Shown: piece after piece, positions 1 through 64,000 of the stretch
Position numbering within the stretch: the stretch's first letter is position 1
How the letters are laid out: each line of letters opens with the position of its first letter
Source of the DNA: Pseudomonas nicosulfuronedens
GTDB taxonomy: Bacteria > Pseudomonadota > Gammaproteobacteria > Pseudomonadales > Pseudomonadaceae
Length of the DNA stretch: 64,000 bases
Assembly: GCF_005877905.1 (NCBI RefSeq)
Contig: NZ_SWDV01000002.1
Location: 1-64,000, forward strand
Reading direction: 5' to 3'
Translations under genes and position numbers: made by a program
Notes under the pieces: model-generated
Databases searched by the model: none
The model's input: only the letters and a program-made list of their open reading frames with translations
What the model was told of the DNA's origin: nothing

Positions 1-123
1 GACAACGTGAAAATGGTTGTCACCCTGATCGCTCCGATCGCCATGGAAGATGGCCTGCGCTTCGCGATTCGCGAAGGCGGCCGTACCGTTGGCGCCGGCG
101 TGGTTGCCAAGATCATCGAGTAA
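1..123 (+). CDS. tuf: Elongation factor Tu, C-terminal end (partial)
   Basis: Only the last 40 codons lie in the window; the 5' end is outside. The frame reads [18 protein letters not shown], then [16 protein letters not shown], ending VVAKIIE before TAA. This is the characteristic domain III end of EF-Tu, the GTPase that brings aminoacyl-tRNA to the ribosome. A strong terminator follows at 141-169, so tuf does not read efficiently into rpsJ. Its position just upstream of the S10 operon fits the tufB copy of Pseudomonas (tufB assignment is inference). Confidence 0.97.
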
Positions 124-140
124 TCGCTGATCCGCTCCAG

Positions 141-169
141 AAAAAGGGACCCTTCGGGGTCCCTTTTTC
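141..169 (+). terminator. Rho-independent terminator after tuf
   Basis: AAAAAGGGACCC-ttcg-GGGTCCCTTTTT is a perfect hairpin with a UUCG-type loop and a U run. It separates tuf from the S10 operon promoter just downstream. Confidence 0.93.
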
Positions 170-186
170 GTTGAGTTGGTTAAATA

Positions 187-215
187 TTGACACCCCCCAG
201 GAGCATCCGTACAAT
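187..215 (+). promoter_or_regulatory. Sigma-70 promoter of the S10 operon
   Basis: TTGACA (187-192), a 17-base spacer and TACAAT (210-215): near-consensus. The start would be near 222, leaving a leader of about 57 nt before rpsJ at 279. That is far shorter than the L4-responsive S10 leader of E. coli. Confidence 0.85.
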
Positions 216-278
216 TGCGCCTCCTTTTAACGGGCGGAGTCCGTCCGTTGGGAATGGCAACTTGGAGTCTGAGGTCAA

Positions 279-590
279 ATGCAAAATCAACAAATCCGTA
301 TTCGGTTGAAGGCTTTTGATCACCGCCTGATCGACCAATCTACCCAGGAAATCGTGGAAACCGCGAAACGTACTGGCGCTCAGGTGCGTGGTCCGATTCC
401 TCTGCCGACCCGCAAGGAACGTTACACCGTGCTGATTTCCCCGCACGTCAACAAGGACGCTCGTGACCAGTACGAAATTCGTACCCACAAGCGTGTTCTC
501 GACATCGTTCAGCCGACCGACAAAACCGTCGACGCGCTGATGAAGCTCGACCTTGCTGCTGGCGTCGAAGTACAGATCAGCCTCGGCTAA
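279..590 (+). CDS. rpsJ: 30S ribosomal protein S10
   Basis: 103 residues, the normal S10 length, starting [20 protein letters not shown], the conserved N-terminus of the family. S10 sits in the 30S head and, as NusE, also takes part in transcription antitermination with NusB. It is the first gene of the S10 operon, behind the promoter at 187-215, with GGAG and GAGG purine tracts upstream of the ATG. The next gene, rplC, starts 83 nt later and is read in the same direction. Identification is by sequence and by its place in a canonical operon. Confidence 0.98.
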
Positions 591-672
591 TGCCTTCGGC
601 ATTGGTCGTGTAACGCTCTGAAATGGGCGGCCATAGCGGGTGAAAGCCCCGTACACTAAAGAGGTTCTAAAG

Positions 673-1308
673 ATGACAATTGGTGTTGTCGGTCGTAAGT
701 GCGGCATGACCCGCATCTTCACCGAAGATGGTGTCTCTATTCCGGTCACGGTCATTGAGGTCGAGCCGAATCGCGTCACCCAGTTCAAAAACGAAGAAAG
801 CGATGGCTATCGCGCTGTGCAGGTCACTGCTGGCGAGCGTCGTGCTTCTCGCGTGACCAAGGCGCAAGCCGGTCACTTTGCCAAGGCGAATGTCGCCGCC
901 GGTCGCGGCGTGTGGGAATTCCGTCTGGGCGAAGAGGAGTTCAAGGCAGGCGATTCCATCTCTGTCGATCTGTTCCAGGCAGGCCAGCTGGTAGACGTTA
1001 CCGGTGAGTCCAAGGGTAAAGGCTTCGCCGGTACCATCAAGCGCTGGAACTTCCGTGGTCAAGATAACACCCACGGTAACTCCGTTTCCCACCGCGTCCC
1101 GGGTTCCATCGGCCAGTGCCAGACTCCTGGTCGAGTGTTCAAGGGCAAAAAAATGTCGGGCCACATGGGTGCTGAGCGTGTAACCGTTCAATCCCTTGAG
1201 GTCGTGCGTGTCGATGCAGAGCGCAATCTGCTGCTGGTCAAAGGTGCCGTTCCCGGCGCTACCGGTGGTGATGTGCTGGTGCGTCCGGCAGCCAAGGCTC
1301 GCGGTTAA
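673..1308 (+). CDS. rplC: 50S ribosomal protein L3
   Basis: 211 residues. I start at ATG 673 ([16 protein letters not shown]), behind an AGAGG ribosome binding site; an upstream in-frame ATG at 640 adds 11 residues not typical of L3. The central segment with [20 protein letters not shown] and [20 protein letters not shown] is the L3 extension reaching toward the peptidyl transferase centre. The glutamine in GQCQTP is the usual PrmB methylation site region. L3 is an early assembly protein of the large subunit. It is followed by rplD after 14 nt. Confidence 0.97.
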
Positions 1309-1322
1309 GAGAGGAAGCTGAG

Positions 1323-1925
1323 ATGCAACTGAATGTAAATGGCGCTCAGGCGATCGAGGTTTCCGAGCGTACTTTTGGTAGCGAATTCAACGAGACCCTG
1401 GTTCACCAGGCAGTCGTAGCCTACATGGCTGGCGGCCGTCAGGGCACCAAGGCTCAGAAAACTCGTTCCGAAGTCTCCGGTGGTGGCAAGAAGCCGTGGC
1501 GTCAGAAGGGCACTGGTCGTGCTCGTGCTGGCACCATCCGTAGCCCCATCTGGCGTGGCGGCGGCGCGACCTTCGCGGCCAAGCCCCAGGATCACTCCCA
1601 GAAGCTCAACAAGAAGATGTACCGCGCGGCTCTGCGCTCCATCCTCTCCGAGCTGGTTCGTCTGGATCGTCTGGTTGTCGTTGCCGACTTCGCTGTCGAT
1701 GCACCGAAGACCAAAGGTCTGGTCAGCAAGCTGGAAGGCCTGGGCCTGAAAGATGTACTGATCGTCACCGAAGGCGTCGATGAGAACCTGTACCTGGCAG
1801 CTCGCAACCTGGCCCACGTCGATGTGCGTGACGTCCAGGCTTCCGATCCGGTCAGCCTCATCGCCTACGACAAGGTGCTGGTCACCGTGTCCGCCGTGAA
1901 GAAGTTCGAGGAGCTGCTGGCATGA
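1323..1925 (+). CDS. rplD: 50S ribosomal protein L4
   Basis: 200 residues, the usual length. The internal loop [17 protein letters not shown] followed by SPIWRGGG is the L4 signature lining the exit tunnel. In E. coli L4 also represses its own operon; whether that happens here is uncertain because the S10 leader upstream of rpsJ is short. The stop overlaps the rplW start (ATGA at 1922-1925), implying translational coupling. Confidence 0.98.
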
Positions 1926-2221
1926 ACCAGGAACGCGTATTCAAAGTGCTGCTGGGCCCGCATATCTCCGAGAAGGCCACTGGCCTGGCGGACGGCAACA
2001 GCCAATTCGTTTTCAAGGTTGCCACTGATGCAACCAAGCTGGAAATCAAGAAGGCCGTAGAAAGCCTGTTCGGCGTGAAAGTACGTCGCGTCACCACCCT
2101 GAACGTTCAGGGCAAGACCAAGCGTACCGTTCGCGGCCTGGGCAAGCGTAACGACTGGAAAAAAGCGTACATCGCTCTCCAGCCGGGCCAGGATCTCGAT
2201 TTCGCAGCTGGCGCTGAGTAA
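1922..2221 (+). CDS. rplW: 50S ribosomal protein L23
   Basis: 99 residues starting [20 protein letters not shown], a standard bacterial L23. It contains the conserved [16 protein letters not shown] loop and the [12 protein letters not shown] end. L23 forms the docking platform for trigger factor and SRP at the tunnel exit. It overlaps rplD by four bases and precedes rplB by 11 nt, behind a GGGG purine tract. No unusual features. Confidence 0.98.
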
Positions 2222-2232
2222 AGGGGTGCATC

Positions 2233-3054
2233 ATGGCAATCGTTAAATGCAAACCGACTTCCGCTGGTCGTCGTTTCGTCGTCAAGGTAGTGAACCAGGA
2301 CCTGCACAAAGGTGCTCCGTTCGCTCCCCTGCTCGAGAAGAAGTCCAAGTCGGGCGGCCGTAACAACAACGGTCGTATCACCACCCGTCATATCGGTGGT
2401 GGCCACAAGCAGCACTATCGTCTGGTCGACTTCCGTCGCAACAAGGATGGCATTCCTGCCATCGTTGAACGCGTCGAATACGATCCGAACCGTACTGCTC
2501 ACATCGCTCTGCTGAAATATGCGGACGGCGAGCGTCGTTACATCATCGCCCCCAAAGGCGTGGTGGCTGGCGATCAACTGATCTCCGGTATCGGCGCTCC
2601 GATCAAGGCTGGCAACAACATGCCGCTGCGCAACATCCCGGTTGGTAGCACCATCCACGGTATCGAACTGAAGCCTGGCAAAGGCGCTCAGATCGCTCGC
2701 TCCGCTGGCGCTTCGGCTCAGCTGGTTGCCCGTGAAGGTGCATACGTAACCGTACGTCTGCGTTCCGGTGAGATGCGCAAAGTCCTGGCTGACTGCCGTG
2801 CGACCCTGGGTGAAGTCTCGAACTCCGAGCACAGCCTGCGTTCGCTGGGTAAAGCCGGTGCCAAACGCTGGCGTGGCGTTCGCCCGACCGTTCGTGGTGT
2901 TGCCATGAACCCGGTCGACCACCCGCACGGTGGTGGTGAAGGTCGTACCTCTGCTGGTCGTCATCCGGTATCGCCGTGGGGTCTTCAGACCAAGGGTAAG
3001 AAGACTCGCGCGAACAAGCGTACCGACAACATGATCGTCCGTCGCCGCAAGTAA
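2233..3054 (+). CDS. rplB: 50S ribosomal protein L2
   Basis: 273 residues, beginning [20 protein letters not shown]. The C-terminal half carries the family signature [16 protein letters not shown] with the histidine needed for peptidyl transferase centre function. L2 is a primary 23S rRNA binder required for subunit association. Spacing to rpsS is 16 nt with an AGAGG site. Long reverse-strand ORFs over this gene are shadows of its codon bias. Confidence 0.98.
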
Positions 3055-3070
3055 ATAGAGGGATACGACA

Positions 3071-3346
3071 GTGCCACGTTCTCTGAAAAAAGGTCCTTTT
3101 ATCGATCTTCACCTGCTGAAGAAGATCGAAGTGGCGGTAGAAAAGAACGACCGCAAGCCGATCAAGACCTGGTCGCGCCGTTCTATGATCATGCCGCACA
3201 TGGTTGGTCTGACCATCGCTGTCCACAACGGCCGTCAACACGTGCCGGTTCTGGTCAACGAAGACATGGTCGGTCACAAACTCGGCGAGTTCGCTGCTAC
3301 CCGCACTTATCGTGGGCACGCTGCGGACAAGAAAGCCAAGCGTTAA
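3071..3346 (+). CDS. rpsS: 30S ribosomal protein S19
   Basis: 91 residues ([20 protein letters not shown]) with a GTG start at 3071, preceded by AGAGG. The core [23 protein letters not shown] is diagnostic for S19, which lies in the 30S head with S13 near the A site. Most neighbours start with ATG, so the GTG may tune expression slightly (inference). It ends 12 nt before rplV. Confidence 0.97.
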
Positions 3347-3358
3347 GGGGTAAGGAAG

Positions 3359-3691
3359 ATGGAAGTAGCCGCTAAGCTCTCGGGCGCTCGTATCTCCGCC
3401 CAGAAAGCCCGCTTGGTCGCCGACCAGATCCGCGGGAAGAAGGTGGGCGACGCGCTCAACCTCCTGGCTTTCAGCAACAAGAAAGCCGCCGAGATCATGA
3501 AGAAAGTGCTGGAGTCGGCCGTTGCCAACGCCGAGCACAACGAAGGCGCCGATGTAGACGATCTCAAAGTCTCCACCGTCTTCGTCAACGAAGGTCGTTC
3601 GCTCAAGCGCATCATGCCGCGTGCCAAAGGCCGTGCTGATCGCATCGTCAAGCGGTCTTGCCATATCACTGTCAAGGTTGCGGACAAGTAA
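3359..3691 (+). CDS. rplV: 50S ribosomal protein L22
   Basis: 110 residues, [20 protein letters not shown], with the beta-hairpin segment [18 protein letters not shown] that extends into the exit tunnel and forms part of its constriction with L4. Length and motifs are standard. RBS AAGGAAG lies upstream. The gene is followed after 13 nt by rpsC. Confidence 0.98.
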
Positions 3692-3704
3692 CGGAGTCGA
3701 TCAG

Positions 3705-4391
3705 ATGGGTCAGAAAGTACATCCCAATGGCATCCGCCTGGGTATCGTCAAGGAGCACACCTCCGTTTGGTACGCAGATAAGCGCACTTACGCCGATTAT
3801 CTGTTCGCCGACCTGAAGGTACGTGAGTATCTCCAAGACAAACTAAAAAGCGCGTCCGTAAGCCGTATCGATATCCATCGTCCGGCTCAAACCGCACGCA
3901 TCACCATCCACACCGCTCGTCCCGGCATCGTGATCGGCAAGAAAGGTGAAGATGTTGAGAAGCTGCGTCAGGACCTGACCAAGCAAATGGGTGTGCCGGT
4001 GCACATCAACATCGAAGAGATCCGCAAGCCGGAACTCGACGGTATGCTGGTTGCGCAAAGCGTAGCTCAGCAGCTGGAGCGTCGCGTTATGTTCCGTCGC
4101 GCCATGAAGCGCGCTGTACAGAACGCCATGCGCATTGGTGCCAAAGGCATCAAGATCCAGGTAAGCGGTCGTCTGGGCGGCGCTGAAATCGCTCGTACCG
4201 AGTGGTATCGCGAAGGTCGTGTGCCCCTGCACACCCTGCGTGCCGACATCGACTACGCAACCTACGAAGCGCACACCACCTACGGTGTGATCGGTGTGAA
4301 GGTTTGGATCTTCAAAGGTGAGGTCATCGGTGGCCGCCAGGAAGAGCTCAAGCCCCAAGCGCCCGCTCCTCGTAAAAAAGCTGCTAAGTAA
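3705..4391 (+). CDS. rpsC: 30S ribosomal protein S3
   Basis: 228 residues from ATG 3705 ([18 protein letters not shown]), preceded by CGGAG; the open frame extends upstream to 3621 but that part overlaps rplV and is not S3-like. The KH domain signature [16 protein letters not shown] and the [20 protein letters not shown] block are present, with a lysine-rich tail. S3 forms part of the mRNA entry channel and helicase centre with S4 and S5. Confidence 0.97.
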
Positions 4392-4402
4392 GGAGTACGC
4401 AA

Positions 4403-4816
4403 ATGCTGCAACCTAAGCGTACGAAGTTCCGCAAGCAAATGACCGGTCACAACCGTGGCCTGGCTCATCGCGGTTCCAAAGTCAGCTTCGGCGAGTTCGC
4501 CCTCAAGGCAACCAGCCGCGGCCGTCTCACCGCGCGTCAGATCGAGTCCGCACGTCGTGCGCTGACCCGTCACGTAAAACGTGGCGGCAAGATCTGGATT
4601 CGCGTATTCCCCGACAAGCCTGTTACCAAGAAGCCCCTGGAAGTACGTATGGGTAAAGGTAAGGGCGGCGTCGAGTACTGGGTTGCCCAGATTCAACCGG
4701 GCAAGGTCCTGTACGAGATCGAGGGTGTATCCGAAGAGCTGGCGCGTGAGGCATTCGCCCTGGCTGCTGCAAAGCTGCCGCTCGCCACCTCCTTTGTTAA
4801 GCGGACGGTGATGTGA
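4403..4816 (+). CDS. rplP: 50S ribosomal protein L16
   Basis: 137 residues, [20 protein letters not shown]. The conserved RPVTKKP-like stretch ([20 protein letters not shown]) and GVEYWVA mark L16, which contacts the A-site tRNA elbow. The arginine that is hydroxylated in E. coli L16 lies in a [11 protein letters not shown] motif that is conserved here. The TGA stop shares its last base with the rpmC ATG at 4816. Confidence 0.98.
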
Positions 4817-5007
4817 TGAAAGCGAATGAACTTCGTGAAAAATCCGTTGAGCAGCTGAACGAGCAACTGCTCGGCCTGCTGCGCGACCAGTTCAATCTGC
4901 GCATGCAGAAAGCAACTGGCCAGTTGGGGCAGTCTCACCTGCTCTCGCAGGTTAAGCGCGACATCGCTCGCGTGAAAACTGTGCTCAACCAGCAAGCAGG
5001 TAAGTAA
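4816..5007 (+). CDS. rpmC: 50S ribosomal protein L29
   Basis: 63 residues. I choose ATG 4816 ([20 protein letters not shown]), which matches other L29 N-termini; a GTG three bases upstream would add one residue. L29 is a small helical protein next to L23 at the tunnel exit. The start shares one base with the rplP stop (TGATG), so translation is probably coupled. rpsQ follows after 2 nt. Confidence 0.96.
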
Positions 5008-5009
5008 TC

Positions 5010-5276
5010 ATGGCTGAAGCTCAGAAAACCGTCCGTACGCTGACTGGCCGCGTCGTCAGCGACAAGATGGACAAGACCGTCACCGTTCTGATCGAGCGCC
5101 GCGTTAAGCACCCGATCTACGGCAAATACGTGAAGCGTTCGACCAAACTGCACGCCCACGACGAAACCAACCAGTGCCGCATTGGTGACCTGGTCACCAT
5201 CCGCGAGACCCGTCCTCTGGCGAAGACCAAGGCCTGGACTCTGGTTGACATCGTCGAGCGCGCGGTTGAAGTCTAA
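5010..5276 (+). CDS. rpsQ: 30S ribosomal protein S17
   Basis: 88 residues, [20 protein letters not shown], with the OB-fold signature [20 protein letters not shown] and a conserved [18 protein letters not shown] end. S17 is a primary binder of 16S rRNA helix 11. It lies 2 nt after rpmC and 16 nt before rplN. Length and composition are ordinary. Confidence 0.98.
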
Positions 5277-5292
5277 GGGTCGGAGATAGAAG

Positions 5293-5661
5293 ATGATTCA
5301 GACTCAATCCATGCTCGAAGTCGCTGATAACAGCGGCGCGCGTCGCGTAATGTGCATCAAGGTGCTCGGCGGTTCCCACCGCCGTTACGCCGGCATTGGC
5401 GACATCATCAAGGTCACCGTCAAGGAAGCAATTCCGCGTGGCAAGGTGAAGAAGGGCCAGGTAATGACTGCCGTGGTCGTTCGCACCAAGCACGGCGTAC
5501 GTCGTACCGACGGTTCCATCATTCGCTTCGACGGCAACGCCGCCGTCCTGCTGAACAACAAGCAGGAGCCGATCGGCACCCGTATCTTCGGGCCCGTGAC
5601 TCGTGAACTTCGTACTGAGAAGTTCATGAAGATCGTCTCCCTTGCCCCAGAAGTGCTGTAA
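5293..5661 (+). CDS. rplN: 50S ribosomal protein L14
   Basis: 122 residues, the invariant family length, [20 protein letters not shown]. The motifs [19 protein letters not shown] and [13 protein letters not shown] are diagnostic. L14 lies at the subunit interface, contacts 16S helix 14 and binds the silencing factor RsfS. In E. coli the spc operon begins at this gene; I see no obvious terminator or promoter in the 16 nt before it, so here it is probably cotranscribed with rpsQ. Confidence 0.98.
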
Positions 5662-5673
5662 GGAGTAGCCGTC

Positions 5674-5988
5674 ATGCAAAAAATTCGTCGTGACGACGAA
5701 GTCATCGTCATTGCCGGCAAGGACAAGGGCAAGCGTGGCAAAGTGATCAAGGTTCTGGCTGACGACCGTCTGGTCGTTGGCGGTGTGAACCTGGTCAAGC
5801 GCCACACCAAGCCCAACCCCATGCTCAACCAGCAAGGCGGGATCGTCGAGAAGGAGGCGCCTCTGCACGTCTCCAACGTCGCCATCTTCAACGCTGAAAC
5901 CAACAAGGCTGACCGCGTTGGTTTCAAAGTCGAAGACGGTAAGAAGATTCGTGTCTTCAAGTCGACCCAGAAACCGGTTCAGGCTTGA
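5674..5988 (+). CDS. rplX: 50S ribosomal protein L24
   Basis: 104 residues, [20 protein letters not shown], containing the KOW motif ([20 protein letters not shown]) typical of L24 and NusG-family proteins. L24 initiates 50S assembly by binding the 5' end of 23S rRNA. It is preceded by AAGGAG and followed by rplE after 19 nt. Confidence 0.98.
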
Positions 5989-6007
5989 GGGAGCTAGGTA
6001 GATCACC

Positions 6008-6547
6008 ATGGCACGATTGAAAGAAATTTATCGGAAGGAAATCGCTCCCAAGCTGAAGCAAGAGCTTCAGCTGGCGAACGTGATGGAAGTTCCGCGCGTT
6101 ACCAAAATCACCCTGAACATGGGTCTTGGCGAAGCTGTCGGCGACAAGAAAGTCATCGAGAGCGCCGTAGCTGATCTGGAAAAGATCGCGGGTCAGAAGC
6201 CGGTCGTGACTTACGCTCGTAAGTCCATCGCTGGCTTCAAGATTCGTGAAGGCTGGCCGATCGGCGTGAAAGTCACCCTGCGTGGCGATCGCATGTACGA
6301 GTTCCTGGACCGTCTGCTGTCGATCTCCCTGCCGCGCGTTCGTGACTTCCGCGGTCTGAACGCCAAGTCCTTCGACGGCCGTGGCAACTACAGCATGGGC
6401 GTCAAAGAGCAGATCATCTTCCCGGAAATCGATTACGACAAGATCGATGCCCTCCGCGGTATGGATATCACTCTGACCACCACCGCGCGTTCGGATGATG
6501 AAGGTCGTGCCCTGCTGCGCGCCTTCAAATTCCCGTTCCGCAACTGA
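6008..6547 (+). CDS. rplE: 50S ribosomal protein L5
   Basis: 179 residues, [20 protein letters not shown], with conserved blocks [20 protein letters not shown] and [19 protein letters not shown]5 binds 5S rRNA with L18 and L25 and contacts P-site tRNA. In E. coli the S8 regulatory target lies at the start of this cistron; I did not resolve an equivalent here. rpsN follows after 13 nt. Confidence 0.98.
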
Positions 6548-6560
6548 TTGGAGTAGGACC

Positions 6561-6866
6561 ATGGCTAAAGAGAGCATGAAGAACCGTGAGCTGAAGCGTC
6601 AGCAAACGGTAGCCAAGTACGCCAAAAAGCGTGCTGAGCTGAAAGCGATCATCGCTAATCCGAGCACTTCGGCTGAAGATCGCTGGAATGCCCAGGTCGC
6701 CCTGCAGAAGCAGCCGCGTGACGCGAGCGCCAGCCGCCTGCGTAACCGTTGCCGCCTGACCGGTCGTCCGCACGGTTACTACCGCAAGTTCGGCCTGAGC
6801 CGTAACAAGCTGCGTGAAGCAGCAATGCGCGGTGACGTACCGGGCCTGGTGAAAGCCAGCTGGTAA
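6561..6866 (+). CDS. rpsN: 30S ribosomal protein S14, zinc-free type
   Basis: 101 residues from ATG 6561 ([20 protein letters not shown]), after a GGAG site; the frame is open upstream but overlaps rplE. It has a single cysteine ([20 protein letters not shown]), so it is the long, zinc-free form without the CxxC pair of the zinc-binding paralogue. S14 stabilises the 30S head. It is the last gene of the first spc transcription unit: a terminator follows at 6909-6942. Confidence 0.97.
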
Positions 6867-6908
6867 GTGTTAGACGGAGCTGGCAACGGTTCCGTTGATC
6901 GCTTTGCG

Positions 6909-6942
6909 AATCAAGCCCCTTCGTGGGGCTTGATTCGTTTTT
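6909..6942 (+). terminator. Intrinsic terminator inside the spc operon, rpsN-rpsH gap
   Basis: AATCAAGCCCC-ttcgt-GGGGCTTGATT is an 11-bp perfect stem followed by CGTTTTTT. It lies in an unusually long (189 nt) gap between rpsN and rpsH. The 3' arm ends in TTGATT, which is also the -35 box of the next promoter. Confidence 0.88.
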
Positions 6943-6958
6943 AAGCGATCTCTAGAAT
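6930..6958 (+). promoter_or_regulatory. Sigma-70 promoter for rpsH and the distal spc operon
   Basis: TTGATT (6930-6935), a 17-base spacer and TAGAAT (6953-6958). The -35 lies inside the 3' arm of the preceding terminator. Just downstream, at the expected start, a second GC-rich dyad (ACCCGG...CCGGGT, about 6959-6982) with a short T run would lie at the 5' end of the rpsH mRNA. Confidence 0.75.
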
Positions 6959-7055
6959 ACCCGGCTCCCCCGAGTCCGGGTTTTAGTTCGTCCGGCGTTT
7001 TGAGGGCGAGTTATGAAGTTGAAGGCTTATCTTTTGTATCAGGAGCATTAAGCCC

Positions 7056-7448
7056 ATGAGTATGCAGGACCCGTTAGCAGACATGCTAACTCGCATCCGT
7101 AATGCCCAGATGGCTGAGAAGACCGTCGTGAGCATGCCGTCTTCCAAGCTGAAAGCGGCAGTCGCCAAAGTCCTCAAGGACGAAGGCTACATTGCGGATT
7201 TCCAAGTCACCGCCGAGGCCAAGCCTCTGCTGTCGATCGAGCTGAAGTACTTCGAAGGCAAGCCTGTCATCGAGGAAGTGAAGCGAATCAGCCGTCCTGG
7301 CCTGCGCCAGTACAAATCCGTAGACCAGCTGCCGAAAGTTCGTGGCGGCCTGGGCGTTTCGATCGTCTCCACCAACAAAGGTGTGATGACTGATCGTGCT
7401 GCCCGTGCCGCTGGCGTCGGTGGCGAAGTGCTCTGCACTGTGTTCTAA
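7056..7448 (+). CDS. rpsH: 30S ribosomal protein S8
   Basis: 130 residues, [20 protein letters not shown], with the C-terminal [20 protein letters not shown] block of S8. S8 binds 16S helix 21 and in E. coli represses the spc operon. Here it is first in a new transcription unit, with its own promoter at 6930-6958 and a leader of about 90 nt that could hold a regulatory target. RBS CAGGAG lies at about 7040-7045. Confidence 0.97.
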
Positions 7449-7459
7449 GGGGAATCAGC

Positions 7460-7993
7460 ATGTCTCGCGTTGCTAAGAACCCCGTCATTCTGCCTGCCGG
7501 CGTTGAAATCAAGCTGGCTGGTCAGGAACTTTCGATCAAGGGTGCCAAAGGCGCTCTCGAGCTGAAAGTACATCCGTCCGTCGAAGTCATTCAGGACAAC
7601 GGTGAGCTGCGTTTCGCTGCGCGTAACGGCGACCAGCAGACCCGTGCCATGGCCGGTACCACCCGCGCTCTGGTCAACAACATGGTAATCGGCGTCAGCC
7701 AGGGCTTCGAGCGCAAGCTCCAGCTGGTTGGTGTTGGTTACAAGGCGCAGGCCAAAGGCCAAGTGCTGTCCCTGGCTCTCGGCTTCTCCCACCCGGTTGA
7801 TTACGAACTGCCTGCCGGCATCGTCGCGGAAACCCCCAGCCAGACCGACATCCTGATCAAGGGTATCGACAAGCAGCTGGTTGGCCAGGTTGCCGCGGAA
7901 ATCCGCGACTTCCGTCCGCCGGAGCCGTACAAAGGCAAGGGCGTGCGTTACGCCGACGAAGTCGTCCTTCGTAAAGAAGCCAAGAAGAAGTAG
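7460..7993 (+). CDS. rplF: 50S ribosomal protein L6
   Basis: 177 residues, [20 protein letters not shown]. Two repeated alpha/beta domains and the C-terminal [16 protein letters not shown] signature are clear. L6 lies near the sarcin-ricin loop and the GTPase factor-binding site. It follows rpsH after 11 nt with AGGGGAATC upstream, and precedes rplR by 10 nt. A standard member of the family. Confidence 0.98.
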
Positions 7994-8003
7994 GGCATAG
8001 CAA

Positions 8004-8354
8004 ATGAGCGTCAAGAAAGAAACCCGTCTGCGCCGCGCTCGCAAGGCTCGCCTGAAGATGCGCGAACTGGAAGCCGTACGCCTCTGCGTGTACCGCTCCT
8101 CCCAGCACATCTACGCCCAGGTCATTGCAGCCGACGGCGGCAAGGTCCTGGCCAGCGCCTCGACCCTGGACAAAGAACTGCGCGAAGCTGCCACCGGCAA
8201 CGTCGACGCAGCCAAGAAAGTTGGTCAACTGGTCGCGGAACGCGCCAAGGCTGCCGGCGTCACTCAGGTGGCGTTCGACCGTTCTGGCTTCAAGTACCAC
8301 GGTCGTATCAAGGCCCTGGCTGATGCCGCTCGTGAAGGCGGTCTGGAGTTCTAA
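8004..8354 (+). CDS. rplR: 50S ribosomal protein L18
   Basis: 116 residues, [20 protein letters not shown], with a basic N-terminal arm and the C-terminal signature [21 protein letters not shown]18 carries 5S rRNA into the 50S central protuberance with L5. The spacing to rpsE is only 3 nt, suggesting coupled translation. Confidence 0.98.
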
Positions 8355-8357
8355 GTT

Positions 8358-8858
8358 ATGGCAAACAACGATCAAAAGCGCGACGAAGGCTACATCGAGA
8401 AGCTGGTTCAAGTGAACCGCGTCGCCAAAACCGTAAAAGGTGGCCGTATCTTCGCCTTCACCGCGCTGACCGTGGTTGGCGATGGCAAGGGCCGTGTTGG
8501 CTTCGGTCGTGGCAAGGCGCGTGAAGTGCCGGCCGCTATCCAGAAGGCAATGGAAGCTGCTCGCCGCAACATGATCCAGGTTGATCTGAACGGCACCACC
8601 CTGCAGTACCCGACCAAGTCCGCCCATGGCGCCTCCAAGGTGTACATGCAGCCGGCTTCGGAAGGTACCGGCATCATCGCCGGCGGCGCCATGCGTGCTG
8701 TCCTGGAAGTGGCCGGTGTGCAGAACGTTCTGGCGAAGTGCTACGGCTCCACCAACCCGGTGAACGTGGTCTACGCAACCTTCAAGGGCCTGAAGAACAT
8801 GCAGTCCCCTGAGTCGGTAGCGGCCAAGCGTGGCAAGAGCGTCGAGGAGATTCTCTAA
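8358..8858 (+). CDS. rpsE: 30S ribosomal protein S5
   Basis: 166 residues, [20 protein letters not shown]. The double-stranded RNA-binding fold signature [20 protein letters not shown] and the loop [20 protein letters not shown] are present. S5 contributes to decoding accuracy and the mRNA entry helicase. It is followed by rpmD after 2 nt. No ram-type or spectinomycin-type change is obvious by eye, but I did not align it. Confidence 0.98.
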
Positions 8859-8860
8859 CC

Positions 8861-9037
8861 ATGGCAACTGTCAAAGTTACCCTGATCAAGAGCCTGAACG
8901 GCCGTCTGGCCAATCACAAGGCTTGCGTCAAAGGCCTCGGCCTGCGTCGCATTAATCACACCGTCGAAGTTCAGGACACTCCTGAAAACCGCGGCATGAT
9001 TAATAAGGCTTACTACCTGCTGCGTGTGGAGGGTTAA
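8861..9037 (+). CDS. rpmD: 50S ribosomal protein L30
   Basis: 58 residues, short enough to be missed by length cut-offs. The frame reads [20 protein letters not shown], then the conserved [20 protein letters not shown] and [13 protein letters not shown] to a TAA at 9035-9037. This is a typical bacterial L30, a small 23S rRNA binder at the base of the central protuberance. It lies in its canonical place between rpsE (2 nt) and rplO (3 nt). Confidence 0.96.
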
Positions 9038-9040
9038 TCC

Positions 9041-9475
9041 ATGCAACTGAACGATCTGCGTTCCGCGCCGGGTGCCCGTCGCGAAAAGCACCGTCCGGGC
9101 CGTGGCATCGGTAGCGGTCTGGGCAAGACCGGTGGCCGTGGTCACAAAGGTCAAACCTCCCGCTCCGGTGGCTCCATCGCTCCGGGCTTCGAGGGTGGTC
9201 AGCAACCGCTGCACCGTCGTCTGCCGAAGTTCGGCTTCAACTCGCTGAAAGCCATGGATCGTGCAGAAGTGCGCACTTCCGAACTGGCCAAGGTCGAGGG
9301 TGATGTCGTAACCGTGCAGTCCCTGAAGGATGCCAACGTGATTAACCAGAACGTACAGCGTGTGAAAGTCATGCTGTCGGGCGAAGTTACTCGCGCAGTC
9401 ACCCTGAAAGGCATCGGCGCCACCAAGGGCGCTCGTGCGGCTATCGAAGCAGCTGGCGGCAAAATCGAGGACTAA
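9041..9475 (+). CDS. rplO: 50S ribosomal protein L15
   Basis: 144 residues, [20 protein letters not shown], with the glycine-rich [17 protein letters not shown] segment and [18 protein letters not shown], both diagnostic. L15 is a late assembly protein of the 50S core. Its TAA is directly adjacent to the secY ATG (9475/9476), so SecY translation probably depends on terminating rplO ribosomes. Confidence 0.98.
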
Positions 9476-10807
9476 ATGGCTAAGCAAGGTGCTCTCTCTG
9501 CGCTGAGCAACGGTGGTGGTTTGTCCGAGCTCTGGGCACGTCTGCGTTTCCTGTTCCTGGCGATCATCGTCTATCGGATCGGCGCGCATATCCCAGTCCC
9601 GGGCATCAACCCCGATCGCTTGGCGGCACTGTTCCGGCAGAACGAGGGGACCATTCTTAGCCTCTTCAACATGTTTTCCGGCGGCGCGCTGGAGCGCATG
9701 AGTATCTTTGCACTGGGGATCATGCCGTACATCTCGGCATCGATCATCATGCAGCTCATGACCGCTATCAGCCCGCAGCTGGAGCAGTTGAAGAAAGAGG
9801 GTGAGTCTGGGCGTCGCAAGATCAGCCAGTACACCCGCTACGCAACTCTCGTCCTGGCACTCGTCCAGGCCATTGGCATGTCCATTGGTCTGGGTAGCCA
9901 GGGCGTGGCCTTCTCCAACGACTTCGGCTTCTACTTCGTGTCGGTCACCACCTTCGTGGCGGGTGCACTGTTCATGATGTGGCTGGGTGAGCAGATCACC
10001 GAGCGGGGTGTCGGCAACGGCATCTCCATGCTGATCTTCTCCGGTATCGTCGCAGGCCTGCCCCGAGCAATCGGTCAGTCCTTCGAGTCCGCGCGTCAAG
10101 GTGACATCAACATCTTCGCCCTGATCGCCATCGGCCTGCTGGCCGTTGCAATCATCGCGTTCGTGGTGTTCATCGAGCGGGGTCAGCGTCGTATCGCCGT
10201 GCACTACGCCAAGCGCCAGCAAGGTCGCAAGGTGTTTGCCGCCCAAACGAGCCATCTGCCGCTGAAAGTGAACATGGCGGGTGTCATTCCCGCGATTTTC
10301 GCCAGCAGCATCCTGCTGTTCCCGGCATCCCTGGGTGCCTGGTTCGGTCAGTCGGAAGGCCTGGGTTGGCTGCAGGACGTCGCGCAAGCGATCGCTCCTG
10401 GTCAGCCGCTGAACATTCTGCTGTTTAGTGCAGGGATCGTTTTCTTCTGCTTCTTCTATACAGCGCTGATGTTCAACCCGAAGGACGTGGCGGAAAACCT
10501 CAAGAAGTCCGGTGCATTTATTCCGGGTATTCGTCCGGGTGAACAGTCGGCTCGCTACATCGATGGCGTGCTGACCCGTTTGACCATGTTCGGTGCCCTG
10601 TACATGACGGCTGTGTGCCTGCTGCCCCAGTTCCTGGTCGTAGCTGCCCACGTACCGTTCTACCTTGGCGGGACCTCGTTGCTGATCGTGGTCGTGGTTG
10701 TGATGGACTTTATGGCTCAAGTACAATCGCACCTCGTTTCTCACCAGTACGAATCCCTCATGAAGAAAGCCAACCTGAAGGGCTATGGCAGCGGTCTGCT
10801 GCGCTAA
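9476..10807 (+). CDS. secY: Preprotein translocase channel subunit SecY
   Basis: 443 residues with ten predicted membrane segments, starting [20 protein letters not shown]. The signatures [21 protein letters not shown] and [20 protein letters not shown] match SecY. It forms the inner-membrane protein-conducting channel with SecE and SecG and is driven by SecA or ribosomes. It starts immediately after the rplO stop and is followed by rpmJ, the canonical end of the spc operon. The long antisense ORF over this gene is a GC-driven shadow. Confidence 0.98.
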
Positions 10808-10831
10808 TCCGTAAGGTTCGAGGAGTCACTG

Positions 10832-10948
10832 ATGAAAGTTCGTGCATCGGTTAAGAAGCTGTGCCGTAACTGCAAGATCGTCCGTCGCGAAGGCGTCGTT
10901 CGTGTGATCTGCAGCGCGGAGCCGCGTCACAAGCAGCGCCAAGGCTGA
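10832..10948 (+). CDS. rpmJ: 50S ribosomal protein L36, zinc-binding form
   Basis: 38 residues: [20 protein letters not shown], then [18 protein letters not shown]. The CxxC pair, a later Cys and a His make the zinc ribbon of the C+ type of L36. A zinc-free paralogue elsewhere in the genome would usually be Zur-controlled (general knowledge, not visible here). RBS CGAGGAG lies upstream. A terminator follows at 10967-11007. Confidence 0.97.
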
Positions 10949-10966
10949 GTGTGAACCACGCGTTAT

Positions 10967-11007
10967 AACCCGGCAGCTAGTGTGCTGCCGGGTTGATTAT
11001 TTGTTTT
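10967..11007 (+). terminator. Intrinsic terminator between the spc and alpha operons
   Basis: AACCCGGCAGC-tagtgt-GCTGCCGGGTT, an 11-bp perfect stem, followed by an AT-rich stretch with TTTTT. As at rpsN/rpsH, the end of the 3' arm runs into TTGATT, the -35 box of the next promoter. Confidence 0.88.
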
Positions 11008-11021
11008 TACAGCGCTAATAT
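10993..11021 (+). promoter_or_regulatory. Sigma-70 promoter of the alpha operon (rpsM)
   Basis: TTGATT (10993-10998), a 17-base spacer and TAATAT (11016-11021). The leader to the rpsM ATG at 11079 would be about 50 nt and contains a GC-rich dyad near 11024-11055. Confidence 0.78.
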
Positions 11022-11078
11022 CCGCGCCCTTTCTTGGCTCCCTGGGCGCCGGGTAGCTGTCAATTGGAGTTTTTCTGA

Positions 11079-11435
11079 ATGGCCCGTATTGCAGGCGTAA
11101 ACATTCCGGATAACAAGCACACTGTTATCTCGCTGACCTACATCTATGGTGTTGGTCGCACTACCGCACAGAGCATCTGTGCAGCCACCGGCATCAGCCC
11201 GGCTGTAAAGATCAAAGAGCTGAGCGAAGAGCAGATTGATTCGCTGCGTACCGAGGTGGCCAAGCTGACCACCGAAGGTGACCTGCGTCGCGAAATCAAC
11301 ATGAACATCAAGCGTCTGATGGACCTCGGTTGCTACCGCGGTCTGCGTCATCGTCGTGGTCTGCCGGTTCGCGGTCAGCGCACCAAGACCAACGCGCGCA
11401 CCCGTAAGGGCCCGCGTAAGCCGATCCGCAAGTAA
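11079..11435 (+). CDS. rpsM: 30S ribosomal protein S13
   Basis: 118 residues, [20 protein letters not shown], with the helix-two-turn-helix and C-terminal basic tail [21 protein letters not shown]13 bridges to the 50S subunit and contacts P-site tRNA. It is first in the alpha operon behind its own promoter; RBS TTGGAG lies at about 11062-11067. Confidence 0.98.
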
Positions 11436-11453
11436 TCGCTTAGGAATCTAGTC

Positions 11454-11843
11454 ATGGCAAAACCTGCTGCTCGTCCTCGCAAGAAAGTCAAAAAGACGGT
11501 GGTCGACGGGATCGCGCACATCCACGCGTCCTTCAATAACACCATCGTTACCATTACCGACCGTCAGGGCAACGCTCTGTCCTGGGCTACCTCTGGTGGT
11601 TCGGGTTTCCGTGGCTCGCGTAAGAGCACCCCGTTCGCTGCCCAGGTAGCGGCCGAGCGTGCCGGCCAGGCTGCTCTGGAATACGGTCTGAAGAACCTTG
11701 ACGTCAACGTCAAGGGCCCGGGCCCGGGTCGCGAGTCGGCTGTTCGTGCGCTGAATGCCTGCGGTTACAAGATCGCCAGCATCACCGACGTAACCCCGAT
11801 CCCGCATAACGGCTGCCGTCCGCCGAAAAAGCGTCGCGTGTAA
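11454..11843 (+). CDS. rpsK: 30S ribosomal protein S11
   Basis: 129 residues, [20 protein letters not shown], with the [20 protein letters not shown] core and the C-terminal [20 protein letters not shown] block of S11. It lies on the 30S platform lining the E-site mRNA path. Spacing to rpsM is 18 nt and to rpsD 16 nt. A standard member. Confidence 0.98.
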
Positions 11844-11859
11844 TAGGAGACAGTGAGAA

Positions 11860-12480
11860 ATGGCTCGTTACATTGGTCCCAAGTGCAAACTGTCCCGCCG
11901 CGAAGGCACTGACCTCTTCCTGAAGAGCGGCGTTCGTGCCCTCGACTCGAAGTGCAAGGCAGAACAAGTTCCCGGCCAGCATGGCCAGCGTCGTGGTCGC
12001 CTGTCCGACTACGGTCTGCAGCTGCGCGAGAAACAAAAAGTTCGCCGCATCTACGGCGTTCTGGAACGTCAATTCCGTGGCTACTATCAGGAAGCGTCCC
12101 GCCGCAAGGGCTCCACGGGTGAAAACCTGCTGCAGCTGCTTGAGTGCCGTCTGGACAACGTCGTCTACCGTATGGGCTTCGGTTCCACCCGTTCCGAATC
12201 CCGTCAGCTGGTGTCCCACAAGACCATCAGCGTCAACGGTCAGACCGTAAACGTACCGTCCTACCAGGTCAAAGCCGGTGACGTAGTTGCTGTTCGCGAG
12301 AAATCGAAGAACCAGCTGCGTATCGCCCAAGCTCTGGACCTGTGCGCCCAGCGCGGTCGCGTTGAGTGGGTCGAAGTGGACTCCGACAAGAAAGCTGGCA
12401 CCTTCAAAAGTGTCCCGGCTCGTGCCGATCTGTCCGCCGACATCAACGAAAACCTGATTGTCGAGCTCTACTCCAAGTAA
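11860..12480 (+). CDS. rpsD: 30S ribosomal protein S4
   Basis: 206 residues, [20 protein letters not shown], with the S4 RNA-binding domain ([20 protein letters not shown]). S4 nucleates 16S assembly, guards translational fidelity and in E. coli represses the alpha operon through a pseudoknot around rpsM. Whether the short leader here can form such a structure was not established. rpoA follows after 22 nt. Confidence 0.98.
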
Positions 12481-12502
12481 GGGCTAGAAAATAGGTGCAT
12501 CC

Positions 12503-13504
12503 ATGCAGAGTTCGGTAAATGAGTTCCTGACCCCCCGCCACATCGATGTGCAGGTGGTCAGCCAAACCCGCGCCAAGATCACTCTCGAGCCTCTCGAGCG
12601 TGGTTTCGGCCATACCCTGGGCAACGCGCTGCGTCGCATCCTGTTGTCCTCCATGCCTGGCTGTGCAGTAGTCGAGGCCGAGATCGACGGCGTGCTCCAC
12701 GAGTACTCCGCCATCGAAGGTGTGCAGGAAGACGTCATCGAGATCCTGCTCAACCTGAAAGGCCTGGCTATCAAGCTGCACGGTCGTGACGAAGTGACGC
12801 TGACCCTGGCGAAAAAGGGCTCGGGTGTGGTGACCGCTGCCGATATTCAGCTGGATCATGATGTCGAGATCGTCAACGGTGACCATGTTATCGCCCACCT
12901 GGCCGATAACGGCGCGCTGAACATGAAGCTGAAAGTCGCTCGTGGCCGTGGCTACGAGCCGGCTGATGCCCGCTCGAGCGATGAAGACGAAAGCCGTAGC
13001 ATTGGCCGTCTTCAGCTCGATGCCTCGTTCAGCCCCGTACGTCGTGTTGCCTACGTGGTCGAAAACGCCCGTGTCGAACAGCGTACCAACCTGGACAAGC
13101 TGGTCCTCGATCTGGAAACCAACGGCACCCTGGACCCTGAAGAGGCTATCCGTCGCGCCGCTACCATCCTGCAACAGCAGCTGGCAGCGTTCGTGGACCT
13201 CAAAGGCGACAGCGAGCCTGTTGTTGAAGAGCAGGAAGACGAGATCGATCCGATCCTGCTGCGTCCGGTCGATGACCTTGAGCTGACCGTCCGTTCGGCC
13301 AACTGCCTGAAGGCAGAGAACATCTACTACATCGGTGACCTGATTCAGCGCACCGAAGTAGAGCTGCTCAAAACGCCGAACCTGGGTAAGAAGTCCCTGA
13401 CCGAAATCAAGGACGTTCTGGCCTCTCGCGGTCTGTCCCTCGGTATGCGCCTCGACAACTGGCCGCCGGCAAGTCTCAAGAAAGACGACAAGGCTACTGC
13501 CTGA
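12503..13504 (+). CDS. rpoA: DNA-directed RNA polymerase alpha subunit
   Basis: 333 residues, [20 protein letters not shown]. The N-terminal dimerisation domain (about 1-235; [20 protein letters not shown]) is followed by an acidic linker (EEQEDEID) and the C-terminal domain (about 250-325), whose [17 protein letters not shown] segment contains the residues that contact UP elements and activators. It assembles the core polymerase. It lies in its usual place between rpsD and rplQ, so polymerase and ribosome supply are coupled. Confidence 0.98.
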
Positions 13505-13547
13505 TCGTCGTAGCTACCGAACGTAAAGTTTGGAAAGGAATTGAACC

Positions 13548-13937
13548 ATGCGCCATCGTAAAAGTGGTCGTCACCTGAGCCGCACCAGCGCGCACCGCAA
13601 GGCTATGTTCCAGAACATGGCTGTGTCGCTCTTCGAACACGAACTGATCAAAACCACCCTGCCCAAGGCCAAGGAACTGCGTCGCGTTGCCGAGCCGCTG
13701 ATCACCCTGGCTAAAGTGGATAGCGTTGCCAACCGTCGTCTCGCTTTCGACCGTACCCGTTCGAAAGAAGCCGTAGGCAAGCTGTTCAACGAACTGGGCA
13801 AGCGCTATGCCAACCGTCCGGGCGGCTACCTGCGCATCCTGAAGTGCGGCTTCCGCGCCGGCGACAATGCCCCCATGGCATACGTCGAACTGATTGACCG
13901 CGCTGTTGGCGGCCAAGCAGTAGAAGCTGCAGAGTAA
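13548..13937 (+). CDS. rplQ: 50S ribosomal protein L17
   Basis: 129 residues, [20 protein letters not shown], ending with [16 protein letters not shown] and an alanine-rich tail. L17 is near the tunnel exit on the solvent side. RBS GAAAGGAA lies at about 13532. It is the last gene of the alpha operon; the terminator at 13956-13982 closes the ribosomal block. Confidence 0.98.
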
Positions 13938-13955
13938 GGTTTACGCCTTATAAGA

Positions 13956-13982
13956 AACCGGGCCTTGTGCCCGGTTTTTTAT
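13956..13982 (+). terminator. Terminator of the alpha operon
   Basis: AAACCGGGC-cttgt-GCCCGGTTTTTTAT: a GC stem followed by six T. It lies 19 nt after the rplQ stop. The remaining bases to katA (13983-14209) carry no ORF that I can support. Confidence 0.92.
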
Positions 13983-14209
13983 CGCCTATCGAAAAGTTTT
14001 TATCTATCGATCAGCTCGAATCAATGAATTGGCTGATCCATCCCATTGTCACCGATCCTTAACGGCGTCGACTTCTACTGCTAGCTGAGCTGGATCAACA
14101 GCCGCATAGCCGATGGAAGCGCTTAATTGTCCGATTGGGATGTTGGGCCGCACTCACCGTCCATGTGCAGTGTCGGACTTCCAACACCCCGCCGTTGAGG
14201 AGAGTAACG

Positions 14210-15658
14210 ATGAGTGACAACACCCGCCTGACGACTGCTGCCGGAGCGCCGGTCGCTGATAACCAGAACGTCCAGACCGCCGGCCCGCGGGGCCCGATGC
14301 TGCTGCAGGACGTCTGGTTCCTGGAGAAGCTTGCGCACTTCGATCGTGAGGTGATCCCCGAGCGTCGCATGCACGCCAAGGGCTCCGCCGCCTACGGCAC
14401 TTTCACCGTCACCCACGACATCACCCGCTACAGCCGCGCGAAGCTGTTTGCCGAGGTCGGCAAGCAGACTCCCCTGTTCCTGCGCTTCTCCACGGTTGCC
14501 GGCGAGCGTGGGGCTGCCGACGCCGAGCGCGATATCCGCGGCTTCGCCCTGAAGTTCTACACCGAGGAAGGCAACTGGGACCTGGTCGGCAACAACACCC
14601 CGGTCTTCTATTTCCGCGACCCGCTGAAGTTTCCCGACCTGAACCACGTGGTGAAACGCGACCCGCGCACCAACCTGCGCAATGCCACGCTGAAGTGGGA
14701 CTTCTTCTCGCACCTGCCCGAAGCGCTGCATCAACTGACCATCGACTTCAGCGACCGTGGCCTGCCGCGCAGCTACCGCCACGTTCATGGTTTCGGCAGC
14801 CATACCTTCAGCTTCATCAACGCCGGCAACGAGCGCTTCTGGGTCAAGTTCCACTTCAAGACTCAGCAGGGCATCGAGAACCTGAGCAATGAGGAAGCCG
14901 CCAAGCTGGTTGGCGCCGATCGCGAAAGCTCGCAGCGTGACCTGTATGACGCTATCGACCGCGGCGACTTCCCGCGCTGGAAGATGTATGTGCAGGTGAT
15001 GCCGGAGAAGGAAGCAGCGACCTACCGCTACAACCCGTTCGACCTGACCAAGGTCTGGCCGCACGGCGACTACCCGCTGATCGAGGTCGGCTACTTCGAG
15101 CTCAATCGCAATCCGGCGAACTACTTTGCCGAGGTCGAACAATCCGCGTTCAGTCCGGCGAACATCGTCCCCGGCATCGGTTTCTCGCCGGACAAGATGC
15201 TTCAGGGCCGCCTGTTCTCCTACGGTGATGCGCACCGCTACCGCCTGGGGGTGAACCACCACCAGATCCCGGTGAACGCTGCGCGCAACAACCCGCGCAT
15301 CTATCACCGCGACGGGGCCATGCGGGTGGACGGCAATAACGCTGACATGACCGTCACCTACGAGCCGAACAGCTTCAACCAGTGGCAGGAGCAGCCGGAC
15401 TATTCCGAGCCGCCGCTGACCCTGGAAGGCAGCGCTGATCACTGGAACCACCGCGTGGACGATGACTACTACAGCCAGCCGGCCGCGCTGTTCCGCCTGT
15501 TCGACGAAGCTCAGCGGGAGCGTCTGTACGAGAACATCGCCGGTGACATGGCTGGTGTGCCGGAGGCGATCCAGCGTCGCCAACTGGCGCTGTTCTTCAA
15601 GATCGATCCGGCCTACGGCGAAGGTGTCGCCAAGGCACTGGGCCTGAAGCTGGACTAA
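14210..15658 (+). CDS. katA: Monofunctional haem catalase KatA
   Basis: 482 residues from ATG 14210 ([20 protein letters not shown]); an upstream in-frame ATG at 14135 is rejected because ribosome binding (GAGGAGAG) and homology favour 14210. It decomposes H2O2 to water and oxygen. Catalytic His55 ([14 protein letters not shown]), Asn128 (VGNNTPVF) and the haem-ligand Tyr338 ([14 protein letters not shown]) are all visible, and the length is that of small-subunit catalases. In P. aeruginosa KatA is the major housekeeping catalase. The adjacent ferritin gene suggests joint iron and peroxide management. I could not identify an OxyR site with confidence. Confidence 0.97.
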
Positions 15659-15673
15659 ACTTCAGCCTGTAAA

Positions 15674-15699
15674 CGGCCGCCCTCTTCGGAGGGCGGTCG
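15674..15699 (+). terminator. Probable terminator after katA
   Basis: CGGCCGCCCTC-ttcg-GAGGGCGGTCG, a long GC stem with a UUCG loop; only a weak T tract (CGTTTG) follows, so termination may be partial. Confidence 0.65.
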
Positions 15700-15791
15700 C
15701 GTTTGTGGGGCATTGCGGACTTGACCCCGGTCATGGCCAGTCGCGACCATAGCGCCGTTTAATTCGCTGTCACGTCCCAGGGAGAAGGCTG

Positions 15792-16256
15792 ATGCAAGGC
15801 CACGCCGAGGTTATCGATTATCTCAACACGCTGCTGACCGGTGAGCTGGCCGCTCGCGACCAGTACTTCATCCACTCGCGCATGTACGAGGACTGGGGCT
15901 TTACCAAGCTCTACGAGCGTCTCAACCACGAGATGGAAGAGGAAACCCAGCACGCCGACGCCCTGCTGCGCCGCATCCTGCTGCTCGAAGGCACCCCGCG
16001 CATGCGTCCGGACGACATCCATCCGGGCAAGACCGTGCCGGAGATGCTGGAGGCCGACCTCAAGCTGGAGCGCCACGTACGCGCCGCGCTGGCCAAGGGC
16101 ATCGCCCTGTGCGAGAAGCACAAGGACTTCGTCACCCGCGATATCCTGCGCGTGCAGCTCACCGACACCGAGGAAGACCACGCCTACTGGCTGGAGCAGC
16201 AACTCGGCCTGATCGCCAAGATGGGTCTGGAGAATTACCTGCAGTCGCAGCTCTGA
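15792..16256 (+). CDS. ftnA: Bacterial ferritin (historically called BfrA), haem-free type
   Basis: 154 residues, [20 protein letters not shown]. Four-helix ferritin fold with ferroxidase ligands (E in [21 protein letters not shown], and TEEDHAYW). The position equivalent to the haem-binding Met52 of bacterioferritin is Thr in this line of descent (EETQHAD versus the DEMKHAD-type motif), so it should form a haem-free cage like the P. aeruginosa protein long annotated bfrA and later recognised as FtnA. It stores iron as ferric mineral. RBS GGGAGAAGG. It lies downstream of katA in the PAO1 order. A haem-binding Bfr is the alternative, considered less likely. Confidence 0.9.
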
Positions 16257-16280
16257 TTCAGGCGCGCGCTATTCGCGCGT

Positions 16281-16304
16281 GTCGCGGGCATGGCCCGCTC
16301 CTAC
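16281..16304. repeat. Partial REP-like element
   Basis: GCGGGCATGGCCCGCTCCTAC is a short dyad of the same kind as the GGCCCGCTCCTACA repeat at 26167-26197. It lies between ftnA and the bidirectional terminator. Confidence 0.5.
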
Positions 16305-16314
16305 AAAGGCTCAA

Positions 16315-16352
16315 GAAAAAGCCCCTGCGCCGGAAGGCGACAGGGGCTTTTT
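16315..16352. terminator. Bidirectional terminator between ftnA and uvrA
   Basis: AAAAAGCCCCTG-...-CAGGGGCTTTTT: a stem with A run on one side and T run on the other, placed between convergent genes, so it can serve both strands. Confidence 0.88.
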
Positions 16353-16366
16353 CATGCGGCTGCGGA

Positions 16367-19201
<2,835 letters not shown>

Positions 19202-19232
19202 TGCGGCCTCGCATGGCGGGCGAAAACTATCG

Positions 19233-19262
19233 ATTATACGGGGCGTTTCCGGCACGCGGCAA
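19233..19262 (-). promoter_or_regulatory. Promoter of uvrA
   Basis: On the minus strand: TTGCCG (19262-19257), an 18-base spacer and a perfect TATAAT (19238-19233). It is divergent from a TAGAAT -10-like box at 19298-19303 that could serve the MFS gene. Confidence 0.65.
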
Positions 19263-19411
19263 AGTAGCGCGTGTGTGCCCTTGGACCGTTGGGCTGGTAG
19301 AATGCGCGGCTATTTTTCGGCGTTGGCGACAACCGGCCCTGCAGGGCCCGGGGGCGCGATGCCACGGGGGCAATCCAGCGCATTCCCGTTTTTTCTTTTC
19401 ATGAGGGGCTT

Positions 19412-20800
19412 ATGCAAGATTCCCACACTGAGCGCATGAGTGGCACCGAAACCCGTGCGGCCGCCGGCCTGTCGCTGGTCTTCGCGTTCCGCATGCTCGG
19501 CATGTTCATGGTCCTGCCGGTCCTGGCGACCTATGGCCAGGACCTGGCCGGCGCCACCCCGGCACTGATCGGCCTGGCCATTGGCGCCTACGGCCTGACC
19601 CAGGCGATCCTGCAGATTCCGCTGGGCACGCTGTCCGACCGCATCGGCCGTCGCCCGATCATCATCGTCGGCCTGCTGGTGTTCGCCGCTGGCGCCGCGC
19701 TGGCGGCCAATGCCGATTCCATCTGGGGCATCATCGCCGGCCGTGTCCTGCAGGGCGCCGGGGCGATTTCCGCGGCCGTGATGGCGATGCTCTCCGACCT
19801 CACCCGCGAGCAGCACCGCACCAAGGCCATGGCGATGATCGGCATGAGCATCGGTGTGTCCTTCGCCGTGGCGATGGTCGCCGGCCCCGTGCTGACCCAC
19901 TGGTTCGGCCTGCACGGTCTGTTCTGGTTCACCGCCGGCATGGCCCTGGTGGGCATGCTGATCATTCTGTTCTTCGTGCCCACGCCCGACCACCGCATGC
20001 AGCACCGCGAGTCCAGCGTGGCCAAGCAGTCGCTACTGCCGACCCTGAAGAACGGCGAGCTGCTGCGCCTGGACGCCGGCATCCTGGTCCTGCACGCGAT
20101 CCTCATGGCCAGCTTCGTCGCCTTGCCGCTGGCCCTGGTGGAGCGCGCCGGGCTGCCCAAGGAAGAACACTGGTGGGTCTACCTGACCGCGCTGCTGGTG
20201 GGTTTCTTCGGCATGGTCCCGTTCATCATCTACGCCGAGAAAAAGCGCCAGATGAAGCGCGTGCTGGCCGGCGCCGTGGCGACCCTGATGCTCTGCGAGC
20301 TGTTCTTCTGGGAGTTCGGCAACAGCCTCAAGGAACTGGTATTCGGCATCATCGTCTACTTCACCGCGTTCAACCTGCTGGAGGCCTCGCTGCCGTCGCT
20401 GGTGAGCAAGGTGTCGCCGGCCGGCGGCAAGGGCACGGCGATGGGCGTGTACTCCACCAGCCAGTTCCTCGGCGCTGCCGTAGGCGGCATCCTGGGTGGC
20501 TGGATGTACCAGCATGGCGGGCTCGACGGGGTGTTCATCGGCTGCGCGGTGCTGGCTGCCATCTGGCTGGCGATTGCTGTTACCATGCGTGAACCGCCTT
20601 ATGTAACGAGTATTCGCCTGCCTCTGTCCGATGAGGCGCTGCGCGATGCTTCGTTGGCTGAGCGTTTCAAGGCATTGCCCGGTGTGAGCGATGTGATGGT
20701 GGTCGCTGAAGAAGCGGCCGCTTATGTCAAAGTGGATTCCCAACAAGTTGATCGCACGTCCCTCGAGCGCCTTGCCGGCGCCGAGCAGGCGACGTGCTGA
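19412..20800 (+). CDS. MFS transporter with C-terminal YAM domain (YajR-like)
   Basis: 462 residues, twelve predicted membrane segments. The major facilitator loop motif [19 protein letters not shown] and the motif-B-like [16 protein letters not shown] place it in the proton-driven drug antiporter group. After the last helix, about 65 residues ([19 protein letters not shown], ending near [12 protein letters not shown]) form a soluble ferredoxin-like domain as in E. coli YajR. The substrate is unknown. It is divergent from uvrA and directly precedes ssb (18 nt), the same order as in PAO1. An alternative start at the ninth residue ([10 protein letters not shown]) is possible. Confidence 0.85.
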
Positions 20801-20818
20801 AGCCTTTAGGAGAGCGTC

Positions 20819-21316
20819 ATGGCCCGTGGGGTTAACAAAGTCATTCTGGTGGGTAACGTCGGTGGCGATCCGGAAACCCGTTACATGCCCAACGGCAACG
20901 CGGTGACCAACGTCACCCTGGCCACCAGCGAGAGCTGGAAGGACAAGCAGACCGGTCAGCAGCAGGAGCGTACCGAGTGGCACCGCGTGGTGTTCTTCGG
21001 TCGCCTGGCGGAAATCGTCGCCGAGTACGTGCGCAAGGGCTCGCAGATCTATGTCGAAGGCAGCCTGCGTACCCGCAAGTGGCAGGGTCAGGACGGTCAG
21101 GACAAGTACACCACCGAGATCGTGGTCGACATCAACGGCAACATGCAGCTGCTGGGTGGCCGTCCGGGCGCCGGTGGTGACGATGCTCCGCGCGCTCCCC
21201 GCGAGCCGCAGCAGCGTCCGCAGCAGGCCCAGCGTCCTGCGCCGCAGCAACAGTCCCAGCCCGCGCCGCAACCGGCTCCGGACTACGACAGCTTCGACGA
21301 CGACATTCCGTTCTGA
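20819..21316 (+). CDS. ssb: Single-stranded DNA-binding protein
   Basis: 165 residues, [20 protein letters not shown]. An N-terminal OB fold (about 1-110) is followed by a Gln/Pro-rich linker ([15 protein letters not shown]) and the acidic tip DSFDDDIPF that recruits partner repair and replication proteins. RBS AGGAGAG. Its 18-nt spacing from the MFS gene suggests some readthrough. A hairpin terminator follows at 21339-21363. Confidence 0.98.
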
Positions 21317-21338
21317 GTCGTACGGTTCCGTCACCAAG

Positions 21339-21363
21339 AGCGCAGCCTTCGAGCTGCGCTTTT
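21339..21363 (+). terminator. Terminator after ssb
   Basis: AGCGCAGC-cttcga-GCTGCGCTTTT: an 8-bp stem followed by four T, 23 nt after the ssb stop. Confidence 0.75.
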
Positions 21364-21421
21364 GCGTTTCTGGGACGCTCGTTTTGGCGAATCTTCGTAA
21401 AGGTCTTTCTCGAAAGTATCT

Positions 21422-21445
21422 ATTTAATTAGCTAGCTAATTAAAT
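21422..21445. promoter_or_regulatory. Perfect 24-bp AT-rich palindrome, operator candidate
   Basis: Each half is ATTTAATTAGCT, and the other half is its exact reverse complement. It is AT-rich in a GC-rich chromosome and lies just downstream of a possible promoter (TTCGTA 21394-21399, 17-base spacer, TATCTA 21417-21422), covering the expected start of the transcript for the gene at 21493. There is no T run, so it is not an intrinsic terminator. Confidence 0.6.
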
Positions 21446-21492
21446 GATTCTGGAATTGCCTTGATGTACGGCAAAACCGGAGAAGAAAAGAC

Positions 21493-21681
21493 ATGAGCAT
21501 TACAGTGACCGAGCGTGACGACGACCACAAATCCCGCGAGTTCCGCGCCATCGGTGGGCGTTGCTGGGATGTGCACCAGGAAGGCCTGCTGGTCGGCATC
21601 TTCCACACCGAAGGCGAGGCGCAGGCCTATCGCATTTCCCTGGAGCTGGAAGCGCGTTACCGCCACGCGGCGGAGTTCTAA
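21493..21681 (+). CDS. Small protein of unknown function, 62 residues
   Basis: MSITVTERDDDHKSREFRAI, then GGRCWDVHQEGLLVGIFHTEGEAQAYRISLELEARYRHAAEF. The codon pattern is that of a real Pseudomonas gene and a GGAGAAGAAAAG site precedes the ATG. It is soluble and acidic with no signal sequence; I do not recognise a family. Upstream, the 24-bp palindrome at 21422-21445 sits where an operator would. A strong hairpin follows at 21691. Function unknown. Confidence 0.75.
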   Translation: MSITVTERDDDHKSREFRAIGGRCWDVHQEGLLVGIFHTEGEAQAYRISLELEARYRHAAEF

Positions 21682-21690
21682 AAAGCAAAA

Positions 21691-21723
21691 AAGCCCCGTG
21701 GCGACGGCCGCGCCACGGGGCTT
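21691..21723. terminator. Hairpin terminator, likely bidirectional
   Basis: AAGCCCCGTGGCG-acggcc-GCGCCACGGGGCTT. On the minus strand it is followed by a run of T, so it mainly terminates the TonB-receptor transcript; on the plus strand the T run is weak. Confidence 0.8.
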
Positions 21724-21741
21724 ATGAGTCCGAAATCCCTT

Positions 21742-21817
21742 TAGGAGCGAGCTTGCTCGCGAACCGCCCAGCATCGGTGCCGCCGGAAACCCCGTTCGCG
21801 AGCAAGCTCGCTCCTAC
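21742..21817. repeat. REP pair (REPIN-like), copy 1
   Basis: TAGGAGCGAGCTTGCTCGCG...CGCGAGCAAGCTCGCTCCTA: two inverted REP units about 30 nt apart. The same pair occurs at 38343, 52156 and 59458. It is typical of Pseudomonas intergenic REPINs mobilised by a RAYT transposase elsewhere. Confidence 0.9.
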
Positions 21818-21840
21818 AAAAAGCGCCGGGTGACGGGCGA

Positions 21841-24285
21841 TCAGAACTGATAGTTCACCGTCGCGGTGACGTTGCGCTTCTCGCCGAAGTAGCAGAAATC
21901 CAGGCTGTAGCAGGACGCCACGTAGTCCTTGTCCAGCAGGTTGTTGGCGTTGAGGCTGACATCCAGACCCTTCAGACCAACGCGAGACAGGTCGTAGCCG
22001 ATGCGTGCATCCACCAGGGTGTAGTCCGGTACGCGCAGGGTATTTTCCTTGTCCGCCCAGGTCTCGCCGACATAGCGGGCGCCGCCACCGAGTGTCAGGC
22101 CGTCCAGCGGGCCGGCGTTGAAGCCATAGTCAGCCCACAGCGAGGCCATGTGCTTGGGCGCCTGGTTAGGGGTGTGACCCTGGTTGCCGTCGAGCGACTT
22201 GGTGTAGGTGATGTCGGTGTAGGTGTAGCTGCCGAGTACCTTGAGGTTGTCGGTGACCTGGGTGTGGGCTTCCAGCTCGAAGCCCTGGGAACGCACTTCA
22301 CCCACGGAGGTGTAGAAGTTGTCCTGCGGCTCCTTCGAGGCGACGTTCTCCTGGGTGATGTGGAAGATCGACGCGGTGTACAGGCTGCGGCTGCCCTCGG
22401 GCTGGAACTTCAGGCCGGCTTCCCATTGCTTGCCCTCGGTCGGCTCCAGCGGCGTGCCGGACTGGTCGGAGTAGGCGTTGGGGTTGAACGACTCGGAGTA
22501 GCTGATGTACGGCGCGATGCCGTTGTCGAACAGGTACAGCGCACCGATGCGTCCGGTGAATTTCTTCCAGTCGTCGTCGGCTTTGCTGCCGCTGCTGCGG
22601 TTCTTGTCCTCGACGGTCACCCAGTCCTCGCGCATGCCCAGGGAGAAGCGCCAGTGGTCGATGTCGATCAGGTCCTGCAGGTAGACGCCGGTCTGTTCCA
22701 GGCGACGGGTGTGGTTGTCGTCGGGGTAGTAGCTGATGGCGTCGTTGCCGTAGTGCGGGTCGAAGGCATCCAGCGGCGCCACCGAGCCGGAACGCCAGTC
22801 CACGGTGGTGCGGCGCTTCTGGTAGTCCAGGCCCATCAGCAGGGTGTGCTTGGCGGCGCCGGTGTTGAACTCGGCCTGGGCCATGTTATCGATGATGTAC
22901 GCCTGCAGGTGCTCGCTGGCGCCGGAGTAGTAGCGGTTCAGGGTGTTCTGGTCCGGTGCGGTCCAGCCGTAGGCGTAGACCTGCGAGAGGTCGACGTCGG
23001 AATCCAGGTAGCGGAAGTTCTGCCGCGCGGTCCACACGTCGTCGAAGCGGTGCTCCAGCTGGTAGCCGAACATGCGCTGGGTGCGGTCGAAGTCGTCCTG
23101 GCTCGGCTCGCCGTCGAAGAACTCGCGGGAGATCTTCTGGCCGTTGTGGTGGTACAGCGCGCCGTCCGCCGGCACGCCGCCGTGGTAGCCGCCGTTCGGG
23201 TCGTGTTGCAGGTAGCCCTGCAGGGTCAGCGTGGTGTCGTCGGTGAAGTCGATGGCCAGGGTTGGGGCGATGGCGTAGCGCTCTTCCTTGACGTGGTCGA
23301 ACTGGGTGTCCGAGCCCTTGCCCAGGCCGACCAGACGGTAGGCGATGCGCTTTTCCTCATCCAGCGGGCCGCTGAAGTCGAAGCCCATTTCCTTTTGGCC
23401 CATGTTGCCGACGGTGCCGGTGATCTGGTGGTAGTCCTCGTACAGCGGCTTCTTGCTGGTCAGCGCCACCAGGCCGCCGGGCAGGCTGCGGCCGTAGAGC
23501 ACCGAGGACGGGCCCTTGAGCACGTCGATGCGCTCGAGGAAGTACGGGTCGATCTGCATCGAACTGAAGGTGCCGCTATCGCCCATGGCCTTCAGGCCGT
23601 CGAGGTAGATGTTGTCCACGCTGTTGTCGGCGAAGCCGCGCATCACCACATAGTCGTAGCGGTTCGACGCGCCGACCTGGCCGGTGAAGATACCGGGGGT
23701 GTAGCGCATGGCTTGCTGCACGGTCTTCGAGGCGGTGTCGTCGATCTGCTCGCGGGTGATGACCGAGACGCTCTGGCTGGTTTCCAGCAGGGACTTGGAG
23801 GTCTTGGTGGCGATCTGGCTGTGGGTTGCCAGGTAGCCGTCTTCCTCGCCCAGCGCATTACCGAGGGCGAATACGTCGCTGGCCGGCATGGCCAGTACGT
23901 CGGTCGGCGCGGCCGGGCGCAGTACGTAGTTGCCGTTGCCCTGATCCACTGCTTCCAGCGGGGTGTCCACCAGCAGACGGCCCAGGCCCTGGTCCACCGA
24001 GTAGGTGCCGTTCAGCCCAGCCGAGTTCAGGCCGCGGGTCTGCTCCGGGGTAGCCGACAGGGTGATTCCCGCTTCGCGGGCGAAAGCGTTCAGCACCTCG
24101 CCCAGCGGGCCGGCCGGAATGGCATAGCCGCGGCTGCTGGTGATGGCGCTGGCGTCCGCAGCAACGGCGTTCAGCGGCAGGCTGGCGCCCAGGCTTGCAC
24201 AGAGCAGGGCGCCGCGCACGGCGTGGGCCAGCCGGCTGGCGCGGGGCAGGGCGGGAGAGTTGGTCGGGACGTGGACGGCTCGCAT
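21841..24285 (-). CDS. fiuA: TonB-dependent ferri-siderophore receptor with STN signalling domain (FiuA/FoxA/FhuA-like)
   Basis: 814 residues. A long signal peptide (to about NAVAADA, residue 44) is followed by an STN domain (about 50-120; GYAIPAGPLGEVLNAFAREA), a plug (about 160-290; TSQSVSVITREQIDD ... RIDVLKGPSSVLYGRSLPGG) and a beta-barrel ending VNYQF with a terminal aromatic. Two cysteines near the end (ASCYSLDFCYFG) match hydroxamate receptors of the FhuA/FoxA group. With fecR and fecI upstream it forms a cell-surface signalling trio. Ferrichrome is the likely ligand by similarity to P. aeruginosa FiuA; another hydroxamate is possible. Confidence 0.82.
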   Translation of the reverse strand: MRAVHVPTNSPALPRASRLAHAVRGALLCASLGASLPLNAVAADASAITSSRGYAIPAGPLGEVLNAFAREAGITLSATPEQTRGLNSAGLNGTYSVDQGLGRLLVDTPLEAVDQGNGNYVLRPAAPTDVLAMPASDVFALGNALGEEDGYLATHSQIATKTSKSLLETSQSVSVITREQIDDTASKTVQQAMRYTPGIFTGQVGASNRYDYVVMRGFADNSVDNIYLDGLKAMGDSGTFSSMQIDPYFLERIDVLKGPSSVLYGRSLPGGLVALTSKKPLYEDYHQITGTVGNMGQKEMGFDFSGPLDEEKRIAYRLVGLGKGSDTQFDHVKEERYAIAPTLAIDFTDDTTLTLQGYLQHDPNGGYHGGVPADGALYHHNGQKISREFFDGEPSQDDFDRTQRMFGYQLEHRFDDVWTARQNFRYLDSDVDLSQVYAYGWTAPDQNTLNRYYSGASEHLQAYIIDNMAQAEFNTGAAKHTLLMGLDYQKRRTTVDWRSGSVAPLDAFDPHYGNDAISYYPDDNHTRRLEQTGVYLQDLIDIDHWRFSLGMREDWVTVEDKNRSSGSKADDDWKKFTGRIGALYLFDNGIAPYISYSESFNPNAYSDQSGTPLEPTEGKQWEAGLKFQPEGSRSLYTASIFHITQENVASKEPQDNFYTSVGEVRSQGFELEAHTQVTDNLKVLGSYTYTDITYTKSLDGNQGHTPNQAPKHMASLWADYGFNAGPLDGLTLGGGARYVGETWADKENTLRVPDYTLVDARIGYDLSRVGLKGLDVSLNANNLLDKDYVASCYSLDFCYFGEKRNVTATVNYQF

Positions 24286-24358
24286 GGAGGGGCTTCCGTG
24301 GACAAGGGAAATGATCGGGTTATTCCTCCTTGCCGGCCGAGGCGGCGAAACCCGACAG

Positions 24359-24390
24359 AAATAATTCGCGATTGCGAAGAAATATTATTT
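24359..24390. promoter_or_regulatory. Nested AT-rich inverted repeat upstream of the TonB receptor
   Basis: An outer AAATAAT/ATTATTT pair encloses TTCGC-gatt-GCGAA. It lies about 75-105 nt upstream of the receptor start, in an otherwise GC-rich gap, and may be the FecI-type promoter or a Fur-regulated region. I could not match it securely to either consensus. Confidence 0.4.
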
Positions 24391-24430
24391 GGCGGCGATC
24401 TTGTCGGTGGCTTGGTTTGAGGCTCGGGCA

Positions 24431-24600
24431 AGGGCCCCTCTCCCTCTCCCTGAAGGGAGAGGGGACTGATCGGAGTGGGGTGATACGCCTTTGCTCGCCG
24501 GTGGGCGCAGTGCTTTCCGTTCGCACGGATAACTCCCTCTCCCTTCGGAGCGGGGCGCGCAGCCAGGGCGGGGGAGAGGGGGCTGGGCCGAGCGCCGATC
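24431..24600. repeat. CCCTCTCCC/GGGAGAGGG hairpin repeats between fecR and the receptor gene
   Basis: The 322-nt gap 24286-24607 holds the AT-rich dyad above plus this block: CCCTCTCCCTGAAGGGAGAGGG near 24437-24463, then a second, looser copy (CTCCCTCTCCCTTCGGAG ... GGGGGAGAGGGG) near 24533-24590. Such dyads are common intergenic repeats in Pseudomonas. No gene is visible in the gap. Confidence 0.65.
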
Positions 24601-24607
24601 TTCCCAT

Positions 24608-25582
24608 TCAGCCCCGCGCGGTGACCGTCACCCACCAGTCCGTGCGTTTCTCTATCCGTACTGGCAGGGTCTGCGGCAGCAGGGCGAGCAGTTGGTTGGT
24701 GTCGTCCAGGCGGAATACCCCGGACAGGCGCAGGTCGGCCACGCTCGCATCGCACTGCAGATGCCCGTGGCGATAGCGGCCAATTTCCGCAAGGAAATCG
24801 GCCAGGCGCATGTCGCGGGTGACGATCAGCCCGTCGGTCCAGGCGGCGCTGTCCATGTTGCTCCGCTCGGCCAGCAGTGCGCTGTCGCCGTTGATCTCGT
24901 AGGTCTGCCCGGCTTCGGCGATGGCGGTGGTCTGGCCGCGAACACGTGGGGCGATCGCCACCGAGCCGTCCTCCACGCTCAGGCGCGTAGAGCGTTCGTC
25001 CTGGCGCAACACGAAGCGCGTGCCCAGCGCCTCGAACAGGCCGTCGCGGTTGCTCACCCGCAGCGGTCGCGCGGCATCCTTGGCCGTGCTCAGGAGGATT
25101 TCACCGCGCTCCAGAATCAGCAGTCGCTGGCTCGGATCGAAGCGCACGTTCACCGCACTGTCGGTGTTCAGTTGCAGGATGCTGCCGTCCGCCAGGGTGA
25201 AGCGCTGGCGTTCGCCGATCCCCGTGCTGAAGTCCGCCATCCAGCGCTGCCAGGGCGTGACATCGCGGGCCAGCCACAGCGCGGAGGCGCCGATGGCGAA
25301 GGTCGAGAGCAGCTTGAGCGCCTGGCGCCGTTGCAGGCGCTGGGTGGTGTTTTCCAGCGTCTCCAGCGCCACACGGGCGCCGGGCACGGCTTGGTAACCG
25401 CTGGCCAGTTCGCTGTTCAGCGCCTGCACCCGCAGCCAGGCGGTTTCGTGTTCGGGGTTGGCCTGGCGCCAATGTTCGCAGGCGCTGAGCAGTTCGGGAT
25501 CGGCCGTGCCGTTCAGGCGCAGGGTCCATTGGATGGCCTGTTTCACCACCCGTGGATCGGGCGTTGCGCTGGCGCCGCTCAC
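24608..25582 (-). CDS. fiuR: FecR-type anti-sigma factor / sigma regulator
   Basis: 324 residues starting at GTG 25582, whose GTGA overlaps the fecI stop; the frame is open far upstream (to 26182) but overlaps fecI there. The N-terminal cytoplasmic part (ACEHWRQANPEHETAWLRVQ) matches the DUF4880 segment, followed by one membrane segment (LLSTFAIGASALWLA, about residue 90-105) and a periplasmic FecR domain (FTLADGSILQLNTDSAVNVR). It holds or activates the sigma factor in response to the STN domain of the receptor. The symbol is by analogy to the P. aeruginosa fiuIRA locus. Confidence 0.8.
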   Translation of the reverse strand: MSGASATPDPRVVKQAIQWTLRLNGTADPELLSACEHWRQANPEHETAWLRVQALNSELASGYQAVPGARVALETLENTTQRLQRRQALKLLSTFAIGASALWLARDVTPWQRWMADFSTGIGERQRFTLADGSILQLNTDSAVNVRFDPSQRLLILERGEILLSTAKDAARPLRVSNRDGLFEALGTRFVLRQDERSTRLSVEDGSVAIAPRVRGQTTAIAEAGQTYEINGDSALLAERSNMDSAAWTDGLIVTRDMRLADFLAEIGRYRHGHLQCDASVADLRLSGVFRLDDTNQLLALLPQTLPVRIEKRTDWWVTVTARG

Positions 25583-26076
25583 TCGGCGTACCGCAGCTGG
25601 TAGCAGTGGAACAGCGCTTCGGCGATGTAGCGCTCCACCGAGCGTACCGAGACGCCCAGTTCCTCCGCGATTCGCGCGTGGGGCATGCCTTCGCACTGAG
25701 CCAGCAGGAAGGCTTTGCGCACCTTCGGCTTGAGGCCGTCGAGCAGACGGGCGATGTTTTCCAGCAATTGCAGGATGTTGTGCCGGTCTTCCGCTGAGGG
25801 CACCTGCGCTTCCGGCAGATGGGCGATGGAGTCGAGGTAGGCGCGCTCCAGCTCCTGGCGTCGCCAGTGGTCGATGACCAGGCCGCGGGCGACGGTGCGT
25901 AGGAACGCGCGTGGTGTGTGCAGTTCGACGCGCTCGGGTCTGAGCAATACGCGCAGGAACGTGTCCTGGGCCAGGTCGGCGGCATCGGCGGCATTGCCCA
26001 ATCGGCCGCGAAGCCAGTTGTGCAGCCAGCCGTGATGGTCGCTGTAGAGCGACTGGACGTCGAAGGTCGAGGACAT
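25579..26076 (-). CDS. fiuI: FecI-type ECF sigma factor
   Basis: 165 residues, MSSTFDVQSLYSDHHGWLHN. Region 2 (DLAQDTFLRVLL ... FLRTVARGLVIDHWRR) and region 4 (LAQCEGMPHARIAEELGVSV followed by RSVERYIAEALFHCY) are typical of iron-starvation sigma factors. It should direct transcription of the adjacent receptor gene when the siderophore is sensed. A Fur-like box lies 18-38 nt upstream (26094-26114). The symbol rests on similarity of the locus to fiuI and is less certain than the family. Confidence 0.83.
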   Translation of the reverse strand: MSSTFDVQSLYSDHHGWLHNWLRGRLGNAADAADLAQDTFLRVLLRPERVELHTPRAFLRTVARGLVIDHWRRQELERAYLDSIAHLPEAQVPSAEDRHNILQLLENIARLLDGLKPKVRKAFLLAQCEGMPHARIAEELGVSVRSVERYIAEALFHCYQLRYAE

Positions 26077-26093
26077 GGGTGCGCAGAGCTTGT

Positions 26094-26114
26094 AAATGAT
26101 AATTTATCGCATTT
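26094..26114 (-). promoter_or_regulatory. Fur-box candidate upstream of the FecI-type sigma gene
   Basis: AAATGATAATTTATCGCATTT, reading TGATAAT then TTATCGCA, resembles the Fur consensus of inverted TGATAAT units. It lies directly before the sigma gene, as expected for iron-starvation sigma operons. Confidence 0.65.
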
Positions 26115-26166
26115 TCAACAAGGCGCTGGCCATTTGCAAGATGTGTCTGAGCCGTGGGCGATTCCC

Positions 26167-26197
26167 TGTAGGAGCGCCCCATGGCCCGCTCCTACAG
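26167..26197. repeat. Short REP-like dyad
   Basis: GTAGGAGCGCCCCATGGCCCG followed by CTCCTAC: a variant REP with a short arm-to-arm distance. It is part of the 275-nt gap 26077-26351, which otherwise holds the Fur-like box and the next repeat. Confidence 0.65.
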
Positions 26198-26229
26198 GGT
26201 TCGGCGCCCGGGTTCAGTGATACCAGTTC

Positions 26230-26311
26230 GTAGGATGGGTGGAGCTTGCGATACCCATCAGCCTGACAGCCAGGCTATCGATGGGTATCGCTTCGCTCCA
26301 CGCCATCCTAC
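26230..26311. repeat. GTAGGATGGGTGGAGC repeat, copy 1 (complete)
   Basis: Arms GTAGGATGGGTGGAGC ... GATACCCATC and GATGGGTATCGCTTCGCTCC followed by ACGCCATCCTAC form a long dyad. Related copies lie at 32323, 38485, 42405 and 60540. Confidence 0.8.
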
Positions 26312-26351
26312 GCGGGCGCCAATAGGCAGAATTGGCGTGAAACGCCCGGGT

Positions 26352-28001
26352 TCAGCGGTACCAGCGCGGCGTGTACACCCAGTCGCCACCGCCGGCACGG
26401 GGGAAGCGCCGGGTCAGGGACGAGCCGATGATCACCAGGGTGCGCATGTCCACCATCTCCGGTACCAGTTCGCCCAGGGTGACGACGCGCAGCGCCTCCG
26501 CCGGGCGGCCGATGTCACGGCCAAGCACCACCAGGGTTTCCGGCGTGCGGTGGTGGCGGACGATTTCCAGCGCGCGCCCCAGCTGCCAGGGGCGCGCTTT
26601 GGAGATCGGGTTGTAGAAAGCCATGGCCAGGTCGGCGGCACCGGCATGGTCCAGGCGCGTCTCGATGGTCTCCCAGGGCTTGAGGTTGTCCGACAGAGAA
26701 ATCAGGCAGAAGTCATGTCCCAGCGGTGCCCCGGCCTTGGCCGCGGCGGCCAGCGCAGCGGACACACCTGGCAGTATCTCCAGCTCCACGCCATGCCAGT
26801 GCGGATCGCTGCTCTCGTGCAGGGCTTCCATCACGGCGGCGGCCATGGCGAACACGCCGGGGTCACCGGAGGAAATCACCGCCACGCGCCGGCCGCTGGC
26901 AGCCAGTTCGAAGGCGTGACGGGCGCGCTGCATTTCCTCGCGATTGTCGGTGCAGTGGCGCACCTGGTCGTCGCGCAGCGGCTCGGCCATCTTCACGTAG
27001 GTTTCGTAGCCGAGGAGGTCCTGGGCTTCGTCCAGCGCGCGGCGTACGGCGGGAATCATGAAGTCGCTGGCGCCGGGGCCGAGACCGATCACGCTAAGAC
27101 GTCCGCGCGGCTGGCCGATGCTCTGGGCTTCCAGCGGAGTGGCGGCGCGGTGCAGATGGAAGGAATCGCCGTGCAGCACTTCCGCTGGCAGCGTCGCGTC
27201 CTGCTCGACGAAGCGCAGCGGAACATTCAACTCTGCGGCAGCCATGGACAGTGCTGGATCGGCCATCCGACAGCGCGGGGCGATCAGTGCTGCCAGCGAC
27301 GCCTCGGCCAGGCCGGCCTGCGCCAGGCCCTGGCGGATGCGCTCGGGCAGTTGCGAGTCCACCAGCGTGACATGGGCGAGGACGATACGCGGATGGATGC
27401 GCAGCTCATGCTGCCCGATGCCCTCGGCACGGGCGTCGATGCGCAGGGTGTGTGCGGCATCTTCGGCCAGCGGCAGGTCCAGCTCGTCCAGCCAGGGTGC
27501 GTTGCCCTCGATGCGCAGGGTGTCACCGCCCAGCAGGTCGGAGACGAAGCGTTTGCCCTGCTCGATGTCCGCCAGCGCATAGCCCGGCGGCGGGTCGAGC
27601 AGGCAGGCGCCGAAGCGCAACTCGCCGCTGGTGGTGATGGCGGGCGCCACGTTCAGCTTGGCGGCGATCTCGCGGGCCATGCGGTTTACCCCGCCGAGCC
27701 CACCGAGCAGCGGCACCACGGCGCTGCCGTCTTCGGCCACGGCCAGGACCGGCGGCTCTGCGCCTTTCTCTACCAGCAACGGAGCGAGGGTGCGGATGAC
27801 GATACCGGCAGCGCACAGGGCGATGATCGGGGTGTCATCACGGTACAGGCGGCGCAAGGTCTCGCCGAAGTTAGCGTAGGACTCATCGGCGCCTTCGACG
27901 CGATCCTTCAGACCCATCACGCGCGCCTGTGGATAAGCGCCCTGCAGGCGTCGGGCCGTGGCCAGGGCGCCCTGGCCGAGAATGACGATGGCGGCGCGCA
28001 T
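26352..28001 (-). CDS. cobJ: CbiG N-terminal domain fused to precorrin-3B C17-methyltransferase
   Basis: 549 residues from ATG 28001 ([20 protein letters not shown]), which shares one base with the cobI stop (TGATG); a GTG at 28013 adds four residues. Residues about 1-290 are CbiG-like (LCAAGIVIRTLAPLL, LGGLGGVNRMAREIAAKLN). The remainder (GRLSVIGLGPGASDFMIPAV to the end) is the SAM-dependent CobJ methyltransferase that contracts the corrin ring. The fusion is as in P. aeruginosa. The CbiG C-terminal part is separate, as cobE at 45261. It is the last gene of the riboswitch-controlled cobG-H-I-J unit. Confidence 0.92.
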   Translation of the reverse strand: MRAAIVILGQGALATARRLQGAYPQARVMGLKDRVEGADESYANFGETLRRLYRDDTPIIALCAAGIVIRTLAPLLVEKGAEPPVLAVAEDGSAVVPLLGGLGGVNRMAREIAAKLNVAPAITTSGELRFGACLLDPPPGYALADIEQGKRFVSDLLGGDTLRIEGNAPWLDELDLPLAEDAAHTLRIDARAEGIGQHELRIHPRIVLAHVTLVDSQLPERIRQGLAQAGLAEASLAALIAPRCRMADPALSMAAAELNVPLRFVEQDATLPAEVLHGDSFHLHRAATPLEAQSIGQPRGRLSVIGLGPGASDFMIPAVRRALDEAQDLLGYETYVKMAEPLRDDQVRHCTDNREEMQRARHAFELAASGRRVAVISSGDPGVFAMAAAVMEALHESSDPHWHGVELEILPGVSAALAAAAKAGAPLGHDFCLISLSDNLKPWETIETRLDHAGAADLAMAFYNPISKARPWQLGRALEIVRHHRTPETLVVLGRDIGRPAEALRVVTLGELVPEMVDMRTLVIIGSSLTRRFPRAGGGDWVYTPRWYR

Positions 28002-28741
28002 CAGCCGTTCCACCGCTGGCCGGGGATGACGATCATCGAGAAGTACGGCGAAGCCATCGGATCGACGTCGTCCAGCGCGACGATGCGCTGCTCGCGCATG
28101 GTCGCGCGCTCGACGTAATGGGCTCCGCCGTCACGGCCCAGCTCGCGCAGCACGCGGCGGACCTTGTCGAAGTTTCGGCCGAGCTTCATCACCACCGCCG
28201 CATCGGCGTCGGCCAGGCGGCGCTTGAGCTCGTCTTCTGGGAGCACGCCGGAGAGTACCGACAGGCTCTGGTTGCGATACACCAGCGGCACGCCGAGCAC
28301 CGCCGCGCTACCGAGCATCGAGCAGACGCCGGGTACGACTTCGGTGTCATAGCGTTCCGAAAGACGGTCATGCAGGTACATGTACGAGCCGTAGAAGAAC
28401 GGGTCGCCCTCGCAGATCACGGCCACGTCGCGGCCGGCGTTCAGATGCATCGCCACCTGCTCGGCGGCGGTGTCGTAGAAGTCGCTGATCACGCCTTCGT
28501 AGGTCAGTGGCGGCTCCAGCTTCTCGGTGGTCACCGGGTAGACCAGCGGCAGGCGCTGCTGCTCATCGAGCAGGTGCTGTTCGATGATGGCGAAGGCGTT
28601 GCCGCCAAGACCTGCGTGGTGCTTGGCCTTGGCCACGAAGTAGCCGATCACCGGGGCGGCGCGCAGCAGGCGCAGGGCCTTGAGGGTCAGCAGTTCCGGG
28701 TCGCCCGGGCCGACGCCCAGGCCGATGAGGCGGCCGGTCAT
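28001..28741 (-). CDS. cobI: Precorrin-2 C20-methyltransferase
   Basis: 246 residues from ATG 28741 ([20 protein letters not shown]). It has the tetrapyrrole methylase glycine loop GVGPGDPE, and the [18 protein letters not shown] and [18 protein letters not shown] motifs characteristic of CobI/CbiL. It methylates C20 of precorrin-2 to precorrin-3A. Start and stop overlap the neighbours (TGATG on both sides), so the operon is translationally coupled. Confidence 0.95.
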
Positions 28742-29367
28742 CACTCCACCTCCGTGGCCAGGGCGTTCACCGCCGCAGCGGCCATCGCGCTGCCGCCACG
28801 GCGTCCGCGCACGATCACGTAGGGCACGCCACGGCTGTCGGCGGCGAGGGCATCCTTGGACTCCATGGCGCCGACGAAGCCCACCGGGAAACCGAGGATC
28901 AGCGCCGGTTTCGGGGCGCCGGCATCGAGCATTTCCAGCAGGTAGAAGAGGGCGGTCGGCGCGTTGCCGATCACCACCACGCTGCCTTCCAGGTGCTCGC
29001 GCCAGTGTTCCAGCGCCACCGCCGAGCGGGTGTTGCCCAGCTCGCGGGCGAGTTCCGGAACGTCCGGATCATTGAGGGTGCAGATCACCCCGTTGTGTGC
29101 CGGCAGGCGGGCGCGGGTGATGCCCTCGGCGACCATTCGCGCATCGCAGAGAATCGGCGCGCCAGCGGCCAGCGCCGCACGGCCGATGGCCCCGGCGCCG
29201 GCGGAGAAACGCAGATCCTGCACGACGTCGACCATGCCGCAGGCGTGGATCACCCGCACGGCGAGTTTCTCGAGGTCGGCGGGGACGGCGCTGAGGTCGG
29301 CCTCGGCGCGGATGGTGGCGAAGGATTGGCGGTAGATCGCCTGGCCGTCGCGGATGTAATCAAGCAT
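28741..29367 (-). CDS. cobH: Precorrin-8X methylmutase
   Basis: 208 residues from ATG 29367 ([20 protein letters not shown]); the frame continues upstream into cobG but homology begins here. The catalytic region [12 protein letters not shown] (with the active-site His) and the [16 protein letters not shown] block match CobH/CbiC. It moves the C11 methyl to C12 to form hydrogenobyrinic acid. It overlaps the cobG end by 8 nt. Confidence 0.95.
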
Positions 29368-30715
29368 CGGTGGAAGCTCCAGGTGCGGCGAGCAGATCGC
29401 CCGCGGCATCGAGGGAAAGGTTGCGCGCCAGCGGCAGGCCGAAGCCGGCCACGCCATCGGCGCGGCGGAACAGGTCATAGCGGCCGTCGGCGACGGCCAG
29501 CAGGGTGTAGGGGGCAACGTGGGCGGCGGCGCAGGAACGCGGGCAGCCGCACAGGTGCACGCCGGCCTGGGCTGCGTGGCGCAGGCGTGTGGCCAGGCGC
29601 AGGGCGTCGGCCTTGGTGTCGGCCAGCCCGCGTGCGCAACCCGTGGAGCCGCTGCACGCGACGATGCGCGAGAGCGGTTGAGCGGCGTCGATCACCAGGC
29701 CGAGGTTGGCCAGCGCGCCGAGGACGACGGCGACATCGGTGGGTGCCACGCCAGGGAGGATCAGACTTTGCCAGGGCGTCAGACGCAGCTGTCCGCCGCT
29801 GAAGCGCTCGGCGAGGTCGGCCAGGCCGAACAGCGTGGTGCTGTCCAGGCGTCCGAGGACGAATCCCGCACCGACCATGGCGCGGTCCGGCTGGCGCTGT
29901 AGCTGAATCCCGAGATGGCCGAATGCTCGCGGTGCAGGACGTCGCCAGTTATCCACAGCCGGCCCGAGGTGCAACTGGAAAGGCAGGCGTTGCTGCAGGC
30001 GCTCCAGCAGCACTTCGTCGCGGAGCATCTCGCGCAGGTGGCGCATGCGCGTCTGGCCGTCGCCGGCGAGATCGAGGAACAGGTGCAGCAGGCTTTCCAC
30101 CAGTAGCGGTACTTGCTCGGCAGAAACGGCGGCGAGGGCGGGACGATCCGTCTCGCGCTGCGGCGGACAGCCGGCGAGACCGAAGGCGAACAGCGGTGCC
30201 GCGTCGTCGGACATGGCCGACAGCCAGAGGTCGTTGGGGTGCTCCAGCATTGCCAGCGCTTCACCGGCGTCCAGCTGAATGCCGAACTTGGGAGACAGAC
30301 CGTGGAAGCGCGGGGTGCGCTCCAGCAGGTCGAGCAACTGCCCGGCCAGTGGCGCAGGGTCGAACATCGCCGAGGCATCCAGGCCCAGCGCCGGGCTGAC
30401 CAGCAGGTTGCGCACATCGTCCGAGGCCAGCTCACGAGGGCCGAGGCCGGCGGCCAGCAGCTCTTGGCTCAGCGCATGTTCGGCGCCAGCCTGCACGCCG
30501 CGAATCTGCAGGTTGGCGCGGTTGGTCGCTTCCAGCACGCCGTCGGCATGGCGTTCGGCGGCCTGGGCGATGGCGCGCGCGGCGCGGGCGTCGAGTTGCC
30601 CACAGGGCAGCTTGATACGGCAGATGCCGCCATCGCGGGAGGCCACGATGCGCAGCAGGCCGGGGCATGGGTGCGGACGGACGGGCAGGGCTGAGGAGTC
30701 TTGCACGGAGGTCAC
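29360..30715 (-). CDS. cobG: Precorrin-3B synthase (aerobic ring-oxidising enzyme)
   Basis: 451 residues if translation starts at GTG 30715 ([20 protein letters not shown]); an upstream GTG at 30793 is in frame but lies between riboswitch and gene and adds atypical residues. The sulfite/nitrite-reductase-like fold is supported by an iron-sulfur motif ([12 protein letters not shown] ... [13 protein letters not shown]). CobG uses molecular oxygen to make precorrin-3B, so it marks the aerobic branch of the pathway. It is first in the operon behind a cobalamin riboswitch (30808-31000). Confidence 0.9.
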
Positions 30716-30807
30716 CAGGGCTGGGTCGCGGTGACCTGCGAATCCCCCCAGGGGGATTTCACGACACCGATACACCCCGCTCGATGTCTGCACGCGCGAC
30801 TGGTTTC

Positions 30808-31000
30808 GTCGGCAGGTCTCCTGGCTGGCAGGTCCTCATCCAGCGCGGCCTTCCCGGTTTCCCAGTGGCCTGGCCGGCGGCACGGAACCTCGTTCTCGTG
30901 TCGCCGCATTGCGCGGACTCGCTGCTTACAGTTGCGGGGGCAGCCACGGCTTAACCGTGTTCCCTCTTCGGCTCTGAGAAACCTCGCCACAAAGGCGAAG
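30808..31000 (-). promoter_or_regulatory. Cobalamin riboswitch upstream of cobG
   Basis: On the minus strand: GAGGTTTCTCAGAGC ... GAAGAGGGAAC ... GCTGCCCCCGCAACTGTAAG ... and the B12 box GCCAGCCAGGAGACCTGCC (30829-30811). All core elements of the adenosyl/hydroxocobalamin aptamer are in order. Between aptamer and cobG a stable dyad AATCCCCC/GGGGGATT (about 30742-30761) may be the expression platform; there is no T run, so translational control is likelier. A possible -10 CATAAT lies near 31031 on the minus strand. Confidence 0.93.
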
Positions 31001-31099
31001 CGTCCTACGAGCACCGACGAAGCGGGTATTATGCCTGCTTTGCCCGATGTCAGGAAAAGCCTGCCCGTCGGATCAATCGTCGCACCCCGAGGAATTTTC

Positions 31100-32302
31100 A
31101 TGACGCCCTGGCTGACCATCGTCGGCATCGGCGAGGACGGTTATGCCGGCCTCGGCAAGGCCGCGCGCCGCGCCCTGCTCGCCGCCAGTGAAGTGATTGG
31201 CGCGCCCCGCCAGCTGGAGTTGCTGCCGCATTGCCTGGGCGCCCGTCGCCAGGCCTGGCCGAGCCCGTTCAGCCTGGAACCGGTGCTGCGCCGGCGTGGC
31301 GAACCAACCTGCGTACTGGCCAGCGGCGACCCGATGCTGTTCGGCGTCGGTGCCAGCCTTGCCCGTCAGATTCCGTCCGAGGAAATGCTCGTGCTTTCCG
31401 CGCCATCCTCCGCTTCTCTCGCGGCGGCACGAATGGGCTGGGCATTGCAGGACTGCACGCTGCTGTCGTTGGTGGCGCGCCCATTGGCCGCACTCAACGC
31501 GCAGATCCATGACGGCGCCAGGCTGCTGATCCTCAGCAACGATGGCGGCAGCCCGACCGCCATTGCCGCTCTGCTGCGCGAACGAGGTTTCGGCGCGAGT
31601 CGCCTCAGTGTGCTGGAACACCTCGGCGGTGAGGCGGAGCGACGCATCGACGGGCTTGCCAGCGACTGGTCGCAGAGCGAGACCGCTGCGCTGAACCTGG
31701 TGGCTGTGCACTGCGTCGCGGGTGTCGATGCGGTTCGCCTGCCGCTGACCAGCGGTTTGCCGGACGATGCCTACCGCCATGACGGCCAACTGACCAAGCG
31801 TGACGTGCGCGCCGTGACCCTGGCGCGGTTGGCGCCCAGGCCCGGCGAGCTGCTCTGGGACGTCGGCGCCGGCTGCGGCTCCATCGGCATCGAATGGATG
31901 CGCGCGCATCCGAGCTGCCGCACGCTGGCCATCGAAGCCAACGACGGGCGCCAGGAACACATTCGCTTCAACCGCGACAGCCTCGGCGTGCCGGCGTTGC
32001 AACTGGTCTGCGGCGCCGCGCCGGAAGCCTTGCAGGGGCTGGAGCGCCCCGACGCGATCTTCATCGGCGGTGGTGTGACCCTGCCGGGTGTGTTCGAACA
32101 CTGCTGGGAGCAGCTCAAGCCGGGTGGTCGACTGGTGGCCAACGCCGTCACCCTGCAGAGCGAGTCCATGCTGCTGAGCTGGCGCGCGCGCATCGGCGGC
32201 GAGCTGACCCGCCTGTCGGTGTCCCAGGCCCAGCCGCTCGGCGGCTTCGATACCTGGCGCGCGGCGTTGCCGATCACCCTGCTGGAAGTCTGGAAGGAAT
32301 GA
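31100..32302 (+). CDS. cobL: Precorrin-6B C5,15-methyltransferase (decarboxylating)
   Basis: 400 residues from ATG 31100 ([20 protein letters not shown]), behind CGAGGAA. Two fused enzymes: a CbiE-like methyltransferase (about 1-200) and a CbiT-like methyltransferase/decarboxylase (about 210-400) with the SAM loop [18 protein letters not shown]. It methylates C5 and C15 and removes the C12 acetate carboxyl. It is divergent from cobG and starts the plus-strand cobL-cbiD-cobK run. Confidence 0.95.
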
Positions 32303-32322
32303 AGCGTTTTTCGTACCACGAC

Positions 32323-32353
32323 TGCATGGGTATCGCTTCGCTCCACCCATCCT
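32323..32353 (+). repeat. GTAGGATGGGTGGAGC repeat, truncated copy 2
   Basis: Only one arm is present (GCATGGGTATCGCTTCGCTCC followed by ACCCATCCTGC). It fills most of the short gap between cobL and cbiD and ends about 15 nt before the cbiD ATG, so it probably replaced native spacer sequence. Confidence 0.65.
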
Positions 32354-32368
32354 GCGGTGCGCGTAGTC

Positions 32369-33466
32369 ATGCGTGACGAAACCCCGGAAGAACCCCGCCC
32401 GCTACGTAGCGGCTACACCACCGGCAGCTGCGCCACCGCCACCAGCCTGGCGGCGGCGCGTCTGCTGCTCACCGGTGAGGCGCTGGACGCCGCGCAGATC
32501 GCCTTGCCGAAAGAGCGCAGCGCGACCCTGCGCCTGGAGTTCTGCCGCCTCATCGCTGGCGGCGCCGAAGCCGGTACGCTGAAGGATGCCGGCGACGATC
32601 CGGACGTGACCCACGGTGCGCTGGTCTTCGCGCGCGTCGCCTTGAGCGATGAGCCGGGCGTGCGCTTTTACGCTGGAGAAGGCGTCGGCACCGTCACCAA
32701 GCCGGGGCTGGTGCTGGCGGTGGGCGAGCCGGCGATCAACCCGGTGCCGCGGCAGATGATGCAAGGCAACCTCGCTGCGTTGGCGGCTGAGTGCGGCTAT
32801 GCCGGCGGCTTCGACGTCACGATCAACATCGAGGGCGGCGCCGAGCTGGCGCTCAAGACCATGAATCCGCGCCTGGGCATCCTCGGCGGCCTGTCGATCC
32901 TCGGTACCACCGGCATTGTCCGGCCGTTCTCCTGCTCGGCCTACATCGCCTCGATCCAGCAGGGCATCGATGTTGCCCGCGCCAACGGCTTCCGCCACCT
33001 CGCCGCCTGCACCGGCAATGCCAGCGAAGATGCCATGCGCCGTCGCTACGGCTTCGACGACACTGCGCTGATCGAGATGGGCGACTTCGCCGGTGCCGCG
33101 CTCAAGCACCTGCGCAAGGTGCCGGTGGAACGTTTCAGTGTCTGCGGCGGTTTCGGCAAGATCAGCAAGCTCGCCGCCGGCCACATGGACCTGCACAGTC
33201 GTCACTCCAGCATCGACCTGCCGCAGCTGGCCGAGTGGGCGGCGGCCATAGGCGCCTCGGCGGAGCTGCAACAACGCATGCGCGAAGCCAACACCAGCCA
33301 GCAGGCGCTGGCGCTTTGTCGCGCCGAAGGCATCGCCCTGGGGGATGCCGTTTGCGCCCGCGCGCTGGCCTTTGCCCGGCGCATCGTGCCCCTGGAAGTC
33401 ACGCTGGAAGTCTTCGCCATCGACCGCCAGGGCAACCTGGTGGGCGAAGCGCTGGAGGTACGATGA
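32369..33466 (+). CDS. cbiD: Cobalt-precorrin-5B C1-methyltransferase CbiD
   Basis: 365 residues from ATG 32369 ([20 protein letters not shown]); an in-frame GTG at 32357 would add four residues. The signatures [11 protein letters not shown] and [10 protein letters not shown] identify CbiD, which methylates C1 and releases acetaldehyde in the anaerobic pathway. In this otherwise aerobic gene set no cobF is visible, so CbiD probably does the CobF step, as in other Pseudomonas. It overlaps cobK by ATGA at 33463. No good Shine-Dalgarno is seen because the upstream gap is repeat sequence. Confidence 0.93.
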
Positions 33467-34191
33467 AGCGCGTCCTGCTGCTGGGCGGCATTGGTGAGGC
33501 GCTGGCCATTGCGCGCCGTCTGGGGCCACAGCATCTGTACAGCCTTGCCGGCCTGGGCAAGGTGCCGGACGATCTGGCCTGCGAAGTGCGTGTCGGTGGC
33601 TACGGTGGCGCCGAAGGGCTTGCCGGGTTCATCCGCGAGCGAGGTTTTGACCTGCTGCTCGACGCCACCCATCCCTACGCCGCGCAGATCAGCGCCAACG
33701 CCGCCCGCGCCGCGCAACTGGCCGACGTGCCGTGCTGGGCGCTGCGGCGTCCCGGCTGGCAGGCAGGGCCTCTGGATGACTGGTGTGACGTTGCTGATTG
33801 GTCGTCGCTGATCGCTGCACTGCAAGCGTTCCGCCGACCGCTATTCACGATGGGCCGTGAGCCGCTGGCGCACCTGGACGAGATCCCCGCCCATCAGCAC
33901 TGGACCGTGCGCTGCCTGCAAAGCCTGCCTGGCAACGCTCGCGCCGACGTGCTCGGCGCGCGCGGGCCGTTCACTCTGGAGGGCGAGCGCGAGCTGCTCA
34001 CCCGCCTGGGCACCGACGTGCTGGTCAGCAAGAACAGCGGCAGCCAGGCCACCGAGCCGAAGCTGCAGGTCGCCCGCGAGCGTGGTGTGCCGGTGCTGAT
34101 CCTGGCGCGGCCGGGGTTGCCGGAAGTGGATCGCGAGTTCGACAGCATCGAGGCGCTCTGGCAGGCGCTGGAGCCCCTCGCCGCCGATTGA
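33463..34191 (+). CDS. cobK: Precorrin-6A reductase
   Basis: 242 residues, [20 protein letters not shown], with the Rossmann-like LGGIGEA start and the [20 protein letters not shown] and [11 protein letters not shown]-like blocks of CobK/CbiJ. It reduces precorrin-6A with NADPH. It is translationally coupled to cbiD. The gap after it (34192-34326) holds no gene; a TATGCT -10-like box at about 34301 may start the next gene. Confidence 0.94.
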
Positions 34192-34326
34192 CGGAACGTC
34201 CTGCGCCGCGGGTGTTCACAGCTTCGTAGCGATTCGAGGGCAAGCTCGCGGTTGCGTCAAGACCGCGCTTCTCCGCCGCCCCGCCAGCCCCTATGCTGAG
34301 CCCCGGTTATCACAGGGAGTGACCCC

Positions 34327-34950
34327 ATGCTGCGAATCCTCGGCCGCGCTTCATCGATCAACGTGCGCAAGGTGCTGTGGACCTGCGCCGAACTGAACCT
34401 GGCCTACGAACGGGAAGACTGGGGCACGGGCTTTCGCTCCACTGCTTCGGCGGAGTTCATTGCGCTCAACCCCAACGCCATGGTGCCGGTCCTCGTCGAC
34501 GGCGACTTCGTGCTCTGGGAATCCAATGCCATTTGCAGCTACCTCGCCACCCAGTATCCCCAGGGCGAATTGCTGCCCACCTCACCGCACGAGCGCGCGC
34601 TAGTGGAGCAGTGGATGGGCTGGCAGGCCACCGAACTGAACACTGCCTGGCGCTATGTGTTCATGGCCCGTGTGCGTAACAGCCCCAGCCATGCCGACGA
34701 GTCCGCCATCGCCCTGAGCGAGGCGCAGTGGAACCATTGCATGGCCCTGCTGGACCGCCAGCTGGAGCGTACCGGCGCGTTCGTCAGCGGCGCCTGTTTC
34801 AGCCTCGCCGATGTCGTGCTCGGCCTGTCGGTGAATCGCTGGTACCTGACGCCCCTGCAACGTCCGGAGTTGCCAGCCGTGGCGTCGTACTACGAGCGGC
34901 TGAGCGAGCGGCCGGGGTTCCTGTTGCATGGGCGCAACGGCGAGCCTTGA
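34327..34950 (+). CDS. Glutathione S-transferase family protein
   Basis: 207 residues, MLRILGRASSINVRKVLWTC. The thioredoxin-like N-terminal domain has Ser-Ser near position 9 as the likely catalytic residue and the LWESNAICSYLATQYPQG glutathione-binding motif; an all-helical C-terminal domain follows. It conjugates or reduces electrophiles using glutathione; the specific substrate is unknown. RBS CAGGGAG. It is flanked by cobalamin genes but shows no clear link to them. Confidence 0.88.
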   Translation: MLRILGRASSINVRKVLWTCAELNLAYEREDWGTGFRSTASAEFIALNPNAMVPVLVDGDFVLWESNAICSYLATQYPQGELLPTSPHERALVEQWMGWQATELNTAWRYVFMARVRNSPSHADESAIALSEAQWNHCMALLDRQLERTGAFVSGACFSLADVVLGLSVNRWYLTPLQRPELPAVASYYERLSERPGFLLHGRNGEP

Positions 34951-34977
34951 TCCGGGCCATGCAATGCAGCGGTCAAA

Positions 34978-35724
34978 TCAGCGAGCTTTGCTTGCCAGGT
35001 CGCTGATCGGCCGATACTCGGCGTCAAGTTCTTGCGCCAGTTTCCGCGCCCGTCCGAGCCTGACGGCTCCCCCCTCGATATCCACCAGCAGCGTCGGGCA
35101 GTTCAACGGTTGCAGCTCCGGCCAGTCGCGCAGGCGGCCATCGGTCAGCACCAGCAGGCGCTGGCGCTCACCTGACTGCTGCCGCTGGCGTTTGTCCAGC
35201 CATTCGCGGGCTTGTTGCAGCGCCTCGATCAGCGGGGTACCGCCGCCCGCGCCGAGCTGCTCCAGCCACTCCTGCAATTGACTCGAGGCCTTCTGGCCCT
35301 GCCATAACCAGCGCGCTTGTGTGCCAGTGGCGTGTAGTAGGGCGAGGCGTGCGCGTTGCCGGTAGGCCTGCTCGAAGGTGTCGGCGAGCAGCCCCTTGGC
35401 CTGTGCGAGCGCGCCATGGCGGCGGGTGCTGGCGGAGGCATCGACTATCACCAGCCAGAGTTCGCCGGGCTTGCGACTGCGGGCGCGCAGCACGAGGTCG
35501 GCGCGGTGTTGCGGGCGGCCGTTGCGCAGGGTGGCGGGCCAGTCGATACGGCCGTGCGCGCCCGGCTGGCGGGCGCCGCTGCGGCCGCCGGCAAGCTGGC
35601 CGGGTCTGGGGTTGGCATCCGCGCCTGGGGCCGGGCGCGGGCGGATGCTCAGGGCTTTTTTGGCCAGCCCGTCAGTTGCCGGCGTTCGCCCATGGCCACG
35701 TTCTGGGCGGGCAGCTCGCCCCAC
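34978..35724 (-). CDS. VWA-domain chelatase subunit (ChlD/BchD- or CobT-like)
   Basis: About 248 residues if GTG 35724 is the start (GAAGG just before); this overlaps the end of the ChlI gene by 76 nt, and the frame is open further upstream, so the start is uncertain. The N-terminal third is Arg/Pro/Gly-rich; the C-terminal von Willebrand A domain has the metal-site motif LVIVDASAST and VLTDGRLRDW. With the adjacent ChlI-like ATPase it probably forms the motor that drives cobalt insertion by CobN, replacing CobS/CobT. Magnesium chelation is unlikely, as no bacteriochlorophyll genes are present. Confidence 0.78.
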   Translation of the reverse strand: MGRAARPERGHGRTPATDGLAKKALSIRPRPAPGADANPRPGQLAGGRSGARQPGAHGRIDWPATLRNGRPQHRADLVLRARSRKPGELWLVIVDASASTRRHGALAQAKGLLADTFEQAYRQRARLALLHATGTQARWLWQGQKASSQLQEWLEQLGAGGGTPLIEALQQAREWLDKRQRQQSGERQRLLVLTDGRLRDWPELQPLNCPTLLVDIEGGAVRLGRARKLAQELDAEYRPISDLASKAR

Positions 35725-36656
35725 TGGCCTTCGCCGTTCGAGGTGTTGGCGGGGGCCTCGGATTGGCTGGAAGAGGACTGCGGTGGCGTGCTTGGTTGGG
35801 GCGGTGTGTGACGACGGCGATGGGCGAGGGCGAAGTGCTCGACGGCATCGATGTCCTGCGCCTCGATAGCGTTCGCACCGCGCCATGCCGCATGAGCGCG
35901 GGCAGCGCGCAGCCAGACAAGGTCAGCGCGCAGGCCGTCTACGCCGGCGGCGTGGCAGCGCTGGGCGATGTCATTCAGCGCCACGTCATCCAGCGCAATC
36001 GACGCCAGCCGCTGGCGCGCATCGACACAGCGCTGTTGCAGCGCTTGCTGTGCGCCTTGCCACTGAATGAGGAACGCCTGCGGGTCGGCATCGAAAGCCA
36101 GCCGCCGGCGGACGATTTCGGCTCGCTCGGTCGGCGCGGGCGTACCTTCCAGTTGCACCTTGAGACCGAAGCGATCCAGCAGTTGCGGGCGCAGTTCGCC
36201 TTCTTCGGGGTTCATCGTGCCGATCAGTACGAAGCGCGCCGGATGGCTGTGGGACAGGCCGTCGCGCTCGATCAGGTTGACCCCGCTGGCGGCCACATCG
36301 AGCAGGAGGTCGACGAGGTGGTCGGGCAGCAGGTTCACTTCATCCACATAGAGCACGCCGCCGTGGGCATGCGCCAGCACGCCGGGGGAGAACTGCACGC
36401 GGCCTTCACCCAGCGCCGCATCCAGGTCGAGGGTACCGACAATGCGCTCCTCGCTGGCGCCCAGCGGCAGGGTGACGAAGCGCCCGCCATCCAGCAGGTC
36501 GGCCACGCCGCGCGCCAGGGTGGACTTGGCCATGCCGCGCGGCCCTTCGATCAGCACGCCGCCGATGGCCGGATCGATGGCCGCCAGGCACAGGGCCAGC
36601 TTCAGCTCATCGGCGCCAACGACGGCAGCCAGTGGGAAATGGGGAAGGGCGCTCAT
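35649..36656 (-). CDS. ChlI-like AAA+ ATPase of metal chelatase
   Basis: 335 residues from ATG 36656 (MSALPHFPLAAVVGADELKL). Walker A GPRGMAKST, Walker B GVLYVDEVNLLPD, and the sensor region RFVLIGTMNPEEGELRPQLL match ChlI/BchI and CobS-type ATPases. The C-terminus is a Ser/Pro/Gln-rich linker (PPQPSTPPQSSSSQ). It likely pairs with the VWA protein downstream and with CobN (38582-42313) to insert cobalt into hydrogenobyrinate a,c-diamide. Assignment to cobalt rather than magnesium is inference from context. Confidence 0.85.
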   Translation of the reverse strand: MSALPHFPLAAVVGADELKLALCLAAIDPAIGGVLIEGPRGMAKSTLARGVADLLDGGRFVTLPLGASEERIVGTLDLDAALGEGRVQFSPGVLAHAHGGVLYVDEVNLLPDHLVDLLLDVAASGVNLIERDGLSHSHPARFVLIGTMNPEEGELRPQLLDRFGLKVQLEGTPAPTERAEIVRRRLAFDADPQAFLIQWQGAQQALQQRCVDARQRLASIALDDVALNDIAQRCHAAGVDGLRADLVWLRAARAHAAWRGANAIEAQDIDAVEHFALAHRRRHTPPQPSTPPQSSSSQSEAPANTSNGEGQWGELPAQNVAMGERRQLTGWPKKP

Positions 36657-36746
36657 GGGGATTTCCTGCGGATTTCGTCCGTGCATGGTAGCGAACCGAG
36701 AGTAGGAGGTGCGACCAATGTCCATCAGAACGATAGAGCCAAGTCA

Positions 36747-36775
36747 TTGAACGATGCGTCGCGATGCAGTAACTT
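36747..36775 (+). promoter_or_regulatory. Promoter of the DAHP synthase leader
   Basis: TTGAAC (36747-36752), a 17-base spacer and TAACTT (36770-36775). Transcription from about 36782 would place the leader peptide ATG 18 nt into the mRNA. Confidence 0.72.
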
Positions 36776-36799
36776 GACTCCACTTCCACGGAGAACATC

Positions 36800-36934
36800 A
36801 TGCCGTCCAGCCTGTCCATCCAGTCCCTCGCCCGCCTCGGTGCCATCGGCTCCGTGGTTGCTCGCGCGCAGGTTCTGGCCGCGGCTGCCGGCTATTTCTT
36901 CTATGGGTATTGGTTTAGCCAAAGGCGCGCCTGA
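36800..36934 (+). CDS. Leader peptide for attenuation of DAHP synthase
   Basis: A 44-codon ORF with a GGAG site eight bases before the ATG. Near the end it reads AAGYFFYGYWFSQRRA: seven of eight consecutive codons encode Tyr, Phe or Trp (TAT TTC TTC TAT GGG TAT TGG TTT). Fifty bases after the stop comes an intrinsic terminator, with alternative pairings in between (see the attenuator feature). Ribosome stalling at the aromatic run when charged Phe, Tyr or Trp tRNAs are scarce would allow readthrough into the DAHP synthase gene, which makes the first committed intermediate of those amino acids. Confidence 0.82.
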   Translation: MPSSLSIQSLARLGAIGSVVARAQVLAAAAGYFFYGYWFSQRRA

Positions 36935-36943
36935 TACCCCACA

Positions 36944-37022
36944 GGCGCCCTAGCAAGCAGGGTCGCCAACCAGACAGTTTCCCAAAACCCCGGTCGGCAA
37001 CCCGACCGGGGTTTTTGTTTTT
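36944..37022 (+). promoter_or_regulatory. Transcription attenuator of the DAHP synthase gene
   Basis: Three mutually exclusive structures can be drawn. (1:2) GGCGCCCT (36944-36951) with AGGGTCGCC (36959-36967). (2:3) GGGTCGCCAACC (36960-36971) with GGTCGGCAACCC (36992-37003), 10 of 12 paired. (3:4) terminator AACCCCGGTCGG-caac-CCGACCGGGGTT (36986-37013), a perfect 12-bp stem followed by TTTGTTTTT. The 2:3 pairing uses the 5' arm of the terminator, as in classical trp/phe attenuators. Confidence 0.8.
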
Positions 37023-37082
37023 CCGGCCCACAAGGCCCAACGCATTGAACCGAGCCAACACGCTCAGACAGAGGATCGAGAC

Positions 37083-37187
37083 ATGACCGCCTACACCACT
37101 GATTACCGCTATTACCGCAACTCCGACTGGCGATTTAGCAGCGCGCTGCGTGCCACCCAACGAGCCTTGCCACGAACACTTAGATAG
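37083..37187 (+). CDS. Tyr-rich small ORF between the attenuator and DAHP synthase
   Basis: 34 codons, starting MTAYTTDYRYYRNSDWRF and ending ALPRTLR. A GAGGATCGAG Shine-Dalgarno-like tract precedes the ATG. Four Tyr, one Trp and one Phe fall within the first 18 codons. It ends 48 nt before the DAHP synthase start. It may be a second leader peptide or a coupled small gene; I see no second terminator after it, so a role in attenuation is unproven. Confidence 0.5.
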   Translation: MTAYTTDYRYYRNSDWRFSSALRATQRALPRTLR

Positions 37188-37235
37188 AGCGCCGAGCGCG
37201 GAAAGACCGCCGCGCCGGCCAAGGATGTCAGTCAG

Positions 37236-38333
37236 ATGAACGCCTCCACCTCCACCCTGATCCGCCCAGAACACGCAGCTACCGCCGAAGTCCTCGACCT
37301 GCCGCTGCCTTCCGCTCGCCGCCGCGAACAGCCGCTGCCGAGCCCCGCCGAACTGCGCCAGCGTCTGCCGCTGTCCGCCGCCATGGCCCACCGCGTCCGC
37401 GAAGGCCGAGAAGCGATTCGCGCCGTCCTCGATGGCCGTGACCCGCGCCTGCTGGTGGTGATCGGTCCCTGCTCGCTGCACGACCCCGTCTCCGCCCTCG
37501 AATACGCCGACCGCCTCGCCGAACTGGCGCCGCAGGTGAGCGACCAGCTGCTGCTGGTGATGCGCGCCTACGTCGAGAAACCGCGTACCACCATCGGCTG
37601 GAAAGGCCTGGTTTACGATCCGCAGCTGGACGGCACTGGCGACATGGCCGGCGGCCTCGAACTGTCGCGCCGGCTGATGCTGGGCATGCTCGAACGCGGC
37701 CTGCCGATCGCCACCGAACTGTTGCAACCGCTGGTGGCCGGCTACTTCGACGACCTGCTGGGCTGGGCCGCCATCGGCGCACGCACCAGCGAATCCCAGG
37801 TGCATCGCGAGATGGTCAGCGGCCTCGACCTGCCGGTGGGTTTCAAGAACGGCACCGACGGTAGCATCGGCATCGCCACCGACGCCATGCGCTCGGCAGC
37901 GCATCCGCACCAGCACTTCGGCATCGATGCGCAGGGCCGACCGTCGCTGGTACAGACCCAGGGCAACCCGGACACCCATCTGGTCCTGCGTGGCGGCCAC
38001 GCCGGTCCGAACTTCGACGCGGCCAACGTGCAGCAGATTCGCCAGGGCCTGGAGAAGCTCGGCCTCGAGCCGAACATCATGGTCGATTGCAGCCACGCCA
38101 ATAGCGGCAAGGACCCGCTGCGCCAACCGGCGGTACTGGACAGCGTGCTCGACCAGCGCCTGGCTGGCGACGCATCGCTGCGCGGCGTGATGCTGGAGAG
38201 CCACCTGTTCGACGGCTGCCAACCGCTGTCCGGTGAGCTGCGCTACGGTGTATCGATCACCGACGGCTGCCTGGGCTGGAGCGGCACCGAGGTGCTGTTG
38301 CTGAATGCGGCGCAGCGCCTGCGTCGGGGCTGA
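37236..38333 (+). CDS. 3-deoxy-7-phosphoheptulonate (DAHP) synthase, class I
   Basis: 365 residues, MNASTSTLIRPEHAATAEVL. The conserved LLVVIGPCSLHDPVSALEYA, KPRTTIGWKGLVYDP, GFKNGTDG and NIMVDCSHANSGKD blocks identify the AroF/AroG/AroH-type enzyme that condenses PEP with erythrose 4-phosphate at the head of the shikimate pathway. Feedback specificity cannot be read by eye. The gene lies behind an aromatic-rich leader peptide and attenuator, so transcription probably responds to aromatic amino acid supply. It is convergent with cobN. Pseudomonas genomes usually carry several DAHP synthase genes. Confidence 0.95.
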   Translation: MNASTSTLIRPEHAATAEVLDLPLPSARRREQPLPSPAELRQRLPLSAAMAHRVREGREAIRAVLDGRDPRLLVVIGPCSLHDPVSALEYADRLAELAPQVSDQLLLVMRAYVEKPRTTIGWKGLVYDPQLDGTGDMAGGLELSRRLMLGMLERGLPIATELLQPLVAGYFDDLLGWAAIGARTSESQVHREMVSGLDLPVGFKNGTDGSIGIATDAMRSAAHPHQHFGIDAQGRPSLVQTQGNPDTHLVLRGGHAGPNFDAANVQQIRQGLEKLGLEPNIMVDCSHANSGKDPLRQPAVLDSVLDQRLAGDASLRGVMLESHLFDGCQPLSGELRYGVSITDGCLGWSGTEVLLLNAAQRLRRG

Positions 38334-38342
38334 GGTTTTTCT

Positions 38343-38420
38343 GTACGAGCGAGCTTGCTCGCGAACGATTTTCCCGGCGGCTCCGAGGCTGGGCGGGTTC
38401 GCGAGCAAGCTCGCTCCTAC
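38343..38420. repeat. REP pair (REPIN-like), copy 2
   Basis: ACGAGCGAGCTTGCTCGCGA ... TCGCGAGCAAGCTCGCTCCT, in the gap between the convergent DAHP synthase and cobN genes. Confidence 0.9.
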
Positions 38421-38484
38421 ACGTCAATGCGCCATACCGCACTGGAGGTGCGTTTTGTGTGGGGGCAACTGGCTTCTTCAGTTT

Positions 38485-38565
38485 GTAGGATGGGTGGAGC
38501 CTAAGCGATACCCATGCTGCTGGCGCAGGAATTGATGGGTATCACTTCGCTCCACGCCATCCTAC
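38485..38565. repeat. GTAGGATGGGTGGAGC repeat, copy 3 (complete)
   Basis: GTAGGATGGGTGGAGCCTAA ... GATGGGTATCACTTCGCTCC then ACGCCATCCTAC. It lies next to the REP pair, so the whole 248-nt gap 38334-38581 is essentially repeat sequence. Confidence 0.8.
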
Positions 38566-38581
38566 GAAAACTGGAAATTCC

Positions 38582-41500
38582 TCACTGTTCCTCGCTGTCC
38601 ACCAGCAGGTTCTCCAGCGTCTCCCGATAGTCCCCCGGCTCTTCCCACAACCCGCGCTGCTGCGCTTCCACCAGGCGTTCGGCGATGTCGCGCAGGGCTT
38701 CGGGGTTGTGCTGGCGGATGAACTCGCGGGTGTCGTCGTCCAGCAGGTAGGCGTCGGCCAGCAGGCGGTACTGGTGGTCGTCGACCAGTTCGCTGGTGGC
38801 GTCGAAGGCAAACAGGTAATCCACCGTGGCGGCCAGTTCGAAGGCGCCCTTGTAGCCGTGGCGCTTCATGCCGGCGATCCATTTCGGGTTCACCGCGCGC
38901 GAGCGCACCACGCGGCCCAGTTCTTCCTTGAGGGTGCGGACGCGCGGGTTGTCCGGCTGGCTGTGGTCGCCGTGGTAGCTGGCCAGCGCCTGGCCCTGGA
39001 TGACCTCGGCGGCGGCGAGCATGCCGCCCTGGAACTGGTAGTAGTCGTTGGAATCGAGGATGTCGTGCTCGCGGTTGTCCTGGTTGTGCAGCACCGCCTG
39101 CAGGCCGGACAGGCGCTGGGCGAAGCGCTCGCGCGCCGGGGTACCGTCGTCGCCGGCGCCGTAGGCGTAGCCGCCCCAGTTGAGGTAGGCCTCGGCGAGG
39201 TCGGCGCGGCTGTCCCACTGGCGTGATTCGATTACGCCCTGCACGCCGGCACCGTAAGCGCCGGGCTGTGCGCCGAAGATGCGCCAGCCTGCCTGGCGTC
39301 GGGCTTCGTCGACGTCCAGACCTTCGCTCAGCAGGCGCGATTGATCAGCACGCACGCGAGCCGCCAGCGGGTTCAGATCATCCGGCTCGTCCAGCGCGGC
39401 GACAGCCTGCACAGCGGCATCGAACAGGCGGATCAGGTTGGCGAAGGCATCGCGGAAGAAGCCCGAGACCCGCAGCGTCACGTCGACCCGCGGGCGGTCG
39501 AGCAGGGTGATCGGCAGGATCTCGAAGTCTTCCACGCGCTGGCTGCCGGCCTGCCACACCGGGCGCACGCCGAGCAGTGCCAGCGCCTGGGCGATGTCGT
39601 CGCCGCCGGTGCGCATGGTCGCGGTGCCCCACACCGACAGGCCGAGCTGGCGCAGGTGGTCACCGTGGTCCTGCAGGTGGCGCTCGAGCAGTCGGCTGGC
39701 CGACTGGAAGCCGAGGCGGAAGGCGGTGGGCGTGGGCAGGTTGCGCACGTCCACGGTGAAGAAGTTGCGCCCGGTGGGCAGCACATCGACCCGCCCGCGG
39801 CTGGGCGCACCGCTGGGGCCGGGCGGAACGAAGCGGCCGCCGAGGCCGGCGAGCAGGTGGCCGATTTCACTGGCGCCGCAGGCGTCGAGCGTCGGCGCGA
39901 TCTGCTGCTGAAGCTGCGCGAGCACCGCCGCGCTGGCGCTGCCGGGTGCGCTGACCGAGCCGTCGATCAAGCGCAGGGCGAACAGCTCCAGGCGTTCGCG
40001 GGTGTCGCCGTTGCTGCGCCAGGGTTCGTCGCTGACGGCGGTCAGCGAATCAGGGCGCGGACCTTCCCACGGCTCGGCGAAAGCGGCGTCCAGCGGGTCG
40101 CGGCCGAGCTTCAGGTCTTCGCTCAGCGCGCGCAGCAGGCTGGCGTTGCCGCCACGCCCATCGCCGCGCGGGATGCGCACCAGCGACAGCAACGTGTCGC
40201 GGCGCAACTCGCCCACGGGCGACTCGCCGAACACGTGCAGGCCGTCGCGAATCTGCGATTCCTTGAGGTCGCACAGGTAGGCGTCCAGCTGCGGCAGCCA
40301 GCTTTCCGGATCGTCACTCAACTGCAAGCCCAGCTCGCGGTCCAGCGCGGTCTCACGCACCAGCGTGAGGATGTCGCCACGCAGTTCGCTGGCGCGGCGC
40401 GGGTCGAGCAGCGAGGCGTCGTAGTACTCGTCGGCCAGGCGTTCGAGGTCGCGCAGCGGGCCGTAGTTTTCCGCGCGGGTCAGCGGCGGCATCAGGTGGT
40501 CGATGATCACCGCCTGGGCGCGGCGCTTGGCCTGTGCGCCTTCGCCGGGGTCGTTGACGATGAACGGGTAGAGGTTGGGTAGCGGGCCGAGGATCGCGTC
40601 GGGCCAGCATTCCTCCGAGAGCCCGACGCCCTTGCCGGGCAGCCATTCGAGGTTGCCGTGCTTGCCGACGTGGATTACCGCATCGGCGCCGAACACTTCG
40701 CGCAGCCAGAAGTAGAAGGCGAGGTAGCCGTGGGGCGGCACCAATGACGGATCGTGGTAGATCGCTGCTGCGTCGAGCTGGTAGCCACGTGCTGGCTGGA
40801 TGCCGACAAAGCCCAGGCCGAAGCGCAGGCCAGCGACCATCATCCGGCCGCTGCGGAACATCGGATCCTGTTGCGGCTCTCCCCAGCGCTCGCGCACGGC
40901 TTGCTGGTTGGCTTCGGGCAGGCGCGCGAAGCAGGCGAGGTAGTCGTCCAGCGCCAGGCTCTGCGCGCAGGGGCGCAGGTCGAGGCTGTCGAGGTCGTTG
41001 CTGACACCACCGAGCAGTTGCTGGATCAGCGCCGTGCCGGAAGCGGGCAGGCCGGCGACCGGATAACCCTGGGCCTCCAGCGCACGCAGGATGTTCAAGG
41101 CGGCGGCCGGCGTGTCGAGGCCGACGCCATTGCCGATGCGCCCATCGCGGGTTGGATAGTTGGCGAGGATCAGCGCCACGCGCTTGTCGGCGTTGGCCTT
41201 GCGCGCCAGCAGCATCCAGCGCCGCGCCAGTTCGGCGACGAAGTCCATGCCCGGCCGGTGCGGCAGGTAGCAGACCACGTCGCTCTGGCTGCGCTCGCTG
41301 CGCCAGGCCAGGCCCTTGAAGCTGATTGGCCGGGTGATGAGGCGGCCGTCCAGCTCCGGCAGTGCGATGTGCATGGCCAGATCGCGCGGGCCGAGGCCTT
41401 GCGGGTTGGCGCGCCAGAGGTCGAGGTTGTCCAGCGAGCAGATCGCTTGCAGCACCGGCACGTCGCGGCGGAACGGCCGGTCCTGTGGCGCCTCCGGGTT

Positions 41501-42313
41501 CGACTGGGCGAAACCGGTGGTGTTGATGATCAGTTCGGCGTCGGCGCTATCGAGCAGGTTTTCCACTGCTTCTAGGCAGGCGGCTTCCTTGAGGCTGGCC
41601 ACGGCAATGGGCAGCGGGTTGATGCCCTGGGCCAGCAGGCGATCGCAGAAGGTGTCGATGAAGCCGGTGTTCGCCGCTTGCAGATGCGTGCGGTAGAACA
41701 GCAGCGCGGCGACTGGGCACTCGGGATTCCAGTCGGCCTGCCAGCGGGCGAGGTCGCAGCGGCCGGTCTGTGGATGGTAGAGCGCGACGCGGGGCAGCGT
41801 TTGCGGCTCGCTCCACGGATAGTCGCGTTGCAGATGGCGCGTGGCGAGGCTGGCGAAGAGGTGCCGGGCGTTGTCCATCCCGCCCTGGCGCAGGTACTGC
41901 CAGAGGCGCTCTGCATCCTGCGGCGGGACGCTGCACAGCGCGCTGAGTTCGGGGTCGGGCTTGTCGTCGCCGGGTACCGCGATCAGCGTGACGCCGCGCT
42001 CGGCCAACGCCACCAACTGCTCCATGCCGTAGCGCCAGTAGCCGATGCCGCCGTGTACCGAGATCAGGATGACCTTGGCGTGCTGCAGCACTTCGTCGAC
42101 GTAAAGGTCCACCGAGGCGTGGTTCTGCAGCTGCATCGGGTTGGCCAGCCGCAGGCTCGGGTAGTCCTCCGGCAGCTCGCGGGCGGCCTCGGCGAGCAGT
42201 GCCAGGTGCGAGTCGCCGCTGCAGAGAATCACCAGATCGGCGGGCGTCTGGGCCAGGTGGGCGATGCCGTCGTCGGGGACGAAACCGCCGGGTTGGGTGC
42301 GCAGCAGGTGCAT
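38582..42313 (-). CDS. cobN: Cobaltochelatase subunit CobN
   Basis: 1243 residues, MHLLRTQPGGFVPDDGIAHL, the usual very large size of CobN. Family blocks include HVGKHGNLEWLPGKGVGLS, the glycine-rich FVPPGPSGAPSRGRVDVLPT and a C-terminal DIAERLVEAQQRGLWE. CobN is the catalytic porphyrin-binding subunit that inserts Co2+ into hydrogenobyrinic acid a,c-diamide in the aerobic pathway, powered by CobS/CobT or here probably the ChlI/VWA pair at 34978-36656. It is read from the cobW side, so it should be under the same cobalamin riboswitch (43644-43812). Confidence 0.95.
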   Translation of the reverse strand: MHLLRTQPGGFVPDDGIAHLAQTPADLVILCSGDSHLALLAEAARELPEDYPSLRLANPMQLQNHASVDLYVDEVLQHAKVILISVHGGIGYWRYGMEQLVALAERGVTLIAVPGDDKPDPELSALCSVPPQDAERLWQYLRQGGMDNARHLFASLATRHLQRDYPWSEPQTLPRVALYHPQTGRCDLARWQADWNPECPVAALLFYRTHLQAANTGFIDTFCDRLLAQGINPLPIAVASLKEAACLEAVENLLDSADAELIINTTGFAQSNPEAPQDRPFRRDVPVLQAICSLDNLDLWRANPQGLGPRDLAMHIALPELDGRLITRPISFKGLAWRSERSQSDVVCYLPHRPGMDFVAELARRWMLLARKANADKRVALILANYPTRDGRIGNGVGLDTPAAALNILRALEAQGYPVAGLPASGTALIQQLLGGVSNDLDSLDLRPCAQSLALDDYLACFARLPEANQQAVRERWGEPQQDPMFRSGRMMVAGLRFGLGFVGIQPARGYQLDAAAIYHDPSLVPPHGYLAFYFWLREVFGADAVIHVGKHGNLEWLPGKGVGLSEECWPDAILGPLPNLYPFIVNDPGEGAQAKRRAQAVIIDHLMPPLTRAENYGPLRDLERLADEYYDASLLDPRRASELRGDILTLVRETALDRELGLQLSDDPESWLPQLDAYLCDLKESQIRDGLHVFGESPVGELRRDTLLSLVRIPRGDGRGGNASLLRALSEDLKLGRDPLDAAFAEPWEGPRPDSLTAVSDEPWRSNGDTRERLELFALRLIDGSVSAPGSASAAVLAQLQQQIAPTLDACGASEIGHLLAGLGGRFVPPGPSGAPSRGRVDVLPTGRNFFTVDVRNLPTPTAFRLGFQSASRLLERHLQDHGDHLRQLGLSVWGTATMRTGGDDIAQALALLGVRPVWQAGSQRVEDFEILPITLLDRPRVDVTLRVSGFFRDAFANLIRLFDAAVQAVAALDEPDDLNPLAARVRADQSRLLSEGLDVDEARRQAGWRIFGAQPGAYGAGVQGVIESRQWDSRADLAEAYLNWGGYAYGAGDDGTPARERFAQRLSGLQAVLHNQDNREHDILDSNDYYQFQGGMLAAAEVIQGQALASYHGDHSQPDNPRVRTLKEELGRVVRSRAVNPKWIAGMKRHGYKGAFELAATVDYLFAFDATSELVDDHQYRLLADAYLLDDDTREFIRQHNPEALRDIAERLVEAQQRGLWEEPGDYRETLENLLVDSEEQ

Positions 42314-42342
42314 GGATCAGGCCTTTTCGCTCGGTGGTAACA

Positions 42343-42378
42343 CCCTCTCCTCAGCCCTCTCCTTGACGGGAGAGGGGC
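42343..42378. repeat. CCCTCTCC hairpin repeat
   Basis: CCCTCTCC-ttgac-GGGAGAGGGG, related to the copies at 24431-24600; in the cobW-cobN gap (42314-42480). Confidence 0.6.
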
Positions 42379-42404
42379 GGTTCGGCGTGCGAGGTTAGCT
42401 CTGC

Positions 42405-42473
42405 GTAGGATGGGTGGAGCGCAGCGATACCCATCATTGGCGGTGGGTATCGCTGCGCTCCACGCCACCCTAC
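42405..42473. repeat. GTAGGATGGGTGGAGC repeat, copy 4 (complete)
   Basis: GTAGGATGGGTGGAGCGCAG ... GTGGGTATCGCTGCGCTCCA then CGCCACCCTAC, between cobW and cobN. Confidence 0.8.
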
Positions 42474-42480
42474 GCCGATA

Positions 42481-43533
42481 TCAGGAAAGGGCGGTACGCA
42501 GCTCGTTGCTGATGGCCACCTGGTCCAGTTCCTGGCCGATCACCACCAGGCGCGTGCCACGGGTTTCGTCGCTGCGCCAGGCGCGGTCGAAGTGCTTGTC
42601 GAAGCGCTTGCCGACACCCTGCACCAGCAGGCGCATGGGCTTGCCGGGGATGGCGACGAAGCCCTTGATGCGCAGCACGGCGTGGCGCTCGACCAGCGCG
42701 TTCAACGCCTCGAGCAGGGCGCGTTCTTCCACTTCCGGCAGGTCGACATGGAAGGAGTCGAACTCGTCGTGGTCATGATCTTCATGGCCTTCGTGGTCGT
42801 GGTGTGTCGGGCGGCTGTCGATGTGCAGCTCGGCCTCGGCGTTCAGCCCCAGCAGCACCGAGAGCGGCAGCTGGCCGGAGCTGGCTTCGACGATCTTCAC
42901 CGCCGGCGGCAGCTCCTCGGCGACTTCGGCGCGCACGCGTGCCAGTGCTTCGGCGTCGAGCAGGTCGGCCTTGTTCAGCACCACCAGGTCGGCGCTGGCC
43001 AGCTGGTCTTCGAAGAGTTCGTGCAGCGGCGATTCGTGGTCCAGGTTCGGGTCCTGCTGGCGCTGCTCGTCGACCTGCTCGGGGTGGGCAGCGAAGGTGC
43101 CGGCGGCCACGGCCGGGCTGTCGACCACGGTGATCACCGCATCCACGGTGCAGGCGTTGCGGATTTCCGGCCACTGGAAGGCTTGCACCAGCGGCTTGGG
43201 CAGGGCCAGGCCGGAGGTCTCGATGAGGATCTGGTCGAGGTCGCCACGACGTGCCACCAGCTCGCGCATCACCGGGAAGAATTCTTCCTGCACGGTGCAG
43301 CACAGGCAGCCGTTGGCCAGTTCGAAGACGCGGCCGACCGCCTCTTCTTCGCTGCAGCCGATGGAGCACTGCTTGAGGATGTCGCCGTCGATGCCCAGCT
43401 CGCCGAATTCGTTGACGATCACCGCGATGCGGCGGCCTTCGGCGTTGTCCAGCATGTGGCGGAGCAGGGTGGTCTTACCGGCGCCGAGGAAGCCGGTGAC
43501 GATGGTGACGGGAAGTTTGGCCAGGGTTTTCAT
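42481..43533 (-). CDS. cobW: CobW-family metal-binding GTPase
   Basis: 350 residues from ATG 43533 (MKTLAKLPVTIVTGFLGAGK); the frame is open 28 codons upstream but that part is arginine/proline-rich and not CobW-like. P-loop GFLGAGKTTLLR, the GCLCC metal motif (ANGCLCCTVQEEF), ETSGLALP and NKADLL are present, with a His/Asp-rich stretch (HHDHEGHEDHDHDE, about 250-265). CobW is a G3E GTPase that supplies cobalt to the chelatase. It is first after the minus-strand B12 riboswitch and upstream of cobN. Confidence 0.94.
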   Translation of the reverse strand: MKTLAKLPVTIVTGFLGAGKTTLLRHMLDNAEGRRIAVIVNEFGELGIDGDILKQCSIGCSEEEAVGRVFELANGCLCCTVQEEFFPVMRELVARRGDLDQILIETSGLALPKPLVQAFQWPEIRNACTVDAVITVVDSPAVAAGTFAAHPEQVDEQRQQDPNLDHESPLHELFEDQLASADLVVLNKADLLDAEALARVRAEVAEELPPAVKIVEASSGQLPLSVLLGLNAEAELHIDSRPTHHDHEGHEDHDHDEFDSFHVDLPEVEERALLEALNALVERHAVLRIKGFVAIPGKPMRLLVQGVGKRFDKHFDRAWRSDETRGTRLVVIGQELDQVAISNELRTALS

Positions 43534-43643
43534 GCGCGCCTCGCAAGCGGAAGTTGGCGGGCGGATGAAGGGCGCGCGCGCGGGTTCGCCGCGCAACGAA
43601 GGTCGCCACCGGATCACCCCGCCCGGTTGTCTTGATGCTGCAC

Positions 43644-43812
43644 GAGGCAGGTCTCCTGGCTCACAGCCCTTTGGCGTCTCCTCGCCTTCCCGCCCGAATC
43701 GGCAGTGGCGCGTGAAGAGACAGGCTGTTCACAGTTGCGGGGGCAGCCGTGGCGCATCCGAAGATTTCCACGTTCCCTCTTAGCTCCGGCCAGCGCCGGA
43801 GAACCTCGAAGC
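43644..43812 (-). promoter_or_regulatory. Cobalamin riboswitch upstream of cobW-cobN
   Basis: Minus strand: CGAGGTTCTCCGGCG ... GCTAAGAGGGAACG ... GCTGCCCCCGCAACTGTGAA ... and the B12 box GTGAGCCAGGAGACCTGCC (43664-43646). Core elements are complete. The aptamer ends about 110 nt before the cobW ATG. Confidence 0.93.
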
Positions 43813-43817
43813 AGGGA

Positions 43818-43846
43818 AGGCTACGCAGCGCAGGCGGGACGGTCAA
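43818..43846 (-). promoter_or_regulatory. Promoter feeding the cobW riboswitch
   Basis: Minus strand TTGACC (43846-43841), a 17-base spacer and TAGCCT (43823-43818), ending just before the aptamer. Confidence 0.65.
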
Positions 43847-43860
43847 TCGCCGGGGATCGG

Positions 43861-43889
43861 TTGACGCCTGTCGACTGCCGTGGTCAGCT
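43861..43889 (+). promoter_or_regulatory. Possible promoter feeding the cbtBA riboswitch
   Basis: TTGACG (43861-43866), a 17-base spacer and TCAGCT (43884-43889). The -35 is good and the -10 weak. Its -35 lies only 14 bp from the -35 of the divergent cobW promoter. Confidence 0.5.
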
Positions 43890-43892
43890 AGC

Positions 43893-44083
43893 GCGGTTCC
43901 AGGTGTCTCGCGCCACGCGCGCGAGGTGAAACGGGAAGCCGGTGCGTCCGCAAGGACCAGTCCGGCGCTGCCCCCGCAACGGTAAGCGATCGTAGGGTCA
44001 TCAGTAGTCACTGTGCTGACGCATGGGAAGACTGACCCGCTTGGCCACCGGCCAACGTCGCAAGCCCGGAGACCGGCCTGGAG
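43893..44083 (+). promoter_or_regulatory. Cobalamin riboswitch upstream of cbtB-cbtA
   Basis: Plus strand: CCAGGTGTCTCGCG ... GGTGAAACGGGAAGCC ... GCTGCCCCCGCAACGGTAAG ... AAGCCCGGAGACCGGCCTGG. The B12-box variant GCCCGGAGACCGGCC pairs with the 5' CCAGGT strand region. A TTTTTT run follows at about 44090-44095, so a transcription-termination platform is possible. Confidence 0.92.
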
Positions 44084-44201
44084 CTTTCGTTTTTTGGCAA
44101 ACCCGCGGTGGGCGGGCGCAGGCCGTGGCGCGACCGTTCCGGCGCGTTCGAATGCGTTCAACCTCTGCGTTCTCTTACTTTGATCTTCAGAGGGAACGTT
44201 C

Positions 44202-44387
44202 ATGTCCAGCAGCACCCTGACGCACGCGTCGAGCACTTCCATCCCCCTTTCCAAGCGCATCAGCCTGGCCGTTGGCGCCAGCCTGCTGGGCGCGCTGCTG
44301 GTGTACTTCGCCGGCTTCTCGCATCTGGATGCGGTCCACAACGCCGCGCACGACACCCGCCATAGCGCCGGTTTCCCCTGCCACTAA
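44202..44387 (+). CDS. cbtB: Cobalt transporter subunit CbtB
   Basis: 61 residues, MSSSTLTHASSTSIPLSKRI. One membrane segment (LAVGASLLGALLVYFAGF) is followed by a His-rich end (HLDAVHNAAHDTRHSAGFPC then H) characteristic of CbtB, the small partner of CbtA. The pair is a predicted cobalt importer found next to cobalamin genes and B12 riboswitches. RBS AGAGGGAACG. The 93-nt gap to cbtA carries an in-frame-unrelated GC-rich stretch only. Confidence 0.92.
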   Translation: MSSSTLTHASSTSIPLSKRISLAVGASLLGALLVYFAGFSHLDAVHNAAHDTRHSAGFPCH

Positions 44388-44480
44388 TGTGCACCGCCTG
44401 CGCGTAAGCGCAGCGAATTCGAGGCACTCTCGGTCGCGCTTTTGCAGCGTTCGAGGCCTCGTCTCGCCTGGAGAATTGCA

Positions 44481-45191
44481 ATGATCAAACGTATCGCCCA
44501 GACCGCCGGTTTCGCCGGTCTGATCGCGGCGCTGGTACTCACCGTGGTCCAGTTGCTGTGGGTATCCCCGCTGATCCTCAAGGCGGAGACTTTCGAGAAA
44601 GCCGAGCCGGCCGCCGCGCTGGTCGAAGAACATGCCCACGAGCATGCCGAGGGCGCCGCCGCCGGCCACCACCATGATGACGAAGCCTGGGAGCCAGAAG
44701 ACGGCTGGCAGCGCATCCTCTCCACCACCGGTGGCAACCTGGTGGTCGCCGTGGGTTTCGCGCTGATGCTGGCCGGCCTGTTCACCCTGCGTGAGCCGGG
44801 CAAGACTTCCGAAGGCCTGCTCTGGGGGCTGGCCGGTTTCGCCGTGTTCACCCTGGCACCTTCGCTGGGCCTGCCGCCGGAAGTCCCTGGTACCGCCGCC
44901 GCCGATCTGACCCTGCGGCAGACCTGGTGGATCGGCACCGCCGCCGCCACTGCCGTTGGCCTCGCGCTGCTGGTGTTCGGCCGTCACTGGGCACTGAAGG
45001 CCGTCGGTGTCGCGTTGCTGGTGGTACCGCATGTGATCGGTGCGCCGCAGCCGGAAGTGCATTCCAGCCTTGCACCGGAAAGCCTGGCCCACGAGTTCAT
45101 CATCGCCTCGCTGGTCACCAACGCGGTGTTCTGGGCAGCCCTGGGCCTGGTCGCGGCCTGGCTGTTCCGTCGCTTCGCGCCGTCGGCCTGA
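44481..45191 (+). CDS. cbtA: Cobalt transporter subunit CbtA
   Basis: 236 residues from ATG 44481 (MIKRIAQTAGFAGLIAALVL), preceded by TGGAGAATTGCA; a longer frame from 44442 has no supporting site. About five or six membrane segments with a His/Glu-rich loop after the first (EEHAHEHAEGAAAGHHHDDE), suited to binding Co2+. CbtA is the predicted channel component that works with CbtB. Both sit behind the plus-strand B12 riboswitch, so cobalt uptake should fall when cobalamin is plentiful. Confidence 0.92.
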   Translation: MIKRIAQTAGFAGLIAALVLTVVQLLWVSPLILKAETFEKAEPAAALVEEHAHEHAEGAAAGHHHDDEAWEPEDGWQRILSTTGGNLVVAVGFALMLAGLFTLREPGKTSEGLLWGLAGFAVFTLAPSLGLPPEVPGTAAADLTLRQTWWIGTAAATAVGLALLVFGRHWALKAVGVALLVVPHVIGAPQPEVHSSLAPESLAHEFIIASLVTNAVFWAALGLVAAWLFRRFAPSA

Positions 45192-45260
45192 TTCGCGCGT
45201 TATGCTCGCCCCCGCAGCCGGCACCGCCGCCTGCGGGGTTTTGTTTTGTGGAGGTAGGGA

Positions 45261-45677
45261 ATGACGCTGGTTGCCGGCCTGGGTTGCCGCCGTGGCTGCT
45301 CGCTCGATGAACTGCGCGAGTTGCTGCGCGCGACGTTGGCCGAGTCCGGGCTCGACGAGTCGCACCTCACCGCGCTGGCCAGTGCCACGCTGAAGGCCGA
45401 CGAGGAAGGGCTGCTGGCGCTGGCCGCCGCACTCGATCTGCCACTGGGGCTGTTCACGCCCCAACAGCTGGCAGCGTGCGAGAAGCGCCTGAGCGATCCC
45501 TCCGAAACCGTGCGCGCGGCCACTGGCAGCGCCAGCGTCGCCGAGGCTGCCGCGCTGCTGCAGGCCGAGGCCCAGGGCAGCGCGCCGGCACGCCTGCTGG
45601 TGGGAAAACGGCGCAGCGACCAAGCCACCTGCGCGTTGGCCTTCATCCCCGTCGAATCCGCACAGGAGCTGTCATGA
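45261..45677 (+). CDS. cobE: CobE / CbiG C-terminal-domain protein
   Basis: 138 residues, MTLVAGLGCRRGCSLDELRE. It matches the C-terminal domain of CbiG (GLGCRRG near the start, GLFTPQQLAA, VAEAAALLQA, TCALAFIP near the end). In aerobic producers CobE is needed for efficient synthesis but its exact reaction is not settled. The CbiG N-terminal part is fused to CobJ 18 kb away, so the ancestral CbiG is split here. It overlaps cobM by ATGA. RBS GGAGGTAGGG. Confidence 0.9.
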   Translation: MTLVAGLGCRRGCSLDELRELLRATLAESGLDESHLTALASATLKADEEGLLALAAALDLPLGLFTPQQLAACEKRLSDPSETVRAATGSASVAEAAALLQAEAQGSAPARLLVGKRRSDQATCALAFIPVESAQELS

Positions 45678-46420
45678 CGGTCTACTTCATCGGCGCCGGC
45701 CCCGGCGATCCCGAACTCATCACGGTCAAGGGACAGCGGTTGATCCGCACTTGCCCGGTGATCCTCTACGCCGGCTCACTGGTGCCGCCTGCGGTGCTGG
45801 AAGGGCACAGCGCCGAACGCGTGGTGAATACTGCCGAACTGAACCTGGACGAGATCGTCGCGCTGCTGGCGCAGGCCCATGCCGAGGGCAAGGACGTGGC
45901 ACGGGTGCACTCCGGTGATCCCTCGCTGTACGGCGCCATCGGCGAGCAGATCCGCCACCTGCGCGACCTGGGCATCGCCTACGAGATCATCCCCGGTGTT
46001 ACCGCGACTTCCGCCTGCGCGGCGATCCTGGGTTGTGAGCTGACCCTGCCGGATATCTCGCAGACGCTGATCCTCACCCGCTACGCCAGCCGGACGCGCA
46101 TGCCGGAAGGCGAATCCCTCGCCGAACTGGCGCAGCACCGCGCGACCCTGGCCATTCACCTGGGCGTCGGCCAGTTGGCCAATATCGTTGCAGAGTTGCT
46201 GCCGTACTACGGCGCGGATTGCCCCATTGCGGTGATCCACCGCGCCAGCTGGCCGGACCAGGACCAGGTCACCGGCACCCTCGGCGACATCCTGCCCAAG
46301 GCAGAAGCCAAGGGTTTCCGGCGTACGGCGCTGATCCTGGTGGGCAGGGTGCTGGGGGCGGAAGGGTTTGCCGATTCGTCGCTGTACAGCGCGGAGCATG
46401 CGCACCTGTATCGGCCGTAG
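45674..46420 (+). CDS. cobM: Precorrin-4 C11-methyltransferase
   Basis: 248 residues from ATG 45674 (MTVYFIGAGPGDPELITVKG), with the methylase loop GAGPGDPELIT, the HSGDPSLYGAIGEQIRHL block and GVTATSACAAILGCELT typical of CobM/CbiF. It adds the C11 methyl to precorrin-4 to give precorrin-5. Translationally coupled to cobE. Convergent with the VOC gene, whose stop lies only six bases away. Confidence 0.95.
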   Translation: MTVYFIGAGPGDPELITVKGQRLIRTCPVILYAGSLVPPAVLEGHSAERVVNTAELNLDEIVALLAQAHAEGKDVARVHSGDPSLYGAIGEQIRHLRDLGIAYEIIPGVTATSACAAILGCELTLPDISQTLILTRYASRTRMPEGESLAELAQHRATLAIHLGVGQLANIVAELLPYYGADCPIAVIHRASWPDQDQVTGTLGDILPKAEAKGFRRTALILVGRVLGAEGFADSSLYSAEHAHLYRP

Positions 46421-46425
46421 CGAAA

Positions 46426-46857
46426 TCACTCGGCTGGCAGGGGCCGCGATCCAAGACTCTGGGCGAAGCGCAACAGGTAGCCGTCCGGGTCCTGGACGAG
46501 GAAATTGCGCTCGCCGTACAACTGTTCGTCCTGCCGGTACCAGCGCTCCTCGACGGGTTTGCGTAGCGAGATGCGCGCCTCGTTCAGCGAACTCACCAGC
46601 GCCTGAATATCGGGGCAGCGAATGGAGAAGTTGACGCCTCGTCCCAGTGGAGGGTCCAGTGGGCGCACGCTCCATGGCGAGTCGGAATGCCAGTCCTGCT
46701 CCAGCATGAGCTGGCTGTCGCCAAAGGAAAGAAAGGCGAAGTCGTCTTCGCGGCGCTGGTACTCGATGGCGAAACCGAGCACCTCGCAGTAGAAGTGCAG
46801 GCTTCTCGTCAGGTCTGCGACGATCAGTTCCGGCACCAGGGCGTTCATCTTCAGCAT
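46426..46857 (-). CDS. VOC-superfamily (glyoxalase/bleomycin-resistance-like) protein
   Basis: 143 residues, MLKMNALVPELIVADLTRSL. The paired beta-alpha-beta-beta-beta modules are visible as LIVADLTRSLHFYCEVLGF and GVNFSIRCPDIQALVSSLNE, ending with the common NFLVQDPDGYLLRFAQSLG. Members include glyoxalases, dioxygenases and antibiotic-binding proteins; the substrate cannot be assigned. A start at the fourth codon (MNALVPEL) is equally possible. Confidence 0.85.
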   Translation of the reverse strand: MLKMNALVPELIVADLTRSLHFYCEVLGFAIEYQRREDDFAFLSFGDSQLMLEQDWHSDSPWSVRPLDPPLGRGVNFSIRCPDIQALVSSLNEARISLRKPVEERWYRQDEQLYGERNFLVQDPDGYLLRFAQSLGSRPLPAE

Positions 46858-46867
46858 GTCGGTGTTC

Positions 46868-46987
46868 TCACGCCAGCCACTGCTCCCCGCGCGGCGCCAT
46901 GCCGCGCCGCAGGTACCAGCGTATCCACAGGTGCACGCCGAGTGCGGCGCACACCGTGAGCAGGATCATCAGGTCTTCGGCATCCAT
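46868..46987 (-). CDS. Small single-pass membrane protein, 39 residues
   Basis: MDAEDLMILLTVCAALGVHL, then WIRWYLRRGMAPRGEQWLA. One hydrophobic segment (LMILLTVCAALGVHLWI) is followed by positive residues, so the C-terminus should be cytoplasmic. A GAGGGAAG site precedes the ATG. It is too short for most gene finders, and I do not recognise it. It lies between the VOC gene and the MocR-type regulator, in the same direction as both. Confidence 0.5.
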   Translation of the reverse strand: MDAEDLMILLTVCAALGVHLWIRWYLRRGMAPRGEQWLA

Positions 46988-47094
46988 GGCAGCTTCCCTC
47001 GTCCGGGTTTCCTGCCTGACAGGGTAGGCCTGCGACAAAGTGCCGCACAGATACAGATCGTGTCCGAATGTGCGGATCAGTCCTGCGGCGCTCG

Positions 47095-48594
47095 TCAGCC
47101 CTGCAGCGAATGAATGATCCGTCCGAGGGTTTCCATGGCCTGTTCGCTGGCAGTCGTCCAGGGGTGCCCATAGTTCAGCCGCAGGCAGTGGCCGAAGCGC
47201 CGCGTCGCCGAGAAGATCGGCCCCGGCGCCAGGCTGATGCCCTGGGCGTGGGCGAGCTGGAACAGCTTGAGCGCGTCGATCTGCTCGGGCAGCTCCAGCC
47301 ACAGGAAGTAGCCGCCGCTGGGCCGGGTGACGCGGGTAGCGGCGGGGAAGTGCCGGGCCACGGCGGCGAGCATCGCGTGCTGCTGGCTTTCCAGCGCGTG
47401 GCGCAGCTTGCGCAGGTGGCGGTCGTAACCGCCGTGCTGCAGGTAATCGGCGATGGCCGCCTGGGCCGGCACCGAGGCTGACAGGCTGGTCATCAGCTTG
47501 AGCCGCTCGATCTGCTCGGCGTAGCGTCCGCCGGCCACCCAGCCGACCCGATAGCCTGGCGCCAGGCTCTTGGAGAAGGAACTGCAGTGCATCACCAGCC
47601 CTTCGCTGTCGAACGCCTTCACCGGTTTGGGCGCCTGGGCGGCGAAGTACAGTTCGGCGTAGACGTCGTCCTCGATCAGCGGCACCTGGTGCTGGCTCAG
47701 CAGGGCGGCGAGGGCGCGTTTCTTGTCTTCGCTCATGCTCGCGCCCAGCGGGTTCTGGAAGTTGCTCATGAACCAGCAGGCCTTGATCGGCAAGCGCGCC
47801 AGGCTGTCGGCAAGCACGTCGAGGTCGATGCCTTCGCGCGGGTGTACAGGGATTTCCACAGCCTTGAGCTTCAACCGCTCCAGTACCTGCAGGCTGGCGT
47901 AGAAGGCCGGTGCTTCGATGGCGACCAGGTCGCCCGGCTGGGTGACCACCTGCAGGCACAGGTTGAGCGCTTCCAGCGCGCCGTTGGTGACCACCAGTTC
48001 CTCCACCGGCAGCGGCATGCCGCCGACCATGTAGCGCAGGGCGATCTGCCGGCGCAGCGCGTGGCTGCCGGGGGCGAGGTCAGCGACCACCGAGCGCGGG
48101 TCCATGTCACGCACGGCGTGGGCCATGGAGCGGGCCAGGCGTGGAAGGGGGAAGAGTTCCGGCGCCGGGAAGGCCGAGCCAAAGGGCACGGTGTCCGGGT
48201 CCTTGATCGAACTGAGCACCGAGAACACCAGTTCGCTGACGTCCACTTCGGTGGTCTGCGCGTCGTGGCGGGCGATCTCCGGTTCGGCCAGGGCCCGTTG
48301 CACGTGCTCGCGGACGAAGTAGCCCGAGCGCGCGCGGGCGACGATCAACCCGCGATCCTCCAGCAGGTAATAAGCCTGGAACACCGTGGAAGCGCTGACC
48401 CCGTAGGTGCGGCTGGCGTGCCGCACCGAGGGGACCTTCTGGCCGGGGGCGAGCACGCCGCTGCGGATCAGGCCGGCAATCTCGTCGGCGAATTTCTCGT
48501 AGCGCTTCATCTTGTCCTGCACGGCGGCCTGGGGGGCGGAAGAGTCCGCCCACTCTAGGCGCTGCGCCGAGGTCACGCCAAGCTCCCTGGCCAT
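47095..48594 (-). CDS. MocR-type GntR/aminotransferase transcriptional regulator
   Basis: 499 residues. The start MARELGVTSAQRLEWADSSA is supported by GAGG before ATG 48594. A GntR winged helix occupies about 30-100 (GQKVPSVRHASRTYGVSAST), then a fold-type I PLP aminotransferase-like domain with NPLG (281-284) and the PLP lysine K342 in SSFSKSLAPGYRVGW. MocR regulators sense PLP-related compounds or amines; the target is unknown. It begins two bases after the ccoG stop, so the two are likely cotranscribed, which is unusual because MocR genes are usually divergent from their targets. Confidence 0.88.
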   Translation of the reverse strand: MARELGVTSAQRLEWADSSAPQAAVQDKMKRYEKFADEIAGLIRSGVLAPGQKVPSVRHASRTYGVSASTVFQAYYLLEDRGLIVARARSGYFVREHVQRALAEPEIARHDAQTTEVDVSELVFSVLSSIKDPDTVPFGSAFPAPELFPLPRLARSMAHAVRDMDPRSVVADLAPGSHALRRQIALRYMVGGMPLPVEELVVTNGALEALNLCLQVVTQPGDLVAIEAPAFYASLQVLERLKLKAVEIPVHPREGIDLDVLADSLARLPIKACWFMSNFQNPLGASMSEDKKRALAALLSQHQVPLIEDDVYAELYFAAQAPKPVKAFDSEGLVMHCSSFSKSLAPGYRVGWVAGGRYAEQIERLKLMTSLSASVPAQAAIADYLQHGGYDRHLRKLRHALESQQHAMLAAVARHFPAATRVTRPSGGYFLWLELPEQIDALKLFQLAHAQGISLAPGPIFSATRRFGHCLRLNYGHPWTTASEQAMETLGRIIHSLQG

Positions 48595-48596
48595 GC

Positions 48597-50006
48597 TCAG
48601 CGCCTCGGCGAGACGAAGGTGCTGGCGGCGTCGATCTCCTCATTACCGTCACTGACGCGGAAGTGCAGCGGCACCGAACCACCCGCGCTGCTCTGCGCCT
48701 CACTGGCCACCGAGACGGCGAAGTCGCGAATCTCGCCTGGTTGCAGCATCAGCTCCGGCACGCCCTGCAGGCGGTAGCCGGCGCCGTCGGCGAGGCTCAG
48801 GTGGTAATGCTGCGGCTGCTGGGTCTTGTTGATCAGCTTGAGGTTGTAGATGTTCTCGATCTCGCCGGCGGCGTTCTCGCGGAACAGGCCACGGTCGCGG
48901 GCCACGTCGAGGTTGATCAGCGGCCTCGCCTCCAATGCCCAGACGAAGGCGCCGATCATCACCAGCAGGACCGCCGCATAGCCGATCAGGCGCGGGCGCA
49001 GCAGGTGGGTCTTGCCGCCTTCGAGCGCACGCTCGGAGGTGTAGCGCACCAGCCCGCGGTCGTAGCCCATCTTGTCCATCACCGAGTCGCAGGCGTCGAT
49101 GCAGGCCGCGCAGCCGATGCAGGCAATCTGCAGGCCGTCGCGGATGTCGATGCCGGTGGGGCAGACCTGCACGCACTGGTGGCAGTCGATGCAGTCGCCC
49201 AGGCCCAGGGCCTTGGGATCGGCGTCCTTCTTGCGTGCGCCACGGGATTCGCCGCGCACCGCGTCGTAGGAAATGATCAGGGTGTCCTTGTCGAACATCA
49301 CGCTCTGGAAGCGCGAGTACGGGCACATGTGGATGCATACCTGCTCGCGCAGCCAGCCGGCGTTGGCGTAGGTGGCGGCGGCGAAGAAGGCGACCCAGAA
49401 GGTGCTTTCCAGGTCGAGCTTGAAGGTGAGCAGGTCCATCACCAGCGGCCGCACCGGCGTGAAGTAGCCGATGAAGGTGATCGCCGTGGCCAGGCTGATC
49501 AGCAGCCAGAGACCGTGCTTGGCACTTTTGCGCAGGACTTTCTCGGCGCTGGCCGGGCCCTTGTCGAGTTTCATGCGCTGGTTGCGGTCGCCCTCGGTGA
49601 CCTGCTCGGCCCACATGAAGATCCAGGTCCACACGCTCTGCGGGCAGGTGTAGCCGCACCAGACGCGGCCGGCGAACACCGTAATGAAGAACAGGCCAAA
49701 GGCGGCGATGATCAGAATCGCCGAGAGCAGGATGAAATCCTGCGGCCAGAAGGTCGCGCCGAAGATGTAGAACTTGCGCTCGGGCAGGTCCCAGAGCACC
49801 GCCTGGCGGCCGTTCCACTGCAGCCACAGGGTGCCGAAGAACAGCAGGAACAGCAGGCCGCCGCCGAGCCGGCGCAGGTCGCGGAAACGCCCGGCGAAGC
49901 GCTTGGTGTAAACCGTCGGGGTCACCGCCGACAGCGGTTTCGGTGGCGGGGTGAAGCGTTGCGGTGCGTCGATCTCGATGACCTTCGCGGGGATTCTTTC
50001 GCTCAT
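48597..50006 (-). CDS. ccoG: Cytochrome c oxidase accessory protein CcoG (FixG/RdxA)
   Basis: 469 residues, MSERIPAKVIEIDAPQRFTP. Five membrane segments, a cysteine pair in RVWCGYTCPQSVWTWIF, a third motif VCIHMCPYSRFQSVMF, and a double 4Fe-4S ferredoxin motif (CIDCHQCVQVCPTG ... CIGCAACIDACD). The C-terminal domain is periplasmic and Ig-like. CcoG reduces copper for assembly of cbb3 oxidase. Here it stands alone beside a MocR gene rather than in a cco operon, so a second copy near ccoNOQP is likely elsewhere (inference). No ANR box is visible upstream. Confidence 0.9.
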   Translation of the reverse strand: MSERIPAKVIEIDAPQRFTPPPKPLSAVTPTVYTKRFAGRFRDLRRLGGGLLFLLFFGTLWLQWNGRQAVLWDLPERKFYIFGATFWPQDFILLSAILIIAAFGLFFITVFAGRVWCGYTCPQSVWTWIFMWAEQVTEGDRNQRMKLDKGPASAEKVLRKSAKHGLWLLISLATAITFIGYFTPVRPLVMDLLTFKLDLESTFWVAFFAAATYANAGWLREQVCIHMCPYSRFQSVMFDKDTLIISYDAVRGESRGARKKDADPKALGLGDCIDCHQCVQVCPTGIDIRDGLQIACIGCAACIDACDSVMDKMGYDRGLVRYTSERALEGGKTHLLRPRLIGYAAVLLVMIGAFVWALEARPLINLDVARDRGLFRENAAGEIENIYNLKLINKTQQPQHYHLSLADGAGYRLQGVPELMLQPGEIRDFAVSVASEAQSSAGGSVPLHFRVSDGNEEIDAASTFVSPRR

Positions 50007-50085
50007 TATCGTGGCCCATCAGGCAGAAGAGGCGCCGCGACTGTACGAATCGGTCTGCACCCGAAACAGATTCAGGTCCGCCGGA

Positions 50086-50232
50086 AAAAACCATATCAGA
50101 TGACGAAGATCGCTCCGCCCCGCGGCGCCACGGGCTCGGCGTGCTGGGCGATGGGGCGGCTGATCGGGCCTGTTGCGGCAACCGGTCGCAGGCCCGCCGG
50201 GACAGGCGCGGGGCGCATCTGATCCGGTTTTT
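50086..50232. promoter_or_regulatory. Long inverted repeat in the divergent ccoG-cysI region
   Basis: AAAAACCATATCAGATG (50086-50102) and CATCTGATCCGGTTTTT (50216-50232) are inverted copies with two mismatches; similarity continues outward (TCCGGCG versus CCCGCGC). They flank about 113 nt of GC-rich sequence. The whole gap 50007-50351 (345 nt) has no supported gene. The repeats may be paired operators for the two divergent genes, or ends of a tiny degenerate element. Confidence 0.5.
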
Positions 50233-50351
50233 CCCGCGCGATCTGCCGCTGTTTTGCGCAGCAGGCGCCGGCCACTATTCGGTCAACCGCAAAGTAGCGC
50301 GCTCGACGACAGAAGCAGGCCGCTACGCAACGTCCCGAAGGTGGCCTGGCG

Positions 50352-52016
50352 ATGTACCGATACGATGATTACGACCGCGCCCTGGTGCGCGAGCGGGTGG
50401 CGCAGTTCCGTGACCAGGTGCAGCGCCGCCTGAGCGATGAGCTGAGCGAAGAGGAGTTCCTGCCGTTGCGTCTGCAGAACGGCCTGTATCTGCAGAAGCA
50501 CGCCTACATGCTGCGCGTGGCGATTCCCTACGGCACCCTGTCCAGCGGGCAGATGCGCATCCTGGCCTGGATCGCCCGCGAGCACGACCGCGGCTACGGT
50601 CACTTCACCACGCGGCAGAACATCCAGTTCAACTGGGTCGAATTGGCACGCGTGCCGGACATTCTCGAACGCCTGGCAGATGTCGAGATGCATGCCATCC
50701 AGACTTCCGGCAACTGCGTGCGCAACATCACCACCGAGGCCTTCGCCGGTGTCGCCGCCGACGAGTTTCTCGATCCGCGCCCGCTGGCGGAAATCCTCCG
50801 CCAGTGGTCGACGGTGACCCCCGAATTCCTGTTCCTGCCGCGCAAGTTCAAGATCGCCCTCTGCGCCGCCGAAGAAGACCGTGCGGCAGTGATGATGCAC
50901 GACATCGGCCTCTACCTGCGCCGCGCCGAGGATGGCGAGCTGCGACTGAAAGTGCTGGTCGGCGGCGGGCTGGGGCGCACGCCGATGCTCGGCCAGGTGA
51001 TTCGCGACGACCTGCCCTGGTGGCACCTGCTGTCCTACGTCGAGGCCATCCTGCGCGTGTACAACCGCCATGGCCGGCGCGACAACAAGTACAAGGCGCG
51101 GATCAAGATCCTGGTGAAGGCGCTGGGCATCGAGGCGTTCTCCCGCGAGGTAGAGGAAGAGTGGCAGCACCTGCGCGATGGCGAGGCGCAGCTGACGCTC
51201 GATGAGTACCAGCGCGTCGCGGCGGCATTCGATCCGCCGGTCTACGCGCCTTCTGACGATCTTGCTTTCGGGACGGCGTTGGCCACTGATGCGGCATTCG
51301 CTCGCTGGGTGTCGCGCAACGTGCGCCCGCACCGCGTACCGGGCTATGCCAGCGTGGTGCTCTCCACCAAGCCGGGTGCCGAGGCGCCGCCGGGGGATGC
51401 GACGGCCGAGCAGATGGAGCGGGTGGCCGACTGGGCCGAGCGCTTCGGCTTCGGCGAAATCCGCGTCGCCCATGAACAGAACCTGGTACTGCCGGACGTA
51501 CGCAAGGCCGATCTCCATGCGCTCTGGCGGGAAGCCTGCGCGGCTGGCCTGGGCACGCCGAACCAGGGGCTGCTGACCGACATCATCGCGTGCCCCGGCG
51601 GCGATTTCTGTGCGCTGGCCAATGCCAAGTCGATCCCCATCGCCCAGGGCATCCAGCAGCGCTTCGAAGACCTGGACTACCTGCACGACCTGGGCGACCT
51701 GAGCCTGAATATCTCCGGCTGCATGAACGCCTGCGGTCACCACCACATCGGCAACATCGGCATCCTCGGCGTCGATAAGAACGGCAGCGAGTGGTACCAG
51801 ATCACCCTGGGTGGCGCGCAGGGTACGAAAAGCGCGCTGGGCAAGGTGATCGGCCCGTCGTTCAGCGCCGCCGAGGTGCCGGACGTGATCGAGGCGCTGG
51901 TGCAGACCTACGTGGAGCAGCGTGGCGCGGGCGAGCGCTTCGTCGAAACGGTCGAACGCATCGGCCTGGAGCCTTTCAAGGCACGGGTTTACCGCCAGGC
52001 GGAGGTGCCGGCATGA
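50352..52016 (+). CDS. cysI: Sulfite reductase, haemoprotein subunit (nitrite/sulfite reductase family)
   Basis: 554 residues, MYRYDDYDRALVRERVAQFR. Both sirohaem/4Fe-4S domains are present: GHFTTRQNIQFNWVEL in the first half and the cluster cysteines CPGGDFC and SGCMNACGHHH in the second. It reduces sulfite to sulfide for cysteine synthesis. The overlap with a DUF934 gene (ATGA at 52013) and the resemblance to PAO1 PA1838 support sulfite rather than nitrite as substrate. No flavoprotein subunit is adjacent, so electrons probably come from ferredoxin/NADPH partners elsewhere. Confidence 0.93.
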   Translation: MYRYDDYDRALVRERVAQFRDQVQRRLSDELSEEEFLPLRLQNGLYLQKHAYMLRVAIPYGTLSSGQMRILAWIAREHDRGYGHFTTRQNIQFNWVELARVPDILERLADVEMHAIQTSGNCVRNITTEAFAGVAADEFLDPRPLAEILRQWSTVTPEFLFLPRKFKIALCAAEEDRAAVMMHDIGLYLRRAEDGELRLKVLVGGGLGRTPMLGQVIRDDLPWWHLLSYVEAILRVYNRHGRRDNKYKARIKILVKALGIEAFSREVEEEWQHLRDGEAQLTLDEYQRVAAAFDPPVYAPSDDLAFGTALATDAAFARWVSRNVRPHRVPGYASVVLSTKPGAEAPPGDATAEQMERVADWAERFGFGEIRVAHEQNLVLPDVRKADLHALWREACAAGLGTPNQGLLTDIIACPGGDFCALANAKSIPIAQGIQQRFEDLDYLHDLGDLSLNISGCMNACGHHHIGNIGILGVDKNGSEWYQITLGGAQGTKSALGKVIGPSFSAAEVPDVIEALVQTYVEQRGAGERFVETVERIGLEPFKARVYRQAEVPA

Positions 52017-52576
52017 AGAATCTGATTCGCTTGCGTGACGGTGTGGCCGAAATAGCGCCGCATGACCCCTGGACTCTGCTGCGCGAAGTACCGGACGAGT
52101 TACCCGAAGGCAACCTGATCCTGCCGCTGAAGGACTGGCTCGCGCTCAGCTCTGGTAGGAGCGAGCTTGCTCGCGAACAGAGTGCTCCCGAGACGCCGGA
52201 GCTGGTCGGTTCGCGAGCAAGCTCGCTCCTACAGAATGCGGGGGTGTGGCTGGCGCCGGAGGACGATCCCGAAGACCTGATCTGGCGCCTGAAGGAGCCC
52301 GCCTTGATCGCCATCGACTTCCCCAGCTTCCGCGACGGTCGCGGCTACAGCCTGGCCTACCTGCTGCGCAGCCGTCTGGGCTGGCGCGGGGAGTTGCGCG
52401 CGGTGGGCGATGTGCTGCGCGACCAGCTGGCACACCTGCGCCAGTGTGGTTTCGATGCCTTTGCCGTGCGTGAGGACAAGTCCGTGGAAGACGCGCTGAA
52501 GGGGCTGGCGGGCCTGAGCGTGCTCTATGGCCGCTCGGTGATCGAGCCGCGTCCGCTGTTCCGTCGTCGCACTTAG
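52013..52576 (+). CDS. DUF934 protein of sulfite reduction, with in-frame REP-pair insertion
   Basis: 187 residues, MKNLIRLRDGVAEIAPHDPW. The conserved core (ALIAIDFPSFRDGRGYSLAY and ALKGLAGLSVLYGRSV) is intact and matches proteins encoded downstream of cysI. Between residues about 48 and 74 the frame runs through a REP pair (52156-52232), reading SGRSELAREQSAPETPELVG then SRASSLLQNAG. The insertion keeps the frame, adds roughly 26 residues and introduces no stop. Function of DUF934 is accessory to sulfate/sulfite assimilation; mechanism unknown. Coupled to cysI by ATGA. Confidence 0.88.
   Translation: MKNLIRLRDGVAEIAPHDPWTLLREVPDELPEGNLILPLKDWLALSSGRSELAREQSAPETPELVGSRASSLLQNAGVWLAPEDDPEDLIWRLKEPALIAIDFPSFRDGRGYSLAYLLRSRLGWRGELRAVGDVLRDQLAHLRQCGFDAFAVREDKSVEDALKGLAGLSVLYGRSVIEPRPLFRRRT
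52156..52232. repeat. REP pair (REPIN-like), copy 3, inside a coding sequence
   Basis: TAGGAGCGAGCTTGCTCGCG ... CGCGAGCAAGCTCGCTCCTA, the same pair as at 21742, 38343 and 59458, but here within the DUF934 gene and in frame. Confidence 0.92.
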
Positions 52577-52715
52577 CGCGTCACCGCCGCTCGCGGCCAA
52601 GGCTGCAGCGGGTCGGCCAAGCTTGACGCTGTGCCGGGGGGCAGGAAAAATGCGGGCATCATCCCCGACGCCGCGTGCGCCGGGGTAACCCACGGATTCG
52701 AGTGACCCCCAGAAT

Positions 52716-53600
52716 ATGCGCATGCGCCTGATGCTGTTGGGTGGCGGTAATGCCCTTGGACAGGCGCTGATCCGCCTTGGTGCCGAGGAAGACATCGGCT
52801 TCCTCGCCCCCCGGCCGCCCGAACAGGGCTGGGACGCCTCCAGCCTCACCGTCCTGCTGGACGAGACCCGCCCCGACGCGGTAATCAACCTCGCCTACTA
52901 CTTCGACTGGTTCCAGGCCGAGGCCGTCGACGCCGCTCGCCTGGCCAGCCAGGAGCGCGCGGTGGAGCGTCTGTCGGAACTCTGCCAGCACCACGAGATC
53001 CTGCTGATCCAGCCGTCCAGCTACCGCGTGTTCGATGGCGCCCGCGCCACCGCCTACAGCGAGAAGGACGAGCCGCTGCCCCTGGGCCCGCGCGGCCAGG
53101 CGTTGTGGCGTATGGAACAGTGGGTGCGGGCGACCTGCCCGCGCCATGTGCTGCTGCGCTTCGGCTGGCTGCTGGATGACAGCGCCGACGGCGTGCTTGG
53201 CCGCTTCCTCGGGAGAGCCGAGAAGGAGCAGGTGCTGTTCCTCGCCGACGACCGGCGCGGCAACCCGACCCCGGTGGATGACGCCGCGCGGGTGATCCTC
53301 TCCGTGCTCAAGCAACTCGACTGCCAGTCGCCGCTGTGGGGTACCTACCACTACGGCGGCCTGGAGGCCACGACCACCCTGTCCCTGGGTCAGGTGGTGC
53401 TCGGCGAGGCCCGCGCCTTCCATACCCTGGCCGTCCAGGAACCGAGCCCGCAGGCCCACGCCGCGCGCCCGGACGCCGGTGACGAACCGCAGCATGCGGT
53501 GCTCGCCTGCAAGAAGATCCTCCATACCTTCGGTATCAAGCCGCGCGCCTGGCGCGCCGGCCTGCCCGCCCTGCTGGACCGTTACTACCGCCATGTCTGA
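52716..53600 (+). CDS. RmlD-like sugar-nucleotide-binding reductase family protein
   Basis: 294 residues. A Rossmann start MLLGGGNALGQALIRLGAEE is followed by DAVINLAYYFDWFQAEAVDA and PSSYRVFDGARATAYSEKDE, resembling dTDP-4-dehydrorhamnose reductase (RmlD) and methionine adenosyltransferase beta-type proteins. The catalytic Tyr-x-x-x-Lys motif is not obvious (GPRGQALWRMEQW occupies its place), so catalytic activity is uncertain. A start at the third codon (MRLMLLGG) is possible. It overlaps the following epimerase gene by 8 nt. Order matches PAO1 PA4069-PA4068. Confidence 0.82.
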   Translation: MRMRLMLLGGGNALGQALIRLGAEEDIGFLAPRPPEQGWDASSLTVLLDETRPDAVINLAYYFDWFQAEAVDAARLASQERAVERLSELCQHHEILLIQPSSYRVFDGARATAYSEKDEPLPLGPRGQALWRMEQWVRATCPRHVLLRFGWLLDDSADGVLGRFLGRAEKEQVLFLADDRRGNPTPVDDAARVILSVLKQLDCQSPLWGTYHYGGLEATTTLSLGQVVLGEARAFHTLAVQEPSPQAHAARPDAGDEPQHAVLACKKILHTFGIKPRAWRAGLPALLDRYYRHV

Positions 53601-54540
53601 TCGCCTCATTCCCTCCGCGCAGCCCATCCTCATCACCGGCGGCGCGGGGTTCATCGGTTCCCACCTGGCCGACGCCCTGCTGGCGCAGGGGTTTGCCGTA
53701 CGCGTGCTGGACGACCTGTCCACCGGCAAGCGCGAGAACCTCGACAGCCGCGTCGAACTGATAGTCGGTAACGTCGCCGATGAAGCCGCTTTGCGCGGTG
53801 CGGTGAGCGGTTGCCAGGGCGTCGTGCACCTGGCGGCCATCGCTTCGGTGCAGGCTTCGGTGGAAGACCCGGTGGGCACCCACCGCGCCAACTTCATCGG
53901 CACCCTGAATCTCTGCGAGGCGATGCGCCAGGAAGGCATCCATCGAGTGCTGTTCGCTTCCAGCGCAGCCGTCTACGGGCAGAACGGCGAAGGCTCCGCC
54001 ATCGACGAGGACGTGGTGAAGGCGCCGCTGACGCCCTATGCCTCGGACAAGCTGGCCAGCGAGTACTACCTGGACTTCTACCGTCGCGAACACGGCCTGG
54101 AGCCGGCGATCTTTCGTTTCTTCAACGTCTATGGCCCGCGCCAGGACCCGTCCTCGCCCTATTCCGGGGTGATCAGCATCTTCGCCCGGCGCGCCGAGCA
54201 GGGCCTGCCGATCACCGTGTTCGGCGACGGCGAGCAGACTCGCGACTTCATCTATGTCGGTGATCTGGTGAAGCTGCTGATGACGGCGCTGCTGGCGAAT
54301 GACGTGGCCGAGTCGGCGATCAACGTCGGCCTCGACCAGTCCACCAGCCTCAACCAGTTGCTGGCCGAGATCGGCAAGCTCACCGGCGGGCTGCCGCCGG
54401 TTACCTACCAGCCGGCGCGCCACGGTGATATCCGCCACTCCCGCGCGGACAACCGCCGCCTGCTGGAGCGCTACAGCCTGGATACCCCCACGCCGTTGGC
54501 AGAGGGCCTGGCCCAGCTGATCACCACCAGGGCTTGTTGA
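53593..54540 (+). CDS. NAD-dependent sugar-nucleotide epimerase/dehydratase
   Basis: 315 residues from ATG 53593 (MSDRLIPSAQPILITGGAGF). Extended SDR features: GGAGFIGSHLADALL NAD loop, FASSAAVYGQNGEG and catalytic YASDK (Tyr and Lys), then FRFFNVYGPRQDPSSPYSGV. It resembles UDP-glucose or UDP-GlcNAc 4-epimerases. With the RmlD-like protein it probably modifies a nucleotide sugar for surface polysaccharide; the substrate is not known. The 3' end overlaps the convergent SirB2-like gene by 20 bp. Confidence 0.88.
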   Translation: MSDRLIPSAQPILITGGAGFIGSHLADALLAQGFAVRVLDDLSTGKRENLDSRVELIVGNVADEAALRGAVSGCQGVVHLAAIASVQASVEDPVGTHRANFIGTLNLCEAMRQEGIHRVLFASSAAVYGQNGEGSAIDEDVVKAPLTPYASDKLASEYYLDFYRREHGLEPAIFRFFNVYGPRQDPSSPYSGVISIFARRAEQGLPITVFGDGEQTRDFIYVGDLVKLLMTALLANDVAESAINVGLDQSTSLNQLLAEIGKLTGGLPPVTYQPARHGDIRHSRADNRRLLERYSLDTPTPLAEGLAQLITTRAC

Positions 54541-54877
54541 CGGCCAGGTAGAAGATGCTGGCCAGCGAACTCAGGGCGAGCACGCTGAGCAGCGCCTTGC
54601 GCGGTTTCGATGCGCTGCGCAGGGCAAAGGCCGCCAGCACGATGTAGAGCACCAGCAGGCCGATCTTCGCCTGCAACCATACCGGCAGCGGCCAGGGCAT
54701 CGCCAGGTGCACCAGGCCCAGGGCGCTGAGCAGCAGCAGGGTGTCGATCAGATGGGGCAGTCCGCGCTGCCAGCCCGAAGGGCGCTTGCCCCACCAGCTC
54801 AGTCCCAGGCGCAGGAGAAAGAGCAGGGTGCTGATGATCGCCAGGCTGACGTGCAAAGCTTTGAGTTCGAGGTACAT
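54521..54877 (-). CDS. SirB2-family inner-membrane protein
   Basis: 118 residues, MYLELKALHVSLAIISTLLF, four predicted membrane helices (second LIDTLLLLSALGLVHLAM, third AKIGLLVLYIVLAAFALR, fourth LLSVLALSSLASIFYLAV). The start, with the conserved KALHVSLA, and the length match the SirB2/YchQ family, whose function is unclear. Its end overlaps the epimerase gene on the other strand. Confidence 0.83.
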   Translation of the reverse strand: MYLELKALHVSLAIISTLLFLLRLGLSWWGKRPSGWQRGLPHLIDTLLLLSALGLVHLAMPWPLPVWLQAKIGLLVLYIVLAAFALRSASKPRKALLSVLALSSLASIFYLAVNKPWW

Positions 54878-54895
54878 ACCGGTTTCCTGAAAGTG

Positions 54896-54922
54896 AAAAA
54901 GGCGCCCTTGGGCGCCTTTTTC
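54896..54922 (-). terminator. Terminator after oprG
   Basis: AAAAAGGCGCCC-tt-GGGCGCCTTTTT, a near-perfect dyad just past the oprG stop; symmetrical, so it could act on either strand. Confidence 0.88.
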
Positions 54923-54934
54923 ATGTTTGCTCCG

Positions 54935-55654
54935 TCAGAAACGGTAGCCGAAACCGACCATGTAAACCCAGGGGTCGACGTCGACATCAACCTTGGTTTT
55001 CTGTACGCCCAGAGCGGACGGGCCGTCGACGCTGGCCTTGGTGTCGATGTCCATGTACCAGACCGCGGCGTTGACGAAGGCGTGTTCGTTGAGCATGTAG
55101 TCCATGCCCAGTTCGGCGGCCAGGCCCCAGGAGTCCTGCAGTTTCAGGTTGCTGAAGCCCTGGTCCTTGCGGTTGCTCGCCAGGTCTTCGTCGAAGAAGG
55201 TGGTGTAGTTGATACCCAGGCCGCCGTAGGGCTGGAAGGCGGAGTTGGTACCACCCATGGGGTAGTACTGCAGCAGCACGGTCGGCGGCAGCTGCTTGAT
55301 ATCGGCCAGTTTGCCGTCCAGGCCGGTCAGGCCGGTGGCGCGGTTCAGGCCTTTCACGTCGACCTGGTGGTTGAACGGGGTGGCGGCAACCAGCTCGATA
55401 CCGATCTTGTCGGTGAGCAGGTAGGCGAAAGTCAGGCCCAGTTGGGTGTCGCTGTCGACGGTCGCCTTGGTGCCGCTGACCTTGCCGCCATCGAGCTTGA
55501 TGTCGGAGCTGCTGTCATTCGGCGCTACGGTGGCGAAACCGCCGCGTACCAGGAAGTCGCCAGCCTGGTGGCCGCGAATGTCGGCGGCCTGGGCTGCGAT
55601 CGGCGCTGCGACGGCGAGGGAGAGAAGCGAGGCGGTGAGCCAGGACTTACGCAT
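54935..55654 (-). CDS. oprG: Outer membrane protein OprG (OmpW family)
   Basis: 239 residues from ATG 55654 (MRKSWLTASLLSLAVAAPIA), after a GAGCTC-type weak site; the frame is open upstream but the signal peptide (cleavage after AAQA, about residue 23) fixes the start. The eight-stranded barrel ends in VGFGYRF. Blocks such as GHQAGDFLVRGGFATVAPND and LPPTVLLQYYP are typical of OmpW/OprG, a small hydrophobic-substrate channel. In P. aeruginosa OprG is strongly induced by low oxygen through ANR; a candidate ANR box is at 55725-55738. Confidence 0.93.
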   Translation of the reverse strand: MRKSWLTASLLSLAVAAPIAAQAADIRGHQAGDFLVRGGFATVAPNDSSSDIKLDGGKVSGTKATVDSDTQLGLTFAYLLTDKIGIELVAATPFNHQVDVKGLNRATGLTGLDGKLADIKQLPPTVLLQYYPMGGTNSAFQPYGGLGINYTTFFDEDLASNRKDQGFSNLKLQDSWGLAAELGMDYMLNEHAFVNAAVWYMDIDTKASVDGPSALGVQKTKVDVDVDPWVYMVGFGYRF

Positions 55655-55724
55655 GATGAGCTCCAATATCTCTTTGGTATAAGTGTTGGTGCTCAGAATA
55701 GTAGAGAGCGCTAAAAGCACACTT

Positions 55725-55738
55725 TTGACCTGGCTCAA
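55725..55738 (-). promoter_or_regulatory. Candidate ANR (FNR-type) box upstream of oprG
   Basis: TTGACCTGGCTCAA: TTGA and TCAA half-sites with the correct six-base centre. A TACTAT -10 box lies at 55703-55698 on the minus strand, placing the site near -40.5, the class II activator position. Confidence 0.65.
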
Positions 55739-55789
55739 TAAAGACCCCAGACCGCAGAGGGTCAAGGCGTGCGGCAAAGCGCCGCACCA

Positions 55790-56308
55790 TTACTGGCCGG
55801 TGTACTCGTAGGGTTCGATGCTGCTGGCCTGCATCTGGTAGCCGGCCTCGGCAAGATCGCTTTCCATCGCCTTCACGCTCATCTTGCCGATGATCCAGAA
55901 GGGTTGATAAAGCTCGTCGACTTTTACGCCCTTGCCGCCTCGAACATAGACGATCTGGTTGGATGGCGGTGCTGGTACGTGGATGCAGGCGCCGTAATAG
56001 GGCACCAACAGGAAGTCGCGCACGGTCTGGCCGTCTTCCTCCACTTCCAGGGGCACGATGTAGCCCGGCATCTTCACTTCCTGGCCGTCCAACTGCGCTA
56101 CCACGGGTGCGTTGGGTATCTGCTGCTTCACTGCCGGGCCACTCTCCGAATTGAGTACATCGGAAAGCTTGGACATATCGTGCAGCGGCACCGGCGGCGG
56201 GGGCGGTGGGGCGCCCTCGGGGATCAGCTCGGGCCAGGTCAGCTCACGCGGCGCCGCCCAGACGGCGGCGCTGGTGGCGAGCAGCAGGAGGAACAGCAGA
56301 CGGCGCAT
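55790..56308 (-). CDS. DUF3299 exported protein of the zinc-limitation operon
   Basis: 172 residues from ATG 56308 (MRRLLFLLLLATSAAVWAAP), with a signal peptide cut near WAA. After a proline run (EGAPPPPPPVP) come KMPGYIVPLE, FLLVPYYGACIHVPAPPSNQ and VDELYQPFWIIGKMSV, the DUF3299 signature with one conserved Cys. The function is unknown; it is the last of four genes that run from zrgA at 58911. It resembles PAO1 PA4066. Confidence 0.85.
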   Translation of the reverse strand: MRRLLFLLLLATSAAVWAAPRELTWPELIPEGAPPPPPPVPLHDMSKLSDVLNSESGPAVKQQIPNAPVVAQLDGQEVKMPGYIVPLEVEEDGQTVRDFLLVPYYGACIHVPAPPSNQIVYVRGGKGVKVDELYQPFWIIGKMSVKAMESDLAEAGYQMQASSIEPYEYTGQ

Positions 56309-56347
56309 GGGACTTCTCTGTACGGGGATGGCTTGCACGGGGCTGGT

Positions 56348-57613
56348 TCAGAGCCGGATCGACAAGCCATCGGCGAGCGATTGCCGATAGGCACGCCACG
56401 CCGGCACACAGCCGATCAGCAGCGCGGCCAGGAGTATGCCGCCCAGCAGTGACCATTCATAGGCGCTGGGCAGCGCCAATGGCAGGAAGATACCGTAGTT
56501 CGCCTGCACGAAGGCCTGACTGCCGGCGATGCCCGCATAGAGCAGCCCGACGCCCAATGCCACGCCCGCCAGCGCCAGGGCGAAGGCCTCCGCCACCAGC
56601 AGGCTGAAGATGTGCCAGGGCCGCGCGCCCACCGAGCGCAGGATGGCCATCTCGCGGCGGCGCTCGTTGAGGCTGGTGAGGATCGCCGTGAGCATGCCGA
56701 TCAGGCCGGTCAGCACCACGAACAGCGAGACCACGAACAGCGCCTTTTCCGCCGTGCCCATCAGTCCCCATAGCTCCTGCAGCGCCACGCCCGGCAGGAT
56801 CGCCATCAGCGGCTCGCCGTCGTATTCGTTGATCTGCCGCTGCAGGGTGAAGGTCGCCACCTTGCTCTTCAGGCCCAGCAGGAAGGCGGTGATCGCCTTG
56901 GGTTGCAGATCCATGGTGCGCGCCTGGTCCTCGCTGACGCGGTCGGTGCCGCGTGCGGGGACGCCGTTCTTCCAGTCGACGTGCAGCGCCTCCATGCCCT
57001 GCAGCGAGATGTGCAGGGTGCGGTCCACCGGCGTACCGGTGCGCTTGAGGATGCCGACCACGGTGAAGGGTTTGTCGTCGTGCTGAACCAGGCTGATGGT
57101 GCTGACGCCGTGGGCGAGGACGATCTTGTCGCCGAGTTTGTAGTGCAGCGCTTCGGCGACTTCCGCACCCAGTACTACGTCGAAGAGGTCCTGGCCGAAC
57201 GGCCGGCCCTCGGCGAGTTCCAGCATCTGCCCGCGGCCAAAGCGGTAATGCTCGAAGTAGCCGGTGTCGGTCCCCATGACGCGGTAGCCACGGTGCGAGT
57301 CGCCCAGGGAAATCGGGATCGCCCACTTCACCAGCGGGCTGTGGGTCACCGTCTCGTAGCTTTCCCAGCGGATGTTGTTGGTGGCGTTGCCGATGCGGAA
57401 CACCGAGTAGAGCAACAGGTTCACCGAGCCCGAGCGGGCGCCGACGATCAGGTCGGTGCCGGAGATGGTGCTGGCGAAGCTGGCCTTGGCCTCGGTGCGT
57501 ACGCGCTCCACCGCCAGCAGCAGGCAGGCGGAGAGGGCGATGGCGAAGATGGTCAGCAGGGCGGTGAAGCGGCGGTTGGACAGGCTGGCGAGCGCCAGGC
57601 GCAACAGGTACAT
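56348..57613 (-). CDS. ABC transporter permease, MacB/FtsX type
   Basis: 421 residues from ATG 57613 (MYLLRLALASLSNRRFTALL). One N-terminal helix, a large periplasmic MacB-like domain (about 45-270) and three C-terminal helices (ALFVVSLFVVLTGLIGMLTA, then LLVAEAFALALAGVALGVGL and LLGGILLAALLIGCVPAW), with the cytoplasmic ERRREMAILRSVGARPWHIF loop that meets the ATPase. This is the FtsX-like extraction/mechanotransmission architecture rather than a classical importer. It lies two bases after the ATPase gene. Probable role in zinc-related envelope function. Confidence 0.88.
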   Translation of the reverse strand: MYLLRLALASLSNRRFTALLTIFAIALSACLLLAVERVRTEAKASFASTISGTDLIVGARSGSVNLLLYSVFRIGNATNNIRWESYETVTHSPLVKWAIPISLGDSHRGYRVMGTDTGYFEHYRFGRGQMLELAEGRPFGQDLFDVVLGAEVAEALHYKLGDKIVLAHGVSTISLVQHDDKPFTVVGILKRTGTPVDRTLHISLQGMEALHVDWKNGVPARGTDRVSEDQARTMDLQPKAITAFLLGLKSKVATFTLQRQINEYDGEPLMAILPGVALQELWGLMGTAEKALFVVSLFVVLTGLIGMLTAILTSLNERRREMAILRSVGARPWHIFSLLVAEAFALALAGVALGVGLLYAGIAGSQAFVQANYGIFLPLALPSAYEWSLLGGILLAALLIGCVPAWRAYRQSLADGLSIRL

Positions 57614-57615
57614 GC

Positions 57616-58323
57616 TCAGATTCCCGGAGCGCGGGCGGCGCGGTTGAGGTCGGCGAGGGAGACGCTGCGGTCGAACAGCGGCGCCAGACTCTGGTCGTGG
57701 CTGACGAACAGCAGGCTGGCACCGGCCTCGCGGCACTCGGCGAACAGCAGTTGGAGGAAGGCCTCGCGGGCGTCAGCGTCCAGTGCCGAGGTGGGTTCGT
57801 CGGCGATCACCAGTTCCGGCTGGCCGATCAGCGCGCGGGCCGCAGCGACCCGTTGCTGCTGGCCGATGGACAGGCTGTCGGCGCGGCGTTCGATCAGTGC
57901 CGCGTCACCCAGCCCCAGGTGTTTCAGCAATGCCTCGGCGGCCTTGGTCACACTGCCGTGGCGCAGGGTCGCTCGCTCGGCGCGACTGTGGGAGAAATGA
58001 CAGGGCAGCTCGACGTTCTCCCGCACCGAGAGGAACGGCAGCAGGTTGAACTGCTGGAAGATGTAGCCGGTGTGATCGACGCGATAGTGGTCGCGGCGTG
58101 CCGATTTCATCTGCGCGATGTCCTCGCCAAGCAGCTTCACGCTGCCGCGCTGGGGGCGCTGTACGCCGCCGAGCAGGCCGAGCAGGGTGGTCTTGCCGCT
58201 GCCGGACGGGCCCTTGAGGAACAGGGTTTCGCCAGCGGCCAGCGCGAAGGCGGGGATGTCCAGCAGCTCCGCCTGGCCAGGCCAGGCGAAGCCGAGGTTG
58301 TCGAGTTCGAGCAGTGCAGTCAT
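57616..58323 (-). CDS. ABC transporter ATP-binding protein, LolD/MacB type
   Basis: 235 residues, MTALLELDNLGFAWPGQAEL. Walker A GPSGSGKTT, Q-loop IFQQFNLLPFLSVRENVELP, a signature with Ile in place of the first Gly (LSIGQQQRVAAARAL), Walker B LVIADEPTSALD and the switch His in FVSHDQ. It energises the adjacent MacB/FtsX-like permease. Cotranscribed with zrgA (15 nt upstream). Confidence 0.92.
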   Translation of the reverse strand: MTALLELDNLGFAWPGQAELLDIPAFALAAGETLFLKGPSGSGKTTLLGLLGGVQRPQRGSVKLLGEDIAQMKSARRDHYRVDHTGYIFQQFNLLPFLSVRENVELPCHFSHSRAERATLRHGSVTKAAEALLKHLGLGDAALIERRADSLSIGQQQRVAAARALIGQPELVIADEPTSALDADAREAFLQLLFAECREAGASLLFVSHDQSLAPLFDRSVSLADLNRAARAPGI

Positions 58324-58338
58324 TTCAGCGCGTCGTGA

Positions 58339-58911
58339 TCAGAAGTTCAGGGTGGGGTTGGCGGCAGTCAATTCTGCACCTTGCTGGCCGCTCGGGCCGA
58401 TCAGTTGTACCTGAATCTTCTGGGTGGCCGGGAAACGCTTGAACAGCGGAGAGAAGTCGAGGCTGGCGAGGTCCTGCGGCTGGGCGCAAGTCAGCAGGTA
58501 GTGGGCGTCGATGTCGGCGTGATGATGGCCTTCGTGCTCGTCGTGGTCGCCATCCGCGTGGTCGTGATCCTCTTCAGCCTTGGGCGCATCGCCGAACAGC
58601 GGGCTGGACAGCTCCACCGATTGCACGCTGCACTTGGCCGAGGCGGGGAGGGCAAGCAGTTGCAGCGGCTGCTTGAGCTGGGCCTGCACGGCGACGACCG
58701 TGGCCTTGTCGGCGTCGCTGGTGGCGGCGTGCTCGAAGCCGACGAAGTTCATCGCCGGGCTGTCCATCTCCAGTTCCAGGGTCTTGCCGTCGAGGGCGAC
58801 GTTGAGCTGGGCGACGCCATGCTCGTGCTTGCCGAGGCTGCCGTGTTCATGTTCGTCGTGGGCTTGGGCGGCGAGGGGCAGCAGGGCGACAGCGAGCAGC
58901 AGGGGGCGCAT
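58339..58911 (-). CDS. ZrgA-like (DUF2796) periplasmic zinc-binding protein
   Basis: 190 residues, MRPLLLAVALLPLAAQAHDE, signal peptide to about residue 17, so the mature protein starts in His-rich sequence (HDEHEHGSLGKHEHG). A second His/Asp cluster (HDHADGDHDEHEGHHHADID) lies near 120-140. These features match ZrgA, a periplasmic zinc-binding component of a zinc acquisition system. It heads the four-gene operon to 55790, and a Zur box lies 28-42 nt upstream of the ATG. PAO1 PA4063 is the counterpart. Confidence 0.87.
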   Translation of the reverse strand: MRPLLLAVALLPLAAQAHDEHEHGSLGKHEHGVAQLNVALDGKTLELEMDSPAMNFVGFEHAATSDADKATVVAVQAQLKQPLQLLALPASAKCSVQSVELSSPLFGDAPKAEEDHDHADGDHDEHEGHHHADIDAHYLLTCAQPQDLASLDFSPLFKRFPATQKIQVQLIGPSGQQGAELTAANPTLNF

Positions 58912-58938
58912 GGGAGACTCCAGTCTGATGAATGATTT

Positions 58939-58953
58939 TGTTACGTTATAACA
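58939..58953 (-). promoter_or_regulatory. Zur-box candidate upstream of zrgA
   Basis: TGTTACGTTATAACA: TGTTA and TAACA inverted repeats with an AT-rich core, close to the Zur consensus GTTATAATATAAC. It sits directly before the operon encoding a His-rich zinc-binding protein. Confidence 0.78.
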
Positions 58954-59039
58954 GATGAAAAATTAAGGCCAGCTTAGCGTGTGTTTGGCGTAGCGCCGAT
59001 GCCGTGGGAGCATGCGCGAAACAGTGCGAGGAGAAGGCG

Positions 59040-59390
59040 ATGCTCAGAATCAAGGGCACCATCGGTGACTGGCCGGTGGACCTGACCGTGGAAATGGATG
59101 ACGCCGACTGGGCGAAGCTGGCGCAGAACCTGCCGAAGGCGGTGGTGGCGCCGGCCGCCCCGGCGGCGCCAGTGGCCGCCCCGGCTCCGGCAGACAGGCT
59201 GTGGCTGGCCGCGCAGGACCTGTTGCAGCGCAGTGGCAGCTGCGAAGGGCCGCAGTTGATGGACGAGCTGGAGGCGCTGGCCGGCAGTGCGGCGGCGGCG
59301 AAGGGATTGCTGGTGCGGCTGCGGCACAACCCGAAGGTGAAGATCGAGGTGCGCGAGGGCGTGCAGGTCTTCAACTGGATCGAGGAGTAG
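59040..59390 (+). CDS. Conserved hypothetical protein, 116 residues
   Basis: From ATG 59040 (MLRIKGTIGDWPVDLTVEMD), behind GGAGAAGG. An N-terminal module with acidic residues is joined by an Ala/Pro linker (APAAPAAPVAAPAPA, about 37-51) to a helical module (LWLAAQDLLQRSGSCEGPQL) that ends VKIEVREGVQVFNWIEE. No signal peptide or membrane segment. I do not recognise the family; the position matches PAO1 PA4062. Confidence 0.8.
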   Translation: MLRIKGTIGDWPVDLTVEMDDADWAKLAQNLPKAVVAPAAPAAPVAAPAPADRLWLAAQDLLQRSGSCEGPQLMDELEALAGSAAAAKGLLVRLRHNPKVKIEVREGVQVFNWIEE

Positions 59391-59400
59391 AAGCGATCTG

Positions 59401-59437
59401 GTAGGGCGAACAACGCGCCAGCGTTATCCGCCCTACG
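59401..59437. repeat. GTAGGGCGAA/TCCGCCCTAC dyad repeat
   Basis: GTAGGGCGAACAACGC ... GCGTTATCCGCCCTAC, a common Pseudomonas-type intergenic dyad distinct from the REP and GGATGGGTGG classes. Confidence 0.6.
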
Positions 59438-59457
59438 GTAACGCGTCGCCGGATATC

Positions 59458-59525
59458 TGTAGGAGCGAGCTTGCTCGCGAACAGCCCTGCAGCGGGGTTC
59501 GGTTCGCGAGCAAGCTCGCTCCTAC
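59458..59525. repeat. REP pair (REPIN-like), copy 4
   Basis: GTAGGAGCGAGCTTGCTCGC ... GCGAGCAAGCTCGCTCCTAC, between the hypothetical gene and the convergent cnoX. Confidence 0.9.
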
Positions 59526-59553
59526 ACGGTTATGCCTGCCAGCGGCGCGGCGG

Positions 59554-60423
59554 TCAGTACAGTACGTTCGCCAACTTGCGGCGGTAGGCGATCACCAGCG
59601 GGTGGTCGTTGCCCAGCAGGTCGAACACCTGCACCAGCGTCTTGCGCGGCAGGTCCTCGCCATAGCTGCGGTTGCGCACGAACAGCTTGAGCAGGGCGTC
59701 CAGCGCCGCCTCGTACTGCTGGCGGGCCAGTTGCTGGACGGCCAGCTGGTAGGTCGCCTCGTCGTCGTTGGCGTCGGCGGCCAGGCGGGTCTTCAGCGTG
59801 GCGGCGTCGGGCAGGTCGGCCGCCTGGCGCAGGAAGGTCAGCTGGGCCTTGGCGGCGGCCAGTGCCTGCTTGTGGTCGTCGCTCTTCACCGCCTCGAGCA
59901 CGGTCTCGGCTTCACCCAGCTCGCCGCGCTCGGCGAGGCAGCGGGCGTAGAGGATCAGCGCGGCGGCGTTGGTGTTGTCCTCGCCCAGCAGCGTCTTGAG
60001 TTGCGCCTCGGCTTCGGCGAAGCGGCCTTCGTTGAAGGCGGCCTGCGCCAGTTCCAGCGGATTGCCGGCAGCCGGGGCGGGCGGCTGCACGTGCTGTTCG
60101 AGCATCTGGCGGATTGCCGATTCGGGCTGTGCGCCGGCGAAGCCGTCCACCGGCTGGCCGTCCTTGAACAGCACCACGGTGGGCAGGCTGCGGATGCCGA
60201 AGCGCATCACGATGTCCTGCTCGACGTCGCAGTTGACCTTGGCCAGCAGCAGCTCGCCCTGGTAGGACTCGGTGATCTGCGCCAGCAGCGGCATCAGCGC
60301 CTTGCACGGGGCGCACCAGTCGGCCCAGAAGTCCACCAGGACCGGCTTGTGGAAGGAGTTCTCGATGACGACCTGATCGAAGTTGGCGATGCTGGCGTCG
60401 AAGATGTAGGGCGTATCGCTCAT
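59554..60423 (-). CDS. cnoX: Chaperedoxin CnoX (YbbN), thioredoxin-TPR protein
   Basis: 289 residues from ATG 60423 (MSDTPYIFDASIANFDQVVI). Residues 1-115 form a thioredoxin domain with a complete WCAPC active site (Cys37 and Cys40), unlike E. coli YbbN, which has SxxC. The rest is TPR-like helices (LAQAAFNEGRFAEAEAQLKT), closing in LLGNDHPLVIAYRRKLANVL. CnoX protects substrates from oxidative aggregation and passes them to GroEL or DnaK. The intact CxxC suggests it may also reduce disulfides. Confidence 0.9.
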   Translation of the reverse strand: MSDTPYIFDASIANFDQVVIENSFHKPVLVDFWADWCAPCKALMPLLAQITESYQGELLLAKVNCDVEQDIVMRFGIRSLPTVVLFKDGQPVDGFAGAQPESAIRQMLEQHVQPPAPAAGNPLELAQAAFNEGRFAEAEAQLKTLLGEDNTNAAALILYARCLAERGELGEAETVLEAVKSDDHKQALAAAKAQLTFLRQAADLPDAATLKTRLAADANDDEATYQLAVQQLARQQYEAALDALLKLFVRNRSYGEDLPRKTLVQVFDLLGNDHPLVIAYRRKLANVLY

Positions 60424-60539
60424 GGGGAATCTCGAATCGAGTGGGGCGATGAAGGTGATTGCCACTATAAGTGGGGGCGCTGCCTGACGGAAACAACCCG
60501 CGGTTGCTGCCCGGCAGGAAAAGGCGCTTGCCCGCAGGC

Positions 60540-60615
60540 TGGATGGGGCCTAGGCGAGCCCCATGCTGTTGGAGCGGCGAGTGATGGGTATCGCTTCGCT
60601 CCACACCATCCTGCG
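60540..60615. repeat. GTAGGATGGGTGGAGC repeat, degenerate copy 5
   Basis: GGATGGGGCCTAGGCGAGCC ... GATGGGTATCGCTTCGCTCC then ACACCATCCTGC; the left arm has diverged. Confidence 0.65.
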
Positions 60616-60629
60616 AATGCCAGTCCGGC

Positions 60630-61286
60630 TCAGTCTCGTTGCGCGTGATACAGGCTGACGTGGCGGAATTCGGCCGGCTCGGCCAGGTCCGGCCAGGTGC
60701 AGCCGTCGAGAATCCCCAGGCGCTGGTACAGCGGATGGCTGAAGTCGCGGACGCGCGAGTCGGCCACCAGGGCTTCGCGGCCACGGCCGAGGAATTCGTC
60801 CAGCAGCGGCAGGTTGGCGCGGTCGTAGAGCACGTCGGCAACGATGATCAGGTCAAAGCGGTCCTCTTCCTGGAAAAAGTCCGTCGAGTAGCTCAGCTCC
60901 ACGCCGTTCAGCTCGGCATTGGCGCGGCAGGCGTCCAGCGCCAGCGGGTCGAGGTCGCAGGCCACCACTTCGGCAGCGCCGGCCTTGGCCGCGGCGATGG
61001 CGGCTATTCCGGAGCCCGCGCCGAAATCCAGCACGCGCTTGCCGCGTACCCATTCGGGCTTTTCCGCCAGCCAATGCGCCAGCACCAGCCCGCTGGACCA
61101 GCAGAAGCACCAGTAGGGCGGCTCTTCGAGGATGCGCCGGGTTTCGTCGGGGCTGAACTCGCGGTCCATGTTCTGCGCGTCGATCAGCCAGAGGCGGATG
61201 TCGGTGCCGGGCAATGTTTCAGCGGACAGGCGTGCGTCGCCGAGCAGTTCGCCCAGGGCGTTCTGCAGGGAAAGCGGCGGTGTCAC
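60630..61286 (-). CDS. Class I SAM-dependent methyltransferase, possibly protein-lysine type
   Basis: 218 residues, [23 protein letters not shown]-binding motif [20 protein letters not shown], acidic loop [20 protein letters not shown], and [16 protein letters not shown] (DVLY-type post-II motif). These are typical of the METTL/ETFB-lysine methyltransferase group (PrmA-like), but the target is unknown. It overlaps the lipoprotein gene end by 4 nt (61283-61286), so it is cotranscribed with it. Confidence 0.82.
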
Positions 61287-61738
61287 GGCGCGCGCTCCAG
61301 GCGCAGTTCACCGAGGGCACGGGTTTCCGGCTGGGTGATGCGCACCGGCGGCAGGCGCCAGGCCAGCTGGCCGGACTGCGAGACGCGGCCGTGCAGTTCG
61401 ACGCGGGCGCCGGCCGGGAAGGATTGCGGGTTGAATACCACGCGGAACGGCAGCGCCTGACCGGTGGCGATCATCTTCTCGCTGGAGAGCAGTTGCTGCG
61501 GGCGGTCGCGCTGGTCGATCACCAGCAGCGCCAGCTCCACTTCGCTGCCGGCCGGCAGGAAGCCCTGGGAGCTGCTGAGCTGGCCGCTGAGGGCGCGCAG
61601 GTTGGCCGGCACGGGCTCGTCCAGCGGGGAAGAGGGCTTTTTCGTGACGGCGACCGGCTGGGTGACCGGCGCGGGTTTCTCGCTGGCGCAGGCGGCCAGC
61701 AGGACGGTAAGGGACAGGCAGAGCAGGCGGGCGAACAT
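61283..61738 (-). CDS. YbaY-family outer-membrane lipoprotein
   Basis: 151 residues from ATG 61738 ([20 protein letters not shown]), chosen because GGAG lies just before it; an ATG at 61750 is also in frame. The lipobox LLAAC gives Cys17 as lipid anchor; residues after it (ASEKPAP) lack Asp at +2, so outer-membrane sorting is expected. The mature part ([38 protein letters not shown]) matches the YbaY/YscW-like fold of unknown role. Transcribed toward the methyltransferase gene. Confidence 0.85.
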
Positions 61739-61887
61739 GGCGGGCTCCATCGCAACAGATTCCAGGCGGGCGCCTGTATAGCCTAATGCCTGCGGCCTGT
61801 CTCGTGGGAGCGGGGTTTATTCGGCCAGTCGATGCGCTACCATGAGCCTCTTACCTATTCCTCCGACAAGACTGCCCAAGACTCGCC

Positions 61888-62352
61888 ATGCATTGTCCTT
61901 TCTGCGGCGCCCACGACACCAAAGTCATCGATTCGCGCCTGGTCGCCGAGGGCGACCAGGTCCGCCGGCGCCGCGAGTGCCTGGCCTGCGGCGAGCGTTT
62001 CACCACCTTCGAGACCGCCGAACTGGTCATGCCGCGCCTGATCAAGCAGGACGGCAGCCGCCAGCCCTTCGACGAGGACAAGCTGCGCGCCGGCATGCAG
62101 CGCGCGCTGGAGAAGCGCCCGGTGAGCATCGAGCGGCTGGAAGAGGCGATGGCGCATATCAAGCACAAGCTGCGCGCCACCGGCGAGCGCGAGATCAAGT
62201 CGCGGGTGCTGGGCGAGCTGGTGATGGCCGAGTTGCAGAAGCTCGACGAAGTCGCCTACATCCGTTTCGCCTCGGTCTATCGCCGCTTCCAGGACCTCAA
62301 CGAATTCCGCGAGGAAATCGAGCGCCTGGCCCGCGAACCGTCGAAGGAATGA
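61888..62352 (+). CDS. nrdR: Transcriptional repressor NrdR
   Basis: 154 residues, [21 protein letters not shown] zinc ribbon (Cys3, Cys6, Cys31, Cys34) is followed by an ATP-cone ([20 protein letters not shown] onward). NrdR senses the ATP/dATP balance and represses ribonucleotide reductase operons through NrdR boxes. Its place directly before ribD (ATGA overlap at 62349) is conserved in many gammaproteobacteria. No strong Shine-Dalgarno is visible before the ATG. Confidence 0.97.
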
Positions 62353-63467
62353 GTGCCATGGACCCCATGGAAAGCCTGGACGAACTCTGGATGGCCCGCG
62401 CCATCGAGCTGGCCCGCAAGGGCTGGTACACGACCCATCCCAATCCGCGCGTCGGCTGCGTCATCGTCCGCGATGGCGAGGTAGTCGGTGAAGGCTGGCA
62501 CGTGCGCGCCGGCGAGCCCCATGCGGAAGTCCACGCCCTGCGCCAGGCTGGCGACAAGGCCCGTGGTGCCACCGCCTACGTCACCCTGGAGCCCTGCAGC
62601 CACTTCGGTCGCACGCCGCCGTGCGCCGATGCACTGATCGGTGCCGGCCTCGCTCGCGTCGTCGCGGCCATGCAGGACCCGAACCCGCAGGTTGCCGGCA
62701 GTGGCATGCGGCGCATCGCCGAAGCCGGCATCGACGTGCGCTCCGGTGTGCTGGAAAACGAAGCCCGCGCATTGAACCAGGGCTTCCTCAAGCGCATGGA
62801 AACCGGTTTACCGTTTGTCCGCGTGAAGCTGGCGATGAGCCTGGATGGCCGTACCGCCATGGCCAGCGGCGAGAGCCAGTGGATCACCGGCCCGGCCGCG
62901 CGCCGCGCCGTGCAGCGCTTGCGTGCGCAATCCAGTGTGGTGCTGTCCGGCGCCGATACCGTGATGACCGATGACGCCCGCCTGACCGTGCGCCCGGACG
63001 AGCTGGGCCTGGATGCCGACCAGACCGAACTGGCCTCCCGGCGCCAGCCGATGCGCGTGCTGATCGATGGACGCCTGCGCGTGCCGTTGACCGCGACCTT
63101 CTTCCAGGCCGGCCCCGCGCTGGTGGTGAGCACCCAGGACGACCCGAACTACGCCGTGGTCGGCCACGAACTGCTGAACCTCGCCGGCCTCGATGGCCAG
63201 GTCGACCTGCTGGCGCTGCTGAGCGAGCTCGGCCGCCGTGGCGTCAACGAGGTGCTGGTGGAGGCCGGCCCGCGCCTGGCCGGTGCCTTCGCCCGCCTCG
63301 GTCTGGTGGACGAGTACAGCATCTTCATGGCGCCCAAGCTGCTCGGCTCTTCCGCACGCCCCTTGCTGGAGCTGCCGCTGGAGCGCATGAGCGAATCCCG
63401 TGAGCTGAAGATCGTCGATATCCGCGCTGTGGGTGACGACTGGCTGGTCACCGCCAGGCCCGTCTGA
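62349..63467 (+). CDS. ribD: Bifunctional riboflavin deaminase/reductase RibD
   Basis: 372 residues from ATG 62349 ([20 protein letters not shown]), overlapping the nrdR stop by ATGA. The N-terminal zinc deaminase domain ([11 protein letters not shown] ... [18 protein letters not shown]) and the C-terminal reductase domain ([20 protein letters not shown] ... [11 protein letters not shown]) are complete. It catalyses the second and third steps of riboflavin synthesis. It lies upstream of the FMN riboswitch, so it escapes control by that element and follows nrdR expression. Confidence 0.96.
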
Positions 63468-63591
63468 TTCCGCCTTTCCCGGCTTGCCGCTGAGCCCGCG
63501 AGGAGCGCTCGGGGTCAAGCCGAAACTTCCGACTCGCGGCCACCTGTGGTAAAACGCCACACGCGGTCGACGCTGTAACGACCGCGATTGA

Positions 63592-63752
63592 CGTTCTCAG
63601 GGCGGGGTGCAAGTCCCCACCGGCGGTAATGGCGCGCAATGCGTCTAGCCCGCGAGCGCTTGTCCAGACCGGTTCGCCGGATGGGCAAGGTCAGCAGACC
63701 CGGTGTGATTCCGGGGCCGACGGTCATAGTCCGGATGAAGAGAGAACGGGAT
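63592..63752 (+). promoter_or_regulatory. FMN riboswitch (RFN element)
   Basis: Contains the RFN core: CGTTCTCAGGGCGGGGTGCA, AGTCCCCACCGGCGGTAA, CCGGTGTGATTCCGGGGCCG, CGGTCATAGTCCGGATGAAG and the closing AGAGAACG. Downstream, a hairpin CCTGTTTTT-taacg-AAAAACAGG (63807-63829) with a T run is the likely expression platform. It controls ribC and what follows, not ribD. Confidence 0.95.
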
Positions 63753-63840
63753 GAGCCATCGGAGCGTGCCTGCACGCGTCCGAGAAGTCCCTTCGATCCG
63801 ATACGCCCTGTTTTTTAACGAAAAACAGGAGTTCGCTTGT

Positions 63841-63918
63841 ATGCACCATTGCGTTACTTCGCCGGCATGCCAGCCAACCGCTCTTACCGTGCGGGAGGCC
63901 TCATGTTCACCGGCATAA
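63841..63918 (+). CDS. Upstream small ORF overlapping the ribC start
   Basis: 25 codons (MHHCVTSPACQPTALTVREA then SCSPA), with AGGAG at 63827-63831, nine bases before the ATG and partly inside the riboswitch expression hairpin. Its TAA lies 13 nt beyond the ribC ATG, in another frame. It could couple ribC translation to the riboswitch, or be chance; no homology is claimed. Confidence 0.4.
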   Translation: MHHCVTSPACQPTALTVREASCSPA

Positions 63919-64000
63919 TCGAATCCATCGGCACCATCGCATCCATCACCCCGAAAGGCGGTGACGTGCGCCTGTACGTGAAGACCGGCAAGCTCGACCT
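63903..64000 (+). CDS. ribC: Riboflavin synthase alpha subunit (partial, 5' end)
   Basis: The first 32 codons are in the window: MFTGIIESIGTIASITPKGG, then DVRLYVKTGKLD, the invariant riboflavin synthase N-terminus; the rest runs off the right edge. GGGAGG lies seven bases before the ATG. It dismutates lumazine into riboflavin. It is under the FMN riboswitch; the gene is also called ribE in some naming schemes. Confidence 0.95.
   Translation, partial: MFTGIIESIGTIASITPKGGDVRLYVKTGKLD

Follow-up and report, generated by a model that had tools for sequence, protein, structure and literature searches.

In the window, the whole 64 kb stretch of DNA that was analysed, a DAHP synthase gene encoding 365 aa occupies positions 37236–38333 of the forward strand (NF009395, 504 bits; TIGR00034 aroFGH, 431 bits). 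It is preceded by the Shine-Dalgarno sequence AAGGA at 37221–37225. We take the enzyme to be of type Ialpha; its best solved-structure matches, 6agm and 6agl, are both labelled Tyr-sensitive. An earlier note had described the upstream region, ending at the DAHP synthase ATG at 37236, as a complete leader-peptide attenuator. On the same strand this region carries a promoter, a first leader ORF (ORF 1), an intrinsic terminator and a second leader ORF (ORF 2). The promoter TTGAAC-17-TAACTT (36747–36775; −35 at 36747–36752, −10 at 36770–36775) matches the consensus poorly, at 7 of 12 positions by our own count. It was not among the sites given by a sigma-70 scan, which gave TTGACT-16-CATCAT at 36774–36801 instead. 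A TTGNNN-16..19-TANSNT box lay upstream of the aromatic codon run of ORF 1 in 76 of 83 related loci, a figure that carries no chance control.

Leader ORF 1 and its relation to Rfam family P15

ORF 1 comprises 44 codons (36800–36934, ATG at 36800), ends in GYFFYGYWFSQRRA and has its own Shine-Dalgarno sequence, GGAG, at 36790–36793. The earlier note had claimed both this ORF and the promoter, and all of their elements can be read directly in the letters. Codons 32 to 39 (36893–36916) read Y F F Y G Y W F, so that seven of the eight are aromatic, as had been claimed. Across six frames of the 64 kb, at least six aromatic codons in eight were found only at this run and its two one-codon shifts. 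As in known attenuators, a short ORF with its own Shine-Dalgarno sequence lies upstream of a biosynthetic gene on that gene's strand, and its codon run specifies end products of the pathway. Homologues of ORF 1 were present in 83 of 83 Pseudomonadaceae loci. Each had Phe, Tyr and Trp codons in the leader run, with 5 to 7 of 8 codons aromatic, and each was followed by the same DAHP synthase (identity 59–100%, median 71%). Codons Tyr37, Trp38 and Phe39 were kept in all 51 aligned sequences. By a 5-of-8 rule, no aromatic leader was found in 32 scanned DAHP synthase loci lacking P15, namely the 24 of 30 loci in which the motif required for scanning was present, together with eight earlier loci.

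The Rfam family RF00627, 'P15 Pseudomonas sRNA', matched positions 36892–37012 of the forward strand with 105.2 bits (gathering cutoff 70), the only match in the genome. This match begins within ORF 1 and extends into the terminator. Because the region after the codon run matches RF00627, P15 seems to be the 3' portion of the attenuator. P15 was present in 244 of 298 Pseudomonadaceae genomes, and homologues occurred in two further families. Fifteen of the 54 P15-negative family genomes were compared for their DAHP synthases. The best enzyme was just 48–53% identical in 14 of them, and the fifteenth (G059) had an additional 61% match truncated at a contig end. The 83 loci do not include L082, which lies on a short contig, matches P15 incompletely and has a DAHP synthase of 71% identity. 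L086 is a repeat of the window, and L026 is a terminator-like match ahead of another gene, which we take to be rpsL. Order-level matches L129–L131, which had no DAHP synthase, and most other weak matches were also left out. The P. aeruginosa counterpart of the DAHP synthase gene is presumably PA1750. The words PA1750, P15 and 'leader peptide' are absent from the main text of a P. aeruginosa 3'-end mapping study (PMC8297930), and P15 was not found in PMC8545117, PMC8395346 and PMC6700203.

Alternative pairings of the leader RNA

The leader RNA folded at −55.6 kcal/mol, compared with −36.4 kcal/mol for shuffled sequences (z −5.4). Five helices, all on the forward strand, were assessed in alignment A1, which holds 51 of 78 distinct leader sequences. 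Helix A:B joins GGGTAT (36905–36910) with ATACCC (36934–36939) in the MFE structure and encloses the end of ORF 1; it was paired in 95.4% of cells, and its changes were one-sided wobbles only. Helix 1:2 joins GCGCCTG (36927–36933) with CAGGCGC (36942–36948) and was paired in 86.8% of cells, with one pair changed on both sides. Helix 2:3 (36944–36967) pairs GGCGCCCT with AGGGTCGCC (94.1%). Helix 3:4, the antiterminator, pairs 36960–36971 with 36992–37003 (92.7%), although columns 88–128 were unpaired in 26 of the 51 sequences. Helix 4:5 (36984–37022) is an intrinsic terminator with a U tract ahead of the structural gene. Its sequence is AAAACCCCGGTCGG-CAAC-CCGACCGGGGTTTT followed by TGTTTTT. 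A terminator scan found it with 14 pairs, and it was paired in 98.2% of cells, with two pairs changed on both sides. The scan found four terminator-like sites in 1 kb against 0.6 expected; the three others had 5–6 pairs each, and one of them sits inside the 4:5 hairpin.

Most of these pairings had been proposed before. The terminator with its T run and the antiterminator (helix 3:4 here) stood. The helix at 36944–36967 that had been called 1:2 does pair, but it is the second helix, 2:3, of a longer relay. The element had also been called complete; the attenuator parts are there, whereas helices A:B and 1:2 and the second leader ORF (37083–37187) had been missed. The leader RNA probably acts as a relay like that of the his attenuator, in which A:B, 2:3 and 4:5 would terminate and 1:2 with 3:4 would antiterminate.

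The check that the earlier note had suggested, conservation of the run and the hairpins in relatives, came out in its favour: the aromatic run was general, and the terminating and antiterminating helices were paired in 96.4% and 90.3% of cells, respectively. Both helix sets scored above all slid versions and each of the 500 shuffles in cells paired and in covariation score. Both-sided covariation was modest, with no pair of A:B or 2:3 changed on both sides. The number of pairs changed on both sides was not above shuffles (69 of 500 as high for the terminating set, 478 of 500 for the antiterminating set), nor was the number of further pair types (499 and 248 of 500, respectively).

Effect of ribosome position on the predicted switch

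The 51 homologues were folded codon by codon with a ribosome masking each codon, a procedure that ignores kinetics. With the ribosome on codons 33–40 the mean probability of helix 3:4 was 0.84–0.92. It was 0.41–0.63 on codons 21–32, 0.55 on codon 41, and 0.32–0.35 from codon 42 to the stop (0.33 at the stop). The antitermination window (codons 33–40) thus almost coincides with the aromatic run (codons 32–39). By folding, ribosome position picks between mutually exclusive terminator and antiterminator, less cleanly in the window's own sequence. There, with the ribosome at the stop, 3:4 was still at 0.66–0.71 against 0.41–0.48 for 2:3. In ribosome-free nascent RNA of the window's sequence, 1:2 and 3:4 were favoured once segment 4 emerged; over the 51 sequences the same state was nearly even (3:4 0.53, 2:3 0.39). 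Untranslated RNA may therefore terminate poorly.

The following model builds on the sequences, their conservation and the predicted folds of the homologues. When the aromatic supply is replete, the ribosome would reach the ORF 1 stop, segment 2 would pair with 3, and the terminator 4:5 would form. Helix 1:2 cannot form in this state, because the ORF 1 stop overlaps segment 1. After ribosome release, or without translation, A:B and 2:3 would be favoured early in most homologues, which may lead to termination too. Under aromatic starvation, a ribosome held on codons 33–39 would cover A and leave segment 1 free. Helix 1:2 would then form and free segment 3 to pair with 4, so that no terminator would form and transcription would continue.

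A second leader ORF ahead of the DAHP synthase gene

ORF 2 (37083–37187, forward strand) comprises 34 codons, MTAYTTDYRYYRNSDWRFSSALRATQRALPRTLR, ends in TAG and is preceded by the Shine-Dalgarno sequence GAGGA at 37071–37075. It is Tyr-rich and then reads Trp-Arg-Phe/Tyr; an ORF with Trp-Arg-Phe/Tyr was found in 82 of 83 loci. Of 119 stretches found, 80 were examined in one step; the f43 counts, alignment A2 and the set of 160 distinct pattern matches drew on the rest too. Those 160 matches include a few false homologues (stops after 3, 73 and 251 codons). An SD-like motif was present in 158 of them, and GAGGA in 114. The Trp-CGA-Phe codons TGGCGATTT occurred in 80 of the 83 family loci, and in other families in 8 of 9 loci of f36 and 2 of 7 of f43. 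The 12 bases TGGCGATTTAGC (Trp-Arg-Phe-Ser, 37128–37139, forward strand) were found once per genome, always at ORF 2, in 25 of 25 genus genomes, and a regulon sharing this motif was rejected on that count.

Several ways in which ORF 2 might act were considered. A stalled ORF 2 ribosome that would release the DAHP synthase ribosome site is unproven. In folding, such release was predicted for roughly half of the short forms (n = 45) and for few of the long ones (n = 31). It was little above shuffles (0.10 against 0.04, larger in 14 of 22 loci; controls were 25 mononucleotide shuffles of the masked part per locus in 22 loci) and was zero for the window's own sequence. Long-form relatives have a predicted H-type pseudoknot, whose two interleaved helices lie 8 nt downstream of the Phe codon. 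Among 61 such relatives 99.2% of its cells were paired, a figure to be read with the fact that the pattern used to select them already dictates part of one helix. Of the 63 distinct long-form sequences of ORF 2, alignment A2 includes 61; L121 and L126 do not match the selection pattern. The ORF 2 of the window is, by eye, a short form without these segments. The 8-nt spacing suggested frameshifting at TGG CGA TTT AGC, which we rejected by reasoning, as neither −1 nor +1 slippage re-pairs well. Nascent-chain arrest, a constraint on the ORF 2 tail at the level of the peptide, was rejected as well. Entropy in the ORF 2 tail was near equal at the three codon positions (1.04/1.08/1.10 in 25 sequences, 0.88/1.03/0.99 in 29 and 0.35/0.45/0.52 in 74), so that any constraint on the tail would seem to be on the RNA. 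Segment 3 (GGGTCGCCA) can form nine pairs, three of them G-U, with TGGCGATTT of ORF 2 in the window by hand count; this pairing was also rejected, and covariation gives it no support because segment 3 differs among relatives and the ORF 2 motif is almost constant. A GC-rich hairpin at 37191–37219 (forward strand), between the ORF 2 stop and the DAHP synthase Shine-Dalgarno sequence, appeared in the MFE structure. The evidence for it is weak because z was −0.02 for the whole folded stretch. By eye a hairpin was seen at this place again in relatives, and it was absent in L083–L085.

In the model, a polymerase that reads through would next copy the independently started, aromatic-rich ORF 2 just before the DAHP synthase ribosome site. 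We infer that ORF 2 may add another aromatic checkpoint, one that works through translation or the fate of the mRNA and not through the first terminator; the direction of its effect is inferred, like transcription, translation and tRNA sensing in the model. A single mRNA would then carry two serial ribosome-sensing checkpoints, both responsive to Phe, Tyr and Trp. A ribosome held at Trp-CGA-Phe, 8 nt before the pseudoknot in the long form, would determine how well the DAHP synthase mRNA is translated or how long it lasts. We offer this arrangement tentatively, at somewhat less than even likelihood. It is also plausible, though less likely than not, that ORF 2 is no sensor and serves to hold a ribosome close to RNA polymerase or to provide translational coupling to the DAHP synthase gene, a reading that suits its position. 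It ends 15–49 nt before the script-chosen DAHP synthase start in 77 loci (the nearest starts, in L064–L066, may be wrong), and in L120, L124 and L125 of f36 it ends at most 3 nt from the start or overlaps it. Mere coupling, however, needs neither a skewed Tyr content nor a kept Trp-CGA-Phe. Tyr made up 27% of ORF 2 before the Trp and 0.2% after the Phe in the 160 matches, and L069, the sole locus in which the Phe codon differs, has Tyr in its place; both count against a non-sensor ORF 2.

Discussion

The aromatic run in every locus, the kept helices and the ribosome positions that match the aromatic codons support the earlier proposal of an attenuator for the DAHP synthase gene. We consider it highly probable that the region is a ribosome-mediated transcription attenuator that would read Phe-, Tyr- and Trp-tRNA jointly, followed by ORF 2. 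The his operon attenuator of enteric bacteria has six alternately pairing segments, A:B, C:D and E:F against B:C and D:E. The Pseudomonas leader is like it in being a relay of six alternately pairing segments, whereas the his attenuator serves a single amino acid and the histidine operon and has one leader ORF. The trp and pheA attenuators, which are mentioned in PMC11802643, share with the Pseudomonas leader control codons, stop placement, a terminator and an antiterminator. They differ in reading one amino acid each, in having fewer segments and in serving terminal-branch genes and not the common first step. The same paper names TyrR and TrpR as the repressors that act on the E. coli DAHP synthase genes.

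The closest precedent is aroR-aroF of Corynebacterium glutamicum (passages of PMC4046766 and PMC11802643), which shares an aromatic-run leader peptide before a DAHP synthase and ribosome-mediated transcription attenuation. The Pseudomonas leader is a variant of this already known DAHP-synthase attenuation. The earlier note had thought a mixed leader before such a gene less familiar, yet this precedent and the Rfam family P15 already exist. The aroR-aroF system belongs to another phylum and has Phe-Tyr-Phe only; the passages mention neither a Trp codon nor a second leader ORF. They describe it as responding to Phe only, the Tyr codon being said to be irrelevant (PMC11802643). By analogy, just one of the three amino acids might matter in practice in Pseudomonas as well. 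We regard this as rather unlikely, because codons 33–39 (F F Y G Y W F) put all three in the antitermination window and the codons for Tyr37, Trp38 and Phe39 do not vary. A gene preceded by two consecutive leader peptides is known from the translational attenuator ermBL/ermBL2, which differs in being drug-induced and translational and in sensing no amino acid (PMC8274638). Among the matches listed from open-licence PMC, no paper on a Pseudomonas DAHP synthase leader-peptide attenuator or second leader ORF was found.

Rfam files the same element as type 'Gene' under the name 'Pseudomonas sRNA P15'; its model spans the end of the leader ORF only, and the downstream gene is not covered. PMC2375449 likewise counts P15 among the sRNAs that it credits to Livny et al. 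That P15 is a trans-acting small RNA with an incidental leader ORF is nevertheless very improbable. The match runs from the leader ORF into the terminator, the same DAHP synthase follows at each of the 83 loci, and in 14 of the 15 P15-less genomes compared the best enzyme is only 48–53% identical. The released attenuator RNA or the leader peptide could possibly have an additional role in trans, by analogy with peTrpL of S. meliloti, for which such a role is claimed (PMC7298713). A riboswitch, the idea of Livny et al. 2008 from conserved synteny with the Listeria TPP riboswitch (passages of PMC2527527), is hardly credible, since the leader ORF with its aromatic run overlaps P15 in all 83 loci, the predicted fold changes with ribosome position, and no riboswitch family was among the matches listed for positions 36000–38000 and for six relatives.

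The attenuator reading supplies a mechanism for an Rfam family that is listed as an sRNA gene and for which a riboswitch was once proposed. ORF 2 is a putative regulatory element with a motif that is single-copy in 25 genus genomes and retained in other families. The step that DAHP synthase catalyses, through which carbon enters all aromatic compounds, seems here to be governed by translation itself, with three end products read simultaneously.

Organization of the locus

The DAHP synthase gene of the window (37236–38333, + strand, 365 aa) matches NF009395 (504 bits) and TIGR00034 aroFGH (431 bits), and the solved structures that match its product best are labelled Tyr-sensitive. As the earlier note had described, it is preceded on the + strand by a 44-codon leader ORF with a GGAG site (ORF 1, 36800–36934) and by an intrinsic terminator (36984–37022) located 3' of competing RNA segments. 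A promoter-like box was found on the same strand at 36747–36775. A second leader ORF (ORF 2, 37083–37187, + strand) carries the Shine-Dalgarno sequence GAGGA and stops at 37185–37187. Cobaltochelatase-type genes (ChlI/ChlD-like and cobN) on the minus strand flank the plus-strand unit at 34978–36725 and 38582–42313.

Rfam assigned 36892–37012 to P15 (RF00627, 'Pseudomonas sRNA') with 105.2 bits at a cutoff of 70, the single match in the window's own genome. Since the match opens within the leader ORF and ends in the terminator, P15 is the 3' part of the ORF 1 leader.

Conservation of the aromatic codon run

Across the 64 kb, read in six frames, no site other than the run YFFYGYWF in ORF 1 had at least six aromatic codons out of eight. 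The mixed Phe, Tyr and Trp content proposed for it held across relatives: scoring nine codons, ending at the Phe that precedes Ser, we found all three kinds in 83/83 P15-bearing Pseudomonadaceae loci (family loci). TGGTTTAGC occurred in all 83 and GGGTATTGGTTTAGC in 77, and in 79 loci ORF 1 stopped 8 codons past the first nucleotide of codon Tyr37. The stop lies three codons earlier (SH*) in L054 and L055. The same early stop was seen in P. putida-group loci (L140, L147, L148, L174, L181, L196 and L202), and all of these loci keep the remainder of the leader. The early-stop loci are natural tests of stop-codon placement.

Alternative RNA structures

The folding energy of the 36900–37023 RNA was 5.4 standard deviations lower than that of dinucleotide shuffles. 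Seven plus-strand segments were defined: A (36905–36910), 1 (36927–36933), B (36934–36939), 2 (36942–36951), 3 (36959–36971), 4 (36984–37003) and 5 (37002–37015). Both sets of pairings were examined in 51 distinct homologues, with 95.4% of cells paired in A:B, 94.1% in 2:3 and 98.2% in 4:5 (terminating), and 86.8% in 1:2 and 92.7% in 3:4 (antiterminating). For both sets, the number of cells paired and the covariation score were higher than in any slid version or any of the 500 shuffles, but the counts of further pair types and of pairs with both sides changed did not surpass the shuffles. Doubly changed pairs were few (two in the terminator, one in 1:2 and one in 3:4), owing to the strong sequence conservation. 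From 78 sequences, RNAalifold by itself retrieved the terminator plus parts of the helices near A:B and 2:3.

For each of the 51 homologues, nascent RNA was folded with a ribosome footprint at every codon. Mean probability of 3:4 was 0.41–0.63 with the A site at codons 21–32, 0.84–0.92 at codons 33–40, 0.55 at codon 41 and 0.32–0.35 from codon 42 to the stop, one longer-leader sequence excepted. Codons 34, 35, 37, 38 and 39 were aromatic in 98–100% of homologues, codon 33 in 84% and codon 32 in 31%. When segment 3 had just emerged, A:B reached 0.74 in ribosome-free RNA, 1:2 reached 0.64–0.87 with the ribosome on Tyr37–Phe39, and 2:3 reached 0.89–0.91 with the ribosome at the stop. Once segment 4 had emerged, the ribosome-free states were near even (3:4 0.53 vs 2:3 0.39); for the window's own sequence 3:4 was favoured in that state and, less so, with the ribosome at the stop. 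Both points were counted against the relay reading. The logic of the relay is that of the his attenuator.

A second conserved leader ORF

A Trp-Arg-Phe/-Tyr ORF lies between terminator and gene in 82/83 family loci; in the 83rd (L075) Gly replaces Trp in the same frame. TGGCGATTT was present in 80/83, the exceptions being L069 (Tyr codon for Phe), L070 (synonymous CGC) and L075 (GGG for TGG). In 25/25 genus genomes TGGCGATTTAGC occurred exactly once, always at ORF 2; its reversed control occurred a single time in the 25 genomes taken together. The motif was also found in 8/9 loci of family f36, in three of which (L120, L124, L125) the ORF 2 stop overlaps the DAHP synthase start or lies at most 3 nt from it, and in 2/7 loci of family f43.

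Among 160 distinct pattern matches, a few of which are not true homologues, Tyr made up 27% of residues before Trp (median 4; 407 TAC and 172 TAT codons) and 0.2% after Phe, and the stop was TAG in 139. The last codons are often CGA ACA, then AGA or CAG. Past Phe, first, second and third codon positions vary almost equally, so the tail shows no sign of constraint on the protein.

The window carries a short form of ORF 2. A long form, common to Pseudomonas and f36, contains two interleaved helices (columns 18–25 with 41–48 and 34–39 with 58–63) 8 nt past the Phe codon; in 61 distinct relatives 99.2% of cells were paired, a count that excludes the mostly mismatched inner pair 21–45, and six cells had changed on both sides vs 0.4 in shuffles. 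The pattern used to select these 61 out of 63 itself fixes much of segment 34–39 and the start of 41–48; the 61 (alignment A2) come from L002, L027–L056, L081, L110, L112, L120–L127 and L145–L252, not all of each range. This segment order would make a candidate H-type pseudoknot whose loops measure 8, 1 and 9 nt; the window's short form lacks it.

In 45 short forms, a ribosome footprint reaching or covering TGGCGA raised the predicted accessibility of the DAHP synthase ribosome site by 0.08–0.09 on average, with a gain above 0.05 in 53–58%. In 31 long forms the mean change did not reach 0.02 as far as codon +13, nor 0.04 past that point. Against shuffled masks the stall effect was 0.10 vs 0.04, larger in 14/22; masked folding of the window's own sequence gave zero effect on this site. 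With low confidence, we suggest that ORF 2 might act as a second checkpoint after transcription.

Distribution of the leader and its paralogue

P15 was found in 25/25 genus genomes and in 244/298 family genomes (14/19 genera; 239 exceed the cutoff), and in none of 14 control genomes. A model built from 51 homologues gave matches in 56/244 order genomes at E ≤ 0.001, many of them weak. Strong matches beyond the family came from two families, f43 (L113–L119) and f36 (L120–L128; Halomonadaceae, at a guess), with DAHP synthase, 56–65% identical to the window's, in 16/16 loci. By leader peptide, L119 of f43 has a twin in Alcanivorax sp. DP30 (L182).

The DAHP synthase 3' of the P15 leader was 59–100% identical to the window's in 83/83 family loci (median 71%). 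In 14/15 P15-negative family genomes tested, the best DAHP synthase was only 48–53% identical; the fifteenth (G059, 310 contigs) had an extra truncated 61% match where a contig ends, which may be a fragmented orthologue. All 83 P15 leaders hold five aromatic codons in eight, and by this rule an aromatic leader occurred in 0/32 P15-free DAHP synthase loci scanned, including the window genome's second copy (L102). The P15 leader and this paralogue travel together.

Scanning GTDB species genomes for GGTATTGGTTTAGCCRC gave at least 119 stretches, and 80 of those listed were examined. Among the matches listed, a DAHP synthase motif lay downstream in 50 of the 80 (Pseudomonas, Stutzerimonas, Halopseudomonas, Alcanivorax, Halotalea and some metagenome bins), with TGGCGATTT in between in 48; the two without it were Alcanivorax. 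Four of the other 30 (L140, L167, L175, L180) were leaders close to the end of the fetched stretch, and the remainder look like chance matches. Further copies of the 17-base pattern were seen in Pelagibacteraceae, SAR116 and one other alphaproteobacterial genome (L134, L138, L141, L176, L179, L184, L190, L191). These eight loci have no DAHP synthase motif downstream, none of the five submitted to ARAGORN yielded a tRNA, and the recurrence is perhaps due to chance.

In family f7, L132 and L133 carry another aromatic leader (YWYFAEYFFGYYFSQ and YWCSSEFFFGYYFSQ) and a terminator, then a DAHP synthase of 49% identity; ORF 2 was not seen at either locus. Attenuation of the DAHP synthase step may be wider than P15.

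Relation to known attenuators

An aromatic leader that attenuates DAHP synthase has been described in C. glutamicum, where the aroR leader differs in reading Phe-Tyr-Phe and responding to Phe (PMC4046766, PMC11802643), and ermB is a documented case of two serial leader peptides (PMC8274638). Two further papers present P15 as an sRNA (PMC2375449) and as a once-proposed riboswitch (PMC2527527). Among the open-licence PMC papers listed, none dealt with a P15-leader attenuator or ORF 2. In our judgement the proposed P15-leader attenuator is a new version of an already known type, with an additional conserved part in ORF 2.
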